64,000 nucleotides of DNA, taken from positions 496,001 through 560,000 of the forward strand of contig NZ_CP070619.1 in NCBI RefSeq assembly GCF_017068395.1, read 5' to 3'. Position 1 is the stretch's first letter; each line of letters starts with the position of its first letter. This document shows, piece by piece, positions 1-64,000 of this stretch. The notes beneath the pieces were generated by a model, which worked only from the letters and a program-made list of their open reading frames with translations, ran no database searches and was not told the DNA's origin. Position numbers and translations under genes: made by a program. The stretch is from Rhodococcus pseudokoreensis (GTDB lineage Bacteria; Actinomycetota; Actinomycetes; Mycobacteriales; Mycobacteriaceae).

Positions 1-74
1 GGGCGCCCGTCGTCGTAGGCGAACTCGGTGGAGTCGGAGATCGGCGATTCTTCTGTGCGATGTGATTTCGTCAT
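1..74 (-). CDS. hflX: HflX GTPase, N-terminal fragment (runs off the window)
   Basis: Only the first 24 codons are inside the window. The ATG at 74 opens a frame beginning MTKSHRTEESPISDST and continuing to the edge. The assignment rests mainly on gene order: in mycobacteria and rhodococci hflX lies directly downstream of dapF on the same strand. HflX is a ribosome-associated GTPase that splits stalled ribosomes, but none of its G motifs is visible here. The gap to dapF is 58 bases. Confidence 0.6.
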   Translation of the reverse strand, partial: MTKSHRTEESPISDSTEFAYDDGR

Positions 75-132
75 ACACCCTCATGATCCCACGGAATGTC
101 GAGGGCGTGCACGTGCATTTCGCGCAGGGCGA

Positions 133-1002
133 TCAGGCGAGGCCGTTCCACCACTTGTCGTCGAGGTTCCCGGACGCCACCAGGACCGACGGGCCGCGCA
201 ACGTCGCCCGGCCGCCGGACAGCGCCACCGTGACCTGACCACCGGGAATGCGGACATTCACCTCACCGGAATCGGCGCCGTCGAAGCGCAGTGCGGCGGT
301 GGCCGCGGCCACCGTGCCGGTGCCGCACGACCGGGTCTCGCCGACCCCGCGCTCGTGCACCCGCATGTCCACAGCGCCGGATTCGATGCGGGTGAGGATC
401 TCCACGTTGACGCCGTGGGGGAAGAAACCGGGATCGAAGCCGGGTGCGGCCGTCAGGTCGAGGGCCGACAGGGACGCCGCCGTGAGGTGCGCGTCGACAC
501 ACGCCAGGTGCGGATTGCCGACGTCGATGCCGATGCCGTTGAACACCTTGCCGTCGATGGTCGCGGCGCTCGTTCCGAGATCGCGCACCACACCCATGTC
601 GACGGTGACCTCGCCGACGGAGCCGTCGGCCGAGTGCACGATCACCGGTTTGCCGCCGGCCCGGCTGCCGACCACGAACTCGTCGCGCGTCTCGAGACCG
701 GTCGACCGGAGGTAGTGGGCGAAGACGCGGACACCGTTGCCGCACATTTCCGCGATCGACCCGTCGGCGTTGCGGTAGTCCATGAACCAGTCGTCCTCGG
801 ACGTGCCGTCCGGGAGTTCGGCGAGCACACCGGCAGCGGCCAGCGCACCGGCCTTGGCGACGCGCAGGATTCCGTCGGCGCCGAGTCCGCGCCTGCGATC
901 GCACAGCGCCGCCACCCGCGGGGCAGACAGGTCGATGCGGACGTCGGGATCGGGGAGGACCACGAAGTCGTTCTCGGTGCCGTGTCCCTTGCTGAAATCC
1001 AT
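133..1002 (-). CDS. dapF: Diaminopimelate epimerase
   Basis: Converts LL- to meso-diaminopimelate for lysine and peptidoglycan synthesis, cytoplasmic. The two catalytic cysteines are visible: Cys87 in MCGNGVRVF and Cys226 in ETRSCGTGT, at the same positions as in the mycobacterial enzyme when the ATG at 1002 is used. An upstream in-frame TTG at 1020 would add six residues but has no ribosome binding site. The 289-residue length is normal. It follows the SpoU methyltransferase gene by 39 bases on the same strand and is probably in the miaA operon. dapA and dapB of the same pathway are elsewhere in the window. Confidence 0.95.
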
Positions 1003-1041
1003 GCGCACCACTCTAACCAACGGCCGAGGAGGTACCGGTTC

Positions 1042-1890
1042 TCATCTGCGCTGCCGGGCGATTTCGTAGAGGGCGACGGCGCCGGCGGAGGGGGCGCCGA
1101 GGGAACTGGCCGCGCCCCCGATCGGGATGTTGACGACCGTGTCGCAGGCGCTGCGCCACGCGGCGCTCATCCCGCGGGTCTCGTTGCCGATCACGAGCAC
1201 GGTGCCGCCACCGAAGTTGTGGGCGTCGACGGTGACGGAACCGGTCTCGTCCGTCCCGACGATGTGCAGTTCGGTTCCGGACGCTCTCCTCGCTTCGCGG
1301 AAGGCGAGGATCTCGTCGACGGACGACACGGTGACGACGGGCATCGCGAAGAGCGATCCGGTGGAGGCGCGGACGCTGCGGGGGTCGAACGGGTCGGCGC
1401 CGTGGCCGACCACGACGACCGCGTCCGCGCCGAACGCGTTGGCGGAGCGGACGAGGGTACCGAGGTTTCCGGGTGAGGTGGGCCGGTCGAACACGACGAT
1501 GAGGGGGACGGACTGCAGTCGCAGGTCCTTCAGTCGCGGTGCGCGGGTCTTCGCGACCGCGATCAGTTCCGGCGCGGTGTCGGTCTTCTCGCCGAGTTCG
1601 GTCATCAGTTCGGCGCTGACACCGATCTGTTCGACGGATCGGGTCGCGAGCAGTTCCCGCGCCCAGTCGGACAGCGGCGGGCCGTCGATGCGGTGCAGTA
1701 GCGATTCGATCGGCCAGTCGTGTTCCAGGGCGAGGTTGAGGGGGCGCACGCCCTGGATCAGGAAGCGTCCGGCCTTCGTCCGCTTGGCGCGGTTGGTGAG
1801 GTACGACTGCCACTGCTGGAAGCGGGCGTTGCGGGTGGTCACCAGCACGGACGAGGCCGGACGGTGCCGCCCGGACGGTGTTCGGCTCAT
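1042..1890 (-). CDS. SpoU/TrmH-family RNA 2'-O-methyltransferase
   Basis: Probable tRNA or rRNA ribose 2'-O-methyltransferase of the SPOUT fold. The C-terminal half shows motif 1 ([16 protein letters not shown]), motif 2 ([10 protein letters not shown]) and a motif 3 region ([16 protein letters not shown]). In motif 3 the usual SLNVS is SLGAPS, so substrate specificity is uncertain. The N-terminal half (residues about 15-110) looks like a substrate-binding domain that includes [13 protein letters not shown]. The ATG at 1890 overlaps the miaA stop by four bases (ATGA), implying translational coupling. 282 residues. Longer upstream reading in this frame is antisense-free shadow of miaA and was not used. 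Confidence 0.85.
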
Positions 1891-2816
1891 CGTTCTCCCA
1901 GTGTTCGCGTCTCGTCGAGGGTGCGGATCGTGGCGTCCGCGAGGTCGGGGGTGTTTCCGTCGAGCCAGTGGATGCGGGGGTCGCGGCGGAACCAGGACCG
2001 TTGTCTGCGCACGTAGCGCCGGGTGCCGATGAACGTGCGTTCCTCGGCCTCGGCCAGGTCGTATTCGCCGTCGAGCCACGCGAGGACCTGCGCGTAACCG
2101 ATGGCCCGGGGCGCGGTGACGCCGTCGCGCAGTCCCACGTCGATGAGCCCGCGCACCTCGTCGACGAGTCCCTGTTCGAACATCAGCCGGGTGCGGAGCC
2201 GGATCCGGTCGTCGAGTTCGGCGGTGTCGCGGTCGACGCCGACGATGTGTGCGCCCCAGCGTGGTTCGCCGATGCGCGGGGCGGACGCCGCGAACGGCCT
2301 GCCGGTGATCTCGACGACTTCGAGGGCACGGACCAGGCGCCTGCCGTCGGTGGGGAGGATCGATGCGGCGGCGTCGGGATCCACCCGGCTCAGCTCGGCG
2401 TGGACGGCCGCGACGCCCTGCTCGGCGAGGACGGCTTCCCACCGCGCCCGCACCGACGCATCGGTGGCGGGGAAGCTCCACTCGTCGAGCAGTGACTGCA
2501 CGTACATCATCGATCCGCCGACGATGACCGGCACGGCGCCGCGGGCGGCGATCGCCTCCACGTCGCGGACCGCGGCCTGCTGATAGTTCGCGACGGTGGC
2601 CGTCTGCGTCACGTCGAGCACGTCGAGTTGGTGATGCGGTATTCCGCGGCGTTCGGCCGGGGCGAGTTTGGCGGTGCCGATGTCCATGCCGCGGTACAGC
2701 TGCATGGCGTCGATGTTGACGATTTCGCCGCCGAGTCGTTCCGCCAGGTCCAGCGCGAGATCCGACTTTCCGGTGGCGGTCGGTCCGACGACGGCGATCG
2801 GGACGGGTGAGGTCAC
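1887..2816 (-). CDS. miaA: tRNA dimethylallyltransferase
   Basis: Transfers a dimethylallyl group to A37 of tRNAs reading UNN codons; MiaB, also in this window, then acts on the product. The P-loop GPTATGKS is at residues 11-18, followed by the [17 protein letters not shown] segment typical of MiaA. The start is a GTG at 2816 that overlaps the stop of the upstream gene as GTGA; longer in-frame starts up to 2954 lie within that gene and are not credible. 309 residues, usual for the family. It sits between a LigB-like gene and the SpoU methyltransferase with four-base overlaps on both sides. Confidence 0.95.
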
Positions 2817-3529
2817 GGACGCCACTCCCCCACGTGGTAGCCGACTCCGTAGGGCGCGGCGCTGTACAACGTCCGGCAGGAGGCGGGCGCAGCGTCGAAC
2901 ACTCCGGCGAGCACCTGCCACGGGACCCGCCCACCGATGCCGAGGGCGGCGCACTCGGCGGGGTCGAGGGCGAGCAGCGCGTCCCGGTCACCGATGTCGA
3001 GGGCCGCGTCGACGCGGGCCTGCACACCTTCCGCACGGGGGTCGAACGCGCCCGGCGCCTTCGCCGTGAGGGTGTTCGCTCCGTCCGCGACGATCACCAG
3101 CCCGCGCGGCTCGGGGTCCCGGTCGAGAAATGTGCGCAGTTCCGCGCCGTACGCGGCGCACTGCTGCGGCGACAGGTCGGCGGCGAGGATCCGCGCGTCG
3201 ACGACGGCGTCCGGCGCGCACGTTCCCCGGATCCACCCGGCCGTCAGCGCCGCGAGCGGCAGGTCCGGGTCGGGCTCGCCGGCGGGACCGGGCCGCAGCG
3301 TGACCCGCACGTCGACGCCGTAGCCGCGGTAGGTGCCCTGCGCGTCGGCCCGCACCTCCGCCGCGATGGGCGCCGCGCCGACCGCCACCCATTCGGTGGC
3401 GATCGCGGACAAGGCCTTCGCCGCCGCCTGGACCGCGTCCCGCAGCGGCGCCGTCTCCGCAGCGGCCGCCCCGGTCAGTTCGGGTACCAGCAACGGTGGG
3501 GACGGCACGAGGATGGCAGCGGTGAACAC
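2813..3529 (-). CDS. LigB-superfamily (class III extradiol dioxygenase-like) protein
   Basis: Conserved actinobacterial protein occupying the position of Rv2728c beside miaA. The N-terminus [11 protein letters not shown] and the later [20 protein letters not shown] resemble the LigB extradiol dioxygenase fold, but no complete metal site can be shown by eye, so catalysis is not claimed. 238 residues, alanine rich, no signal peptide or membrane segment. Its stop overlaps the miaA GTG by four bases, so it is the first gene of the transcription unit running left through miaA and dapF. A promoter would lie in the divergent gap 3530-3732. Confidence 0.75.
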
Positions 3530-3641
3530 ACAGTCACGCTAGTCGACCGCTGGCACGGACCCGACATCCGATTCGGGCACTGCCGTCAATCGGTACCAAC
3601 ACGGACCGTCCGACCTGATTCAATAGTCCACAGGGCCCGTA

Positions 3642-3687
3642 CCGGGTTGAATGGAGCCAGCACCCGTCCCGGGTCGTATGGAGCCAG
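3642..3687. promoter_or_regulatory. Direct repeat pair in the divergent gap before the DUF349 gene
   Basis: Two copies of a 19-base sequence, ccgggttgaatggagccag at 3642-3660 and ccgggtcgtatggagccag at 3669-3687, match at 17 of 19 positions and are spaced 27 bases start to start. They lie 46 bases before the ATG at 3733, inside the 203-base gap between divergently transcribed genes. This looks like a tandem activator or repressor site; the cognate regulator is unknown. The rest of the gap shows nothing distinctive. Confidence 0.45.
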
Positions 3688-3732
3688 TATTGCGTTCAGG
3701 CAGCCGTGACGCGCGGCAGAGATGAGGAACCG

Positions 3733-5118
3733 ATGACCGACAGCAGCGACGCGAAGCCCGCCGTGGAGCCTGCCGCTCAGCAGCACGACACACCGAAGCC
3801 CAGCGTCCCGAAGCCGGGTGCCGCCGCGAAACCGGGTGCACCCAAGCCCCACCCCACACCGACGCACGCCCTCTCCGCCCCCGCCGTCGCCGCCCCCGCA
3901 CACAGTGATCCGAGCGAGTTCGGCCGCGTCGACGACGACGGCACCGCCTGGGTGAAGACCGCGGACGGCGAACGGCAGATCGGGTCGTGGCAGGCCGGAG
4001 ACGCGGCCGAAGGCCTGGCGCACTTCGGTCGGCGCTTCGACGATCTCGCCACCGAAGTGGCCCTCCTCGAGGCCCGGCTCAATTCCGGTGCGGGCGACGC
4101 GAAGAAGACGAAGACGGCGGCAATCGCTCTCGCCGAATCCCTCCCGACCGCCGCGGTGATCGGTGACATCGACTCGCTCGCCGCGCGACTCGACGTCATC
4201 ATCGCCGGGTCCGACGAGGCCGCCGCCCACGCCAAGCACGAGAAGGAACTGTCGCGGCAGGCGCACACCGAACGCAAGGAAGAACTGGCCGCCGAGGCGG
4301 AACAGATCGGTGCCGAGTCCACGCAGTGGAAGGCCGCCGGCGACCGGTTGCGCGAGATCCTGGACGAGTGGAAGACGATCCGCGGGATCGACCGGAAGGT
4401 CGACGACGCGCTGTGGAAGCGGTATTCCAAGGCGCGGGAGGCGTTCAACCGGCGCCGAGGCGCGCATTTCGCCGAACTCGACCGTGAGCGCGCCGCCGCC
4501 AAGACCAAGAAGGAAGAACTCGTCGAGCGGGCGGAGGCATTATCCGACTCCACCGACTGGGGTCCCACGGCCGGAGCCTTCCGCGATCTGCTCGCCGAAT
4601 GGAAGGCCGCCGGACGCGCACCACGGGAAGCCGACGACAACCTGTGGAAGCGTTTCAAGGGCGCTCAGGACGTGTTCTTCGCCGCCCGCAACGCCGCATC
4701 CTCCGAACGCGACGCCGAGTTCGAGGAGAACGCGGTCGCCAAGGAGGAGTTGCTGAAGAACGCCGGCCACATCGATCCCTCCAAGGACATCGACGGGGCG
4801 AGGGCCGCACTCCGTGACCTGCAGGAGAAGTGGGACGCCATCGGGAAGGTGCCCCGCGAACGGATGCACGACCTCGAGGGCAAGCTGCGTGCCATCGAGA
4901 AGCGGGTCCGCGACGCCGCCGACGAGGAATGGCGCCGCACCGACCCGGAGGCGCTCGCCCGGGCCGCGCAGTTCCGGGAGCGGGTCACACAGTTCGAGGA
5001 GCAGGCGGCCAAGGCCACCGCGGCGGGCAAGACGAAGGACGCCGAGAGCGCCCTCGCGCAGGCCCAGCAGTGGCGCGAATGGGCCGAGGCTGCAGAGGGC
5101 GCCGTCAGCGGCCAGTAG
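3733..5118 (+). CDS. DUF349 repeat protein
   Basis: Soluble coiled-coil protein of 461 residues corresponding in position to Rv2731. Residues 1-60 are a low-complexity Pro/Ala/Lys segment with repeated KPG and PKP steps. From about residue 170 there are three to four DUF349 repeats, each with a tryptophan pattern such as [39 protein letters not shown] and [14 protein letters not shown]. The function is unknown; long charged helices suggest a scaffold. The start at 3733 is chosen because GAGG sits five bases upstream; an ATG 27 bases earlier lacks one. It converges on the membrane protein gene with a six-base gap. Confidence 0.85.
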
Positions 5119-5124
5119 GCACGA

Positions 5125-5724
5125 TCAGCCGACGTTCCAGTCGCCGCGTCGCTCCGCTTCGGCGGCAGCGGCGCGGCGTTCCTCTTCCGCGGCCAGTTGC
5201 AGCGCGGTCCGGCTCCAGACCACCTTCAGCCAGTGGAACGTCAGCACGATGACGGTGAGCCAGCCGATGATCAGCCCGATGCCCGGCCCGGCCGCCTCGA
5301 CGCCGGGCGCCGGGGTCTGCCGCGACCAGATGGCGAGCATGCCGAACACGATGGACACGGCAGTTCCCGCGAGGGCCACCCACGCGAGAGCCCAACGGCG
5401 GGTGACGAGCGCCAGCATCGACACGACGACCCCGAACACCACCTCGAACCACACGAACAGTCGCGACGGCAGCTTGATCGTCTCCGCGAGGGCGTCGTCC
5501 CCGTACACCAGCACCTCCCAGCCGTTGGCGATGCCGGAGTGCGGCAACGTCAGCGAGCCCAGGAGCACGACCACCGCGACGGCGACGACGAGCGCACGCG
5601 CCCCGGGATCGATCTCACCGGCCACCTTCTTCTCGGCGGCGTCGAAGTCCTTGAGGTAGCTCTCGATCGGCTCGTTCGCGTCACTCGGGTCGTCGTGGCG
5701 CTGTTCGTCGAACTGCGGGGTCAT
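5125..5724 (-). CDS. Conserved membrane protein (Rv2732c-type)
   Basis: Integral membrane protein of 199 residues with about four hydrophobic segments (for example [54 protein letters not shown] and [19 protein letters not shown]), an acidic N-terminal tail and a charged, Ala/Glu/Arg-rich C-terminal helix. The function is unknown. The ATG at 5724 overlaps the miaB stop (ATGA), so it is co-translated with miaB, the arrangement found in mycobacteria. An ATG nine bases further upstream is possible. Confidence 0.85.
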
Positions 5725-7238
5725 GCGTTGCATCCCATCTGAGCGGGTAGTGGTGCGGGCGCACCGATCTGCGGCAGTCCGAGTCCCACTCCGATCGGCG
5801 GGGTCTTCGGGGTGACGCCCTTCTCGAAGGAGTCGCCTGCGCGGGTGCGGCGGTGGGTCAGGACCGGGGTGTCCGCGACGAGGTGGTGCGGGGCGGCGGC
5901 GCTGATCACGATGGTGACGACGTCGCCGGGCCGGACGTTTCCGTCGAGGTTTCCCTCCGGCCGGAAGTGGACGAGCCGGCCGTCGCGGGCGCGCCCGCTC
6001 ATCCGGGCGGTCTCCGCGTTCTTGCGGCCCTCCCCGGCGGCGACGAGCAGTTCCACCTCGGCGCCGACGAGCTTCTGGTTCTCCTCGAGCGTGATCTGTT
6101 CCTGCAACGCGATGAGACGTTCGTACCGTTCCTGCACGACGGCCTTGGGCAGCTGGTCATCCATGTCCGCTGCCGGGGTGCCGGGCCGCTTGGAGTACTG
6201 GAAGGTGAACGCGCTGGTGAAGCGCGCCTGCCGGACGACGTCGAGCGTGTCCTGGAAGTCTTCCTCGGTCTCACCGGGGAACCCCACGATGATGTCGGTG
6301 GTGATCGCCGCGTGCGGCATCGCGGTGCGGACCTTCTCGATGATCCCCAGGAACCGCGACTTCCGGTAGGAGCGACGCATCGCCTTGAGGACGCGGTCCG
6401 AACCGGATTGCAGCGGCATGTGCAGCTGAGGGCACACGTTGGGGGTCTCGGCCATCGCCTCGATGACGTCGTCGGTGAACTCGGCCGGGTGCGGCGAGGT
6501 GAAGCGGACGCGCTCGAGCCCGTCGACGTCGCCGCACGCACGCAGCAGCGCGGCGAACGCGCCCCGGTCGCGGGGCTGGTCGGGGTCGGCGAACGACACG
6601 CCGTACGCGTTGACGTTCTGCCCGAGCAGCGTCACCTCGACGACGCCCTCGTTCACCAGGGCCTGCACCTCGGCCAGGATGTCGCCGGGCCGCCGGTCGA
6701 CCTCCTTGCCGCGCAGCGCGGGCACGATGCAGAACGTGCACGTGTTGTTGCATCCCACCGAGATGGACACCCAGCCGGCGTACGCCGACTCCCGCTTGGC
6801 GGGCAGCGTCGACGGAAACGCCTCGAGCGCGTCGAGGATCTCGACCTCGGCCCGCTGATTGTGGCGCGCCCGGTCCAGCAGCGCCGGGAGCGACCCGATG
6901 TTGTGGGTGCCGAACACGACGTCCACCCACGGCGCCTTCTTCACGACGACGTCGCGGTCCTTCTGCGCCAGGCACCCGCCGACCGCGATCTGCATGTCGG
7001 GATTCTGTTCCTTCGCCGGCGCCAGATGGCTCAGGTTGCCGTACAGCTTGTTGTCGGCGTTCTCCCGTACCGCGCAGGTGTTGAAGACGACGAGGTCCGG
7101 CGATTGCCCGGCGGCCGCCTTCGTGTAGCCGGCGTCCTCGAGGAGCCCCGACAACCGCTCGGAGTCGTGCACGTTCATCTGGCAGCCGTACGTGCGCACC
7201 TCGTAGCTGCGGTGAGGGGTCTGGTCGATCGTGTCCAC
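5721..7238 (-). CDS. miaB: tRNA-2-methylthio-N6-dimethylallyladenosine synthase
   Basis: Radical-SAM methylthiotransferase acting on i6A37 of tRNA. Order of domains: UPF0004 N-terminal domain with three cluster cysteines ([25 protein letters not shown]); radical SAM core with CX3CX2C in [16 protein letters not shown] domain near the C-terminus; then a Pro-rich tail of about 30 residues. The GTG at 7238 gives 505 residues, usual for the family; in-frame starts further upstream lie in the divergent promoter region and give an unconserved N-terminus. No strong ribosome binding site is visible, so the exact start is uncertain. Confidence 0.93.
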
Positions 7239-7394
7239 GTATGCCAGGGTACGGCCCGCGCCAAATCGCCTCGTCGCGGCCGGTGTGCGCCAGGACACAC
7301 GACCGAAGCCGGACAGTAAAGTTTCCGTGACATCCCGAGGATTCTCGGAGCAAATGACAGGTGCTCCCGCTCGCAGCACATAGGGTCATCGACT

Positions 7395-8177
7395 ATGACG
7401 CAAGCCGACGACGCGACGCCGACACCCCCCACGGGCGCGGCCCCGTCCATGATCTCGATGAAATCGGTGAACAAGCACTTCGGCGCCCTCCACGTCCTGC
7501 AGGAGATCGACCTCGAAGTTCCTCGGGGACAGGTCGTGATCGTCCTGGGACCGTCCGGATCCGGGAAGTCGACGCTGTGCCGCACCATCAACCGCCTCGA
7601 GCCCATCGACTCCGGTGAGATCGCCGTGGACGGCAAGGTGCTGCCTGCCGAGGGCAAGGCACTGGCCGCGCTGCGCGCCGACGTGGGGATGGTGTTCCAG
7701 TCGTTCAACCTGTTCGCCCACAAGACGATCCTCGAGAACGTGATGCTCGCACCGGTCAAGGTGCGGAAGAAGAGCAGCGCCGACGCGAAGAAGACGGCCT
7801 ACGAACTTCTCGAACGGGTCGGCATCGCCAACCAGGCGGACAAGTACCCGGCGCAGTTGTCGGGCGGTCAGCAGCAGCGCGTCGCGATCGCCCGCGCACT
7901 CGCCATGAACCCCAAGGTCATGCTGTTCGACGAGCCGACGTCCGCGCTCGACCCGGAAATGGTCAACGAGGTCCTCGACGTCATGACCTCACTCGCCAAG
8001 GAAGGCATGACCATGCTCGTGGTGACCCACGAGATGGGCTTCGCCCGCAAGGCCGGCGACCGTGTCCTCTTCATGGCCGACGGCCAGATCGTCGAGGATT
8101 CCGAGCCCGCCACGTTCTTCACCGCTCCCAAATCCGAGCGCGCGAAGGACTTCCTCGGCAAAATTCTCAGCCACTGA
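7395..8177 (+). CDS. gluA: Glutamate-type ABC transporter, ATP-binding protein
   Basis: ATPase of a polar amino acid importer whose other subunits follow directly. Walker [10 protein letters not shown], signature [15 protein letters not shown], Walker [13 protein letters not shown] and the switch His in VVTHEMG are all present. 260 residues. The first 20 residues are a Thr/Pro-rich extension; the conserved fold starts near [12 protein letters not shown]. Gene order ATPase, binding protein, permease, permease equals gluABCD of Corynebacterium glutamicum; specificity for glutamate is inferred from that. Divergent from miaB with a 156-base promoter gap. Confidence 0.92.
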
Positions 8178-8213
8178 CCGGGAGGGCGCCGCTGCGGTGC
8201 CCTCCCGGTCGAC
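8173..8213 (+). promoter_or_regulatory. Intercistronic stem-loop between gluA and gluB
   Basis: gaccgggagggc at 8176-8187 pairs perfectly with gccctcccggtc at 8199-8210, and the inner GCC/GGT can extend the stem to about 15 pairs with a five-base loop. It overlaps the gluA stop codon region and is not followed by a T run. Such a hairpin between the ATPase and binding-protein cistrons could limit read-through or protect processed mRNA ends, giving more binding protein than ATPase. Confidence 0.6.
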
Positions 8214-8257
8214 CGTGCTCCACAGGCAACACCCGTCATTTCAATTGGAGGAACTCG

Positions 8258-9091
8258 ATGAGGATCAACCGCTCGATTCGTGTGGGAATCGGCGTCATGG
8301 CGCTCGCCGTCGTCGCATCGGCCTGTGGCGGAGGTGAAGAGAAGAGCGCCTCCCAGAGCGCGTCGGAGGGCAAGCTCACGGTCGGAATCAAGTACGACCA
8401 GCCCGGCCTCGGACTGCGCAACCCCGATGGTTCCTTCAGCGGTTTCGACGTCGAGGTGGCCGAGTACATCGCGGGCAAGCTGGGTGTCGCGCCCGAGAAC
8501 ATCGAGTTCAAGGAGTCCCCGTCGGCTCAGCGCGAGACGCTGATTCAGAACGGTGAGGTCGACTACATCGTCGCCACCTACTCGATCACCGACGCCCGCA
8601 AGGAGAAGGTCGACTTCGCCGGGCCGTACTTCATCGCCGGACAGTCGCTCCTGGTGAAGTCCGACAACACCGACATCACCGGCCCCGAGTCGCTCAACGG
8701 TGGCAAGAAGCTGTGCTCCGTCACCGGGTCCACCCCGGCGCAGAAGGTCAAGGACCAGTACGCGAAGGACGTGCAACTGCAGGAGTTCGACACGTACTCC
8801 GCCTGCGTCGAGGCGCTGCGGAACGGCGCAGTCGACGCCGTCACCACCGACGACATCATCCTCGCCGGTTACGCGGCGCAGTACCCGGGCGAGCTGAAGG
8901 TGGTCGGCGCGCCGTTCACCCAGGAGCGCTACGGCGTCGGCCTGGCCAAGGGCGACGACGAGACCCGCGCCAAGATCAACGACGCCATCGAGGCGATGAT
9001 CGCGGACGGTTCGTGGGCGCGTGCGTTCAACGAGACCGTCGGCGCGTCGGGCTACCCGATCCCCGCACCGCCGACCGTCGATCGGTACTGA
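8258..9091 (+). CDS. gluB: Glutamate-type ABC transporter, substrate-binding lipoprotein
   Basis: Family 3 extracellular solute-binding protein, anchored outside the membrane as a lipoprotein. The signal peptide ends at a lipobox VASAC (Cys at about residue 23). Conserved family features are LTVGIKYDQPGLG, GFDVEVAEYIAGKLG and the QRETLIQNGEVDYIVATYSIT segment near the ligand pocket. 277 residues. The start is well supported by GGAGGA six bases upstream. Flanked by strong stem-loops on both sides, consistent with differential expression in the gluABCD operon. Confidence 0.93.
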   Translation: MRINRSIRVGIGVMALAVVASACGGGEEKSASQSASEGKLTVGIKYDQPGLGLRNPDGSFSGFDVEVAEYIAGKLGVAPENIEFKESPSAQRETLIQNGEVDYIVATYSITDARKEKVDFAGPYFIAGQSLLVKSDNTDITGPESLNGGKKLCSVTGSTPAQKVKDQYAKDVQLQEFDTYSACVEALRNGAVDAVTTDDIILAGYAAQYPGELKVVGAPFTQERYGVGLAKGDDETRAKINDAIEAMIADGSWARAFNETVGASGYPIPAPPTVDRY

Positions 9092-9104
9092 GCAACTCAC
9101 TCAT

Positions 9105-9146
9105 CCGGGTCGGACGACTCCCCTTTCGTGGAGTCGTCCGGCCCGG
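9105..9146 (+). promoter_or_regulatory. Stem-loop between gluB and gluC
   Basis: A stem of about 17 pairs formed by 9105-9121 and 9130-9146 (core cggacgactcc / ggagtcgtccg) with an eight-base loop cctttcgt and one G-T pair. It lies 13 bases after the gluB stop. No long T run follows, so partial termination or 3' end protection of the gluB message is more likely than full termination, a common arrangement downstream of binding-protein genes. Confidence 0.65.
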
Positions 9147-9183
9147 TTCGACACCAACCACCGGTGACCTGGGGAGACGGTAA

Positions 9184-9864
9184 GTGGACCTACTGAGCAA
9201 ATACAGCGATCAGCTGATCGACGCGTTCTGGACGACGGTGCAGCTGACCGCGTTCTCGGCTGTCGGCGCTCTGATACTCGGCACGATCCTCGCGGCGATG
9301 CGGGTGTCACCGATCCCGGTCGCACGCGGTGTCGGCGCGGCGTACGTGACGATCTTCCGGAACACTCCCCTGACGTTGATCATCATCTTCTGCTCGTTCG
9401 GGCTGTTCCAGACGATGGGCGTCAAGCTCGCCCCCGAGCAGTCACCGACGTTCTTCGAGCAGAACAACTTCCGGCTCGCCGTGCTCGGCCTCAGCATCTA
9501 CACCGCGGCCTTCGTCTGCGAGTCGTTGCGGTCCGGTATCAACACCGTGCACGTCGGCCAGGCGGAGGCGGGCCGGTCGCTCGGCCTCACGTTCTCCCAG
9601 AATCTGCGGCTCATCGTGCTGCCGCAGGCATTCCGCGCGGTCACCGCACCCCTCGGCAGCGTGCTGATCGCCCTGACGAAGAACACGACCATCGCCTCGG
9701 TGATCGGCGTGGCGGAGGCATCGCTTCTGATGAAGGAAATGATCGAGAACGAGGCCGCCATCTTCGTCGTCGGTGGCATCTTCGCGCTCGGATTCGTGAT
9801 CCTGACCCTGCCGATGGGGCTTCTCTTCGGATACCTGAGCAAGCGATTCGAGGTTGCACGATGA
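9184..9864 (+). CDS. gluC: Glutamate-type ABC transporter permease 1
   Basis: Inner-membrane subunit of the importer, 226 residues, with about five hydrophobic segments and the EAA-type motif around [20 protein letters not shown] that docks on the ATPase. The start is a GTG preceded by GGGGAGA. Its last codon region overlaps the next gene by four bases (ATGA), so the two permeases are translationally coupled. Confidence 0.92.
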
Positions 9865-10760
9865 GCAATTCCGCCACCGTCCTCTACGACGCGCCGGGCC
9901 CGAAGGCGAAGAACGTCTACCGCCTGATCTCCGTCGCCGTCGCCCTCGCACTGCTGGGAATCGGCTACCTCGTCTACGCCGCACTCGACGACAAGGGCCA
10001 GCTGACCGCGGCGAAATGGGAACCGTTCACCGAATCGACCTCGTGGACCACGTATCTCATTCCCGGTATCCGCGGCACCCTCGTCGCGGCCGCCGTGTCG
10101 ATCGTGTTCGCGTTGATCCTCGGCGCGATCCTCGGCATCGGACGCCTGTCGGACCACCGCCTGGTGCGATGGGTGGCGGGCGGAATCGTCGAACTGTTCC
10201 GCGCCATCCCGGTGCTGATCCTGATGATCTTCTCGTACCAGCTGTTCGCCGAGTACGAGGTTTTCAAGTCGAAATACCTGGCGCTCGCCGCGGTCATCGT
10301 GGGCCTCACGCTGTACAACGGCTCGGTGATCGCCGAAATCGTCAGGGCCGGCATCAACTCGCTCCCCAAGGGCCAGAGCGAGGCCGCCATGGCACTGGGC
10401 ATGCGCAAGAGCCAGGTCATGCGCACCATCCTGCTGCCGCAGGCCGTGACGGCGATGCTCCCCGCGATCATCTCGCAGATGGTGGTCGCCCTGAAGGACT
10501 CCGCGCTCGGTTACCTCATCGGGTACGTCGAAGTGGTGCGGTCCGGTCAGCAACTCGGTGCGTTCTACGGCAACTACCTGCCCGCCCTGATCGTCGTGGC
10601 GATCATCATGATCGTCCTCAACTACACGCTCACCGTGGTGGCGACCAGGGTGGAGAAGCGGCTGCGGGCCGCCCGCAAGGGCGGAGGGCCCAAGGGGGCC
10701 GTTCCCGAACTTCCCGCGGTATCGGTCCCGGGCATGGACATCACCGACAAGCGGCTGTGA
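9861..10760 (+). CDS. gluD: Glutamate-type ABC transporter permease 2
   Basis: Second permease of the importer, 299 residues. An N-terminal segment of about 75 residues with one extra membrane helix precedes the conserved binding-protein-dependent transport domain. The EAA-type loop is at [21 protein letters not shown] basic C-terminal tail ([13 protein letters not shown]) faces the cytoplasm. It is the last gene of the operon and is followed by a strong terminator-like hairpin. Confidence 0.92.
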
Positions 10761-10801
10761 CCCGGCACTGCTCCTGACACGGCACTGTGTCCGAGACGGC
10801 A

Positions 10802-10842
10802 ACTGCGGTCGGATGGGAACTCGGTTCCCGTCCGACCGCAGT
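10802..10842. terminator. Terminator hairpin between gluD and recX
   Basis: actgcggtcggatgggaac at 10802-10820 pairs with gttcccgtccgaccgcagt at 10824-10842, with one G-T pair and a three-base loop: a 19-pair stem. A T-rich run gttgttgg follows on the plus strand. Because gluD and recX converge here, it probably serves both directions. Confidence 0.85.
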
Positions 10843-10880
10843 GTTGTTGGTCGTCGTGTCCAATTCAGGCAGTGTCCGAG

Positions 10881-11396
10881 TCAGGTCTCGTCGAACAGGC
10901 CGTCGGTCTCCGCGCCGGCACGGTCGAGTTGCTCCTTGACGACCTCGAACGCCATGCCCTGGGGGAACCCGCGACGCGCCAGCATGGACACCAGCCGGCG
11001 GACCGCCCGGTCACGGTCGTCCGCCGACACGGTGCGCAGTTTCTTCGCGACCAGTTCGGTGGCTCGCGCTCGTTCGTCTTCGCTGTCGATCTGAGCGAGC
11101 GCCTCGGTGGCGTCTTCCTGACCGATGCCCTTGCGGCGCAGTTCCAGTGCGAGCGCACGTTTCCCCTTGCCGGAGTACGTGTGCCGCGAATGCACCCACT
11201 GCTGGGCGAAGTCGGCATCGTTGACCAGCCCCACCTCGGTGAGCCGATCGAGTACGCGCTCGGCGATGTCGGCCGAGTACCCCTTCTTCGCCAGACGGTC
11301 GGACAGCTCCGCTCGACTCCGGGCACGGTCCGTCAGGAGACGCAGGCACAAATCCTTGGCCTGCGTCTCCGTTCCACCTTCGTCCGTGGGACGCAC
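10881..11396 (-). CDS. recX: RecX regulatory protein
   Basis: Modulates RecA filament assembly. 171 residues of the three-helix RecX repeat type, with segments such as LLTDRARSRAELSDRLAKKG, DADFAQQWVHSR and GIGQEDATEALAQI. The GTG at 11396 starts eight bases after the recA stop, so recA and recX form one unit, as usual in actinobacteria. It ends 38 bases before the shared terminator hairpin. Confidence 0.92.
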   Translation of the reverse strand: MRPTDEGGTETQAKDLCLRLLTDRARSRAELSDRLAKKGYSADIAERVLDRLTEVGLVNDADFAQQWVHSRHTYSGKGKRALALELRRKGIGQEDATEALAQIDSEDERARATELVAKKLRTVSADDRDRAVRRLVSMLARRGFPQGMAFEVVKEQLDRAGAETDGLFDET

Positions 11397-11404
11397 GGCA
11401 GCGC

Positions 11405-12451
<1,047 letters not shown>

Positions 12452-12491
12452 CGTCGTCCCCATTCTCGAGTCTCATCAGTGATCTGCGGTC

Positions 12492-12514
12492 AGGTTAGAT
12501 CCAGGTACCGACAA
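12492..12514 (-). promoter_or_regulatory. PafBC-type (RecA-NDp) promoter of recA
   Basis: On the minus strand ttgtcggta, an eight-base spacer and taacct match the RecA-independent DNA-damage promoter of actinobacteria (tTGTCRGtg, N8, TAnnnT). The -10 element is 41 bases before the recA ATG. In mycobacteria this promoter needs PafBC and drives most of recA induction by DNA damage. Confidence 0.75.
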
Positions 12515-12545
12515 GAACCGTGACCACCGAACATCTCCAGCATAG

Positions 12546-12561
12546 GGGAACGTGTGTTCGA
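12546..12561 (-). promoter_or_regulatory. LexA (SOS) box upstream of recA
   Basis: ggggaacgtgtgttcga contains the actinobacterial SOS core GAAC-N4-GTTC and agrees with TCGAACNNNNGTTCGA at ten of twelve defined positions. It lies about 95 bases upstream of recA, next to the end of the DUF3046 gene. Confidence 0.75.
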
Positions 12562-12595
12562 TTGGTGCGACCGGTCCGTTCGACACGCCGGATTT

Positions 12596-12790
12596 CTACC
12601 GGCGCTGCGGTGGGACGTCGAACTCGGCGCACAGTTCACGCCACACCTCGCGGGGTTCCCGGCCGTCCTCGATGGCCTCGGCGGCGGTCTTGCCCCCGAG
12701 GCTGAGCAGCACGTGGTCGACCAGTAGTGCGTCGCCGCGCATCTGCCCGAACTCTTCGCGGACGAGTTCGTGAAATTCTGTCAGTCGCAC
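12596..12790 (-). CDS. DUF3046 small protein
   Basis: 64-residue protein in the same place as Rv2738c upstream of recA. It begins MRLTEFHELVREEFG and ends with DVPPQRR; the pattern of acidic and hydrophobic residues suggests a small helical domain. Function unknown. The start is a GTG at 12790. The recA SOS box sits just beyond its stop, so it is probably a separate upstream unit that can read through into recA. Confidence 0.8.
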   Translation of the reverse strand: MRLTEFHELVREEFGQMRGDALLVDHVLLSLGGKTAAEAIEDGREPREVWRELCAEFDVPPQRR

Positions 12791-12823
12791 GCTTCCACGC
12801 TAGCCGAACCCCGAGCGGGGCTC

Positions 12824-13972
12824 TCACCGCAGCGCGTCGCGGCAGACCTCCACCGGATCCGCCACATCCGTGACGCTCCGCGCGGCGCGCTGCGCGGCCT
12901 CCGCGTGGGCGCCGTTCGAGAGCACCTGGTCGACCGCCGCACGGAGCGCCTCGGCGCTCGGGGGACGCACCACGACGGCACTCCCTTGCCGCGCGGCGCG
13001 ATTCGCGAGTTCCCACTGATCGCCGCCGCCGGGGACCACCACCGCCGGGACACCCGCGAGCAGGGCCTTCGCCAGCATCCCGTGCCCCCCGCCGCAGACG
13101 ACGGCGGAGGCCTCGCGGAGCATCGCGTCCTGACGGCCGAGACCCGCTCGCACCCAGGGCGGAACCGCGGCCGACGATCCCTCCAGGATGGACGCGATCA
13201 CGCGGACGCCGGCCCCGTCGAGCCCGGCGAGCGTCGTCTCGAGCATGCCCTCGACACCGGTGAACGCGGTCGACGGGGCCACCATGACCAGCGGATCAGT
13301 GCCGTCCGGCGGCTCGAGCACCTTGTTCGTCGGTTCCCACAGCAGCGGCCCGACCACGTGCGCCTCGGCGGGCCAGTCCGGTCTCGGCACCTCGAGCGCG
13401 GGGAGCGTCGCGATCAGCCGGCGCACCGGTCCCGGATCCTTCGCAGGCAACCCGACGCCGACCCGGGCCTCGGAGCGCTGCCGCTCGCCCTGCCGGATCG
13501 ACCGCGCCGTCGCCGCCCGCATGAGCGTGTCTCGGGCCCGGCCCCGGATTCCCACCCCCGGAGCCAACCCGCTTCCGATGGGCGGCAATCCCCGGGACGC
13601 CGCGTACAGCGGGTGCGGGGACAACTCGACCCACGGGATCCCCAGCCGCTCCGCGGCCATGCCGCCACCTGCGGTGAGGATGTCCGAGACCACGAGGTCG
13701 GGTCCCATCGCGCGCAGGTCGGGGAGCAACTCGGTGGAGATGTGCGCGGCGCGGGCGTGGATGCGCGCGCCCGCGTCGAGGTCGTCGTCCGTCGGGCGGG
13801 GTGCGAGACCTTTCAGCACCTCCGCAGGCACACCCGCTGCCCGCGCGGGCTCGACCCACCGGGTGCCGGTGAACAGGACCGGTTCGTCCCCGGCCTCGAT
13901 GAAGGCGAGGCACAACGCCAGGGCGGGAAAGGCATGTCCGGGATCAGGCCCGGCGACCACGGCGACTCGCAC
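12824..13972 (-). CDS. GT1/MGT-type glycosyltransferase
   Basis: GT-B fold glycosyltransferase of 382 residues, in the position of Rv2739c. The N-terminus MRVAVVAGPDPGHAFPALAL is the acceptor-side Rossmann start. The C-terminal domain has CGGGHGMLAKALLAGVPAV followed by VPGGGDQWELANRAARQG, the nucleotide-sugar binding region of UDP-glucuronosyltransferase-like enzymes. Acceptor unknown; a lipid or secondary metabolite is possible. It follows glpD with 27 bases between them and may be co-transcribed. Confidence 0.82.
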   Translation of the reverse strand: MRVAVVAGPDPGHAFPALALCLAFIEAGDEPVLFTGTRWVEPARAAGVPAEVLKGLAPRPTDDDLDAGARIHARAAHISTELLPDLRAMGPDLVVSDILTAGGGMAAERLGIPWVELSPHPLYAASRGLPPIGSGLAPGVGIRGRARDTLMRAATARSIRQGERQRSEARVGVGLPAKDPGPVRRLIATLPALEVPRPDWPAEAHVVGPLLWEPTNKVLEPPDGTDPLVMVAPSTAFTGVEGMLETTLAGLDGAGVRVIASILEGSSAAVPPWVRAGLGRQDAMLREASAVVCGGGHGMLAKALLAGVPAVVVPGGGDQWELANRAARQGSAVVVRPPSAEALRAAVDQVLSNGAHAEAAQRAARSVTDVADPVEVCRDALR

Positions 13973-13999
13973 GAAGCACAGGGTGTCACACGGCCGGCG

Positions 14000-15544
14000 T
14001 CACCGTTTCTCGAACACGGCTTCGGCGGCGGCGAGGGACCGCGCACGGTCGGCGGGGACGAGCCCGATCCGGGTGCGCCGGTCGAGGAGGTCGTCGACGT
14101 CGAGTGCGCCCTCGTGGGTCACCGCGAACGCGAACTCGGCACGGCTCACGTTCACGCCCTCGGCGATCGGGGCCAGCAGTTCCGGGTCGGCCGCGGCGAT
14201 CAGCGCCGCCTCCGTTCCGTAGCGGGCGAGCAGCGCCGGCGGGGCCGAAACCTGCCGCAGCGCTTCGGGAGTCGCGGCGCCGACGAGCGGGAGGGCGCGA
14301 GTCCGGCAGGGGCGCGCGTCCAGCCCCGCCGCCGCCACCGCGGCATCGACGGCGTCCTCCGCCATCTTGCGGTACGTGGTCAGCTTGCCGCCCACCACAC
14401 TGACCAGACCGGTGTCCGAGCGGAGGACTGCATGGTTGCGCGAGAGGTCGGCGGTCGATCCGTCGCCGGTGTCGAGCAGCGGTCGCAGTCCGGCGAACGT
14501 GCCGAGGACGTCCGAACGCTGCAACGGCACTTCGAGTGCGGTGTTCACCGTGTCGAGCAGGAAGTCGATCTCCTGCTCCGACGCTTCCGGGACGTCGGGG
14601 ACGGGTCCCGGCGCCGCCTCGTCGGTCAGGCCGAGGTACACGCGGCCGAGCTGTGCGGGCAGCGCGAAGACGAAGCGATTGGTCTCCCCGGGGATCGGAA
14701 CCGTGAGCGCCGCCGTCGGGTTCCCGAGTCGTTCCGCCGGCAGGACCAGATGTGTGCCGCGACTGGGCCGCAACGTGATCGACGGATCGATCTCACCCGA
14801 CCACACTCCTGCCGCGTTGACCACGGCGCGCGCCGTGATCGACAGTTCCGCGCCGGTCAGCTCGTCGCGCAGGGTCGCGGAGGTCCCGGTCACGTCGTAG
14901 GCGCCCGTCCGGGTGAGCACCTTCGCGCCGTGCAGCGCAGCGGTGCGCGCGAGGGACACCACGAGCCTGGCGTCGTCGACCAACTGGCCGTCGAATGCCA
15001 TCAGACCCCCCCGAAGACCGTCCCGGCGCACCGCGGGGGTCAGTTCGACCACCCGGTCCGCCCGGACCGTCCGCGATCGCGGCAGGACCGCCGACGGTGT
15101 GCGGGCGCTCGCACGTAGCAGGTCACCGGCGAGGAATCCCGTGCGGACGAGAGACTTTCCGAACAGCGTCGTGGAATCGAGTACGGGGACGAGCTGTGGC
15201 AGCGCCCGGACGAGGTGGGGTGCGGTGCGGGTCATGAGGATTCCGCGTTCGACCGCGCTCTCGCGGGCGATGCCGACGTTGCCCGACGCCAGGTACCGCA
15301 ATCCGCCGTGGGCAAGTTTCGAACTCCACCGGCTGGTCCCGAACGCGAGGTCCCGCTTCTCCACGAGCACGACGTCGAGGCCGCGTGACGCCGCGTCGAG
15401 CGCGACACCGACGCCGGTCACGCCGCCGCCGATCACCAGGACGTCGACGCGTGCGCCGTCCGACAATTGGTCGAGTTCGCGTGTCCGGCGCGCGGCGTTC
15501 AGCGCCGACGAGCGGCTCACGGGCGGCGTGCTGGAGTTGCTCAC
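14000..15544 (-). CDS. glpD: FAD-dependent glycerol-3-phosphate dehydrogenase
   Basis: Oxidises glycerol-3-phosphate to dihydroxyacetone phosphate and feeds electrons to quinone at the membrane. The FAD dinucleotide-binding motif VIGGGVTGVGVALDAASRG is near residue 35, with a conserved SSKLAHGGLRYL block after it, and a C-terminal DAO_C-type domain. 514 residues. The start overlaps the end of the TetR gene by four bases (ATGA), which suggests the regulator controls this operon. Confidence 0.9.
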   Translation of the reverse strand: MSNSSTPPVSRSSALNAARRTRELDQLSDGARVDVLVIGGGVTGVGVALDAASRGLDVVLVEKRDLAFGTSRWSSKLAHGGLRYLASGNVGIARESAVERGILMTRTAPHLVRALPQLVPVLDSTTLFGKSLVRTGFLAGDLLRASARTPSAVLPRSRTVRADRVVELTPAVRRDGLRGGLMAFDGQLVDDARLVVSLARTAALHGAKVLTRTGAYDVTGTSATLRDELTGAELSITARAVVNAAGVWSGEIDPSITLRPSRGTHLVLPAERLGNPTAALTVPIPGETNRFVFALPAQLGRVYLGLTDEAAPGPVPDVPEASEQEIDFLLDTVNTALEVPLQRSDVLGTFAGLRPLLDTGDGSTADLSRNHAVLRSDTGLVSVVGGKLTTYRKMAEDAVDAAVAAAGLDARPCRTRALPLVGAATPEALRQVSAPPALLARYGTEAALIAAADPELLAPIAEGVNVSRAEFAFAVTHEGALDVDDLLDRRTRIGLVPADRARSLAAAEAVFEKR

Positions 15545-16173
15545 CGGTCTCCTCGATTTGTCGAGTGGGTGTCGGCTGCGTCGGGTGCCAGATAGGTGCC
15601 GACGGCGTGCCGGAGTTGTTCGGTCAGGGCGTCGCCGGGAAGTTCCTCGGCGACCATCACGGCCGACTGGACCGCGGACTGTGCGATCAGCAGCACCATG
15701 GTGGCGATCTGACGGCTGTCCCCCGCGCGGATCGAGCCCTGGGCCTGCCCCGCCGACACCGCGGCCGAGACCTGGTCGATGATCGCCCGCTGGCTGGTAC
15801 CGAGCCGCTCGAGGATGTAGGTGGTGAACAGTTCCTGATCCGAGCGCAGGATCTTCACGAACAGCGGATGGTCACGCACCTCGGTGGACACGTGGACCAC
15901 GGCGTCGACCAGTTGGCGGTGAACCGATTCCTCGGTGGAGAATTCGGGCATCACCGCAGCGATCTCGCGGGTCATGAGATCGGCGACCACCGCCCTGGTG
16001 TCCGACCAGCGCCGGTAGACGGTCGGCCTGCTGACGCCGGCCCTCCGCGCGACCTCCGCGAGGGTGGTGCGGCGCAGTCCGAAATCGAGGATGCACGAGC
16101 GTGCGGCGTCGAGGATGGAGTCTTCGACGCTCGCTGAGGTGTCGTCACGCGACGGTGGATTACGAATAGACAT
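15541..16173 (-). CDS. TetR-family regulator coupled to glpD
   Basis: 210-residue regulator. The helix-turn-helix is at about residues 30-60 (TTLAEVARRAGVSRPTVYRRWSD without the last step is typical). The ligand domain is not specific enough to name an effector. The ATG at 16173 is chosen because the conserved TetR N-terminus begins soon after; a much longer frame runs into LmbE sequence. It is the promoter-proximal gene of a tetR-glpD-glycosyltransferase unit. The upstream sequence holds the repeat gtaac-acc-gtaac at 16180-16192 as a possible operator. Confidence 0.85.
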   Translation of the reverse strand: MSIRNPPSRDDTSASVEDSILDAARSCILDFGLRRTTLAEVARRAGVSRPTVYRRWSDTRAVVADLMTREIAAVMPEFSTEESVHRQLVDAVVHVSTEVRDHPLFVKILRSDQELFTTYILERLGTSQRAIIDQVSAAVSAGQAQGSIRAGDSRQIATMVLLIAQSAVQSAVMVAEELPGDALTEQLRHAVGTYLAPDAADTHSTNRGDR

Positions 16174-16250
16174 TGTATGTAACACCGTAACGCATGAATG
16201 CCTCGCCGGCACCATCCCGCGCATCGTCACGATCACGGTCACTCGCGAAC

Positions 16251-16967
16251 TCAGCCGAAGTAGTAGAGCTCGAACCCCACCGCGCGTTCGGCGTCGAATC
16301 CCGGTTCCGGCCCGGTCACCATCTCGACCTGCGCCCGTGCCTGCTGCCCCACCGGCACGTCGCTGAGCGCCTCCAGGTAGTGGACGTGCTCGGCCAGGGA
16401 GAGCACCGCCCGATCCACCGTGTGGGTGACGTCCACGGCGTGGGTGGGGGTCATCGTGTGGACCGCCACCCACCGGACTCCGCGCCACGGCGGCAACCCG
16501 GACTCCCCCAGTTCGGGGAAGATCCATTCGTTCGCGGCGTCCGCGGTGGCGTCGAGGACGGCTCGCCCGAGCGCACGGTGGTCCGCACTGTTCAGCTGCC
16601 CCGGCCCCCAGGTGTCGCCGAAGTTCGCCGTGACCACGAGATCCGGGCGATGACGACGGATCGCCGTGGCGAGGTCGCGTCGGAGCGCGAGACTCTCGAC
16701 GAGAGTGCCGTCGGGGTAACCGAGGAACTCGACGTCGGTCACCCCCACCACGGCCGCGGAGCGCCGCTCCTCCGCCTCCCGCAGCGGGCCCGACTCCGTC
16801 GGGTTCAGGCCCGCGATCCCGGCCTCTCCGCTGGTGGCGAGCACGTAGCGGATGTCCTTGCCCTGCCCGGTCCAGCGCGCCACGGCCGCCGCTGCGCCGT
16901 ATTCGATGTCGTCGGGGTGCGCGACCACGACGAGCCCACGATGCCAGTCCTCCGGTACCGGTTCCAT
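16251..16967 (-). CDS. PIG-L/LmbE-family deacetylase
   Basis: Zinc-dependent N-deacetylase family that includes MshB and Mca of mycothiol metabolism. The metal motif AHPDD is at residues about 16-20, and a conserved NSADHRALG segment lies mid-protein. 238 residues, shorter than MshB (about 290-300), so it is a generic PIG-L member whose substrate (a GlcNAc-type conjugate) is unknown. It follows a small membrane protein gene by 16 bases and probably shares its transcript. Confidence 0.85.
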   Translation of the reverse strand: MEPVPEDWHRGLVVVAHPDDIEYGAAAAVARWTGQGKDIRYVLATSGEAGIAGLNPTESGPLREAEERRSAAVVGVTDVEFLGYPDGTLVESLALRRDLATAIRRHRPDLVVTANFGDTWGPGQLNSADHRALGRAVLDATADAANEWIFPELGESGLPPWRGVRWVAVHTMTPTHAVDVTHTVDRAVLSLAEHVHYLEALSDVPVGQQARAQVEMVTGPEPGFDAERAVGFELYYFG

Positions 16968-16983
16968 GGGTAGAGCATGCCCG

Positions 16984-17160
16984 TCAGCTACGCGTGATGT
17001 CCGATTTCTCGCCGGATCCCGACATCGCCTTGATCAACAGGTACACACCGAATACAACGGCGCTGACGACGAGAATCCAGAACAGGCCCTTGACGAGGGC
17101 ACCGACCACTGCGAGAGCGATCCAGATCGCCGCGACAGCCAGAACAATCTTCCAGAACAT
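16984..17160 (-). CDS. Small membrane protein (58 residues)
   Basis: Two adjacent hydrophobic helices (IVLAVAAIWIALAVVGALV and FWILVVSAVVFGVYLLI) and a polar tail ending SDITRS. The start MFWKIV at 17160 is preferred because GGAGG lies six bases upstream; a longer form MEEIMFW overlaps the ribosome binding site. It lies downstream of pspM, so a role in envelope stress is possible but not shown. No family recognised. Confidence 0.7.
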   Translation of the reverse strand: MFWKIVLAVAAIWIALAVVGALVKGLFWILVVSAVVFGVYLLIKAMSGSGEKSDITRS

Positions 17161-17278
17161 GATTTCCTCCACTCACGTCTCCCCGATCGATTTCTGCGCC
17201 CGACGTCCGGTCGACCCCATGTATCGGGTACGCACACCAGCCTGGCACGCCGGCTCGGGTAAATCACCAGGTCAACGT

Positions 17279-17300
17279 AAAGATCAGGGAAAGATCAGGG
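17279..17300. repeat. Perfect 11-base tandem repeat
   Basis: aaagatcaggg occurs twice in direct succession in the 187-base gap between pspM and the small membrane protein gene. It is about 120 bases upstream of that gene on the minus strand and could be a tandem regulator site or a slippage-prone repeat. Confidence 0.6.
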
Positions 17301-17347
17301 TTCTCCCCCACACAAGGTCCCAGAGTTTCTCGTGTCGGTCGACCGGG

Positions 17348-18184
17348 TCAGCGGTAGCGGCGAACGATGTCGTCGATCTCGCCGAGGGCCGCCGCGAGGC
17401 CGGCGAGTTTTTCGGTCGCCGACACGAGTTCCGCGCGTTCGTAGGCGAGTTCGCCGACGGCACTCGCCGTTCCGGGCACGGCGACCTCGGCGGCAGCGGC
17501 CACCAGTTCTTCGAACTGCTCGACGCCGTCGCCGAGTTGCCCGGCGGCCGAGGCGATCGCCCGCTGGAGCGGCGCTGCCGCGGCCCGGCTCCCCTGGGCG
17601 GCGTCCTCCATGGACGTGATGTCGAGGGCTACCGCTTGCAACGCGGCTGCCGCGGAGCGGGCCGTGGAATGGGTGTCCTCGATGTCCTCGGCGCTGATGG
17701 TCCCGGACCGAGAGAGCACGCCGAGGATGCCGTGCAGTGCTCGTTCGCTGTGCACGAGCCTCTCCATCGGCTCGCGGGCCGCCGAGGACGGCGCCGGAAG
17801 CACCCGGCGGGCAGGCAGACCCGGCGGCAGGGTCACGGCGTCGAGCTTGCGGTAACGGCTGACGGCCAGCACCGCGGGAACCGCGAACACGACCGCGCCG
17901 CCACCGGCCATCAGCATCGACCACTCCGGCGCAGCCATCAGCGCGAGACCGGCGGCGCCGGTGGCCGAGGATCCGGACACGATGCCGTAGCGCTTCGCGC
18001 GACGCCGGGCCCGCCGCTTCTTGCGCAGGAGACGTTCACGAGGGTCGCGCCACCGCTGCGCCGCGTCCGCAACGGACTCACCGGCCTCGCGCAGTGCGCC
18101 CTGGATCCCGGCGAGCCCGGACACGACAGTGGCCGACCGGACTGCACGTCCAGGTCGGCCACGTCGGGTGGAACTCATGCTCAC
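17348..18184 (-). CDS. pspM: Phage-shock envelope stress protein PspM
   Basis: Membrane partner of PspA, homologous in position and layout to Rv2743c. A basic N-terminal region (ERLLRKKRRARRRAKRYG) precedes one or two membrane segments (about residues 78-105, GLALMAAPEWSMLMAGGGAV). The rest is an alanine-rich helical domain. In mycobacteria this protein tethers PspA and ClgR at the membrane. 278 residues, 11 bases after pspA. The name rests on synteny with clgR-pspA. Confidence 0.82.
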   Translation of the reverse strand: MSMSSTRRGRPGRAVRSATVVSGLAGIQGALREAGESVADAAQRWRDPRERLLRKKRRARRRAKRYGIVSGSSATGAAGLALMAAPEWSMLMAGGGAVVFAVPAVLAVSRYRKLDAVTLPPGLPARRVLPAPSSAAREPMERLVHSERALHGILGVLSRSGTISAEDIEDTHSTARSAAAALQAVALDITSMEDAAQGSRAAAAPLQRAIASAAGQLGDGVEQFEELVAAAAEVAVPGTASAVGELAYERAELVSATEKLAGLAAALGEIDDIVRRYR

Positions 18185-18195
18185 AGGCGATTCGG

Positions 18196-19026
18196 TTACT
18201 GCGCCGTGCCGGTCTGGCCCGCGGCCGGCGGCTGCTTGTCGAGGTTCGGGTTGGCGGCGGGGGTCGCCGGTGCGCCTGCGGCACCGCCGGAGGGCAGGGC
18301 ATCGCCCTTCATGGAGGCCCGGATCTGCTCGAGCCGGCTGTGTCCGGCCATCTGGATGCTCGCCTGCTGCACTTCCATCATGCGGCCCGACACCGAGTTC
18401 TGCGCCAACTCTGCGGAACCGAGGGCATCGGCGTAGCGCCGCTCGATCTTGTCGCGCACAGCATCGAGGCTGGGTGTGTTGCCGGGAGCGGAGAGTGTGC
18501 TGTCCATCGAGCGCAGCGACTCGCTGACCCGTTCCTGCATCTTGGCCTGCTCCAGCTGGCTGAGCAGCTTGGTGCGTTCCGCGACCTTGGCCTGCAGGGC
18601 CATCGCGTTCTGCTCTACGGCCTTCTTCGCCTGGGCAGCTGCCTGCAGCGACTGGTCGTGCAGTGCCTTGAGGTCCTCGACGCCCTGCTCGGCGGTGACG
18701 AGCTGCGCGGCGAACGCCTCGGCGGCGTTGGTGTACTGGATGGCCTTCTCGGTGTCGCCGGCGGCTTGCGCCTGGTCTGCCAGGTTGACGGCCTGACGGG
18801 CGTTGGCGTTGAGCTTCTCCACCTCGTCGAGCTGGCGGCTGAGCTTCATCTCGAGCTGGCGCTGGTTGCCGATGACAGACGCGGCCTGCTGAGACAGGGC
18901 CTGGTGCTGACGCTGCGCATCCTCGATCGCCTGCTGAATCTGAACCTTGGGGTCAGCCTTCTCATCGATCTTGGAATTGAAGAGCGCCATCAGGTACTTC
19001 CATCCCTTGACGAAAGGATTAGCCAT
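18196..19026 (-). CDS. pspA: Phage shock protein A
   Basis: Peripheral membrane coiled-coil protein that stabilises stressed membranes (ESCRT-III-like). It begins [19 protein letters not shown] with the amphipathic N-terminal helix, then long coiled coils rich in Gln/Ala/Glu, and an Ala/Pro/Gly-rich C-terminal tail of about 40 residues. 276 residues, like Rv2744c. The start at 19026 has AGGA about eight bases upstream. Second gene of the clgR-pspA-pspM unit. Confidence 0.92.
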
Positions 19027-19123
19027 GGGTTTGATCCTGCCTCCATCTGTTGCGCCGCGCGATGCGCGACCCGATACGCGACCGTCACGCACCGGAACAA
19101 GGGCTGCGCCCCGACTACCTGGC

Positions 19124-19150
19124 TCAACCGCCGACGAGATCGGCGGTTGA
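19124..19150 (-). promoter_or_regulatory. Stem-loop between clgR and pspA
   Basis: tcaaccgccga at 19124-19134 and tcggcggttga at 19140-19150 form a perfect 11-pair stem with a five-base loop in the 154-base clgR-pspA gap. No T run follows on the minus strand. It could attenuate read-through from clgR or mark an mRNA processing site; the Mycobacterium operon is read through into pspA. Confidence 0.5.
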
Positions 19151-19180
19151 CTGAAATCTATCGGTTCGGCACGGGTGTTG

Positions 19181-19567
19181 CTATGCGGCAGCCAGCGCCT
19201 GCGCGGGTGCAGGGATGACCACCCGGGTGTCGCGGGCGATGGTCGTCGAACCCGGTCGTGCGCTCGCGGCAGGGGCCTCTGCGGGCGTCGATTCGACCGC
19301 GTGCCGCTCGGTGTCCGCACGCTTGGCCGTAGACCCGTCGGACAGCGATTCGCTGACGTCGACGAGCACGTCGGACAGTGGGACCGCCAGCGCGTCGCAG
19401 ATCGCCGCCAGGAGCTCACTCGAGGCTTCCTTGCGCCCTCGTTCGACCTCGGACAAGTACCCGAGGCTCACACGAGCACTGTTGGAGACCTCACGCAGGG
19501 TCCGGCTCTGCGAAACGCGCGTACGCCGAAGACTGTCACCGATTGCCTCACGCAATAGCAGCGCCAT
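19181..19567 (-). CDS. clgR: Transcriptional activator ClgR
   Basis: XRE-type helix-turn-helix activator of clp protease and psp genes. The DNA-binding domain occupies residues about 8-68 ([20 protein letters not shown], then [18 protein letters not shown]), followed by a flexible tail ending PAQALAAA, the kind of Ala-terminal degron by which ClgR is degraded by Clp in corynebacteria. 128 residues. The ribosome binding site AAGGAGGAG is strong. A SigE-type promoter lies 40 bases upstream. Confidence 0.92.
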
Positions 19568-19606
19568 CTCGCTCCTCCTTCATCCGTCACCTGTCTCGCC
19601 TATCTC

Positions 19607-19634
19607 AACGCGCGAACAGGACCGATTGGTTCCC
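19607..19634 (-). promoter_or_regulatory. SigE-type (ECF) promoter of clgR-pspA-pspM
   Basis: On the minus strand gggaacca, a 16-base spacer and cgtt match the SigE consensus of mycobacteria (GGGAAC, N about 17-18, CGTT). The -35 is five bases downstream of the cinA stop and the -10 is 40 bases before the clgR ATG. In M. tuberculosis the clgR operon is SigE dependent, so the match is also expected from its position. Confidence 0.75.
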
Positions 19635-19638
19635 GACC

Positions 19639-20139
19639 TTAGCCTGCGGATGTTTCCTGCACACGATCGAGGAGTCCCGACACGGCGGCGGAAACCGCAG
19701 ATTTACGGATATGCCACCGGTCGCCGGACAATCCGAGCTCGAGGACCGACGTTCCGGCCGTCCCGGAAATGCTCAGGAACACCGTGCCCACGGGATGTCC
19801 GTCCTGCGTGTCGGGGCCGGCGACACCTGTCAGTCCGACGCCCCAGTCGGCGCCGCAGCGGTCGCGGGCACCGTCCGCCAGTGCGTGTGCCGTGGACGCC
19901 GCCACCGGCCCGTCCTCCGCCAGCCGGGTGGGATCCACCCCGGCGAGGGTGGCCTTCAGGTCGGTGGCGTAGACGACGAGTCCGCCGCGGAGCACGTTGC
20001 TCGCGCCGGGCACACCGGCGATGGTCGCGGTGAGCAGTCCCGCGGTGAGCGATTCCGCGGTCGCGACGGTCTCGCCGCGAGCAGTGAGCACGGCGACGAG
20101 GTCGGCGGCCCTCGTGCCGTCCACCAGCGGGTCGGTCAC
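19639..20139 (-). CDS. cinA: CinA C-terminal-type nicotinamide-nucleotide amidase
   Basis: Stand-alone CinA C-terminal domain (PncC-type) of 166 residues, predicted to deamidate nicotinamide mononucleotide in pyridine nucleotide recycling. Typical motifs are TVATAESLTAGLL, GLVVYATDLKATLAGV and GLTGVAGPDTQDGHPVGTV. The GTG at 20139 overlaps the pgsA stop (GTGA). The gene lacks the N-terminal molybdopterin-like domain of full CinA. Confidence 0.9.
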   Translation of the reverse strand: MTDPLVDGTRAADLVAVLTARGETVATAESLTAGLLTATIAGVPGASNVLRGGLVVYATDLKATLAGVDPTRLAEDGPVAASTAHALADGARDRCGADWGVGLTGVAGPDTQDGHPVGTVFLSISGTAGTSVLELGLSGDRWHIRKSAVSAAVSGLLDRVQETSAG

Positions 20140-20798
20140 GCGCCGGTGCTCGCGTTCGCCTCGACCTTGTGCACCCCGGCCCGCAGGCGGGCGGCCTGCA
20201 CGACGTAGTCCAGCCCGGTGACGACGGTCAGCAGCACGGCAGCACCCATCAGCACCCATCCGAGGATGTCGAATCCGTCCGGCAGCGGCAGCAGGTAGAA
20301 GCCGATCGCGATCGTCTGGACGAGAGTCTTGAGCTTGCCGCCCCGGCCCGCGGGAATGACGGCGTGCCGCAGGACCGCGAACCGGAGCAGGGTGATGCCC
20401 AGTTCCCGGACCGCGATCACCGCGGTCACCCACCAGGGCAGGTCCCCGAGAATCGACAGCCCCACGAGCGCGGCACCGATCAGCGCCTTGTCCGCGATGG
20501 GGTCGGCGAGCTTGCCGAAATCGGTGACGAGGCCGTACTTGCGGGCGAGTTGCCCGTCGATCCGGTCGGTGATGGCGGCGACGGCGAACACACCGGTGGC
20601 GATCAGGCGCCACGTCGTCGAGTGTCCGTCGCCGACGAACAGCACAACCAGGAAGACGGGGACCAGCAGGATCCGGAGGATCGTCAGGATGTTCGCGATG
20701 TTCAGCAGTGGTACGGCCGTCTCACTCGCGGGCTCGACCGACGGATCCGGGGCCGCCGGAGTGTCGGCGGCCGTCCATTCCTCACGTTGCGCGCTCAT
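20136..20798 (-). CDS. pgsA: CDP-diacylglycerol-glycerol-3-phosphate phosphatidyltransferase
   Basis: Membrane enzyme of phosphatidylglycerol synthesis. The complete CDP-alcohol phosphotransferase signature D-x2-DG-x2-AR-x8-G-x3-D-x3-D is seen around DRIDGQLARKYG to LADPIAD. About five membrane segments; the N-terminal 28 residues are polar and acidic. 220 residues. Position upstream of clgR and beside ftsK/argA equals pgsA3 (Rv2746c). Actinobacteria have several paralogues, so the exact product could differ. Confidence 0.88.
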   Translation of the reverse strand: MSAQREEWTAADTPAAPDPSVEPASETAVPLLNIANILTILRILLVPVFLVVLFVGDGHSTTWRLIATGVFAVAAITDRIDGQLARKYGLVTDFGKLADPIADKALIGAALVGLSILGDLPWWVTAVIAVRELGITLLRFAVLRHAVIPAGRGGKLKTLVQTIAIGFYLLPLPDGFDILGWVLMGAAVLLTVVTGLDYVVQAARLRAGVHKVEANASTGA

Positions 20799-20915
20799 CG
20801 GAGCACCGCAGCGTCGAACTGCACCCCGGGACGCGGCGGGGAGTGGGAGGGATTCGTAGGTCGTACCGGCACGTGCCTAAGAATATCGGTACGGCCGTTG
20901 GCTAATGTTCACGAC

Positions 20916-21440
20916 ATGACTTCTCGGACGCCGGACACCGCCGACAATCAGCTGATCGTGCGGCGAGCACGAACCTCCGACGTTCCCGAGATCAAGCGTC
21001 TGATCGACATCTACTCCGGCAAGATCCTGCTCGAGAAGAACCTCGTGACCCTGTACGAATCCGTTCAGGAGTTCTGGGTGGCCGAACGCGACGGCAACGT
21101 GATCGGTTGTGGCGCAATGCACGTGCTGTGGGGGGACCTCGGCGAGGTACGCACGATCGCGGTCGATCCGTCGGCCAAGGGCCAGGGTGCCGGCCATCAT
21201 GTGGTGGCCAAGTTGATCGAGGTCGCGCGGGAACTCGAACTCGAGCGTCTGTTCGTTCTCACGTTCGAGGTCGACTTCTTCGGCAAGCACGGGTTCGTCG
21301 AGATCGACGGCACACCCGTGACCGCCGAGGTGTACGCGGAGATGTGCCGTTCGTACGACACCGGTGTCGCCGAGTTCCTCGACCTGAGCTACGTCAAGCC
21401 GAACACCCTCGGCAACACCCGAATGCTTCTCACCCTCTGA
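20916..21440 (+). CDS. argA: Amino-acid N-acetyltransferase (L-glutamate N-acetyltransferase)
   Basis: GNAT-fold enzyme of 174 residues that starts arginine synthesis, like Rv2747. The acetyl-CoA loop is VDPSAKGQGAGHHVV, and FFGKHGFVEID is the conserved C-terminal core. It lacks the kinase-like domain of the E. coli enzyme, as expected for the short actinobacterial form. The start codon ATG at 20916 has no strong ribosome binding site; the 117-base divergent gap to pgsA should hold its promoter. Confidence 0.87.
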   Translation: MTSRTPDTADNQLIVRRARTSDVPEIKRLIDIYSGKILLEKNLVTLYESVQEFWVAERDGNVIGCGAMHVLWGDLGEVRTIAVDPSAKGQGAGHHVVAKLIEVARELELERLFVLTFEVDFFGKHGFVEIDGTPVTAEVYAEMCRSYDTGVAEFLDLSYVKPNTLGNTRMLLTL

Positions 21441-21514
21441 AATCCCAGTGCGTGAGACAGATGGGGCCTGATCCCATTTTTTGTCAGATGTACCCGTCCC
21501 GAGAGAGCGAGAAC

Positions 21515-21799
21515 ATGTCCCTGTTCGTAGTGGAGTACACGTATTCGGCCGATACCGTCGCCGGACGCGACGAGCATCGCCCCGCCCACCGGGAGTGGCT
21601 CGGTGAACTGGCCGAGCAGAAGACCGTCGTGTCGTCCGGCCCGTTCGCCGACGGCAGCGGCGCGTTCATCCTCGTCGACGCCGCCGACGCGGCGGCCGTG
21701 GAACAGCTCTTCACCAACGACCCGTTCGCCCGTAACGGCCTCGTGACGGCCACCCGGATCGTCGAATGGGTTCCGGTACTCGGCGCATTCAGCTCCTGA
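21515..21799 (+). CDS. YCII-domain protein
   Basis: 94-residue ferredoxin-fold protein of the YciI family. Seen: HRPAHREWLGELAEQ with the conserved His and the VVSSGPFADGSGAFILVDA strand-loop. These proteins bind small ligands or act as minor hydrolases; no specific role is clear. The start at 21515 follows GAGAGAG. It converges with terC and shares a hairpin terminator. Confidence 0.85.
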   Translation: MSLFVVEYTYSADTVAGRDEHRPAHREWLGELAEQKTVVSSGPFADGSGAFILVDAADAAAVEQLFTNDPFARNGLVTATRIVEWVPVLGAFSS

Positions 21800-21825
21800 A
21801 CCGCCAAGCACCGGACCCCTCGAGC

Positions 21826-21859
21826 ACGACGCCCGGCGAAGCTACTTCGCCGGCGTCGT
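21826..21859. terminator. Bidirectional hairpin overlapping the terC stop codon
   Basis: acgacgcccggcgaag at 21826-21841 pairs with cttcgccggcgtcgt at 21845-21859 with one bulged C. The three-base loop is exactly the terC stop codon (TAG read on the minus strand). It lies between convergent genes and can serve both. Confidence 0.65.
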
Positions 21860-22825
21860 GTTCCGCGTCTTGAGGAGGCTGGCGACGGTCGTCACTGCCA
21901 GCACACCGATGATGACGGCGAGCGAGAACACCGTCGACACCTCCGGCACGGCCACGTGCTCCCCGCCGTTGATGAAGCCCAGCGTGTTCTCGTGCAGAGC
22001 GTGCAGAACCAGCTTGATGCCGATGAAGGCCAGGATGATCGACAGGCCGTACGACAGGTACACCAGGCGATCCAGCAGGCCGCCGATCAGGAAGTACAGC
22101 TGACGCAGACCCATCAGCGCGAACGCATTCGCCGTGAACACCAGGTACGGCTCCTGGGTGAGCCCGTAGATCGCGGGGATCGAGTCGAGCGCGAACAGCA
22201 CGTCGGTGAATCCGATGGCGACCAGCGCGAGCAGCAGCGGCGTCACGACGCGCTTGCCGTTGATCCGCGTGACGAGCCTGTCGCCGTCGTAGGTGTCCGT
22301 GGTGGGGAGGATCTTCTTCGCGATGGCCACGATCTTGCTGTCGCGTTCCTCCTCCACCTCCTTCTCGTGCCCGTGATCACGCACCAGCGTGTACGCGGTG
22401 TAGATGAGGAACGCGCCGAACAGGTAGAACACCCAGCTGTAGGCGTTGATCGCCGCGGCGCCGACGCCGATGAAGATTCCGCGCATCACCAGCGCCATCA
22501 CGATGCCGATCAGCAGCACCTTCTGCTGGTACTCCCGTGGCACCGCGAACGTGCCCATGATGATGACGAACACGAAGAGGTTGTCGACCGACAACGCCTT
22601 CTCGGTGACGTAGCCGGCGAAATACTCGCCGCCGTACTGACTTCCCCACAGCCACATCACGATCAGGCCGAAGAGGATGGCGACGCCGATGTAGACCGAC
22701 GACCAGAACGCCGACTCACGGAACGTGGGGGCGTGCGGGGTGCGCACGTGAGCGAAGAAGTCGAACACGAACAGTCCGAGAATCACCACACAGGTGATGA
22801 CCCAGACCAGCGGTGACACATGCAT
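21842..22825 (-). CDS. TerC/Alx-family membrane transporter (probable manganese exporter)
   Basis: Integral membrane protein of 327 residues with about eight helices. Conserved acidic membrane motifs EKALSVDNLFVF and DVLFALDSIPAI are the TerC hallmarks. A cytoplasmic charged loop (HGHEKEVEEERDSKI) splits the protein in half. Members act as Mn2+ exporters or load metal onto secreted enzymes. The Mn-sensing yybP-ykoY riboswitch directly upstream strongly supports a manganese role. The start ATG at 22825 has GGAGG nine bases upstream, inside the switchable stem. Confidence 0.92.
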   Translation of the reverse strand: MHVSPLVWVITCVVILGLFVFDFFAHVRTPHAPTFRESAFWSSVYIGVAILFGLIVMWLWGSQYGGEYFAGYVTEKALSVDNLFVFVIIMGTFAVPREYQQKVLLIGIVMALVMRGIFIGVGAAAINAYSWVFYLFGAFLIYTAYTLVRDHGHEKEVEEERDSKIVAIAKKILPTTDTYDGDRLVTRINGKRVVTPLLLALVAIGFTDVLFALDSIPAIYGLTQEPYLVFTANAFALMGLRQLYFLIGGLLDRLVYLSYGLSIILAFIGIKLVLHALHENTLGFINGGEHVAVPEVSTVFSLAVIIGVLAVTTVASLLKTRNTTPAK

Positions 22826-22831
22826 TTACAC

Positions 22832-22975
22832 AGACCTCCGGTAGACCTAGCGGGTACCGGAGGTCTCTCCCGCCGCACCGGAATCACTGCCCGAGCGACT
22901 GACAGCCCCGGATCGGCAATGGTGCCGATCGTGTTGACGATGCTGTCACAGAGGTGGGGATACTCCCCTCCAATT
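22832..22975 (-). promoter_or_regulatory. yybP-ykoY (manganese) riboswitch of terC
   Basis: On the minus strand the leader shows ggaggggagtatcccc, cgtcaacacg, a perfect eight-pair hairpin gatcggca/tgccgatc, ggggctgtcag and cgggagagacct, the conserved blocks of this aptamer class. Its 3' end agacctccggta (22855-22866) is a perfect complement of taccggaggtct (22832-22843), which contains the terC Shine-Dalgarno GGAGG. This gives a direct route to translational control: metal binding would hold the first arm in the aptamer and free the ribosome site. Confidence 0.85.
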
Positions 22976-23034
22976 CGGTCACCATTCAACCACAGTGCGC
23001 GCGAACCGCACATTTCGGACACGCGCAGCGGGTG

Positions 23035-25659
23035 TCATTCCTGGTCGGACGGCGCCTCGTCCGGGTCGCCGCCGCGGATCGACCACAGCAGGCCGTCGAG
23101 TTCCTCGGGCTTGATGAGGACCTCGCGGGCCTTCGAGCCCTCGCTGGGGCCCACCACTCCCCTGGTCTCCATCAGGTCCATCAGCCGGCCCGCCTTCGCG
23201 AATCCGACCCGCAGCTTGCGCTGCAGCATCGACGTGGACCCGAACTGGCTGGAGACGACGAGTTCCACCGCCTGCAGCAGCACGTCCATGTCGTCGCCGA
23301 TGTCGGGGTCGACGTCCTTCTTCTCCCCGACCTTTGCGGCGGTGACGCCGTCGGTGTACTCCGGCTCCGCCTGGTTCTTGCTGAAATCGACGACGGCGGA
23401 AATCTCTTCGTCGGTGATGAACGCACCCTGCAGGCGGGTCGGCTTGCCCGCGCCCATCGGCAGGAACAGCCCGTCACCCATACCGATCAGCTTCTCGGCG
23501 CCGGGCTGGTCCAGGATGACCCGGGAGTCGGTCAGGGACGATGTCGCGAAGGCCAGCCGCGACGGCACGTTGGTCTTGATCAGACCCGTCACGACGTCCA
23601 CCGAGGGCCTCTGGGTGGCCAGCACGAGGTGGATGCCGGCGGCGCGGGCCTTCTGGGTGATGCGGACGATCGCGTCCTCGACGTCGCGCGGTGCGGTCAT
23701 CATGAGGTCCGCGAGTTCGTCGACGATGGCGAGGATGTACGGGTACGGCCGGTAGACCCGTTCGCTGCCGAGCGGCGCCGTAATCTCACCCGACTTCACC
23801 TTGGAGTTGAAGTCGTCGATGTGGCGCACCCGGTTGGCCTGCATGTCCTGGTAGCGCTGTTCCATCTCCTCCACCAGCCAGGCCAGCGCGGCGGCGGCCT
23901 TCTTCGGCTGGGTGATGATGGGCGTGATGAGGTGCGGAATGCCCTCGTACGGCGTCAACTCCACCATCTTGGGGTCGATGAGGATCATCCGCACCTCGTC
24001 GGGTGTGGCGCGGGACAGCAGCGACACCAGCATCGAGTTCACGAAGCTGGACTTACCGGACCCGGTGGAACCGGCCACGAGCAGGTGCGGCATCTTCGCG
24101 AGATTGGCGCTGACGAAGTGGCCCTCGATGTCCTTGCCGAGACCGATCACCAGCGGATGGTGGTCCTTGCGGGTGCTCGGGGCAGTGAGCACGTCGGCGA
24201 GGCGAACCATCTCGCGGTCGGAGTTGGGCACCTCGATACCGACGGCGGACTTGCCCGGGATCGGCGCGAGCAGGCGCACGTTGTCGGTCGCGACGGCGTA
24301 CGCGATGTTGCGGGCGAGCGCGGTGATCTTCTCGACCTTCACACCCGGGCCGAGTTCCACCTCGTAGCGGGTGACGGTCGGGCCGCGGGTGAATCCGGTG
24401 ACGGCGGCGTCGATCTTGAACTGTTCGAGGACCTCGGTGATGGCCTCGATCATCGCGTCGTTGGCCGAACTGCGCATCTTCGGCGGATCGCCATCGATGA
24501 GCAGGGACGTCGGCGGCAGTGTGTAGTCGCCCTCGACCACCCGGTCGGTGACGAACTTGTCGACGTCGGGCAGCGGTTCCGGTTCGGGTTCCGGCTTCGG
24601 GGCGACGACGGGCTTGGCCTTGGCGCGCGCCGGTTTCGGGGCCGGGGCTGGGACGGGTTCCGCGGCGGGCTCGGCCTCCCACAGCCTGAGCACCTCCGTC
24701 TTCGCGGTGTCGCCGACGTCGTACTCGTCGGTGGGATAGTTGTCGGCCGGCGCACCCCGGACCCCGCTCTTGTAGTCGTCGACGGGGTAGCCGTCGGCGT
24801 CGAACAGGGTGGGGTCGTACTCGCCGTCCTCGTAGTACTCGCTGTCGTAGTCGGCGTAATGGTCGCGGCCGAACGACGTTCCGAAGTACGACTGCAATTT
24901 GCCGGGCACCTCGCGGATCGTGGTTCCGGTCAGGAGCAGGACGCCGAACAGTGCCGCCATCAGCAGCAGCGGCGCGGCGAGCCACACGGTGATGCCGTCG
25001 GTCAGGGGACCGCCCGCCGCATATCCGACGAAACCGGCGCCGCGGGCCCTGCCGTCGGCGTCGGTGGGCGAACCGGTCGCGATGTGCCACAGGCCGAGAA
25101 CCGGCAGACCGACCAGCAGCGACCCCAGCACCAGCCTCGGCCGGATCTCGGGTTTCGGCTCGGTGCGCATCAGGATCACCGCGACGGCGACACCGATCAG
25201 GGGCAGGACGGCGGACGCCCCGCCGAACACGGCGCGGACTCCGGTCTCGATCCATTCGCCCACCGGACCGCCCGCGGAGAACCAGATTCCGCCGGCGACG
25301 ACGACGCTGATCGCGATCAGTCCGAGGGCGATGCCGTCGCGCCGGTGGCCCTGCTCGATCTCGGCCGCCTTTCCTACGGTGCGGGTGGTGGCCCCGACGC
25401 CCTTCGCCACGAGCGACCAGCCGGCGCCGATCCCCCGGCCCACCGACTTCAGCGGAACGGATGCGGACGCCTTCTCCGCGGCGGGCCTCCGGGCTCCGCC
25501 GCGGGAGCCGCCGCCACGCGGCGACTTGGAATCTCGCGGAGCGCTGACCGTGCGGGTCGTGCGGGACTTGGGCTTGGACGACGTGGCCGAGCCGCCTCGC
25601 ACGCCCGTCCTCGCCGTGGACGTAGTGCTCGAACCGCGGGCGCTCGCCTTACCTGCCAT
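23035..25659 (-). CDS. ftsK: DNA translocase FtsK
   Basis: Septal DNA motor that segregates chromosome ends and activates dif recombination. 874 residues: a basic Ser/Arg/Thr N-terminal tail (about 65 residues), four to five membrane helices, a Pro/Glu linker (about 300-390), the RecA-like motor with Walker A VAGSTGSGKSS near residue 530 and Walker B VRMILIDPKMVEL, and a C-terminal gamma winged helix with STSMLQRKLRVGFAKAGRLM. Shorter linker than E. coli FtsK, like Rv2748c. terC follows downstream behind its own leader. Confidence 0.95.
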   Translation of the reverse strand: MAGKASARGSSTTSTARTGVRGGSATSSKPKSRTTRTVSAPRDSKSPRGGGSRGGARRPAAEKASASVPLKSVGRGIGAGWSLVAKGVGATTRTVGKAAEIEQGHRRDGIALGLIAISVVVAGGIWFSAGGPVGEWIETGVRAVFGGASAVLPLIGVAVAVILMRTEPKPEIRPRLVLGSLLVGLPVLGLWHIATGSPTDADGRARGAGFVGYAAGGPLTDGITVWLAAPLLLMAALFGVLLLTGTTIREVPGKLQSYFGTSFGRDHYADYDSEYYEDGEYDPTLFDADGYPVDDYKSGVRGAPADNYPTDEYDVGDTAKTEVLRLWEAEPAAEPVPAPAPKPARAKAKPVVAPKPEPEPEPLPDVDKFVTDRVVEGDYTLPPTSLLIDGDPPKMRSSANDAMIEAITEVLEQFKIDAAVTGFTRGPTVTRYEVELGPGVKVEKITALARNIAYAVATDNVRLLAPIPGKSAVGIEVPNSDREMVRLADVLTAPSTRKDHHPLVIGLGKDIEGHFVSANLAKMPHLLVAGSTGSGKSSFVNSMLVSLLSRATPDEVRMILIDPKMVELTPYEGIPHLITPIITQPKKAAAALAWLVEEMEQRYQDMQANRVRHIDDFNSKVKSGEITAPLGSERVYRPYPYILAIVDELADLMMTAPRDVEDAIVRITQKARAAGIHLVLATQRPSVDVVTGLIKTNVPSRLAFATSSLTDSRVILDQPGAEKLIGMGDGLFLPMGAGKPTRLQGAFITDEEISAVVDFSKNQAEPEYTDGVTAAKVGEKKDVDPDIGDDMDVLLQAVELVVSSQFGSTSMLQRKLRVGFAKAGRLMDLMETRGVVGPSEGSKAREVLIKPEELDGLLWSIRGGDPDEAPSDQE

Positions 25660-25739
25660 GGCTCTCAGATTAGTCGCTACGGCACCTTCCGGACCATCCG
25701 CAACACCCGTAACAGCGGCAGAGCTGCGTCGAAATGGCC

Positions 25740-26363
25740 TCAGAACCCTCGGTCGAGGGAGGTCACGGCCTCGATGTCGGCAGCCTCACCCTCGGTCTCG
25801 ATCCGCACCTGGTTCCGGCCGAACGCGTGCAGGGCGAGTTCCGACGGTTCCCCCCGCAGGATCACCCGGCCGGTGCCGGCGGTGCGGACGGTGGCCTGCT
25901 CCCCGGACGGCCGCTCGAGCACCACCGTCACCGGGGCGTGCCGGTAGCCGAGTTTGCCGACCTTGCGCGCCAGACCCCACAGCGCGTCCTGACGCTCGCC
26001 GGGCAGCACGCGCGGCTCCCATCCGTCGTGGGCGCGGCGCACGTCCTCGTGATGAACGAACATCTCCCCCAGGTTCACCTGCGCGTCCACCCAGTACATC
26101 GGCGACCACCTCGGCGGACCCGACCGGACCTCGTCCAGCAGCCGGCTCCACGGACGTGTCGCCGTCTCGTTCTGGACGCGTTCGGTGTACCCGGCGAGCA
26201 GGCCCACGACGATGCCCGGGGCAGCGTCGAGGCGCCGTTCGCGCACGATCAGGTGGGCGGCCAGATCCCGGTTGGTCCACGTCCCGCAGAGGGTCGGGGC
26301 GTCGGGACCGAATTCGGCCATCGAGTCGACGAGGGCGAGGCGTTCATCTCGGGCGAAGGTCAC
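25740..26363 (-). CDS. TIGR03085-type mycothiol-dependent DinB-fold protein
   Basis: Member of the MDMPI/DinB superfamily, 207 residues, beginning FARDERLALVDSMAEFGPDAPTLCGTW (motif LCGTWTNRDLAAHL near residue 25-38). The conserved His of AAHL and HHEDVRRAH form the likely metal site. Mycothiol-dependent isomerase or transferase activity is inferred from the family. It lies between rnj and ftsK. One of four such proteins in the window. Confidence 0.82.
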   Translation of the reverse strand: MTFARDERLALVDSMAEFGPDAPTLCGTWTNRDLAAHLIVRERRLDAAPGIVVGLLAGYTERVQNETATRPWSRLLDEVRSGPPRWSPMYWVDAQVNLGEMFVHHEDVRRAHDGWEPRVLPGERQDALWGLARKVGKLGYRHAPVTVVLERPSGEQATVRTAGTGRVILRGEPSELALHAFGRNQVRIETEGEAADIEAVTSLDRGF

Positions 26364-26388
26364 CCGACCGAATGTACCTGTCGGAGAA

Positions 26389-30066
<3,678 letters not shown>

Positions 30067-30261
30067 TGCGCTGATCCTCCTACCGAACTCCCTGGTCGGG
30101 AGTCCCTCCTGAATGCATCGACCCTAGTCGCAGCGCCGGCGTGGGGCGCGGCGTGCCCCGGCCCGGCTCCCCCGCGTTCACCTGCGCGTGCCAGTCTCGT
30201 CTCGCCCACAGTTTCGTGGTGCTCTGGATCCGCGAGGGAGACTTTCCTGTGCAGTACCGCA

Positions 30262-30909
30262 GTGGCCCGCAACGCCCGCGACATCGGTGGATACCCGACG
30301 GCCGACGGCGGCGTGGTGCGTTCCGGTGTGGTGTTCCGCACGGATGCGCTGGACAGGCTGACTCCGCGTGACCTCGCGCAGCTCGAATCCTCGAACGTGA
30401 CGGTCGTCGACGATCTCCGCACGACGTACGAGCGGGCTCTCGCGCCGGACCGGCTTCCGGCCGGAGCGGACGGGCACTGGTACGACGTTCTGGGGCAGTC
30501 GCCGATCACCACCCTGGTCGACATGCCCGCCGCCTACCGCGCCTTCGTGACGGGCCCGGGGGGGGCGAACGAGGCGTTCTCTGCGGTTCTGCACGACATC
30601 GCGGAATCGGACGGCGCGGTGATCTATCACTGCAGCGCGGGCAAGGACCGCACCGGGTGGGCGACGGCCGTGCTGCTCACCGTCCTGGGAGTCCCGCGCG
30701 AGACGGTGAACGCGGACTATCTGCTCAGTAACACCTATCGCGGCGCCGACCCGGAACATCCGGGGTTGGACGGTGTCGACCAGGCCTGGCTCGACAGCGC
30801 CTTCGACACGGCCGTCGCCACGTACGGCAGCTTCGACGCGTACGTGTCGGAGGGACTGAAACTGTCCGACGGTGACATCACCAAACTGAAGTCACGACTT
30901 CTTGACTGA
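30262..30909 (+). CDS. Tyrosine-specific phosphatase (PtpB/Rv0153c type)
   Basis: Protein tyrosine/serine phosphatase of about 215 residues. The active-site loop HCSAGKDRTGWA fits HCxxGxxR[ST], and ARNARDIGGY near the N-terminus is the conserved start of the fold (usually NFRDLGGY). The start is uncertain: the GTG at 30262 lacks a nearby ribosome binding site, while AGGGAGA lies upstream of a possible CTG at 30247. Divergent from thyX. Its TGA stop forms part of the first TGACGTCA site of the next gene. Confidence 0.8.
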   Translation: MARNARDIGGYPTADGGVVRSGVVFRTDALDRLTPRDLAQLESSNVTVVDDLRTTYERALAPDRLPAGADGHWYDVLGQSPITTLVDMPAAYRAFVTGPGGANEAFSAVLHDIAESDGAVIYHCSAGKDRTGWATAVLLTVLGVPRETVNADYLLSNTYRGADPEHPGLDGVDQAWLDSAFDTAVATYGSFDAYVSEGLKLSDGDITKLKSRLLD

Positions 30910-30926
30910 CGTCACTCTTGACGTCA
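30907..30926. promoter_or_regulatory. Tandem TGACGTCA palindromes before the RHH gene
   Basis: Perfect eight-base palindromes tgacgtca at 30907-30914 and 30919-30926, centre to centre 12 bases, lie 11 bases before the ATG at 30937. Further half-matches (gcgtca) occur between them and the start. Ribbon-helix-helix repressors typically bind such tandem sites and repress their own gene. Confidence 0.6.
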
Positions 30927-30936
30927 TGATGGCGTC

Positions 30937-31413
30937 ATGGACCTCGGCATCTACGTCTCCCGGCTGCGAGACGACCTGAACGCAGCAGCCGCACTCGGCG
31001 ACGAGCAGACTCGGGCGACCGCTGCGGCGCTCGCCGCCGCGGTCGAACCCGCCGCGCGCCTGCTTCTTCTCTCGGCGCTCACCGACTTTGCCGGCGAGGT
31101 GTCTTCCGAACTCGGCAATCGCACCGTCGGTGTGCGCCTGGACGGCAGCGAGGTGGCGGTCGACGTGCACCGCACCCCCGCCCAGCCCGGGCCGGACGGC
31201 GAACGCACCGCCACCGCCGAGGACCTCGGTGCCGCCTTTGATGACGTCACCGGTGACATCAGCCGCGTCACCCTGCGTCTCATGGATCAGATCAAGTCGA
31301 AGGCCGAGGAGGCCGCCTCCCAGAACGGGGTGTCGCTCAATTCCTGGGTGTCGCAAGCGGTCCAGGGCGCGCTCAAGGACCAGATGCGACGGAACGGGAG
31401 AGGCGATTTCTGA
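30937..31413 (+). CDS. HicB-like ribbon-helix-helix DNA-binding protein
   Basis: 158-residue protein. The C-terminal 45 residues (SRVTLRLMDQIKSKAEEAA, then SLNSWVSQAVQGAL) form a ribbon-helix-helix of the Arc/HicB kind: the strand VTLRL and a helix with SLNSWV. The N-terminal 100 residues are an alanine-rich helix plus a small beta domain like HicB antitoxins. No HicA toxin gene adjoins it, so it may act as a plain transcription regulator. It probably binds the two TGACGTCA sites in front of its own start. Confidence 0.75.
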   Translation: MDLGIYVSRLRDDLNAAAALGDEQTRATAAALAAAVEPAARLLLLSALTDFAGEVSSELGNRTVGVRLDGSEVAVDVHRTPAQPGPDGERTATAEDLGAAFDDVTGDISRVTLRLMDQIKSKAEEAASQNGVSLNSWVSQAVQGALKDQMRRNGRGDF

Positions 31414-31515
31414 GCGGCGGTGCACTCACTCCACGCGCCCGTCGGCGGCGGTGATGTAATTACGTCGCATCAGCCACACGGTGAGAGTCGCCACGGGCTC
31501 GAAGGAGCGAAGAAC

Positions 31516-31950
31516 ATGGCCGTTTCCGGCGTCAAGGAATTCGAGATCAAGGCCGATCCGGCCACGGTGATGGCCGCGATCGCTGCGGTGGATCGCCTGC
31601 CCGAGTGGTCCTCGGCCCACAAGTCGGTCACCATCGAGAGCACACACGACGACGGCCGCCCCCACCGAGTCCGGATGAGTGTCTCCATCCTCGGGATCAG
31701 CGACGAGCAGGTCGTCGACTACACGTTCGAGGGCGACAACACGGTGTCGTGGCACCTCGTCGAGAGCGGCCAGCAGAACGCTCAGGACGGGTCGTACGTC
31801 CTCACCGAGTCCGGCGCAGGCACCAAGGTGACGTTCGAGTTGACGGTCGACCCGAAGATTCCGCTGCCGGGGTTCCTCGTGAAGAAGGCGCAGAAGACGG
31901 CGCTCGAGACCGCGAGCAAGGGCCTGACGAAGTTCGTCGAGAGCCTGTAG
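31516..31950 (+). CDS. SRPBCC (START-like) family protein
   Basis: 144-residue helix-grip protein of the polyketide cyclase type, beginning AVSGVKEFEIKADPATVMAA and ending with the long C-terminal helix KTALETASKGLTKFVESL. It should bind a hydrophobic small molecule or lipid; ligand unknown. Ribosome binding site GAAGGAG upstream. It follows the RHH gene by 102 bases, a gap containing the palindrome gtaattac. Confidence 0.85.
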   Translation: MAVSGVKEFEIKADPATVMAAIAAVDRLPEWSSAHKSVTIESTHDDGRPHRVRMSVSILGISDEQVVDYTFEGDNTVSWHLVESGQQNAQDGSYVLTESGAGTKVTFELTVDPKIPLPGFLVKKAQKTALETASKGLTKFVESL

Positions 31951-31955
31951 GCCCT

Positions 31956-33188
31956 CTACCCTCCTCGCGGCCGTGACGCCTCGGCCGCGAGGAGGGCACC
32001 GAGGTTGCCGCGATCGTCCACCCGGACGTCGTCCAGGCCCAACCACGTTGCCATTCTTCGCAGTTCCGGAACCAGCGCCTCCACCACGTGCCCCGGACTC
32101 CGGTCGGGTTCGACGAACGCGGATCGCACTTCCAGCGTTCCCGACGCGCGGTCGGCCTTGAGATCGACCCTCGCGACCAGTTCACCGTTCAGCAGGAACG
32201 GGAAGACGTAGTAGCCGTGGACACGTTTGTGCGCGGGGGTATAGATCTCGAGGCGGTACCGGAAGTCGAATACCCGCTCGGTGCGGGGACGGCAGAAGAC
32301 CAGCGGATCGAACGGACACAGCAGCGCCGCCCCCTCCACCTTGCGGGGAACCCGGACGTCGCGGTGGACGAATGCCGGTGCCTCCCAGCCCCGGACCCCG
32401 ACCCGTTCGAGCACTCCGTCCTCGACGAGGTCCTCGACGGCCGCGGCGCTCTGCGCCGGCGACAGCCGGTAGTAGTCGCGCAGATCGGGTTCGGTGGCCA
32501 CACCGAGGGCCCGCGCGGACCGCTGCACCAGGCCACGAACGGCGTCCTCCTCCGAAACATCCTCGGCGAGGACCGCTTTCGGCAGGACCCGTTCGGTGAG
32601 GTCGTAGTGACGGGTGAAGGCGACGCGCTTGTCGACCGCCAGCGCGCCGGACGCGAACAACTGCTCGCACACCACCTTGGTGTCGCTGCGATCCCACCAC
32701 GGACCCTTGCGGTCGGGCCGGTCGACCTCGAGATGCTTCTCCACGTCGCCCGCGCTGCACGCACCGACGGCGCCGATCACGTCGAGCACGTCGGCGGCGA
32801 GCGTGGGATTGCGGTCGAGTACCCGGGATTCGCCGGACCAGCGTCCGTGCCGGTACCGGTGCATCCGCCAGCGCAGCAGGGGCCAGTCCTCGACCGGGAT
32901 GAACGCCGCCTCGTGCGCCCAGTACTCCGCCAGCATGCGGGGCGCGCGGGCGGAATGCGACCACGCCGCCGAATCGACCAGCCCGCGGTCGTACACCCCG
33001 AGGCGACTGAACAGCGGGACGTAGTGGGCGCGCACAGCCACCGACACCGAGTCGATCTGGAACAACCGCACGCGGTCGAGAACCGATCGGACGTGCCTGC
33101 GCGTCGGTGCACCGGCAGGCTTCCGGTCGGCGAACCCCTGCGCCCAGAGCGCCGATCTCCGGGCAGCGGCGGCGGTCATCTCACGCAT
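31956..33188 (-). CDS. YcaQ/AlkZ-type winged-helix DNA glycosylase
   Basis: HTH_42 (DUF1006) family, 410 residues, whose studied members excise alkylated bases and unhook interstrand crosslinks. Family marks: LFQIDSVSVAVRAHYVPLFS near residue 35-55, EYWAHEAAFIP and LCPFDPLVFCRPRTERVFDF in the C-terminal half; the QxD-type catalytic motif corresponds to FQIDSV. ATG at 33188 chosen; ATG 33179 is also possible. It converges with the SRPBCC gene with a five-base gap. Confidence 0.85.
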   Translation of the reverse strand: MREMTAAAARRSALWAQGFADRKPAGAPTRRHVRSVLDRVRLFQIDSVSVAVRAHYVPLFSRLGVYDRGLVDSAAWSHSARAPRMLAEYWAHEAAFIPVEDWPLLRWRMHRYRHGRWSGESRVLDRNPTLAADVLDVIGAVGACSAGDVEKHLEVDRPDRKGPWWDRSDTKVVCEQLFASGALAVDKRVAFTRHYDLTERVLPKAVLAEDVSEEDAVRGLVQRSARALGVATEPDLRDYYRLSPAQSAAAVEDLVEDGVLERVGVRGWEAPAFVHRDVRVPRKVEGAALLCPFDPLVFCRPRTERVFDFRYRLEIYTPAHKRVHGYYVFPFLLNGELVARVDLKADRASGTLEVRSAFVEPDRSPGHVVEALVPELRRMATWLGLDDVRVDDRGNLGALLAAEASRPRGG

Positions 33189-33234
33189 GCCCGAAGCTTG
33201 CCATCGGCCACCGACACAGTCGACGGCGACGCGG

Positions 33235-33693
33235 TCAGGCGTCCTCGGCCAGCGTGACCGCCACCGTCGCACCGAGTTCGTACAACCGCTCACGCGCGCT
33301 CGCGTCGAGGGATCCGGTCAGTTCCAGGATCTCGGCGACCTGGGTGAGCGCCAGCCCGGTCACGATCTTCTGCACCGACTTCACGGCCCCGGCGGTGTCG
33401 TTGTTGCCGTGCACCCAGAGCCCGTAGGGACGTCCGGCGACCGCGTCGAGGCACGGGTAGTAGACGGTGTCGAAGAAGTGCTTCAGCGCACCGGACATGT
33501 AGCCGAAGTTGGCGGAGGTCCCGAACAGGAATCCGTCGGCTTCGAGGACGTCGGGGACGGTCGCGCCGAGTGCGGGGATCGACTTCACCTCGACCCCGTC
33601 GATGTCGGGGTCCCGGGCGCCTTTCAGCACGGCTTCGAGGCACTCACGGGTCACCGGCGACGGCGTGTGGTGGACGACGAGTAGCGACTTCAC
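33235..33693 (-). CDS. Flavodoxin-family NAD(P)H-dependent FMN protein
   Basis: 152-residue flavodoxin-like fold. LLVVHHTPSPVTRECLEAV is the FMN phosphate loop region and GTSANFGYMSGALKHFFD the second flavin loop, as in WrbA-like and FMN reductases. Substrate unknown. GTG start at 33693. It lies 29 bases after the TPR-like membrane gene of the dapB unit and is probably co-transcribed. Confidence 0.82.
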   Translation of the reverse strand: MKSLLVVHHTPSPVTRECLEAVLKGARDPDIDGVEVKSIPALGATVPDVLEADGFLFGTSANFGYMSGALKHFFDTVYYPCLDAVAGRPYGLWVHGNNDTAGAVKSVQKIVTGLALTQVAEILELTGSLDASARERLYELGATVAVTLAEDA

Positions 33694-33722
33694 AGTCGTC
33701 AGCGTACGACCGGTTCCGCGCC

Positions 33723-35687
<1,965 letters not shown>

Positions 35688-35708
35688 CTCGTCCTCCGAA
35701 TCGAATTA

Positions 35709-35744
35709 ATAAGCTCCTGCTTATCATCTACTCGGGTAGATGAT
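35709..35744. promoter_or_regulatory. Two overlapping palindromes between the TIGR03086 gene and marR
   Basis: ataagc-tcct-gcttat at 35709-35724 and atcatctac-tcgg-gtagatgat at 35723-35744 are both perfect inverted repeats with four-base spacers, and they share two bases. They fill the 81-base divergent gap and are the expected operator type for a dimeric MarR repressor. Confidence 0.75.
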
Positions 35745-35768
35745 CGGTCAAGGTGTACTTTCTGCGAT

Positions 35769-36254
35769 ATGCCGAGCCCCGACCCGACGAACGGACAGCA
35801 CGAGCGCACCCGCCCCGACCTCGCCGCCATGACGACCGCCCTGAACCGGGCGCTGGTGGCGGCGGAACTCCCCGTGCTCGCAGAGCACGGGCTGACCATG
35901 TGGGGCTACGTCGTGCTCCTGGCACTCGACGAGCACCCGCTCCGCACCCAGGCCGCGCTCGCGGAGGCGATCGGCGCCGACAAGACCCGGATCATCGGCG
36001 TGCTCGACGAACTGCAAGATCGCGGTCTGATCGACCGGCAGCGCGATCCCGCGGACCGCCGGGCCCGGCTGCTGTCGCTGACCCCGGACGGGCATCGGGT
36101 GCGCGATTCGGCGCAGGCAGCGATCCGGCGGGGCGAGGAGCGACTGCTCGCCAGGTTGCCGGGGCGGGAGCGCGCGGGCTTTCTGGCCGGCCTGATCGCG
36201 TTGTCGGCACTGTCCGTCGAAGACGTCACGGGGCGTCCGGGCGACGCCCGCTGA
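35769..36254 (+). CDS. MarR-family regulator
   Basis: 161 residues with a winged helix: recognition region QAALAEAIGADKTRIIGVLDE and the wing IDRQRDPADRRARLLSLT, the DxR signature of MarR. ATG at 35769. It likely represses itself and the divergent TIGR03086 gene through the palindromes at 35709-35744. The inducer is unknown. Confidence 0.9.
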   Translation: MPSPDPTNGQHERTRPDLAAMTTALNRALVAAELPVLAEHGLTMWGYVVLLALDEHPLRTQAALAEAIGADKTRIIGVLDELQDRGLIDRQRDPADRRARLLSLTPDGHRVRDSAQAAIRRGEERLLARLPGRERAGFLAGLIALSALSVEDVTGRPGDAR

Positions 36255-36275
36255 CGGAGTTCGCGCGAACCCGCC

Positions 36276-36716
36276 TCAGCCCTCGCGCAGCGTGTCCACG
36301 GCCTTGCCGATCCGGCGCTGCCGGGTCTCGTCCGTCTTGGCGCCCTCGATCGACAGCACGTGCCTGCGCTGATTGCTGTACGACAGCGCGTCGAACGCCT
36401 TCCGCGCGTCCGGCTGCCGGTCGAGCGCCTCGGCGAAGTCGGGCGGAATGGCGACGATCCGGGGTTCGGTGTCGAGTTCGACGTCCACATCCACCTCGTC
36501 GCCTGCCACCACGCCCGCACCGACCCGGTTCTCGGCGCTGAGCGGAATCATGAACACGCCGCCCATCGGTGCGACCGTGGTGCGGTAGGTGTAGCCGCCG
36601 ATCGTGATCCGGACCGCGGGGCGTTTGCCCGATCCCAGGTCCGCGACGACGCTCTCCGGGATCCGGAACCCGGTCGCGGTCTTGCCGCCCAACTCGATGG
36701 TGGTGCGAAACCTCAT
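36276..36716 (-). CDS. DUF1905/YdeI-type protein
   Basis: 146 residues: an N-terminal DUF1905 beta domain (MRFRTTIELGGKTATGFRIP) joined to a YdeI/OmpD-associated C-terminal helix region with ARKAFDALSYSNQRRHVLSI and TRQRRIGKAVDTLREG. Role unknown; related proteins influence peptide or envelope stress resistance. Convergent with marR with a 21-base gap. A second YdeI-type protein lies at 41.2 kb. Confidence 0.83.
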   Translation of the reverse strand: MRFRTTIELGGKTATGFRIPESVVADLGSGKRPAVRITIGGYTYRTTVAPMGGVFMIPLSAENRVGAGVVAGDEVDVDVELDTEPRIVAIPPDFAEALDRQPDARKAFDALSYSNQRRHVLSIEGAKTDETRQRRIGKAVDTLREG

Positions 36717-36748
36717 GGGCAGAATTCTGCCCGCGCCGACCCGCCGGG

Positions 36749-37855
36749 TCAGTCGAACACGATGATCTGCCGGATCGCCTTTCCGTCGGCGAGTTCGTCC
36801 ATGCCGCGGTTGATGTCGTCGAGCGTGATGCGGGAGGAGATGAGTTTCTCCACGGGAAGCTTCCCGGAGCGCCAGAGGTCCTCGTAGATCGGGATGTCCC
36901 GGGACGGCACGGCCGAGCCGAGGTAGCTGCCGATGATCGTGCGGGCCTCGGCCACCAGGATGAGCGGGGAGATCGACGACCGCGCGTCCGGGGACGGCAG
37001 TCCGACGGTGATCGTCTTGCCGCCGGGAGCAGTTGCGCGAACGGCCGATTCGAAGGCGCGGGCGTTTCCGGCGGCCTCGATGACGATGGGCGCCCGGACA
37101 CCGGCCTCCTCGAGTTCCGCCGGGGTGTAGACCGCCGTCGCTCCGAGTTCGCGTGCGGTCTGCAGTTTCTCGGGTACGGCATCGACGCCGATGACCTCGC
37201 CGGCGCCCCGGGAGACGGCGGTCAGGATTGCGGCCATTCCCACGCCGCCGAGCCCGACGACCATCACCGCCTGGCCGGGACGCGGATCGCCGGCGTTGAG
37301 GACGGCGCCGCCGCCGGTGAGGACGGCGCATCCGAGCACGGCCGCCACGTCGGCGGGGACGTCGTCGCCGACGGGAACGACGGACCGCCGGTTGACGACG
37401 GCGTGCGTCGCGAATCCGGACACCCCGAGGTGGTGATGCACGGGGTCGTCGCCGCGGTGCAGTCGCGCTCCCCCGTCGAGCAGGGTTCCGGCGTTGTTGG
37501 CGCTGGTTCCGGGCACGCACGGCATGCGGCCGTCCGTGGCGCAGCCCTCACACTCCCCGCAGCGCGGAAGGAACGTCATGACCACGCGCTGCCCGACCCT
37601 GACGTCGTCGACTCCGGCGCCGAGTTGCGTGATCCGTCCCGCTGCCTCGTGCCCGAGGAGCATCGGGACCGGGCGCACCCGGTTGCCGTCGACGACGGAC
37701 AGATCGGAGTGGCACAGACCCGCGGCCTCGATCCGGACGAGGATCTCGCCTGCACCGGGTTCGTCGAGGTCGAGCTCGGAGATCGAGATCGGCGCCGACT
37801 CGGCGAACGGGCGCGTTCTCCCGATCTCCTCGAGTACCGCTCCACGGATCTTCAT
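36749..37855 (-). CDS. Zinc-dependent alcohol dehydrogenase
   Basis: MDR-family class III-like alcohol dehydrogenase, 368 residues. Catalytic zinc ligands: Cys in AAGLCHSDLS and His-Glu in GHEAAG. Structural zinc cysteines: CGECEGCATDGRMPC. NAD(P) motif VGLGGVGMAA. Similar to mycobacterial AdhE2/AdhB types; the mycothiol-dependent formaldehyde dehydrogenase is a close relative but cannot be distinguished here. 32 bases from the DUF1905 gene. Confidence 0.9.
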   Translation of the reverse strand: MKIRGAVLEEIGRTRPFAESAPISISELDLDEPGAGEILVRIEAAGLCHSDLSVVDGNRVRPVPMLLGHEAAGRITQLGAGVDDVRVGQRVVMTFLPRCGECEGCATDGRMPCVPGTSANNAGTLLDGGARLHRGDDPVHHHLGVSGFATHAVVNRRSVVPVGDDVPADVAAVLGCAVLTGGGAVLNAGDPRPGQAVMVVGLGGVGMAAILTAVSRGAGEVIGVDAVPEKLQTARELGATAVYTPAELEEAGVRAPIVIEAAGNARAFESAVRATAPGGKTITVGLPSPDARSSISPLILVAEARTIIGSYLGSAVPSRDIPIYEDLWRSGKLPVEKLISSRITLDDINRGMDELADGKAIRQIIVFD

Positions 37856-37891
37856 CTCGGGCTGCTCCTGTCGGTGGTCGGCGAATCCTCG

Positions 37892-39238
37892 TTACCGGAC
37901 GATGCCGCGCACCGAGGCCGGCAGGTCACGCTTGCGACGATACGGTCCGACGACGGCGGCGCCGAACGGGCGCTGCAGCAGGACCCTCGCGACGTCGCGC
38001 ACCTCGTCGGTGGTGACCGCGTCGATCTTGCTCAGGGTTTCAGTGATACTGCGGTGATTGCCGTAGTTGAGCTCGCTGCGACCGATGCGGTGCATCCGTG
38101 AACCCGAATCCTCCAACCCCAGAACCAGTCCGCCCCGCAGCGAACCCTTGGCGCGGGCGCATTCGGCGTCGGTGATGCCCTCGGCGGCCACGTTCGAGAG
38201 CACCTCGCGGATCACCGTGGTGACCTCGCCGAGGTTCTCTGGCTGACACCCGGCGTAGATCGAGAACGCACCCGTGTCGGAGAACGTGTCGATGCCCGAG
38301 TACACGGAATATGCCAGGCCGCGGATCTCCCGCACTTCCTGGAACAGCCGGGAACTGAGCCCGCCGCCGACAGCGGCGTTGAGTACCGACAGTGCCCAGC
38401 GGTGGGACTCGTGCCGCCCGAACGCGCGCACCCCGAGCGAGAGGTGGACCTGTTCGCTGTCCCGGTTGGTCAGGCTGAGTGCCGGTTCGGTCCGCAGGCG
38501 CAGGGTGCCGGCGCGGCGGGGAGCCGGTTCGGACGCCGATTCGAGGTGCCCGGCGAACGCGCGCCGCACCAGTTCGACCGTGTGGTCGTGCTCCACGTTG
38601 CCGGCGACGGCGACCACCATGCGCGGCGGCGTGTAGCGCCGCACGTGGAACGAGTGGAGTTGGGTGCGGGTCATCGATTCGATGGATTCGACGCTGCCGA
38701 TCACCGGCCTGCCCACCGGATGGTCGCCGTACAGGGCGGTCAGGAACGCGTCGCCGAGGAGGTCTTCCGGGTCGTCGTCGCGCATCGAGATCTCTTCGAG
38801 GACCACCTGGCGTTCCACGTCCACGTCGGACGACCGGCAGCGACCGCGCAGGACGACGTCACTGACGAGGTCGATGGCGAGCGGCAGGTCGTCGTCGAGC
38901 ACGTGCGCGTAGAAGCAGGTGTGCTCCTTGGACGTGAAGGCGTTGAGTTCGCCGCCGACACCGTCCATCACCTGCGCGATGTCGAGAGCACTGCGAGACG
39001 GCGTGGCCTTGAACAGCAGGTGCTCGAGGAAGTGCGCCGCACCGGCGACGGTGGGCTGCTCGTCGCGTGATCCGACACCCACCCAGACGCCCACGGACGC
39101 GGATCGGACACCGGGAACGTATTCGGTGACCACCCGGAGCCCGCCGGGGAGCACGGTGCGCCGGACGCCTGCATCCGGCTCGTGCAGGGTCGGTGCTTGG
39201 GTGAGTGCGGCAGTGCGGCTGCGATCGATCTTGGCCAT
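37892..39238 (-). CDS. pepR: M16-family zinc peptidase (PepR type)
   Basis: Insulinase-type processing peptidase, 448 residues. The inverted zinc motif HFLEH is near residue 75 with the downstream glutamate in ERQVVLEEI; the C-terminal half (about 220-448) is the inactive M16 domain with GRHESHRWALSVLNAAVGGG and REIRGLAYSVYS. ATG at 39238 chosen from the conserved N-terminus. In mycobacteria its upstream neighbour is the PNPase gene gpsI; here a methyltransferase gene stands there, marking a break in gene order. Confidence 0.92.
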   Translation of the reverse strand: MAKIDRSRTAALTQAPTLHEPDAGVRRTVLPGGLRVVTEYVPGVRSASVGVWVGVGSRDEQPTVAGAAHFLEHLLFKATPSRSALDIAQVMDGVGGELNAFTSKEHTCFYAHVLDDDLPLAIDLVSDVVLRGRCRSSDVDVERQVVLEEISMRDDDPEDLLGDAFLTALYGDHPVGRPVIGSVESIESMTRTQLHSFHVRRYTPPRMVVAVAGNVEHDHTVELVRRAFAGHLESASEPAPRRAGTLRLRTEPALSLTNRDSEQVHLSLGVRAFGRHESHRWALSVLNAAVGGGLSSRLFQEVREIRGLAYSVYSGIDTFSDTGAFSIYAGCQPENLGEVTTVIREVLSNVAAEGITDAECARAKGSLRGGLVLGLEDSGSRMHRIGRSELNYGNHRSITETLSKIDAVTTDEVRDVARVLLQRPFGAAVVGPYRRKRDLPASVRGIVR

Positions 39239-39390
39239 GTAGTGGTTCAGCGGTCCTCGAAAGCTGGGCGTCGTCGAACGGCAAACTTTACACGCGGCGC
39301 CAGACAGCGCTTCACCAGCCTCGACGACGGGGTGGCGAACCGGTGAACTCGCCGACCACCACCGCGCAACCCATAGCCGGGGCGCGGCTT

Positions 39391-40077
39391 TCAGCGTCGG
39401 GTGTGTCGATGCCGGGTGGTGCCGGACCGCAGGTCGGTCGCCGCCAGCACCGCAATCCGCTCGGTGCGCTGGCCGGGCCGGATCAGCTCCCGCGACTCCA
39501 GCATCCTCGTGCGGGACGCGAGCGCGGGACCGAACGGCACGTCCTCCGACGCGACCACGTCCACCCGCAGTCCCCGCTCTTCCAGCATCGCCCGCGTCTT
39601 GTCCACCCCGTTGAGCGTCGACTGGACGAGGAGCAGGGTGCCGCCGGGAGCAAGGAGGTCCGGGGTTTCGCTGCAGATCCGGTCGAGTACGGCGCGCCCG
39701 TCGACGCCGGCGTCCCAGGCTCGCGCGAGTACCCGGCCCGGCCTTCCGTCGTCGGTCGCGGGCGCGTAGGGCGGGTTGGCCACCACCACGTCGAATCGAA
39801 GCGTCCGGACGGCGTCCACCAGGTCGCCCCGCACCACACGGATGGTCCGGCGGTTCAGTTTGGCGTTGAGCCACGTACTGATCGCGGCGCGGCGCGACAC
39901 GTCGACCGCGGTCACCCAGCCGGCCCCCGCCGCGCACGCCTCGACACTCAACGCCCCTGTGCCACAGCAGAGATCGAGCACACGGGTGCCCGGACCGAGA
40001 TCTCGGGCGGCCAGCGCCTCGGCGAGCAGCCACGTGTCGCGCTGGGGGCGATACACCCCGGGTAGACGAACGAGCAT
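39391..40077 (-). CDS. HemK2/MTQ2-type class I methyltransferase
   Basis: 228 residues. SAM motif LDLCCGTGALSVEA and the catalytic NPPY in VVVANPPYAPATDD mark an N5-glutamine or amino-methyltransferase like those acting on release factors; target unproven. The start YRPQRDTWLLAEAL is typical of the family (RPSDDTFLL). ATG at 40077 has GGGAGG eight bases upstream. The 152-base gap to pepR shows no gene. Confidence 0.85.
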   Translation of the reverse strand: MLVRLPGVYRPQRDTWLLAEALAARDLGPGTRVLDLCCGTGALSVEACAAGAGWVTAVDVSRRAAISTWLNAKLNRRTIRVVRGDLVDAVRTLRFDVVVANPPYAPATDDGRPGRVLARAWDAGVDGRAVLDRICSETPDLLAPGGTLLLVQSTLNGVDKTRAMLEERGLRVDVVASEDVPFGPALASRTRMLESRELIRPGQRTERIAVLAATDLRSGTTRHRHTRR

Positions 40078-40220
40078 GATCGGCTCCCTCCCTCGCCGTT
40101 CCCTACAAGCGTGGCCAGTACCGCGAGTTACACGCAACTCGACACGGCCCAATTCACCCGTTGTTCACGTCCACCCCCTCCGCGCTGTCGGCCGGGGCCG
40201 AAAACGGGTACTCCTCCCCC

Positions 40221-40616
40221 GTGCCGCATTCCTTCTCAGCTGATTCCGACGCCCCGGTGGACACGATGTGGGCGCTCGTCGCACGGCCGTCGCGCTGGCC
40301 CGAGTGGGCTCCGCACGTGCGCGGCGCGTGGGGTCTCGGATTCCCCGAAATCGAAGCCGGCAGATGCGGCGCGGCACGACTGCTCTGGATCGTGCCGGTT
40401 CCCGCATCCATCTCCGCCAAGACACCGGGCCGCTCCTGGACGTGGCGGGTGGGACCGATGACGCTCGATCACCTCGTCGAGCCCCGCGGCACCGGTTCGC
40501 GGATCACGATGACGATGTCCGCGCCGGGGCCGCTCGATGCGGTGCTCGGCGTCACCTACGGCCCGGTCGTGCGGACTCTCGTCCGCCGACTCGCCCGCGT
40601 CGCCGGCGAACGCTAG
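40221..40616 (+). CDS. SRPBCC family protein
   Basis: 131-residue START-like protein: PVDTMWALVARPSRWPEWAPHVRG is the conserved N-terminal helix-grip start, then a beta sheet with WTWRVGPMTLDHLVEP and a C-terminal helix. Ligand unknown. The GTG at 40221 is a reasonable start but without a clear ribosome binding site; a TTG 60 bases upstream is the alternative. Convergent with the DinB gene, with a four-base overlap of the stops. Confidence 0.7.
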   Translation: MPHSFSADSDAPVDTMWALVARPSRWPEWAPHVRGAWGLGFPEIEAGRCGAARLLWIVPVPASISAKTPGRSWTWRVGPMTLDHLVEPRGTGSRITMTMSAPGPLDAVLGVTYGPVVRTLVRRLARVAGER

Positions 40617-41167
40617 GCCGGTCGTCGCAGGTACAGATCTCGCAGCAGCGCCACTTCGGCACCGTGGTGGATGACCTCGCGATTGATGTGCAACACCAGC
40701 GCCGCCATCGGGTAGTCCGCGAACGGTCCCTCGCTGGGCCCGCACGGCTGGGCGAGACCGCTGGTCCCCAGGCCCCGTACGCCTTCACACCAGGCGTCGT
40801 ACTGCTCGTCGAGCTGAGTGAGCGCCTGCGCAGCGGTGCCGGCGTAGTCGAACGTCTCATAGTCCATGGCCGGCCCGCCGAAGTGATTGCCGATCCGCAT
40901 GCCGAAGACGCCGACGACGATGTGCCCGAGCCGCCAGGCGATGGTCGTGATCGGGGGCGGGTCCGGCGTGGGAAAGGCGAAATCGATGGTGAACTCGCCG
41001 CTGCCGGCCTGAACGGGAGCCTGCGAGCGGCCTCTCGGCCGCACACTCCAGCAGTCCGGGGCGGGCTCCCAGAAGTACTCGTCGTCGGTCAGCCCCGCCA
41101 GCCGTGGGCGCAACTGATGCTCCCAGTGCCAATCGAGCTGATCGGCGAGTTCGTGCGGCCAGTCCAT
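40613..41167 (-). CDS. DinB-family protein
   Basis: 184-residue four-helix DinB/DUF664-like protein. Probable metal ligands: His in AWRLGHIVVGVFG and in INREVIHHGAEVALLRDLY. It probably uses a thiol cofactor (mycothiol or bacillithiol in relatives). First gene of a short leftward set after the YdeI gene, 36 bases apart. Confidence 0.85.
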   Translation of the reverse strand: MDWPHELADQLDWHWEHQLRPRLAGLTDDEYFWEPAPDCWSVRPRGRSQAPVQAGSGEFTIDFAFPTPDPPPITTIAWRLGHIVVGVFGMRIGNHFGGPAMDYETFDYAGTAAQALTQLDEQYDAWCEGVRGLGTSGLAQPCGPSEGPFADYPMAALVLHINREVIHHGAEVALLRDLYLRRPA

Positions 41168-41203
41168 TCGATTCTCCTCTCTCCCGGTCGCCGGAATGAT
41201 CTA

Positions 41204-41794
41204 CTACTGCACACCGTCCCGGATCCGAACACCCGGATGGTTGGCCCGCAGATTTCTCGCAGCCAGCGTGACCGTCCGTTCGATCCGCCGCTTCCTCGTG
41301 TCCGGCGTCTTGGCTGACGCTATCCACTGCAGGATCAACCGTGTCGAAGACGGCGGAAACTTCTCGAAGTTCGCGTGTGCAACCTCGTTTCGCGTGAACG
41401 CTGCCCGCAGATCGCCGGGGACCACCGAGTTGTCGCCGTTCGCCGCGTTCTCCCAGGTCCCCTTGGACTTGGCCAGATCGATGGCCGCCTGACCGGCCTC
41501 GGTCATCAGTCCCTGCTCGATCATGCTCGCCGCGCGCTGCCGGTTGACCCGGCTCCAGGAACTGCGCGCGGTGCGGGGCGTGAAGCGCAGGCGCGAACTG
41601 TCGGCGTCGTGTGTGCGGTGCAGGCCGTCGATCCATCCGAAGCACAGCGCCTGTTCGATCGCCTCGTGATAGCGGATGCTCGGCCTCCCGCTGTCCTTGT
41701 GGGGGATGACCAGCCAGACCTCCTTCTCGGACCGGCAATTCTCCGAGAGCCATGCACGCCACTGTGCGGCCGTGCGAGCGACGACGGTGTCCAC
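41204..41794 (-). CDS. YdeI/OmpD-associated family protein
   Basis: 196 residues with the family marks WLSENCRSEKEVWLV, ALCFGWIDGLHR and RSSWSRVNRQRAASMIEQG, and a C-terminal helix FEKFPPSSTRLILQWIASA. Relatives are linked to bacteriocin and antimicrobial peptide resistance in some bacteria; mechanism unknown. GTG at 41794, one base after the VOC gene stop, so the two are co-translated. Confidence 0.85.
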   Translation of the reverse strand: MDTVVARTAAQWRAWLSENCRSEKEVWLVIPHKDSGRPSIRYHEAIEQALCFGWIDGLHRTHDADSSRLRFTPRTARSSWSRVNRQRAASMIEQGLMTEAGQAAIDLAKSKGTWENAANGDNSVVPGDLRAAFTRNEVAHANFEKFPPSSTRLILQWIASAKTPDTRKRRIERTVTLAARNLRANHPGVRIRDGVQ

Positions 41795-41795
41795 G

Positions 41796-42212
41796 TCACA
41801 CCCCCGCCTTCGACGCGAGAATGTCCAGGTAGTGCTGATTGAACATCACGCCGAGTATGTTCCCGAACGGGTCGGTCACGGACGCGGTGACGAATCCCGG
41901 CCCGCGCTCGACCGGCTTCCCGTGCAGGGTGGCACCCAGGGACAGCAGCCGCTCGACACTCGCCTCCACATCGTCGACGTGCCAGTAGGTCATCGTGTTC
42001 TCGGCGTCACGCGAACGGTCCGGTCCGGCAAATCGGCTGTCGATGATGCCGAGTTCGTGCTGGTAGTCGCCGATCCGAAACTCGATGTAGGCGGGCGCCC
42101 CCGCCACCGAGCGCACGAAATACGGCTCGACTCCGAGCAGTTCGGTGTACCAGGCCCGGGCGGCCGTCAGGTCGTCGGCGTAGAAGCTGACGGTGGTGAG
42201 TCCTCGCAACAT
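41796..42212 (-). CDS. VOC-superfamily (glyoxalase/bleomycin resistance-like) protein
   Basis: 138 residues in two beta-alpha-beta-beta-beta modules: LTTVSFYADDLTAARAWYTE and YWHVDDVEASVERLLSLGA, with the C-terminal metal-site glutamate region FGNILGVMFN (the usual Glu is replaced by Val/Met, so metal binding is doubtful). ATG at 42212 with GGAAAGGA upstream. Divergent from the WYL regulator over a perfect palindrome, so it is its likely target. Confidence 0.87.
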   Translation of the reverse strand: MLRGLTTVSFYADDLTAARAWYTELLGVEPYFVRSVAGAPAYIEFRIGDYQHELGIIDSRFAGPDRSRDAENTMTYWHVDDVEASVERLLSLGATLHGKPVERGPGFVTASVTDPFGNILGVMFNQHYLDILASKAGV

Positions 42213-42258
42213 GGGTGGATCCTTTCCTCGGTCGGTGACAAGATCCATCCTCCGACTC

Positions 42259-42283
42259 AAAGTGCTCACCTATTGAGCACTTT
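42259..42283. promoter_or_regulatory. Perfect palindrome between the VOC gene and the WYL regulator
   Basis: aaagtgctca-cctat-tgagcacttt: ten-base arms and a five-base spacer in the 83-base divergent gap. This is the expected operator for the dimeric WYL regulator, controlling itself and the VOC-YdeI-DinB gene set. Confidence 0.75.
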
Positions 42284-42295
42284 CCGAGGGAAACT

Positions 42296-43267
42296 GTGAG
42301 CATGCGCGCTGACCGACTCGTCGCCACCCTCCTGCTGATGCAATCCCGGGGTCGGGTGACCGCCGCCGAAGTCGCCGAGGAACTCGAGGTGTCCGTCGCC
42401 ACGGCGCGCCGAGACCTGGAGGCGTTGTCCGCAGCGGGGATCCCGGTCTACCCGCAGTCCGGGCGCGGTGGCGGGTGGTCGCTCCTCGGCGGCGCTCGCA
42501 CCGACCTCAGCGGGCTGTCCGCCACCGAGGCGCAGGCACTGACCCTGCTGGTCGGACCGGCCGCCGCCGTCTCGGGAGAGGCCAAGGCGGCGCTGCGCAA
42601 ACTCGTGCGGGCGCTGCCACAGACCTTCCGGGCCGACGCCGAGGCCGCCGCCACTGCCACCATGATCGACCCCACCCGGTGGGGCGAGCATGACCGCCGC
42701 AGACCCGAGATGGTCGACCTGCTGCAGGCCGCCGTCATCCGGCGCCGGAAAGTCCGTCTGACCTACACCACCAGCGCCGGGCAGCGGTCCGACAGACTCG
42801 TCGACCCGTGGGGTCTCGTCGACAAGGACGACGTCTGGTACCTGCTCGCCGGCACCGAACGGGGTCAGCGAACCTTCCGGGTCGACCGGATCGTCGACGC
42901 CGAATCGACGGAGCAACCCGCCGAGCGCCCCGACGACTTCACGCTCGCCGCGGCGTGGGACGAAGTGGTCGGCGAGGTGGAGCAGCGGCGTTCCACGACG
43001 TGGGCGACGGTGCTCATCGACGCCAGGTTCGTGCCGATTCTTCGTGACCACTTCGGGCGGCACTGCCACCCCGACGGTGAGGGTGACGACGGTCGCGCCC
43101 GGGTGCGCCTCGCCGCACCGACCCCGTTGGACATCGCCCGAAACCTCGCCGGCTGGGGCTCGATGGTCGAAGTCCTCGAACCGCGGGCGGTCCGCGCCGA
43201 ACTCGCCCGAATCGGCACAGAACTCGCCCACCGGTACGCCGGCGAGGACGATCAGTCGGCCAGGTAA
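42296..43267 (+). CDS. WYL-domain transcriptional regulator
   Basis: 323 residues. N-terminal HTH_11 (SRGRVTAAEVAEELEVSVATARRDLEAL), central WYL ligand domain with RKVRLTYTTSAGQRSDRLVDPWGLV, DDVWYLLAG and RTFRVDRI, then a C-terminal WCX domain. Such proteins sense nucleic acid or nucleotide ligands in DNA-damage or defence settings, but single-enzyme repressors are also common. Start GTG 42296 or ATG 42302; GAGGGAA upstream fits both. Ends 16 bases inside the opposite thiamine-binding gene. Confidence 0.9.
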   Translation: MSMRADRLVATLLLMQSRGRVTAAEVAEELEVSVATARRDLEALSAAGIPVYPQSGRGGGWSLLGGARTDLSGLSATEAQALTLLVGPAAAVSGEAKAALRKLVRALPQTFRADAEAAATATMIDPTRWGEHDRRRPEMVDLLQAAVIRRRKVRLTYTTSAGQRSDRLVDPWGLVDKDDVWYLLAGTERGQRTFRVDRIVDAESTEQPAERPDDFTLAAAWDEVVGEVEQRRSTTWATVLIDARFVPILRDHFGRHCHPDGEGDDGRARVRLAAPTPLDIARNLAGWGSMVEVLEPRAVRAELARIGTELAHRYAGEDDQSAR

Positions 43268-43548
43268 CGCTCCACGGTCTCGACCTTCGCTCGCAGCTGA
43301 CCGCTGCGCGCCGGCCGGATATCCGCCTTCAGCACCAGGCTGACCCGCGGAAACTGTTCCAGCAGAACGTCTGTCGCGCGCTTCACGACTGCCATTACCT
43401 CGTCCCACTCACCCTCGACGGTGGTGAACATCGACGTGGTCTCGTTGGGCAGCCCGGATTCGCGGACCACCCGCACGGCCGCGGCGACGGCAGCACCGAC
43501 ACTGTCGGAGTCCCCGCCCATCGGGCTGACGCTGAATGCCACCAGCAT
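43252..43548 (-). CDS. MTH1187/YkoF-family thiamine-binding protein
   Basis: 98-residue ferredoxin-fold protein of the DUF77 family, many of which bind thiamine. Conserved: VAFSVSPMG at the N-terminus, ETTSMFTTVEGEWDEVMAVV and VLKADIRPARSGQLRAKV. ATG at 43548 with GGAGAG upstream. No thiamine transport genes adjoin it and no TPP riboswitch is visible upstream. Confidence 0.85.
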   Translation of the reverse strand: MLVAFSVSPMGGDSDSVGAAVAAAVRVVRESGLPNETTSMFTTVEGEWDEVMAVVKRATDVLLEQFPRVSLVLKADIRPARSGQLRAKVETVERYLAD

Positions 43549-43664
43549 GTGCTCTCCTTCTGTGGGAATCGATAGCCACCATCGAATCACCTCGTCCGGG
43601 TCTCCGCTGCACCCATCGGGTACTCCGCCTGCAGAGCTACGCGGACGTTCCACAGACATACGTC

Positions 43665-43696
43665 GGGCGGCGCCCCTGATCAAGGGGACGCCGCCC
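43665..43696. terminator. Strong GC hairpin upstream of the thiamine-binding gene
   Basis: gggcggcgcccct at 43665-43677 pairs with aggggacgccgccc at 43683-43696: 13 pairs, one bulged A and a five-base loop. There is no T run in either direction. It may end transcripts arriving from the right or form a leader structure for the gene at 43548. Confidence 0.5.
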
Positions 43697-43978
43697 GCGA
43701 GCACGAACATCTGGTTACCAAGCTGCATGGTTGCGCGGGGTCAAATGTGGCCTCGGCGTCGGGCATCCCCCCGCCTGACGCAAGCCCACCGCGCTGAGCC
43801 CAGTTAGTGGGCCGTGCTTTTGCGTGGGTGCCTACAACTCGTGCTGGGCGCCACGACCGAGAGGTGGAATCTTCTCTTCCGGTCCGACCTTGGTCTGTCG
43901 TGGATCCGTACCTCAGGTCTACCCCGCATACCCGGATAAGGCAACGGACGTGAGCCCCCGCGCGCAAGCCGATGCTTC
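43697..43978. other. Gene-free region with possible RNA structure
   Basis: With the 116 bases before it, this makes a 430-base stretch without a convincing gene. It contains acgcaagcccac (43778-43789), which can pair with gtgggc (43807-43812) and ttgcgt (43820-43825) around a seven-base bulge, while an overlapping gccca/tgggc stem (43798-43811) competes with it. Frames here have poor codon use. It could be an RNA element, a regulatory leader or the scar of a lost mobile element. Confidence 0.35.
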
Positions 43979-45169
43979 CTAGGCCGTTCGGGGCAGGGAC
44001 CCTGTGGGCGCGCCCGCGTGTGCCTGCCGCCGCAGCGCCTCGAGATTCTGCCGCATCTGCGGCCGCATGTCCCGGTGCTGCGGCTGGAGGCGTGCGTAGA
44101 GCGAGAGCAGCGGGCGGTACGGCAGTACGTCGATCCGATACGAATGCGTCACCCGGGTCCCGTCACCGTCCGCCCTGAAGGTGTATGACCAGGTGGTCGA
44201 GTCGTGGTACAGCGGGTTGCGCCGATCCGACACGGTGTGGAATTCGAATTTCCTGCCCGGATCGGACGCGGCCACTTCGCAGACCCGGGACCATCGCATG
44301 TGATGTGCGCGATTGCGTCCCCGGAATCGGGCGCCCACGGTCCCCGGCGACCGTCCCGGTAGCCAGCCGCAACTGCGGCACTCGGGGCTGCGTTCGTTGA
44401 TGCGGGTGACGTCGGCGACCACGTCGTACAGCTGCCGTGCCGGGACGTCGATCCACACCTCCACCGAGCCCTCGGTGCGGGGTGACTGGTGGATCCGGGG
44501 GCTCACGTCGAGGTCGGTGCCCCATCGAGCGGCACACGCCCGCCGATATGGTCGCTTGAACACATGGAGCAACATGAACCGGGTAGCGGGACCGACTTTG
44601 TGAACGGTGACGTCGTAGTCTTCCCAATCGACACCGTCGACAATCCAGTGAGCTTCGATCCCCAGCTCCCGCTTGGTCTTCGAGGCGATGAACACCTGCT
44701 CTTCGACGTCGTCCCACCGACGACGGGTCAGGGTTCGGGCGACGACCGGCATCATCTCGTCCTCCTCACGCTGCAGATGCGGCAGCAGAACCTGTTCGAG
44801 AGCGGCGAGAGCATGCGAAAGTCCGTCTCGGGCAGTCGGATGCACACGGTATTCGGTTGCCGCAGCGGTGACCCGCTCCATCTCGGGGCGGATCCGCGCA
44901 TGGTCGGCGTCCATCGCGTCGAGCAGTGCCCCGGCGTCCGGGTTCAGCTCACGGACCAGCGGCCACAGCCCACGGTCCTCACCGCTGTGGTGCAGGTGCA
45001 GGAAATGCATCATCCACACGAGATGATCTGCGAGAGCGACCCGTTGGGTCTGCGCGGGCGGCGGTGCTGTGCGCAATACCTGCGCAGAGCGAGCGATATC
45101 ACGGCGCAGTGCGTTGTGGACGATGCGCATGATGCGAGTGTCGACAGGTTGCAGAGTGTCGGTTGTCAT
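43979..45169 (-). CDS. Hemerythrin-like domain fused to SRPBCC domain
   Basis: 396 residues. Residues 1-165 form a hemerythrin HHE bundle with HFLHLHHSGEDRGLWPL, MDADHARI and LLPHLQREEDEMMPVV supplying the di-iron ligands. A linker with VDWEDYDVTVHKVGPATRF leads to an SRPBCC (polyketide cyclase-like) domain at about 235-385 starting SVEVWIDVPARQLYDVVADV. The fusion suggests an oxygen/NO- or redox-sensing module controlling a lipid- or ligand-binding module. It lies 29 bases after a TetR gene on the same strand, probably its regulator. Confidence 0.83.
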   Translation of the reverse strand: MTTDTLQPVDTRIMRIVHNALRRDIARSAQVLRTAPPPAQTQRVALADHLVWMMHFLHLHHSGEDRGLWPLVRELNPDAGALLDAMDADHARIRPEMERVTAAATEYRVHPTARDGLSHALAALEQVLLPHLQREEDEMMPVVARTLTRRRWDDVEEQVFIASKTKRELGIEAHWIVDGVDWEDYDVTVHKVGPATRFMLLHVFKRPYRRACAARWGTDLDVSPRIHQSPRTEGSVEVWIDVPARQLYDVVADVTRINERSPECRSCGWLPGRSPGTVGARFRGRNRAHHMRWSRVCEVAASDPGRKFEFHTVSDRRNPLYHDSTTWSYTFRADGDGTRVTHSYRIDVLPYRPLLSLYARLQPQHRDMRPQMRQNLEALRRQAHAGAPTGSLPRTA

Positions 45170-45198
45170 GACTTACTCCAGACAATGGCGCCGGTGTG

Positions 45199-45858
45199 TC
45201 ACACCGGGCGGTCGAGGATTTCTTCGATGCGGTCGATCAGCCATGACTCGTAGCGGAGGCGACTCCAACCGCATTCGTCCACAAGCAGGGCGTAGACCTG
45301 GTCGTGGGCCTGGACCCACAGTTCGTCGACCTGACCTGGATCGGCGTGACGACCCACGATCAGGTCTGCGACGTCGGCGACCGCGCGCCTGCGCTGCCCC
45401 TCCAGGTCGGCGGCCACCGCTGCGAGCGTGGTATCGGTCGTCGCACCCTGGCGGATTGCCACGGCCAGGCGGTGGGTGCGCTCGTTGATCGTGGCGATCA
45501 GGCGCGCACCCGACTCGATGCGGTCACCGGTCGTGCGCCCCGTTCCGATCGCCGTGTAGACGGGCCGGTCGGCCAACGGCACCTGAGCGTCATCGCCGAC
45601 GATGGCGACCTCCAGTGCCGCTTTCAACAAGTCGGCCTTGGATCCGAATGTCGCGTAGACGGTTTCGACGGAAACCTCCGCGGCCCGCGCGATATCCCGC
45701 ACTCCGGTGCCGGCCCAGCCGCGCTCGGCGAACAACCGGGTGGCGGCCTCGAGCACGACCGCCCGCGTCTGCGCTGCCTGCATGCGACGCAGTGGTGAGC
45801 GGTACCGGCGGGTCCCGGATCCGCCCGGCACCGCCGAGTCGGGCTCGACCGTCGCCAT
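45199..45858 (-). CDS. TetR-family regulator
   Basis: 219 residues. HTH at about 28-72 with RAVVLEAATRLFAERGWAG and RDIARAAEVSVETVYATFGS. The ATG at 45858 has no ribosome binding site, but a promoter just upstream would start transcription at or next to the A of ATG, so the message may be leaderless. It heads a two-gene unit with the hemerythrin-SRPBCC protein. Confidence 0.88.
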   Translation of the reverse strand: MATVEPDSAVPGGSGTRRYRSPLRRMQAAQTRAVVLEAATRLFAERGWAGTGVRDIARAAEVSVETVYATFGSKADLLKAALEVAIVGDDAQVPLADRPVYTAIGTGRTTGDRIESGARLIATINERTHRLAVAIRQGATTDTTLAAVAADLEGQRRRAVADVADLIVGRHADPGQVDELWVQAHDQVYALLVDECGWSRLRYESWLIDRIEEILDRPV

Positions 45859-45863
45859 ACCTA

Positions 45864-45892
45864 ATCCTAGAACGCACAAGTTTTCAATACAA
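45864..45892 (-). promoter_or_regulatory. Sigma-70-type promoter of the TetR gene
   Basis: ttgtat (45887-45892), a 17-base spacer and taggat (45864-45869) on the minus strand. The -10 ends five bases before the start codon, so the predicted transcript is leaderless. Confidence 0.5.
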
Positions 45893-46439
45893 CCGTGTTC
45901 AGGTGATTTCAGCGGGCGTGCTGACTCCCGCCGACTTCCAATACAGCTCCTTCGTCGACGGATCCGGAGAGTCGCACCTGACACCGAACAATCTCATGGC
46001 CGGCCAGTCCTCGATCGAATTACCTACTTTTCAACGGTTTCACTGCTACCGACCCGGCGGAACGATTCGACGCGGATGCCTGCAGCCTTCCGTCGAGGAT
46101 CGCGTCAGAGCGGAGAGCATGGAAAGTTCTACGCTCACAGCGGTATCAGCCGTTTCGCCGACAGGGTAGGCACGGTCGGTCAGCAGTGAGAAGGCATCGA
46201 CGGTGACGCATCCCCGCCCGGCCGACCGGTTGACTTGCCCGACTTGTCCTATCCGGGACTTTCGGCCTCGCGCGGTTGTCCACGCGTCCTGTACAACTGA
46301 ATGAGGGATGCCAGATTGTGACATGAACCACACCTGACCGTTATCTTACGACTCGATTACCTAGAGCTGAACACTAGGTTCCCGGGACCCCCGCGGTGGC
46401 AGTGCGGGTGTGCGAGCGGGGCCGGAAGGGACACCTCAC
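45893..46439. other. Gene-free divergent region before the WS/DGAT gene
   Basis: About 550 bases without a credible gene. It holds acctag-agctgaaca-ctaggt at 46359-46379, a perfect inverted repeat with six-base arms, 61 bases before the WS/DGAT start, and ttatct at 46341-46346 as a possible -10. The size suggests that more regulatory sites or a decayed gene lie here. Confidence 0.4.
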
Positions 46440-47861
46440 ATGCTGCTGCCGATGTCGCCGACCGATTCGCTGTTCCTCCTCGGCGAGTCGCGGGAACATC
46501 CGATGCACGTCGGCGGGCTGGCAGTATTCACGCCACCGGACGGCGCCGACGCGGCCGACATGGGGGCGATGTTCGAGACGGCTGCAACCTCCGACGAGGT
46601 GGCACCGCTCTTCCGCAAGCAGGCCCGACGATCGGTGACCACCCTGGGACAGTGGGGTTGGGACACCGCGACCGACGTCGACGTCGACTACCACGTGCAC
46701 CGCAACGCCCTCCCTCAACCGGGTGGCATGCCCGAACTGATGACACTGGTGGCCCGGCTGCACGGCACCGCGCTCGACCGCACCCGCCCACTGTGGGAGA
46801 TACACCTGATCGAAGGCCTCGCCGACGGCCGCTACGCCGTGTACACCAAGATCCACCACGCCCTCGCCGACGGCGCATCGGCGATGAACCTGTTGCGCCG
46901 CAGCATGAGCGAGGACCCCACCCGCACGGGCATGCCCGCCCCCTGGCAACCCGCCGCACCCGCGACGGCGACCGACACCGCCCTGCCAGAACATGCGTCA
47001 ACGATGCCGCCGAATCCGCGTGGCCTACCGGGTCAGGTCCTGCGCGGAATCCGCGCCGCGTCGAGCGAGGTCGTCGGCCTGGCACCGGCTCTCGCCGGCA
47101 CCGTCGAACGCGCCCTACGCGCCGAGGGCGGCCCGTTATCCATGCAGGCACCGCACACGATGTTCAACGTCGAGATCGGGGGCGCCCGCCAATTCGCCGC
47201 CCGCACCTGGCCACTCGAACGGATACGGCTGCTCGCCAAGCACGCCGACGCCACCGTCAACGACATCATCCTGGCGATGTCCGCAGGAGCACTGCGCGGC
47301 TACCTGCACGACCTCGGTGCGCTGCCGGCCGATCCGCTGATCGCGATGGTCCCGGTGTCCCTGCGCCCCAACACCTCCGGCATCGATGTGGAATCCGCGA
47401 ACGGGAACCGGATCGGGGTCCTGATGTGCAACCTCGCCACCCACCTACCCGACCCCGCCCACCGCCTCGACACCGTGCGCACCTGCATGCGCGAAGGCAA
47501 ACACGCCCTCCGCACGATGAGCCCCGCCCAAGTGCTGGCGATGAGCGCCGTCGGCGCCGCCCCACTCGGTATCGAAATGATCCTCGGCCGGCGAGGACCA
47601 CAGCGGCCGCCGTTCAACCTGGTGATCTCCAACGTCGCCGGACCCGGCACCCCGCTGTACTGGAACGGCGCCCGCCTCGACTCCCTCTACCCCCTGTCGA
47701 TCCCGGTCACCGGACAAGCCCTGAACATCACGTGCACCAGCAGCGACGACCAGCTCGTGTTCGGGTTGACCGGCTGCCGACGCACCATCCCGAACCTGCA
47801 CCACATGCTCGACCACCTCGACACCGAACTCGGCACCCTCGAACACGTCGTCGGTCTGTAA
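46440..47861 (+). CDS. Wax ester synthase/diacylglycerol acyltransferase (WS/DGAT)
   Basis: Makes triacylglycerol or wax esters from acyl-CoA; oleaginous rhodococci carry a dozen or more copies. The catalytic HHALADG (HHxxxDG) is near residue 140, RPLWEIHLIEGLADGRYAV precedes it, and the C-terminal domain has NLVISNVAGPGTPLY. 473 residues. ATG at 46440 chosen with GGAAGGGA upstream and the conserved start MSPTDSLFLLGES. A tiny gene follows 47 bases later. Confidence 0.92.
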   Translation: MLLPMSPTDSLFLLGESREHPMHVGGLAVFTPPDGADAADMGAMFETAATSDEVAPLFRKQARRSVTTLGQWGWDTATDVDVDYHVHRNALPQPGGMPELMTLVARLHGTALDRTRPLWEIHLIEGLADGRYAVYTKIHHALADGASAMNLLRRSMSEDPTRTGMPAPWQPAAPATATDTALPEHASTMPPNPRGLPGQVLRGIRAASSEVVGLAPALAGTVERALRAEGGPLSMQAPHTMFNVEIGGARQFAARTWPLERIRLLAKHADATVNDIILAMSAGALRGYLHDLGALPADPLIAMVPVSLRPNTSGIDVESANGNRIGVLMCNLATHLPDPAHRLDTVRTCMREGKHALRTMSPAQVLAMSAVGAAPLGIEMILGRRGPQRPPFNLVISNVAGPGTPLYWNGARLDSLYPLSIPVTGQALNITCTSSDDQLVFGLTGCRRTIPNLHHMLDHLDTELGTLEHVVGL

Positions 47862-47908
47862 CACCACCGACGCCACAACACCGGCGTCCGCCCAGTAGAA
47901 GGAATTCC

Positions 47909-48031
47909 ATGAAAATCCACAAGTCACTGCTCATACTGCTACTCGGCGGCACCGCCGCCCTCCGCACGATCCTCCGCCGCCCCACCCCGCGCCGCCGCGG
48001 ACACGGCGTCCCCTTCCACGCCAACGGCTGA
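47909..48031 (+). CDS. Very small protein with N-terminal membrane helix (40 residues)
   Basis: MKIHKSLLILLLGGTAALR begins a short peptide with one hydrophobic helix and a basic tail RRPTPRRRGHGVPF. AAGGAA sits five bases before the ATG, a good ribosome site. Being directly behind a WS/DGAT gene on the same strand, it may be a lipid-body or membrane peptide, or a signal-anchor remnant. No family recognised. Confidence 0.5.
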   Translation: MKIHKSLLILLLGGTAALRTILRRPTPRRRGHGVPFHANG

Positions 48032-48102
48032 CACCATCGATGACGCCACGCAGGTGGGTGGTCGCATGAGTCGATCCAGATCTCAGTGCACACTCGGCCC
48101 GG

Positions 48103-49008
48103 TCAGCGCAGCAAGTCTGAAGCCAACAGCCCCGTCCGAAGTGCTTCATACTCGCCGTCGTCGAGAGCAAGTAGAGGGGACCTCACGGTTCTGTTCTGCA
48201 GGACAGCGAGCAACTGCAGCGCCCCTTTGACCGTCGTCGCACCGTAATTGGGGACACCCATTACCGCACGCAGAGCCGGCTGCAGGCGGGCATTGATCTC
48301 CCGCGCGGTTTCGACGTCCCCCGAGAAGAAGGCCTCGATCATGGCGCGGATCTCGTCGCCCGCCACGTGGCCGAGAACAGAGACGACCCCGCATGCCCCG
48401 TACGCGAGGAAACCCAGGGTGAGGCTGTCGTCTCCCGAGTAGACCGCGTAGCCCAATTCGCGCAGCATGATCGCTTGTGTGGGGTCGCCGGCCGCATCCT
48501 TCACCGCGACCACGGACGGCCAGTCCGCCATCGCCTCGAATGTCGAGGGCGCCAGCTTGGTGCCGGCCCGGCTGGGAATGTCGTAGAGCATGACGGGGGC
48601 ATCGACGGCATCCACTACGTAGCGAAAGTGTTGCAGTATCCCGCCTTGACTCGGCCTGTTGTAGTACGGCGTTACCAGCAGGAGCCCGTCGGCACCCTGC
48701 ATGACGGCCTGGCGCGCCAATTCCAGCGTATGGCGGGTGTCGTTTGTGCCCACCCCGGCAATGATCTTGGCGCGGTTGCCTACCGCGTCCTTGACCACTC
48801 GCAGTATCCGACCATCCTCGGCGGTGGTGGTCGTGGCAGCCTCACCGGTTGTCCCGGACACGACCAGTCCGTCGTGTCCGTGGTCGACCAAGTGCAGAGC
48901 GATTCGAGCAGTCGCCTCCTCGTCGATCTCGCCGTCCACGGTGAACGCCGTAGCCATAGCAGTAAGCACGCGCCCGAACGGAGCGACAGGCGCTGACGGA
49001 AGTGTCAT
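48103..49008 (-). CDS. DapA-family aldolase (second dihydrodipicolinate synthase-like)
   Basis: 301-residue paralogue of DapA. It keeps the pyruvate-binding Lys (VVAVKDAAGD), the Tyr of LYDIPSRAGT, and TTGEAATTTTAEDG and TPYYNRPSQGG loops. It has no lysine genes around it, so it could be a second DHDPS or a related lyase such as a keto-acid aldolase. Differences from the dapA at 28.4 kb are spread through the protein, so it is not a recent duplicate. Confidence 0.87.
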   Translation of the reverse strand: MTLPSAPVAPFGRVLTAMATAFTVDGEIDEEATARIALHLVDHGHDGLVVSGTTGEAATTTTAEDGRILRVVKDAVGNRAKIIAGVGTNDTRHTLELARQAVMQGADGLLLVTPYYNRPSQGGILQHFRYVVDAVDAPVMLYDIPSRAGTKLAPSTFEAMADWPSVVAVKDAAGDPTQAIMLRELGYAVYSGDDSLTLGFLAYGACGVVSVLGHVAGDEIRAMIEAFFSGDVETAREINARLQPALRAVMGVPNYGATTVKGALQLLAVLQNRTVRSPLLALDDGEYEALRTGLLASDLLR

Positions 49009-49118
49009 TGCCCCAGTGTATGCGCCATCAAACGGCGACAGCGTCGACCGAACCGGCTATTCACTGACTGCAACCCATCAGGGTCGCGCGGCGGACGACG
49101 GCCGCCCCGGTCGTAGCC

Positions 49119-49376
49119 GTGACGACCGGTGAGCTGCTCGCGGCCGCCGTCGCGAATCACCACCCTCTCGGACCGGCGGACGAGTTCTCGATCATGCGGT
49201 GCGGCAGCATGATCGGGGCACCAGGCTGTTCTGGAGTGGTTCTGGCACAGGATGTCAGGCCTGGAGACGTGGTGGCATCGGTCAGTCGCGACGGCAACGA
49301 TCTGGTGGGCTCGGCCGCTGCCGTCTCCGTCGCCCACGGCCGCATGCACGAGCTCACAACCGAACAGTCCCGGTGA
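49119..49376 (+). CDS. Hypothetical protein (85 residues)
   Basis: A GTG-initiated frame of 85 codons with VLAQDVRPGDVVASVSRDG and no recognised domain. Codon third positions are moderately GC rich, lower than neighbouring genes, and the ribosome site is weak. It ends 64 bases before the aldehyde dehydrogenase ATG. It could be real or chance; otherwise the 432-base gap 49009-49440 shows nothing but the dehydrogenase ribosome site GAGGAG. Confidence 0.3.
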   Translation: MTTGELLAAAVANHHPLGPADEFSIMRCGSMIGAPGCSGVVLAQDVRPGDVVASVSRDGNDLVGSAAAVSVAHGRMHELTTEQSR

Positions 49377-49440
49377 CTACCCACGGCAGCACCTCATCGC
49401 GCGTAATACTGGGGTACCCGACCTTCCGAGGAGACGCGAC

Positions 49441-50784
49441 ATGAGCCTGTACGCAGTAGTGGACCCGGCCACCGGGAAGACGGTGCGCGAATACCCGACC
49501 GCCACCGATGAGGAGATGCAGGCGGCGTTGTCCGCGGCGGACAAGGCACACCGTGAGTGGTCGCGGCGCTCGACGATTTCCGAGCGCGCTGGACTGCTCA
49601 CGCGAGTCGCCGAGTTACACACCGAACGCCGCGACGAACTGGCCAAGATCATCCAGCGGGAGATGGGCAAGCCACTCGATCAGTCGCTGGGGGAAGTGGA
49701 CTTCAGCGCCGCGATCTACCAGTACTACGCCGACAACGCCGAGAAGTTCCTCGCCGACGAGCCCATCGACCTGGTCGAGGGCACCGGTTCCGCGCTGATC
49801 CGGCGGCGCTCGATCGGTGTGCTGATCGGCATCATGCCGTGGAACTACCCCTACTACCAGGTGGCCCGGTTCGCGGGTCCGAATCTGGCGCTGGGCAACA
49901 CGATCGTGCTCAAACACGCACCGCAGTGTCCCGAATCGGCGGCGGCGCTGCACCAGATCTTCAGCGACGCCGGATATCCGGAGGGCGCCTACGTCAACGT
50001 CTACGCGACCAACGAGCAGATCGCCGACGCGATCGCCGACCCGCGGGTCCAGGGCGTGTCGCTGACCGGGTCCGAGCGTGCGGGTGCGGCGGTCGCCGAG
50101 ATCGCCGGACGCAATCTCAAGAAGGTGGTGCTGGAACTCGGCGGTTCCGATCCGTTCATCGTGCTCAGTTCCGATGACCTCGACGCCACTGTCAAGGCGG
50201 CAGTGGAAGGCCGTTTCGAAAACACCGGGCAGGCCTGCAACGCAGCGAAGCGATTCATCATCGCCGAGGACCTGTACGACGATTTCGTCGGCAAATTCAC
50301 CGCGGAAGTGCTCGCCTCTGCTGACGGCCTCGCGCCGCTGTCGTCGGTCGCCGCCGCCGACCGACTGGCCGAGCAGGTGAAGCAGGCGATCGCCGAGGGC
50401 GCCACCCTCGAGTCCGAGGGTGAACGGCAGGGAGCCTTCTTCCCACCCGCCGTGCTGACGAATGTGTCGCCCGATTCGCGCACGTACCGGGAGGAACTGT
50501 TCGGGCCGGTAGCGACCGTCTACAAGGCAGGCTCCGAGGCCGAGGCCGTCGAACTGGCCAACGACACCCCGTTCGGTCTCGGCTCGTATGTCTTCACCAC
50601 CGACCCCGCTCAGGCCGACCGCGTCGCCGACTCGCTGGACGCGGGCATGGTGTTCGTCAATGCCGTTGGCGCCGAAGGAGTCGAGCTGCCGTTCGGCGGC
50701 GTCAAACGCTCAGGCTTCGGTCGCGAACTCGGCAAATACGGGATCGACGAATTCGTGAACAAGAAACTCATCCGCATCAGCTGA
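49441..50784 (+). CDS. NAD(P)-dependent aldehyde dehydrogenase (succinate-semialdehyde type)
   Basis: 447 residues. Oxyanion Asn in IMPWNYPYYQ, NAD-binding LTGSERAGAAVAE, ELGGSDPFIVL with the general base Glu, and catalytic Cys in NTGQACNAAKRF. Closest by motif to GabD1/SSADH enzymes, which start at residue VDPATGKT like this one. Substrate not certain. ATG at 49441 with GAGGAG nine bases upstream. Convergent with the hydrolase gene. Confidence 0.92.
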   Translation: MSLYAVVDPATGKTVREYPTATDEEMQAALSAADKAHREWSRRSTISERAGLLTRVAELHTERRDELAKIIQREMGKPLDQSLGEVDFSAAIYQYYADNAEKFLADEPIDLVEGTGSALIRRRSIGVLIGIMPWNYPYYQVARFAGPNLALGNTIVLKHAPQCPESAAALHQIFSDAGYPEGAYVNVYATNEQIADAIADPRVQGVSLTGSERAGAAVAEIAGRNLKKVVLELGGSDPFIVLSSDDLDATVKAAVEGRFENTGQACNAAKRFIIAEDLYDDFVGKFTAEVLASADGLAPLSSVAAADRLAEQVKQAIAEGATLESEGERQGAFFPPAVLTNVSPDSRTYREELFGPVATVYKAGSEAEAVELANDTPFGLGSYVFTTDPAQADRVADSLDAGMVFVNAVGAEGVELPFGGVKRSGFGRELGKYGIDEFVNKKLIRIS

Positions 50785-50877
50785 TATCGCTGCGCGCCGT
50801 GCCCGGCGGTGGGACGGGAGAGCAGACCGGAGGAATCGCAGGACGAGCTTCCAACGGCCGGCTACATTCGAGCGGCT

Positions 50878-50949
50878 CGATGTCTTCAGCGGCGGATCGC
50901 GACAACGTCTTCGTCGAGGAACCCCTTCAACCCGCCGCTGAAGACATCG
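50878..50949. repeat. Perfect 18-base inverted repeat at the end of the hydrolase gene
   Basis: cgatgtcttcagcggcgg (50878-50895) and ccgccgctgaagacatcg (50932-50949) are exact reverse complements with a 36-base spacer. The left arm covers the hydrolase stop codon and the right arm codes for its DVFSGG. Between convergent genes, it can work as a terminator with a large loop, and its exactness suggests a recent templated copying event. Confidence 0.8.
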
Positions 50950-51785
50950 TTGTCGTCGCCGGCCACCATGTGACCCGCACCGGTGACGTCGATCAGCTTG
51001 GCGGTCGGGATCAGTTCGAGCAGCTCTTTCGCGCCTTCCTCACTCACCACGTTGGATTGCTGGCCACGAACGAGCATCGTGGGAACGGTGATCGCGGCCG
51101 CGGCGTCCCGAGCGCGTTCGTATCGCACGATCGAGTCGGATTGGCGAGTGGGTTCGTCGCCGACGCGAAGGAACTCCGGATCCCAATGCCAGTACCAACG
51201 GCCATCACGCAGGCGAAGATTCTTGCGCAACCCCTGCGGGTTGGGCTTGCGGACACGGTTCGGGGTGTACGCCGCGATCGCTGCTGCCGCGTCGTCGAGG
51301 CTCGCGAAACCCTCGAGGCCACTGCGCATGAAGGCCATGATCTCCGCGGTACCGCTCGTCTCGACCTTCGGCGCGATATCGACCAAGACCAGACCGCAAG
51401 CGAGATCGGGATTCTCCCCCTGCCCGATCAACGACGTCATACCGCCCATCGAGGCACCGACGAGAACCGGCTTCTCCCCCAGCCCTGCGATGACCGAGGT
51501 CAAGTCGGCGACCAACGCATCGATGCCGTAATCCCCGTCCGGCGCCCACTGACTGTCCCCATGCCCACGGGCATCCAGCGCAATGGCGGACCAGCCGTCC
51601 GCCGCGAGGCTGCGTCCGGTGTTCCGCCAGGAATGCCGGGTCTGCCCGCCGCCGTGCAGCAGCAGGACCAGGCCCTTTCTGTCGACGCCTGATCCGCCGG
51701 CACTGGGTGTCGGTGGATCCCACCGGTCGGCGGCAAGCATGACACCATCACCGGCGAATTCGGATTGTGCGACTACGGGATCCAT
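50886..51785 (-). CDS. Alpha/beta-fold hydrolase
   Basis: 299 residues. Oxyanion loop LLLHGGGQTRHSW, nucleophile elbow GASMGG, acid in MLVRGQQSNVVSEE region and catalytic His in VTGAGHMVAGDD. Like esterases and C-C or epoxide hydrolases; substrate unknown. ATG 51785 chosen because GAGGAA lies five bases upstream; an ATG 11 codons earlier lacks this. The last codons fall in the 18-base inverted repeat, so the C-terminal 20 residues may be altered relative to homologues. Confidence 0.88.
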   Translation of the reverse strand: MDPVVAQSEFAGDGVMLAADRWDPPTPSAGGSGVDRKGLVLLLHGGGQTRHSWRNTGRSLAADGWSAIALDARGHGDSQWAPDGDYGIDALVADLTSVIAGLGEKPVLVGASMGGMTSLIGQGENPDLACGLVLVDIAPKVETSGTAEIMAFMRSGLEGFASLDDAAAAIAAYTPNRVRKPNPQGLRKNLRLRDGRWYWHWDPEFLRVGDEPTRQSDSIVRYERARDAAAAITVPTMLVRGQQSNVVSEEGAKELLELIPTAKLIDVTGAGHMVAGDDNDVFSGGLKGFLDEDVVAIRR

Positions 51786-51839
51786 GGAGTTCCTCACCAA
51801 CATCATCGAGTCGAGCATTCTCCATCATGGTGCACCACG

Positions 51840-51859
51840 GGGTGAACAGTAATTCACCC
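51840..51859. promoter_or_regulatory. Inverted repeat upstream of the hydrolase gene
   Basis: gggtgaa-cagtaa-ttcaccc, seven-base arms and a six-base spacer, 55 bases upstream of the hydrolase start. A plausible operator in its promoter region; regulator unknown. Confidence 0.45.
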
Positions 51860-52204
51860 GGTGCCGGTGTTGTGCGTCGCCACAGCTGTATGGCGGTGGC
51901 CGAATCCCGGCTCGGCAGATTCGACGGCTTCAGACTTCTGCGCCTTCTCCCTCGTCGACAACGGTCCGCAGTGCGCGTATCGCGGCGAAGGCAGCTCGCG
52001 GCGGGTCCAGACATCGCCGAACAGCACATCGTCGTCGGCTCCGGGTCGCAGGGCCGAGGGAGGTACTGCGATTACCCGGAAGAGCAGGCACTCCCGCGGG
52101 CGAGCTCACCCGCCTTTACTGAGTGAGACCGCGAACCTGCCCGGGCGCATCCCGTCAGATCTCCGCGCACTTCGACCTCGCCGCCGACAACTGAGGAGAA
52201 CCTC
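51860..52204. other. Gene-free region upstream of the cupin gene
   Basis: About 345 bases in which no frame has a ribosome site, recognisable domain or consistent codon use. The only clear element is GAGGAGAA directly before the cupin ATG. It probably contains the cupin promoter. Confidence 0.4.
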
Positions 52205-52618
52205 ATGGAGTTCATCACCCCCGTCCCCACGGGCAAGGGGCCGGCCGGACAATTCACCGGCGACGTCTGGTACGACGTCATCTACGCAGGTAAGGAACCC
52301 TCGCGGGTACGGACGAACATGGTTCGATTCTCCCCCGGCGCCCGCACGTTCTGGCATCGCCACGTCCTCGGGCAAACCCTGCACGTCGTCTCCGGTGTCG
52401 CGCTGGTCGGCACCCGCGACGGTGTCGTCTTCGCAGCCCACCCGGGCGAGACCGTGACCTGTCCCGCCGGTGAGGAGCACTGGCACGGCGCCGCCGAAGA
52501 GCGGTTCATGGAACACCTTGCGATCTGGGAAGGCGACGGTTCCGGCGCGCCGGAGACGACCTGGCTCGAGGAAGTCACCGACGTGCAGTACCACGCACCG
52601 CGCACCCGCCGCTCCTGA
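52205..52618 (+). CDS. Cupin-domain protein
   Basis: 137 residues, single double-stranded beta-helix. Metal motif 1 is FWHRHVLGQTLHVVSG, motif 2 is PAGEEHWHGAAEE. It resembles the cupin carboxymuconolactone or hydroxynitrile lyase-like small cupins; the reaction is unknown. ATG with GAGGAG eight bases upstream. A truncated oxidoreductase remnant follows, so the original two-gene unit is broken. Confidence 0.87.
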   Translation: MEFITPVPTGKGPAGQFTGDVWYDVIYAGKEPSRVRTNMVRFSPGARTFWHRHVLGQTLHVVSGVALVGTRDGVVFAAHPGETVTCPAGEEHWHGAAEERFMEHLAIWEGDGSGAPETTWLEEVTDVQYHAPRTRRS

Positions 52619-52634
52619 ACGATCCGAACACCAC

Positions 52635-52807
52635 AAAAGGAGGTCGCCTGCGCGCTGCCGACAGGCCTGCTCGCCGAACACGTCGTGCTCGACCATGTCG
52701 TGGGGCAGACGTTCGCAGACTGCCTGCGGGCGACGAAAGAGGAGCGGGCTGCCGATCGGCTGCGTTCCGGTGAGGCGCTCGGAAAGATCGTGATCACCCT
52801 TCCCTGA
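52635..52807 (+). pseudogene. C-terminal remnant of a quinone oxidoreductase-like gene
   Basis: An excellent Shine-Dalgarno aaaaggaggt (52635-52644) is followed not by a start codon but by the open frame ALPTGLLAEHVVLDHVVG and ending SGEALGKIVITLP, the usual C-terminus of zinc-independent MDR oxidoreductases. The frame has no ATG or GTG near the ribosome site. The simplest reading is an internal deletion that removed the start and most of the gene, leaving its ribosome site and its last 50 codons. Family assignment rests on the tail only. Confidence 0.5.
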
Positions 52808-52878
52808 CACCCGTTGCGGCGGTGACGCCGCCAGTGACGAGTTCGGCGACGCCGCGCCTGGAACCGGCGGCGACTCCG

Positions 52879-53634
52879 ATGCGACATGATCGGGTCGTGG
52901 CGATATTCAACGACTACGACAAGTACGCGTCGGCGTACGACGCCGACATCGAGGACAACGTATATAACGCGTTGTACGAGCGACCGGCGACGTTGGCGCT
53001 GGTCGGCGACGTCGCCGGCCGGAGGGTGCTGGATGCGGGCTGCGGCAGCGGTGTGCTGTCGCAGGCGCTCGCCGCCTCGGGCGCTGCGGTAACCGGCGTC
53101 GATCTCAGCACGAACCTGCTCGCGATCGCCCGGCACCGCCTGGGACCCGACGTCCCGTTGATCCAGGCAGATCTCGACCAGCAGTTGCCCATCCGGTCAT
53201 CGACCTTCGACGTCGTGGTGGCGTCGCTGGTGATGCACTACCTCCACGACTGGTCGGGACCGTTGTCCGAGTTTCGACGGGTCCTCGCGCCGGGCGGGTG
53301 CGTCATCATCTCGACGCATCACCCGTTCGTGGACTTCAGGCCGTCCGGGCAGGGCGACTACCTCGGAACGTTCGAGTTCACCGAGGAATGGGTGAAGTCC
53401 GGTGAGAGGTTCCTCATGAGGTTCTGGCACCGGCCGTTGCACGCCATGTTCGACGCCTTCACCGCGGCGGGATTCACCGTCGAACGTGTCTCGGAGCCGC
53501 GCCCCGGTGCCGCCGTGCGCGATCGCTCTCCGGAACTGTTCGAGCAGCTCGGCCGTGAAGCCCCGTTCATCTTCTTCATTCTGCGCAGCGACGACCGCGA
53601 TCCCTCGCCGGCCGGCGAGACGCCGTCACGGTAA
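52879..53634 (+). CDS. Class I SAM-dependent methyltransferase
   Basis: 251 residues. SAM motif I is VLDAGCGSGVLSQALA, motif II VTGVDLS, post-motifs FDVVVASLVMHYLHDW and LAPGGCVIIST, as in UbiE/BioC-like small-molecule methyltransferases. The substrate is unknown. Start uncertain: ATG 52879 is used; GTG 52822 and GTG 52897 are alternatives and none has a clear ribosome site. Its end overlaps the opposite small membrane gene by nine bases. Confidence 0.82.
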   Translation: MRHDRVVAIFNDYDKYASAYDADIEDNVYNALYERPATLALVGDVAGRRVLDAGCGSGVLSQALAASGAAVTGVDLSTNLLAIARHRLGPDVPLIQADLDQQLPIRSSTFDVVVASLVMHYLHDWSGPLSEFRRVLAPGGCVIISTHHPFVDFRPSGQGDYLGTFEFTEEWVKSGERFLMRFWHRPLHAMFDAFTAAGFTVERVSEPRPGAAVRDRSPELFEQLGREAPFIFFILRSDDRDPSPAGETPSR

Positions 53635-53832
53635 ATGCATCAGCTTTCCGGCGAGGGTGAAGAGTCGGCGGGCGAGCCTCATGACGGGCAGGCCCAGAGG
53701 GATCAGGAGGATCGTCACGCACAGTATCCCGCCGACGAGCCACACCACGGCCGCGACGATCCCGAGCACCGTGCCGAGCACGGCCGTGAGAATTCCCAGC
53801 ACCACATCGAGCAGGCCCCGTATCAATCGCAT
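53626..53832 (-). CDS. Small membrane protein (68 residues)
   Basis: Nearly all hydrophobic: LLDVVLGILTAVLGTVLGIV and WLVGGILCVTILLIPLGL form two helices, then a basic amphipathic end RLARRLFTLAGKLMHLP. AGGAGGT six bases before the ATG at 53832 fixes the start. Function unknown; it lies just downstream of the membrane kinase gene, 84 bases away on the same strand, so they may share a transcript. Confidence 0.7.
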   Translation of the reverse strand: MRLIRGLLDVVLGILTAVLGTVLGIVAAVVWLVGGILCVTILLIPLGLPVMRLARRLFTLAGKLMHLP

Positions 53833-53916
53833 GATGACCTCCTGGTTCCAGTCTGCGCGCATGCCCACCGGATCGCACCCGTCGAAAGTGGCCCGCATCA
53901 GAGATTCTCGGTTGCG

Positions 53917-56130
53917 TCAGACCACCCGCTCGAGTGCGCGGACGTCCGCGTCCAGTTTCCTGTACAGCCAGTACACGGCGACGAACGCGAGCCCGGAGGC
54001 CGCGCACAACCCCAGGACCGAATCGCGCACCAGTGGCAACTCCTCGGGTTCGAGGGTGCTGAATCCGGCCAGGACACCGACGAGCGGCACAGATGCCGTC
54101 ACCGCCAGATACACCGTCGTCCTTCGGCGCAGCCCGCCGAGAACGTCGGCGTCGTGCGCCGTCGTGAGCCCGTGTCGCAGATAGATGGGATAGACGCAGC
54201 GCACGATGTAAAACGTCGACAGGAAGAATGTGTAGGCGACGGAGATCCCAGCCGCCACCAGAGTGGTCGTCACCGCATGGACCTGCAACCGAGCAGGGAG
54301 GTCGGTCAACCACCGCATCGCCCCCACCCCCCACACCGTTGCCAAGACCCAGGACAGCAACGTGTTCATCGCACACAGGTCGCCCCAGAACAGTGTTCGT
54401 GACCGAACCCGTGCGAGGACGGCCTCGTCGTAGCGTCTGCCGCTACGCAGGCCGCGGGGCACAGCGAGCAGATCGCGGGACATATAGGCATAGATGACGA
54501 CGGCCAGCGGGAGGAAGCAGAGGATGAAAACGACGACGGCAGCGTAGAGCTGCGCATAGATGGCATCGGACAGCCGCTCGTTGAGCAGTTCCTGCAGGTG
54601 CACGGCGAAATAGATCGTCGCAAGGCCGACACCTACCCATGACGACGTCCACAGGATGGGGGTGGGCCACTGCGACAGTCGCGCCCGCCAACTGTTCGGC
54701 GGCGGATAGACCAGGTCCCGGGACCGCTTCTCGAGGCACAAGTCCAACTGCTGGGCCAATTCCGAACCGCTCGGATAGCGGTCTTCGCGGTCGGGCGACA
54801 GGCATTTCAGCAGTACCCGGCGCAGGGCCATCGGGCAATCCGGCGGAAGCTCCGACAGGAACTGCGCATCCACGGGCCTGCGCCGCAGTTCGAGCATGCG
54901 GGCCAGCGACGTCTCCGACTCACCGGCCGTGGTTTCGTCCGCGAACGGCCGACGTCCGGTGAGCAACTCCCACAGCATGACCGCGAGCGCGAAGATGTCG
55001 CTTCGGGTGTCGAGGTCGGCGGCGGTGGTCGGTGAGCCCGGGTGGCAGGCTTCGAGCTGTTCGGGTGACATGTAGGCCAGTGAGCCACCGAAATACGCCA
55101 GCGGACTGGTGCCCTTGATTCGTTGGCTGGAGCTGACGTTGAAGTCGGCCAGCTTCGGAATCCCCTCGGCGCTCAGCAGCACGTTCGCCGGTTTGATGTC
55201 TCGATGCAGCACCCCGCGTTCGGAGGCGTGCCGAAGCGCGTCGGCAAGCCGGCGGCCCAGCCAGGCCACCGTCTCCGGCCACGTCAGGGAGGCGATCCGT
55301 GTTCGAACAGCGGATTCGGTCGGCCGCACCTCGCCCTTGGCGGCAAGGACCCCGTCGACGGCGTCGAGCAGCAGTTGCCCACTCCGGTGTTCCGTCGGCG
55401 TCGAGCGCAGTAGATGTACCACATCGAGCAGCGTTCCCCCCGGCAGATACTGCATGTAGAGCAACTTCAACTCGCCCTCGGCAATCAGTCGCTGGTCGTA
55501 GATGCGCACGATGTAGTCGTGATCCAGCTGCGCGAGGGTCTGCGGCTCGATGCCGTGGTTGTGGGAAATCTTGACCGCGACGAGTCGCTGCATCGATTGT
55601 TGCCGCGCTAGATATACCTGGGCGAAGGCGCCGGACCCGATCCTCATCAACAGGTCGAAGTCGTCGACACGGTCGCCGACGTCGATGTTGCCGAGAACAA
55701 CCTGTGCGCGCGGTCGAGCGATCATGGTGCTGCAGTAGTCATCCGTGAACTCTTCGGGTCCCCGGCCGCCCACCATGGTGGCAGCCTCGGCGGCCATGGT
55801 GGCCGCATCGGCTTCGGGCGTACTGCGACGCCGGGCGTGAAATTCCTCGTAGACCAACTCGGCGGGAAGCGGTCCGTCCTGCAGTTCCGCGAACTCCGCT
55901 CGGTACTCGGTCAGTCGTTTGGGAAAGTCGTAGCGAAGCCAGCGGTATTCGAGGTCGATCTTGATCAGTTCGATCAGTATCGAACGTCGCTCAGCGGGTT
56001 CGCGGGGTAGGAAGGCGGACAGGTCAGGCGGGCACCCGGACCCCCACGCGTCCGAAAACCGTGCCACGACGGTAGCAAGCGCTGTGCGGGTTCGTTCTGC
56101 TGATTCGACCAGGTCGGTCGGCTCGTACAT
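53917..56130 (-). CDS. Membrane Ser/Thr protein kinase of planctomycete-like architecture
   Basis: 737 residues. Residues 20-85 form an N-terminal module with FSDAWGSGCPPDLSAFL, ILIELIKIDLEYRWLR and LTEYRAEF, a layout I know from planctomycete kinases and not from the mycobacterial Pkn family. The kinase core spans about 158-460: glycine loop GSGAFAQVYLA (165-175), Lys187, EPQTLAQLDHDYIVRIYD, HRD at 309-311, Asn316, and DFN (329-331) in place of DFG. The C-terminus has about six membrane helices (470-720). It lacks PASTA repeats. Catalytic residues are intact. Divergent from an orphan MCE gene. Confidence 0.88.
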   Translation of the reverse strand: MYEPTDLVESAERTRTALATVVARFSDAWGSGCPPDLSAFLPREPAERRSILIELIKIDLEYRWLRYDFPKRLTEYRAEFAELQDGPLPAELVYEEFHARRRSTPEADAATMAAEAATMVGGRGPEEFTDDYCSTMIARPRAQVVLGNIDVGDRVDDFDLLMRIGSGAFAQVYLARQQSMQRLVAVKISHNHGIEPQTLAQLDHDYIVRIYDQRLIAEGELKLLYMQYLPGGTLLDVVHLLRSTPTEHRSGQLLLDAVDGVLAAKGEVRPTESAVRTRIASLTWPETVAWLGRRLADALRHASERGVLHRDIKPANVLLSAEGIPKLADFNVSSSQRIKGTSPLAYFGGSLAYMSPEQLEACHPGSPTTAADLDTRSDIFALAVMLWELLTGRRPFADETTAGESETSLARMLELRRRPVDAQFLSELPPDCPMALRRVLLKCLSPDREDRYPSGSELAQQLDLCLEKRSRDLVYPPPNSWRARLSQWPTPILWTSSWVGVGLATIYFAVHLQELLNERLSDAIYAQLYAAVVVFILCFLPLAVVIYAYMSRDLLAVPRGLRSGRRYDEAVLARVRSRTLFWGDLCAMNTLLSWVLATVWGVGAMRWLTDLPARLQVHAVTTTLVAAGISVAYTFFLSTFYIVRCVYPIYLRHGLTTAHDADVLGGLRRRTTVYLAVTASVPLVGVLAGFSTLEPEELPLVRDSVLGLCAASGLAFVAVYWLYRKLDADVRALERVV

Positions 56131-56238
56131 CGGTAACTCGGAGTGCAGCCCCGTGCGATCACACGGCGGCTACGCGCGGTACGGCGACGGGTCGTTGTTG
56201 CCCCACATTGTGTCCTTCCGCCGAATTTCCCCCTCAAG

Positions 56239-56255
56239 CGTATCGCTCCGATACG
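56239..56255. promoter_or_regulatory. Palindrome in the kinase-MCE divergent gap
   Basis: cgtatcg-ctc-cgatacg: a perfect 17-base inverted repeat in the 308-base gap between the kinase and MCE starts. It could be a shared operator. The rest of this gap shows no other clear element. Confidence 0.45.
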
Positions 56256-56438
56256 GGCGCACGGGCGCCGAAACGGCGGGGACCGCACCGCCGAAGCCGA
56301 GAGTGGCCGAGAATTTGTCGGCACCTGGGCCGATGCGGCACCACATCCACCCTGTGCGAGGCACGATGGACCGGGAGGTTGGCGCATATCGACGCGGTCT
56401 CGGCGGCCACCACCGACGGCGATCGTGAGGGTGGTCGA

Positions 56439-57794
56439 ATGAACGACACGGCATCCGTCGTAAGCCGACGGGTACTGGGGTTGGTGTTCTTCCTCGTCCT
56501 CGCGCTGTTCCTGGCAGTCTCGTTCGCAATCTTCGACAAGACCTTCACCAAGGTCGTGGAGATCGACCTCGTCACCGACAGCGCCGGAAACGCATTGGCA
56601 CCCGACGCGGATGTAAAGCTCCGTGGCCTCATCGTCGGCGAGGTGCGCTCGGCGTCCTCCCAGGAGGGCGAGGTCACGCTCGCTCTCGCGATCCAGCCGG
56701 ACAAGGCACCGCTGATCCCGTCCAACGCGACGGCGCGGCTGCTGCCCAAGACGCTGTTCGGCGAACGCTATGTCTCGCTGATCGTCCCGGAGGGCGACAC
56801 GGCCCCGCCGATCCAGGCCGGCGACACGCTGCGCCAGGACAAGAGCGACAACACCGTCGAGGTCGGCGAGGTGCTGGACGGCCTGCTGCCGCTCCTGCAG
56901 GCGATTCCGCCGCAGGACCTGGCGAACACGCTCGGGGCGCTGTCCCAAGGTCTGAGCGGACGCGGCGCCGAACTCGGGCTGACACTCGACCGTCTCGAAA
57001 AGATCTTCGGCGCGCTGAACACCGAACTTCCCGCCATCCAGGAGGATCTGCGCGGCCTGGCGGACTTCTCGCAGACGTATTCCGAGGCGGCGCCCGATCT
57101 GGTCAACGCCCTCGACAACCTGCGGACCACCGGAAACACCGTGGTGGAGAAGCAGAATGAGATCGCCACGCTGCTCGCGACAGTCACCGGGACAAGTGCG
57201 TCCACCGCGGACCTTCTGCAGGCGAATTCCCGGAGCATCGTGACGATCGCCTCCGACTCGCGTGAGGCGCTGCAGCTCCTCGGCCGCTACTCACCGAGCT
57301 TCGGCTGCACCCTGGCGGCCTTCGTGCGGGCGGCGCCGATCGCCCTCGAGTTGCTCGCGCTCGACGATCCTCATCCCGGCGGGCGAGGCACCGTGCAGTT
57401 CGTCAACCCGAAGGGCCGCTACCTACCCAACCAGGACGAGCCGCGCCTGCTCGACAACCGCGGACCGGCTTGCTACGACAACGTCACCGCACCCGGCGGG
57501 AGGTTTCCGCAATACCCGGGCGGATCGTTCAACGACGGCTCCTACCAGGTGCCCACGCGGAATCCTGGACCGTCGGCCATCGAGTACTTCCCTGCGCCCG
57601 CCGGCGTCCCCGATCAGGTTCCCGGGTACGGAGCCCAGGTCACCCCCGCAAGTTACCCGGGTTCGAAGATGGAACAGGACACCCTGGATGTCGTCTACGG
57701 CGAGGCCGGCGGCATGGCACCGGAGGACGTGCCGAGCTGGACGACACACATCGGCGCGCCGACCCTGAGGGGCGCCGAGGTGACCTTCGAATGA
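56439..57794 (+). CDS. Orphan MCE-family protein
   Basis: 451 residues. An N-terminal membrane anchor (VLGLVFFLVLALFLAVSFAIF), the MCE/MlaD domain at about 38-115 (VEIDLVTDSAGNALAPDADV, VKLRGLIVGEV, TLFGERYVSLI), a long helical needle region, and a Pro/Gly-rich C-terminal domain. MCE proteins form lipid or sterol shuttles with YrbE permeases, but no yrbE or other mce gene is adjacent, so it must work with partners elsewhere or alone. ATG 56439 has GAGGG upstream. Confidence 0.88.
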   Translation: MNDTASVVSRRVLGLVFFLVLALFLAVSFAIFDKTFTKVVEIDLVTDSAGNALAPDADVKLRGLIVGEVRSASSQEGEVTLALAIQPDKAPLIPSNATARLLPKTLFGERYVSLIVPEGDTAPPIQAGDTLRQDKSDNTVEVGEVLDGLLPLLQAIPPQDLANTLGALSQGLSGRGAELGLTLDRLEKIFGALNTELPAIQEDLRGLADFSQTYSEAAPDLVNALDNLRTTGNTVVEKQNEIATLLATVTGTSASTADLLQANSRSIVTIASDSREALQLLGRYSPSFGCTLAAFVRAAPIALELLALDDPHPGGRGTVQFVNPKGRYLPNQDEPRLLDNRGPACYDNVTAPGGRFPQYPGGSFNDGSYQVPTRNPGPSAIEYFPAPAGVPDQVPGYGAQVTPASYPGSKMEQDTLDVVYGEAGGMAPEDVPSWTTHIGAPTLRGAEVTFE

Positions 57795-57826
57795 CGACGC
57801 GGCTCTCGAACCCCTGCGGGACGATC

Positions 57827-58450
57827 TCAGAGCGCCGCCGCCAGCGTGCCGACTCCCGGTCCGTCGAGGTCGTCCAGCGCCACCTTCCGGCCGGATACGG
57901 CCAGAAGGAGGGACAGGGCACTGCCGCTCACGTGCGGACCGTCGCCGATCGATACGTCGGCGTCCGCGGCCGTCAGCCGGACACGAGCGACAAGTTCCTT
58001 GGCGCCGCCGAAGGACGCCGGGGTGCGCGTCTGCAGGCGGAGTGATCTGACGACTGCCTCCGCCGGGTAGGAGCGGGTGAGGCCCAGCGGTCGACGAATG
58101 TCCTCACCGTGCACGACCTCCTCGACGAGCCGGCTGTCGAGGGGCGCCGGGGGTGTCGACGTGCGCGACGCCACCCGGCGAAGCCGCTCCAGCGTCTCCT
58201 GCGGCGAGGCACCGCGTTCGCGTTCCACGCCGCGAGCGTTCTGGCGGTCGAAGTCGAACCGCGCCCGGGCGAGGCCGACCACGAACCCGAGGCGCGTCGT
58301 TCGAGCCGTGTCGACCAGGTGAGCGACCACGTCGTGGACGGTCCACTCGCCGCAGAGCGACGGCTCGTCCCACCGCTCGGCGTCGAGGTTCACGAGGTCG
58401 TCGATCAGCGCGGCACGCTCCGCATGCACCATCGACCAGACATCTTCCAC
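57827..58450 (-). CDS. Maleylpyruvate isomerase-family mycothiol-dependent protein
   Basis: 207 residues. The MDMPI N-terminal bundle shows LCGEWTVHDVVAHLVDTAR with the metal His, and VEEVVHGEDIRRPLG the second His. C-terminal MDMPI_C domain follows. Probably a mycothiol-dependent isomerase or transferase. ATG at 58450 with GGAGAGA upstream. Convergent with the MCE gene, 32 bases apart. Confidence 0.85.
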   Translation of the reverse strand: MEDVWSMVHAERAALIDDLVNLDAERWDEPSLCGEWTVHDVVAHLVDTARTTRLGFVVGLARARFDFDRQNARGVERERGASPQETLERLRRVASRTSTPPAPLDSRLVEEVVHGEDIRRPLGLTRSYPAEAVVRSLRLQTRTPASFGGAKELVARVRLTAADADVSIGDGPHVSGSALSLLLAVSGRKVALDDLDGPGVGTLAAAL

Positions 58451-58566
58451 GGCTCTCTCCTTCGGTCCGACGCACCGTCTGCCGGGTAGGACTCCCCGAC
58501 CCGCGGAAAATCATCGGTCACCCGGTCGCGGGTTCGACGTCCGGCAACCCGGGTTCGAGTGTCCGG

Positions 58567-58719
58567 TCAGGACCGGCGATCGTCGCAGACTTCGGCTCGC
58601 CCGTCGAATGTGCACGCGCACACAGAGTTCGGCTCCGATCCCCCGAACAGAGCGACGGCCAATCCCAGGACACCGATGCCGCCGGACAGCACGGCACCGA
58701 GCAGGAATACGTCAGGCAT
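58567..58719 (-). CDS. Small membrane protein with Cys-containing tail (50 residues)
   Basis: MPDVFLLGAVLSGGIGVLG begins one membrane helix, then FGGSEPNSVCACTFDG and a polar end with a third Cys (AEVCDDRRS). GGGGGAGGT lies six bases before the ATG, a strong ribosome site. It is 79 bases downstream of the MFS gene on the same strand and may be its operon partner. No family recognised. The repeats gggttcga...tccgg at 58530 and 58551 lie just after its stop. Confidence 0.55.
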   Translation of the reverse strand: MPDVFLLGAVLSGGIGVLGLAVALFGGSEPNSVCACTFDGRAEVCDDRRS

Positions 58720-58798
58720 CAAGCGACCTCCCCCTTGTCTCGTCCCCCATTACAACAGGTCTGCCCTCGGCCAGTAGCCCCGGGCCCACCCGAGAGAT

Positions 58799-60019
58799 TC
58801 AGCGCGGCGGGCTCGACTTCGGGAGGAGCGAGAGGACGAGGGCCAGCGCCGTCAGGGCGAGGACGAGCACGGCCACGCCGGCCCAGTGTCCGCTCGCCCA
58901 GGCGATACCGCCGACCCAGCCGAAGAGGCTGGATCCGGCGTAATAGGAGACGTTGTACAGCGCCGTTGCCTGCGCCCTGCCCGTTGTCGCGTGCGCGCCG
59001 ACCATGCCGGACGCGACGGCGTGGCCGACGAACAGTCCGGCGGTCACCGCGGCCAGACCGAGGAGGATCGTGATCAGCGATCCGTCGAGGCTCAGGACCG
59101 TCCCGCCTGCCATGAACGTGCAGGCCAGCACGAGCACCGTTCGGTGGCCGAGCCGTCCCACCATCCAGCCCGCGGCGCGGGAGCCCGCGGTGCCCGCCAG
59201 GTACGCAAGGAAGATCAGCGACACCACCGTCGGCGCCAGATGGTAGGGGGCTGCCTCGAGGCGGAAGGGAAGGTAGTTGAAGACCGCCACCATGCCGCCG
59301 ACGAGCAGCGCACCGATGCCGAACAGTGCCAGCATCCGGACATCCCGCAGGTGAACCGCGAGACTGCCGCTGGACGGGACGGCGGAGCGCCGCCCCTGCC
59401 CGGCGGGTAACAGCACGATCAGGACGGCCATCAGAATCGCCACGCCCACTCCGAGAATCGCCAGCGCGGGACGCCACCCGAGATGATCCGCCACCGGGAC
59501 GACCAGAAGCCGACCACTCAGCCCACCCAGAGATGTTGCGGCAACGTAGGAACCGGCCAGCACCGCCGTCCGTGCCGGAGCCGCGACCTCGTGGAGCAGC
59601 GTCATCGCCAACGCGGGTAGTCCACCGAGCGCCACGCCCTGCACGAAGCGTCCCGCCACCAGGGCCTCGAACGTGGGAAGCCAGGGAACGGCCACGGCGA
59701 GCAGCCCGGCAGTTGCCGCCGCATATCGCATCGCGGTGGGACGCCCGACTCGATCCGAGAACCGGGCCCACGGCAGCACCGACAACGCCAGCCCGAGGGT
59801 GGCCGCCGAGACCAGAAGCGAAGCCTGTGCGGCACTGACGGAGGCGTCGTGCCCGATCTGCGTAAGGAGGCCCTGCGGCGCATACATCAACGCGAAGGTC
59901 GCCAGGCCCGCACACCACAGGGCCGCCGAGAGTCGCCGGTCCCGATTCGACTCCGTCGGCACCTCTCGAGAGGCCACCGGCTCGCGGGTGCCCTTCTCGG
60001 TGAAATGCGTGGCGGACAT
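58799..60019 (-). CDS. MFS transporter
   Basis: 406 residues with 12 hydrophobic segments; the cytoplasmic loop motif after helix 2 is FSDRVGRPTAMRY. AraJ/YnfM-like exporters have this layout. Substrate unknown. ATG at 60019 is chosen because the upstream extension is a polar stretch over the divergent promoter; ATG 60079 is possible. Divergent from a LysR gene, its likely regulator. Confidence 0.87.
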   Translation of the reverse strand: MSATHFTEKGTREPVASREVPTESNRDRRLSAALWCAGLATFALMYAPQGLLTQIGHDASVSAAQASLLVSAATLGLALSVLPWARFSDRVGRPTAMRYAAATAGLLAVAVPWLPTFEALVAGRFVQGVALGGLPALAMTLLHEVAAPARTAVLAGSYVAATSLGGLSGRLLVVPVADHLGWRPALAILGVGVAILMAVLIVLLPAGQGRRSAVPSSGSLAVHLRDVRMLALFGIGALLVGGMVAVFNYLPFRLEAAPYHLAPTVVSLIFLAYLAGTAGSRAAGWMVGRLGHRTVLVLACTFMAGGTVLSLDGSLITILLGLAAVTAGLFVGHAVASGMVGAHATTGRAQATALYNVSYYAGSSLFGWVGGIAWASGHWAGVAVLVLALTALALVLSLLPKSSPPR

Positions 60020-60052
60020 GCCCTCGACGGTAAAGCGACGCGACCGATGAAT

Positions 60053-60066
60053 CCAATGCATGTTGG
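60053..60066. promoter_or_regulatory. CCAA-N6-TTGG site between the MFS and LysR genes
   Basis: ccaatgcatgttgg lies in the 71-base divergent gap, 25 bases before the LysR start. A dyad of this length is compatible with part of a LysR-type binding site, although it is short. Confidence 0.35.
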
Positions 60067-60090
60067 GCGCAGAACTCATACAGTTGGGTC

Positions 60091-61029
60091 ATGAATAGCG
60101 AGGCGGTCAAGGCCCTGCTGCCACACCTTCCCGTCCTCGTCGCCCTCGGCGAGGTCGAACACGTGACCGTTGCCGCCGCGATGCTCGGTATGCCTCAGCC
60201 CACGGTCAGCCGGATAGTCCGCCGGCTGGAGAAGCAACTCGGCACACCACTCCTGGAACCGGACGGGCGTGGCGTCCGGTTGACGGATGCAGGCCGGACA
60301 CTGGTGCCGTACGCGCAACGCGCACTCGAGGCGGTGGTGGACGGCCTCGACGCCGTCCAGTCGCAGGACCGAAGGACGCGGGCAACCGTCCGCATCGCGT
60401 TTCAGACGTCGCTCGGCGAGCACCTCGTGCCCGAGTTGATTCGGATCGTCCGCGCGGAGGATCCGGCGATCCGTTTCGTCCTCAGCCAGGGCGCGCGCCG
60501 CACGTGCCTGAACACCCTCGTCGACGGGGAAGCGGACATCGCCCTCGTCTCTCGCCTCAACCCACCGCCGGACGGACTGACGGTCACGCCGCTGTTCGAA
60601 CAGCCACTCGTCGTCCTGGTGCCCTCCGACCACCCGCGGGCCGCCTCGACATCGACGACGATCCGCGACCTCGCATCCGAGCCGATCGTCACGCTCAAGC
60701 CGGGCTACGGCCTCCGCGGGTCCGTCGACGACCTGTTCGCACGGGCCGGCGCCCTCCCCACGATCGCGTTCGAAGGCGAGGACCTGCGGACCGTGTCGGG
60801 CCTGGTGGCATCCGGCTTGGGCGTCGGCATCATGCCGGCCGCCGACACTCCCCCACCCGGCTGCGCGCAGATACGCCTCGACGATCCCCGGGCGACCCGG
60901 GACATCGGTGCCGCGCTGCTGCCCGGCGCCCCACGCGACGCGGTCACCACGGTGCTCACCGCTCTCGTCGCGCTCACCGCGAGGGACAACCGTCACGACG
61001 AGCAACCGAACCCGAGGAAGTCGACGTGA
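60091..61029 (+). CDS. LysR-family regulator
   Basis: 312 residues. HTH at about 18-62 (VAAAMLGMPQPTVSRIVRRLE) and LysR substrate domain with FQTSLGEHLVPELIR and LVPSDHPRAA. Likely controls the divergent MFS transporter. Its TGA overlaps the GTG of the decayed phosphatase gene (GTGA), so the two were once coupled. Confidence 0.9.
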   Translation: MNSEAVKALLPHLPVLVALGEVEHVTVAAAMLGMPQPTVSRIVRRLEKQLGTPLLEPDGRGVRLTDAGRTLVPYAQRALEAVVDGLDAVQSQDRRTRATVRIAFQTSLGEHLVPELIRIVRAEDPAIRFVLSQGARRTCLNTLVDGEADIALVSRLNPPPDGLTVTPLFEQPLVVLVPSDHPRAASTSTTIRDLASEPIVTLKPGYGLRGSVDDLFARAGALPTIAFEGEDLRTVSGLVASGLGVGIMPAADTPPPGCAQIRLDDPRATRDIGAALLPGAPRDAVTTVLTALVALTARDNRHDEQPNPRKST

Positions 61030-61620
61030 ATCGCGAACACTTCAACTGGACTACGGACTGCGGTTCGATTGGGCCTCGCCGTCGGGCGCAGCCGAGCGAC
61101 GAACGGCCAGATCAGCTTGTCGCCGAACACGATTCGACGCACCACCGCGCCGCGCCGGCTGGTCTTCCCGTCGCCGAACGGATCGAGCATCTGCTTCGAG
61201 CTCGGCGCCGAAGCCGGGGTGTGCGTCGGCGCCTCCCTACGGAATGCGACCGCGGTCGCCGGCTGGATCGCCCGGCACTACCCGCCGACGACGGTGGTGG
61301 CGGTGATCGCCGCCGGTGAGAAGTGGCCGGGCGGCGAACTCCGGCCCGCGATCGAAGACCTGTGGGGTGCGGGCGCCGTGATGTCCGCACTGACCGCGGC
61401 CGGCTGGGACGCCGAAGCGTCGCCGGAAGCACGGATGGCCATCGCCGCCTGTCGCGCCGTCGCGGACACCCTCCCGCAGTCTCTCGCGGCATGTGCGTCG
61501 GGACGAGAATTGCGCGCAGCGGGATACCCGGAGGACGTCGCCATCGCCGCCGAAGTCGACCGGAGCACCGCCGTACCGGTCCTCGAGGATCGGGTCTTCC
61601 GAGGACGCAAGGCCGGTTGA
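61026..61620 (+). pseudogene. Decayed 2-phosphosulfolactate phosphatase-like gene
   Basis: The C-terminal 180 codons read LAVGRSRATNGQISLSP, RRLVFPSPNGSSICFELG and CVGASLRNATAVAGW, clear 2-phosphosulfolactate phosphatase (ComB) sequence. The N-terminal pieces are in other frames: VNREHFN from the GTG at 61026, then LDYGLRFDW, the normal start of the protein. The roughly 60-residue segment that should join them, with the VVVDVLSFTT active-site strand, is absent, and the two pieces meet at about 61075. So there is a frameshift and an internal deletion. An internal ATG at 61069 could make only the C-terminal domain. Confidence 0.6.
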
Positions 61621-61631
61621 CCGCCGGATGG

Positions 61632-62597
61632 TCAACCGCTGACGGTGACCGTCACGTTGCCGACCTTGTGGCCGAGGTCGACGTATCGGTGTGCGTCGAC
61701 GATCCGATCCATCGGGAAATTGCGGTCGACGACGACGCGAAACCCATCGGACTCGATCAGTTCCTTCACATAGGCAAGTGCGCTCTTCTTCTCGACGGAC
61801 ATCCCCGGTCGAACGGTCCTTCCGCCGCGCAGCGCAGTCCACGCACCGAGCGGCCAGTTGATCAGACCGGTTGTGGGGAGGTAACAGCCGTGCGGCGTGA
61901 GTGCCCGTCGGCATCGCGCGAACGAAGTCGGGCTGACGGTGTCGAAGATGACGTCGTAGGCCGCCTCGTGGGAGGTGAAGTCTTCCGTGTGGTAGTCGAC
62001 GACGTGGTCGGCGCCCAGGTCGGTGACCAGATCGGCGTTACGGGACCCGCACACCGCGGTGACTTCGGCGCCGAGGTGTTTGGCGAGTTGCACCGCGGCG
62101 GTTCCGATGCTCCCGGAGGCGCCGTTGACCAAGACGTGCCGGCCGCTGCGGACGTGTGCCTTGTCTCGAAGGAAGTACAGTGCCGTCGAGGGTCCGTCGA
62201 CCGCGGCGGCCGCCTCCTCGAAGCCGATGCCGACGGGCTTCCGTTCGAGCGATCCGGACTCGGGCAAGCAGACGTGTTCGGCGCACGCACCCAGATGGAA
62301 TCCGGCGAATCCGAAAACCTGGTCGCCGGCAGCGAATCGGCGCACGTCCGCGCCCGCAGCGTCGATCTCTCCGGCAAATTCGAGCCCGAGAATCCGCCGA
62401 TTCCTCCGCGGCCGAGTGACGCCGAGGACGACACGCCCCCAACGGGGCAACCCCCGGCGCATCAGGGTCTCCGCCCTCGTCACCGTCGTCGCGTGCACAC
62501 GCACCAACACCTCGTCCGGCTTCGGTGTGGGTCGCGCAACCTCGCGGACGCTGAGGACTTCCGGCGGTCCGTATTCGGAGTACATGACTGCCTTCAC
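61632..62597 (-). CDS. Zinc-independent quinone oxidoreductase-like MDR enzyme
   Basis: 321 residues, NAD(P)H-dependent. NADP motif VNGASGSIGTAAVQLAKHLG, N-terminal MDR domain with ILGLEFAGEIDAAG and no zinc ligands, C-terminal NVTVTVSG. Start: GTG 62597 with GGAGGAGG eight bases upstream gives MKAVMYSEYG, the conserved beginning; a TTG six bases earlier is the alternative. It converges with the decayed phosphatase gene with 11 bases between. Confidence 0.87.
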   Translation of the reverse strand: MKAVMYSEYGPPEVLSVREVARPTPKPDEVLVRVHATTVTRAETLMRRGLPRWGRVVLGVTRPRRNRRILGLEFAGEIDAAGADVRRFAAGDQVFGFAGFHLGACAEHVCLPESGSLERKPVGIGFEEAAAAVDGPSTALYFLRDKAHVRSGRHVLVNGASGSIGTAAVQLAKHLGAEVTAVCGSRNADLVTDLGADHVVDYHTEDFTSHEAAYDVIFDTVSPTSFARCRRALTPHGCYLPTTGLINWPLGAWTALRGGRTVRPGMSVEKKSALAYVKELIESDGFRVVVDRNFPMDRIVDAHRYVDLGHKVGNVTVTVSG

Positions 62598-62941
62598 CGG
62601 CAAATCCTCCTCCCGAAAGCTCGTCCGAGATCGACGCCGCGGTTGATCCCATCATCGCCCAACCTGACGCCGAGCGGACGCGCCGCTGGGCGATGACGCG
62701 GCGTTGCCGATCGCGTGGGATGTTCGACGACCGCTGCGGGATCGAGCGCAGGAGAAATGCGACGACCCTCGCGAATCTCGAAGATCCTGATCGACGGACG
62801 CGAGCTGATCGCCGGCCGCGGGACCGTCGTTCTCATCCGCGAAGCCATAGGATATTGAGAGCACGTCAAGAGCGTCACACCTCGGTGTCCCGGCGCCTAT
62901 GCTGACCCGCACACGCACGCTCTCGTCGAGGGAGGCCCGGG
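62598..62941. other. Divergent gap with one possible tiny gene
   Basis: 344 bases between divergent genes. A 33-codon frame at 62757-62858 (+) begins MRRPSRISKILIDGRELIAG and ends IREAIGY, with AGGAGAA three bases before its ATG, slightly close for a ribosome site. The rest has no clear gene. Confidence 0.3.
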
Positions 62942-63394
62942 ATGTTCATCCTGCTCCGGCACGCCCATGCGATAGGAAAGCAAGACTGGAGCGGGTCCGA
63001 CGCCGACCGGCCTCTCAGCGCGCTCGGACGTGACCAGGCCACCGGCCTCGTCGCCACGCTCACCGGAGTCGAGTTGCGTGTCCTGTACTGCAGCCCGACC
63101 ACCCGCTGCCTCGACACCCTCGCACCCTTGGCCGCCGGCTACGGCTTGCCCATCCACGAGCATCCGCTGCTCGGCCCGGATGCGGTTCCCGACGAACTGT
63201 GCGCCGCGCTGGACACGATCGACCTCGACGGCACCCTGTGGTGCACCCACGGGGAAGTCCTCACCGGGCTGGCCGCATGCACCCGCGCTGATGGAACACG
63301 CATGTACCCCATCGGGCAGACGGCCAAGGGCGGAGCCTGGCTGCTGAATTCACATGCCCCACTGCGCTATATCGACCCCGTCCCACCGCAGTAG
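62942..63394 (+). CDS. SixA-like histidine phosphatase
   Basis: 150 residues of the phosphoglycerate mutase-like fold. The RHA catalytic motif is LLRHAHAIGK at residues 4-13, with LYCSPTTRCLDTL and the second His in LWCTHGEVLTGL. SixA members dephosphorylate phosphohistidine on relay proteins; the target is unknown here. ATG at 62942; GAGGGAGG lies upstream. Confidence 0.88.
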   Translation: MFILLRHAHAIGKQDWSGSDADRPLSALGRDQATGLVATLTGVELRVLYCSPTTRCLDTLAPLAAGYGLPIHEHPLLGPDAVPDELCAALDTIDLDGTLWCTHGEVLTGLAACTRADGTRMYPIGQTAKGGAWLLNSHAPLRYIDPVPPQ

Positions 63395-63416
63395 AGCCAT
63401 GCTGTGGTTTCGGCGC

Positions 63417-64000
63417 TCAAGCGATGCGCGCGGGGTTCGAGCGGGTCGACTCACGTGCTGTGGTGGCGAGCTGCTCGCGGATCAGGCGGAGCGTGATTTC
63501 GGGCTGCTCGAACTGGGGTACGTGCCCGCAGGTTTGCAGCGTCACCGACCTGGCGGCGGGAACGGCGCTCGTGACATGGCGGGCGAATCGGGCCGGAACG
63601 AGTGTGTCGCGGTCGCCCCACAGGAACAGCGCGGGCACCTCGAGGCCCGCGATCCGGTCCCAGAGGCCTGTCTCCCCGAACGGTTCGTCGAGATACAGGC
63701 CGAGCAGCGCCGACCACAGCGCCCGGCGGCGCGAGGCATGCCGCAACGACAGCTCCCATTCGTCGGCTGCGGCCTCGTACCAGTGCCGCGGCACCACGCC
63801 CGGATCCGCCAGCAGAGCCCGTAGCCCGGCACGGGCCCCCGCGTGGAGCAGTCGCGGCGGCACGGCGAGGGGAAGTCGCGCCACATCCAGCGGAAGCACC
63901 CGGGCCAGTGAGGTCAGTCGGCGCCGTCGACGGAAGGCCATCGCGGGGCACACCAGCACCAACCCGGTCACAGCGTCCGGGTCGCGCAGCGCGAGTTCGA
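63417..64000 (-). CDS. Alpha/beta hydrolase, C-terminal part (runs off the window)
   Basis: About 194 codons to the window edge: ELALRDPDAVTGLVLVCPAMA, then a cap region rich in Arg/Leu/Ala, then PALFLWGDRDTLVPARFARH with the acid Asp and CGHVPQFEQPEIT with the catalytic His. The nucleophile elbow is beyond 64000. Probable esterase-like hydrolase. It converges with the SixA gene with 22 bases between. Confidence 0.85.
   Translation of the reverse strand, partial: ELALRDPDAVTGLVLVCPAMAFRRRRRLTSLARVLPLDVARLPLAVPPRLLHAGARAGLRALLADPGVVPRHWYEAAADEWELSLRHASRRRALWSALLGLYLDEPFGETGLWDRIAGLEVPALFLWGDRDTLVPARFARHVTSAVPAARSVTLQTCGHVPQFEQPEITLRLIREQLATTARESTRSNPARIA

Follow-up and report, generated by a model that had tools for sequence, protein, structure and literature searches.

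An orphan MceA gene paired with a planctomycete-type membrane kinase gene in Rhodococcus: a candidate two-gene cassette

Introduction

By what means Mce transporters select their lipids, and how they regulate them, is an open question. One locus of Rhodococcus pseudokoreensis bears on it: in a 64,000-nucleotide stretch of the 9.87-Mb genome (hereafter, the window), a gene for a serine/threonine kinase stands head to head with a solitary MCE gene. Do the two genes work together, and if so, with which transporter? The pairing of an orphan MceA with a kinase makes the broader question testable in a laboratory Rhodococcus.

Results

The kinase gene occupies positions 53917..56130 on the reverse strand (737 aa from an ATG start, in the list of open reading frames) and the MCE gene positions 56439..57794 on the forward strand (451 aa, ATG start). 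They diverge from a 308-base intergenic region (56131..56438), and these coordinates agree with the initial annotation. The ATG at 56439 is the likely MCE start, since five aligned orthologs use this position; the longest listed frame begins upstream at a TTG (56208). The "perfect 17-base palindrome" noted earlier between the genes is present as an inverted repeat at 56239-56255 (CGTATCG-CTC-CGATACG), in which seven and seven paired bases flank a 3-base spacer. It is perfect in one of eight orthologous intergenic regions, and its 5-base arms, read by eye, are kept in four of the eight; the case for a conserved operator is weakened by this poor conservation.

The kinase has an N-terminal module (residues 8 to 100 approximately; 55831..56109, reverse strand), a kinase domain (about 148 to 470), and a six-helix membrane domain (489 to 736; 53920..54666 on the reverse strand for residues 489 to 737). 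Its catalytic residues are K187, E195, HRD at 309 to 311, and, as first reported, DFN instead of DFG at 329 to 331. We expect the window kinase to be catalytically active because 36 aligned family members show no variation at the Lys, the Glu, the Asp of HRD, or the DFN residues. Pfam gave kinase models only and no PASTA domain, and a structure model contains six long C-terminal helices (489-519, 522-550, 582-608, 613-651, 658-690, and 698-736), which bears out two further points of the first reading. A separate model of the C-terminal part alone gave the same helices (mean pLDDT 88). In searches with this domain, no Pfam model passed its cut-off (the best was Colicin_V, at 15.1 bits against 29.3), and the solved structures in the PDB yielded no clear match. 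The predicted topology would place the catalytic part in the cytosol and leave the six-helix part without a large outside domain.

A protein search with the kinase found 4,653 proteins at an E value of ≤0.001 among 7,995 scored candidates. Among the best 120 of these, the named organisms were Nocardia, Rhodococcus, Prescottella, Antrihabitans, Hoyosella, and "Nocardiaceae bacterium"; a scan of genome contigs, with 80 kept loci, added one record titled [Mycobacterium] manitobense (L097). The nearest named relative is from Rhodococcus koreensis (92%). The source genome itself encodes three further relatives at 50 to 55% identity, for one of which the match starts at residue 98, and, on contig C2, a split relative, for a total of five family loci including the split one. 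When 101 related genomes were searched, 34 matched at an E value of ≤1e-20, all from the same taxonomic family, although two of them (G030 and G060, at 76.5 and 78.5 bits) scored at the level of ordinary kinases. Of 396 genomes drawn from the phylum, with two candidates scored per genome, four matched at ≤1e-25; three belong to the same family, including the source genome, and the fourth proved on inspection to be an ordinary DFG kinase. As far as these samples reach, the family does not extend, in this phylum, beyond Nocardiaceae and near kin. DFN is present in 109 of 110 members and DFG in the remaining one. The family is annotated generically, e.g., as "serine/threonine-protein kinase."

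The initial annotation had likened the kinase to those of planctomycetes. Our comparison set consisted of the best 120 of 4,725 proteins found at an E value of ≤0.001 with a hand-composed query. Because the query was typed with DFN and the short spacing described below, motifs common to both groups are partly selected; the scores and the tree rest on real sequences. Eleven of the 120 rows name an organism, in every case Isosphaeraceae bacterium, Singulisphaera, or Tundrisphaera, all of them planctomycetes; a clone code containing PLA appears in one further row (P0225), and no organism is named in the others. The window kinase domain matched all 120 rows at an E value of <1e-3, with a best score of 196.7 bits; among 36 other kinase regions of the source genome, of which 31 have an HRD motif, the best reached 77.9 bits. 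In the reverse direction, every one of the 120 scored the window kinase above the best of the 36 regions (medians, 177 and 62).

The two groups also have spacing signatures in common. From the β3 Lys to the β4 His there are 17 residues in all 109 family members measured (of 110) and in 114 of the 116 measured in the planctomycete set (of 120; 29 residues in the other two), versus 26 to 28 in the ordinary kinases of the source genome (28 of 36 measured, no exceptions). From the β4 His to HRD, the distance is mostly about 105 residues in both the family and the planctomycete set but 63 to 69 in ordinary kinases, and an insert of about 40 residues precedes the catalytic loop in both the window family and the Isosphaeraceae kinases. 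DFN itself was found in 110 of the 120 planctomycete-set rows (10 had no motif match), a count subject to selection, since the query already contained it. In a tree restricted to the planctomycete set and kinases of the source genome, and built by a quick search with no bootstrap and with long branches flagged, 34 family members and 21 planctomycete-set rows split from the 31 ordinary kinases with an SH-aLRT of 99. Sequence comparison therefore supports assigning the window kinase to a planctomycete-type DFN group, apart from the ordinary kinases of its own genome.

The resemblance suggested for the N-terminal module shows weakly in profile comparison and not in single-sequence search. A profile (HMM) of the module scored ≥10 bits on 9 of 113 planctomycete-set N-termini (median, 6.0; maximum, 14.5), on 0 of 2,260 shuffles (maximum, 5.5), and on 0 of 336 other pieces, and hhalign gave a probability of 82. 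A phmmer search with residues 1 to 147 found none of the 120 members of the set.

The MCE protein matches the Pfam models MlaD (about 41 to 115) and Mce4_CUP1 (about 123 to 343). Across the genome, 31 MlaD rows (30 over the cut-off) resolve into five six-gene clusters plus this gene, the sole row outside the clusters. Within the 64-kb window, tblastn at 1e-6 with the two operon YrbE proteins as queries detected no YrbE homologue. The orphan had been described as an MCE protein lacking yrbE partners; this is correct for its neighborhood, but it need not act alone, because elsewhere in the genome (G000:C6:6686725-6698434) a complete mce operon encodes an MceA of which it is a near-copy (86% identical). 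Besides six MCE proteins, the first of which we took as MceA, this operon encodes two MlaE permeases and an ABC ATPase, and it has two further genes. The orphan is 33, 31, and 27% identical to the first MCE protein of three other operons and did not match that of the fourth at 1e-3. Outside the gene, DNA similarity between the orphan and operon loci extends over some 25 bases on the upstream side and no further. The frame is open over its full length in all six orphan copies compared, and dN/dS between species is 0.16 for the orphan versus 0.06 for the operon copy; the orphan evolves faster.

Six genomes with both MceA copies complete allowed the relationship to be traced along the gene. At codons 61 to 210, mean third-position identity is 90 to 95% between the two copies within a genome and 73 to 80% between genomes, the latter alike for orphan-orphan, operon-operon, and cross comparisons. 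Within genomes, dS is 0.01 to 0.19 over codons 61 to 240 (56619..57158, forward strand) and 0.54 to 1.25 over codons 241 to 330 (57159..57428, forward strand). In the tree of the first segment, orphan and operon copies from the same genome pair in four of six genomes (support, 85/89 to 100/100), the pairs of the source genome and G016 are left without resolution, and an orphan clade is rejected (p-AU, 3.5e-53). The second segment gives two clean clades, one orphan and one operon (100/99). Sixteen differences between orphan and operon copies are fixed, one of them a one-residue gap; 15 lie at positions 253 to 451, one lies at 33, and none falls within 61 to 240 in the six genomes. The source genome has the weakest signal of the six (dS, 0.19), and its longest identical orphan/operon run (65 nt) is shorter than the best cross-genome run (132 nt), which for this genome counts against conversion. 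Taken over the six genomes, such a mosaic points to gene conversion that has recurred, its boundary lying close to codon 240. Judged by Pfam domain limits, the converted block spans the greater part of the ring domain and the start of the needle.

A kinase ortholog (≥85% identity) occurs in 8 same-genus genomes among the 101 searched, and an MCE gene adjoins it in all 8, so that the pair recurs in seven genomes besides the source. Four of the eight also appear in the named collection, as R. koreensis, R. wratislaviensis, R. tibetensis, and R. jostii. In two (G021 and G024), a contig end truncates the MCE gene, perhaps because near-identical MceA copies interrupted the assembly. For G001, G006, G016, and G019, which are four of the seven other genomes, the pairing proves little because the flanking genes are shared as well. 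In G013, the similarity to window positions 48001-63000 is limited to 53913-57799, an interval that exceeds the kinase stop by four bases and the MCE stop by five, with nothing else in 14 kb. This exact two-gene block sits in a different context, whose kinase side is the same in G021, and G024 has a third context on the kinase side. The pair is thus a Rhodococcus feature kept together through at least one context change.

Outside Rhodococcus the kinase has other neighbors. At 22 Nocardia loci with a kinase ortholog (≥75% identity), no relative of the orphan MCE gene was found at 1e-8 within the 4.2 to 6 kb covered on the MCE side, a search that a more distantly related MCE gene could escape; the neighbors included NiFe hydrogenase genes (2 loci), Usp (6 loci), and a GAF histidine kinase (1 locus). 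It follows that the kinase works without the orphan MCE. Around the four paralogous kinase loci of the source genome, likewise, no MCE or YrbE relative was found at 1e-6. The earlier suggestion of a transferred kinase that settled beside an MCE gene fits the Nocardia loci, but transfer out of Nocardia is not established (p-AU, 0.078).

Discussion

We propose that the locus is a two-gene cassette that supplies an exchangeable MceA for the operon at 6686725-6698434, together with a membrane kinase that likely tunes the cassette or the transporter; we put the probability of this reading at roughly 0.55. By analogy with oMce1A, discussed below, the orphan would substitute for the operon MceA in the complete transporter. 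It would share its ring and near needle with the operon protein but contribute a far needle and portal part of its own, so that a different lipid would be the substrate of hexamers containing it. The kinase would most plausibly sense the state of the membrane or its lipids and then adjust the cassette or the transporter. Since the MCE protein is predicted to expose only about 12 residues to the cytosol, MceG/YrbE or a regulator would be likelier kinase targets than MceA itself. The initial annotation had spoken of a signalling unit for lipid traffic: the exact block in a new context in G013 lends some support to a unit, and control of the Mce transporter by the kinase is our guess. Bolder, and in our view unlikely, is the idea that an Mce lipid importer here has a self-contained substrate switch: the planctomycete-type kinase, its sensor embedded in the membrane, would govern the alternative MceA, and conversion would preserve exchange of ring and near needle with the operon subunit while allowing the lipid-entry end to diverge.

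The two genes may instead be functionally unrelated, the kinase having landed by a duplicated mceA in the ancestor of one Rhodococcus group and the two having been inherited and moved jointly by chance. This seems to us doubtful but quite possible, in that the Nocardia orthologs and the four paralogous loci place the kinase in neighborhoods free of detected MCE relatives, the intergenic palindrome is unconserved, and the flanks recur in G001, G006, G016, and G019; against it stand the pairing in eight of eight genomes of the genus, the exact block in G013, whose kinase-side context recurs in G021, and the third context in G024. Another reading would make the orphan a reservoir for conversion, silent or in decay, that chiefly donates or receives sequence and is not a working subunit. 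Repeated homogenization of codons 61 to 240 and the faster change of the orphan are compatible with such a role, which we nonetheless judge very improbable in view of six intact frames, a between-species dN/dS of 0.16, and 16 fixed differences retained outside the converted block.

It is hardly credible that we see here an ordinary PknB-type enzyme of actinobacteria whose motifs have drifted. The window kinase does match the PknB_PASTA_kin model (NF033483, PknB/Stk1 PASTA kinases) at 136.9 bits, and no solved structure matches its sequence better than PknB (78.7 bits); the cut-off of that model, however, is 450, and both the split in the tree and the 17-residue Lys-to-His spacing set the family apart from ordinary kinases.

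We think that the kinases of Nocardiaceae and near kin deserve attention as a branch of planctomycete-type kinases that goes under generic names and has a membrane domain for which no Pfam model passed its cut-off. Isosphaeraceae DFN kinases such as P0141 and P0166 resemble the window kinase in their DFN motif, short β3-αC segment, insert of some 40 residues, and perhaps, weakly, N-terminal module, with 39 and 40% identity over the kinase domain in these two aligned examples. They differ in what accompanies the catalytic core: most of the 120 rows list TPR-type Pfam accessions, whereas the window family has the six-helix membrane domain instead. PknB is membrane-anchored, and the PknB/PASTA kinases of Actinomycetota, which carry PASTA repeats, have a Hanks-type catalytic core in common with the window kinase. 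Unlike them, the window kinase is without PASTA, and the ordinary kinases measured in its genome have DFG, a longer β3-αC stretch, and no insert.

The closest parallel for the orphan is oMce1A (MSMEG_6540) of Mycolicibacterium smegmatis. According to two reports, this orphan is 80 to 84% identical to Mce1A, competes with it for its position in the hexamer, has the major role in palmitate uptake, and differs from it mainly at the C-terminal, substrate-entry end (PMC10517005, PMC9882608); one of them describes its replacing Mce1A in the heterohexamer (PMC10517005). Both proteins are lone MceA paralogues that are highly similar to an operon MceA and diverge chiefly on the C-terminal, substrate-entry side. 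We rejected the possibility that the window orphan is the oMce1A orthologue. With 8fed_A taken, after the Mce1 structure paper, as M. smegmatis Mce1A, the orphan scored 120.4 bits and its operon twin 121 bits, and three of the four other MceA proteins of the genome scored 241.6, 198, and 67.5 bits, two of them closer to 8fed_A than the orphan. The conversion mosaic was found for the window orphan. The window orphan, unlike oMce1A, derives from the MceA of another operon and has a kinase partner; because the parent operons differ, it is an independent case. It probably works like oMce1A, as an exchangeable subunit, and it adds to that case another orphan MceA of independent origin, whose front is conserved, whose far end is distinct, and whose gene is physically linked to that of a membrane kinase.

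Genomic context of the DFN kinase family

NiFe hydrogenase genes come after the ortholog of the 737-residue DFN-type membrane kinase in Nocardia vinacea (L022) and N. pseudovaccinii (L023), and a universal stress protein gene lies near the ortholog in 6 others of the 22 Nocardia ortholog loci. Together, these neighbors hint that the kinase ortholog has a role related to energy or dormancy. In Prescottella equi (L044), a family member 57% identical to the kinase and an amidase gene are arranged head to head.

In some relatives, several DFN kinase family members lie near one another (genome G042, contig C18, 150719-164498; G048, C30, 63438-67722; G046, C28, 12156-22590). A Mycobacterium-like genome (G055, C1, 3109768-3136139) encodes two MceA-type genes, L248 and L249, that share 75% identity and are separated by approximately 25 kb; comparison of this pair did not reveal the conversion mosaic (codons 61-240 homogenized within a genome, 241-330 distinct).

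The R. pseudokoreensis genome itself yielded 45 kinase-domain rows, many within open frames of >1,000 aa. The match to one paralogue of the kinase there falls into two parts (L015, L016, and L157; C2, 156104-157989), with 65% and 42% identity, and this paralogue is probably a decayed copy.
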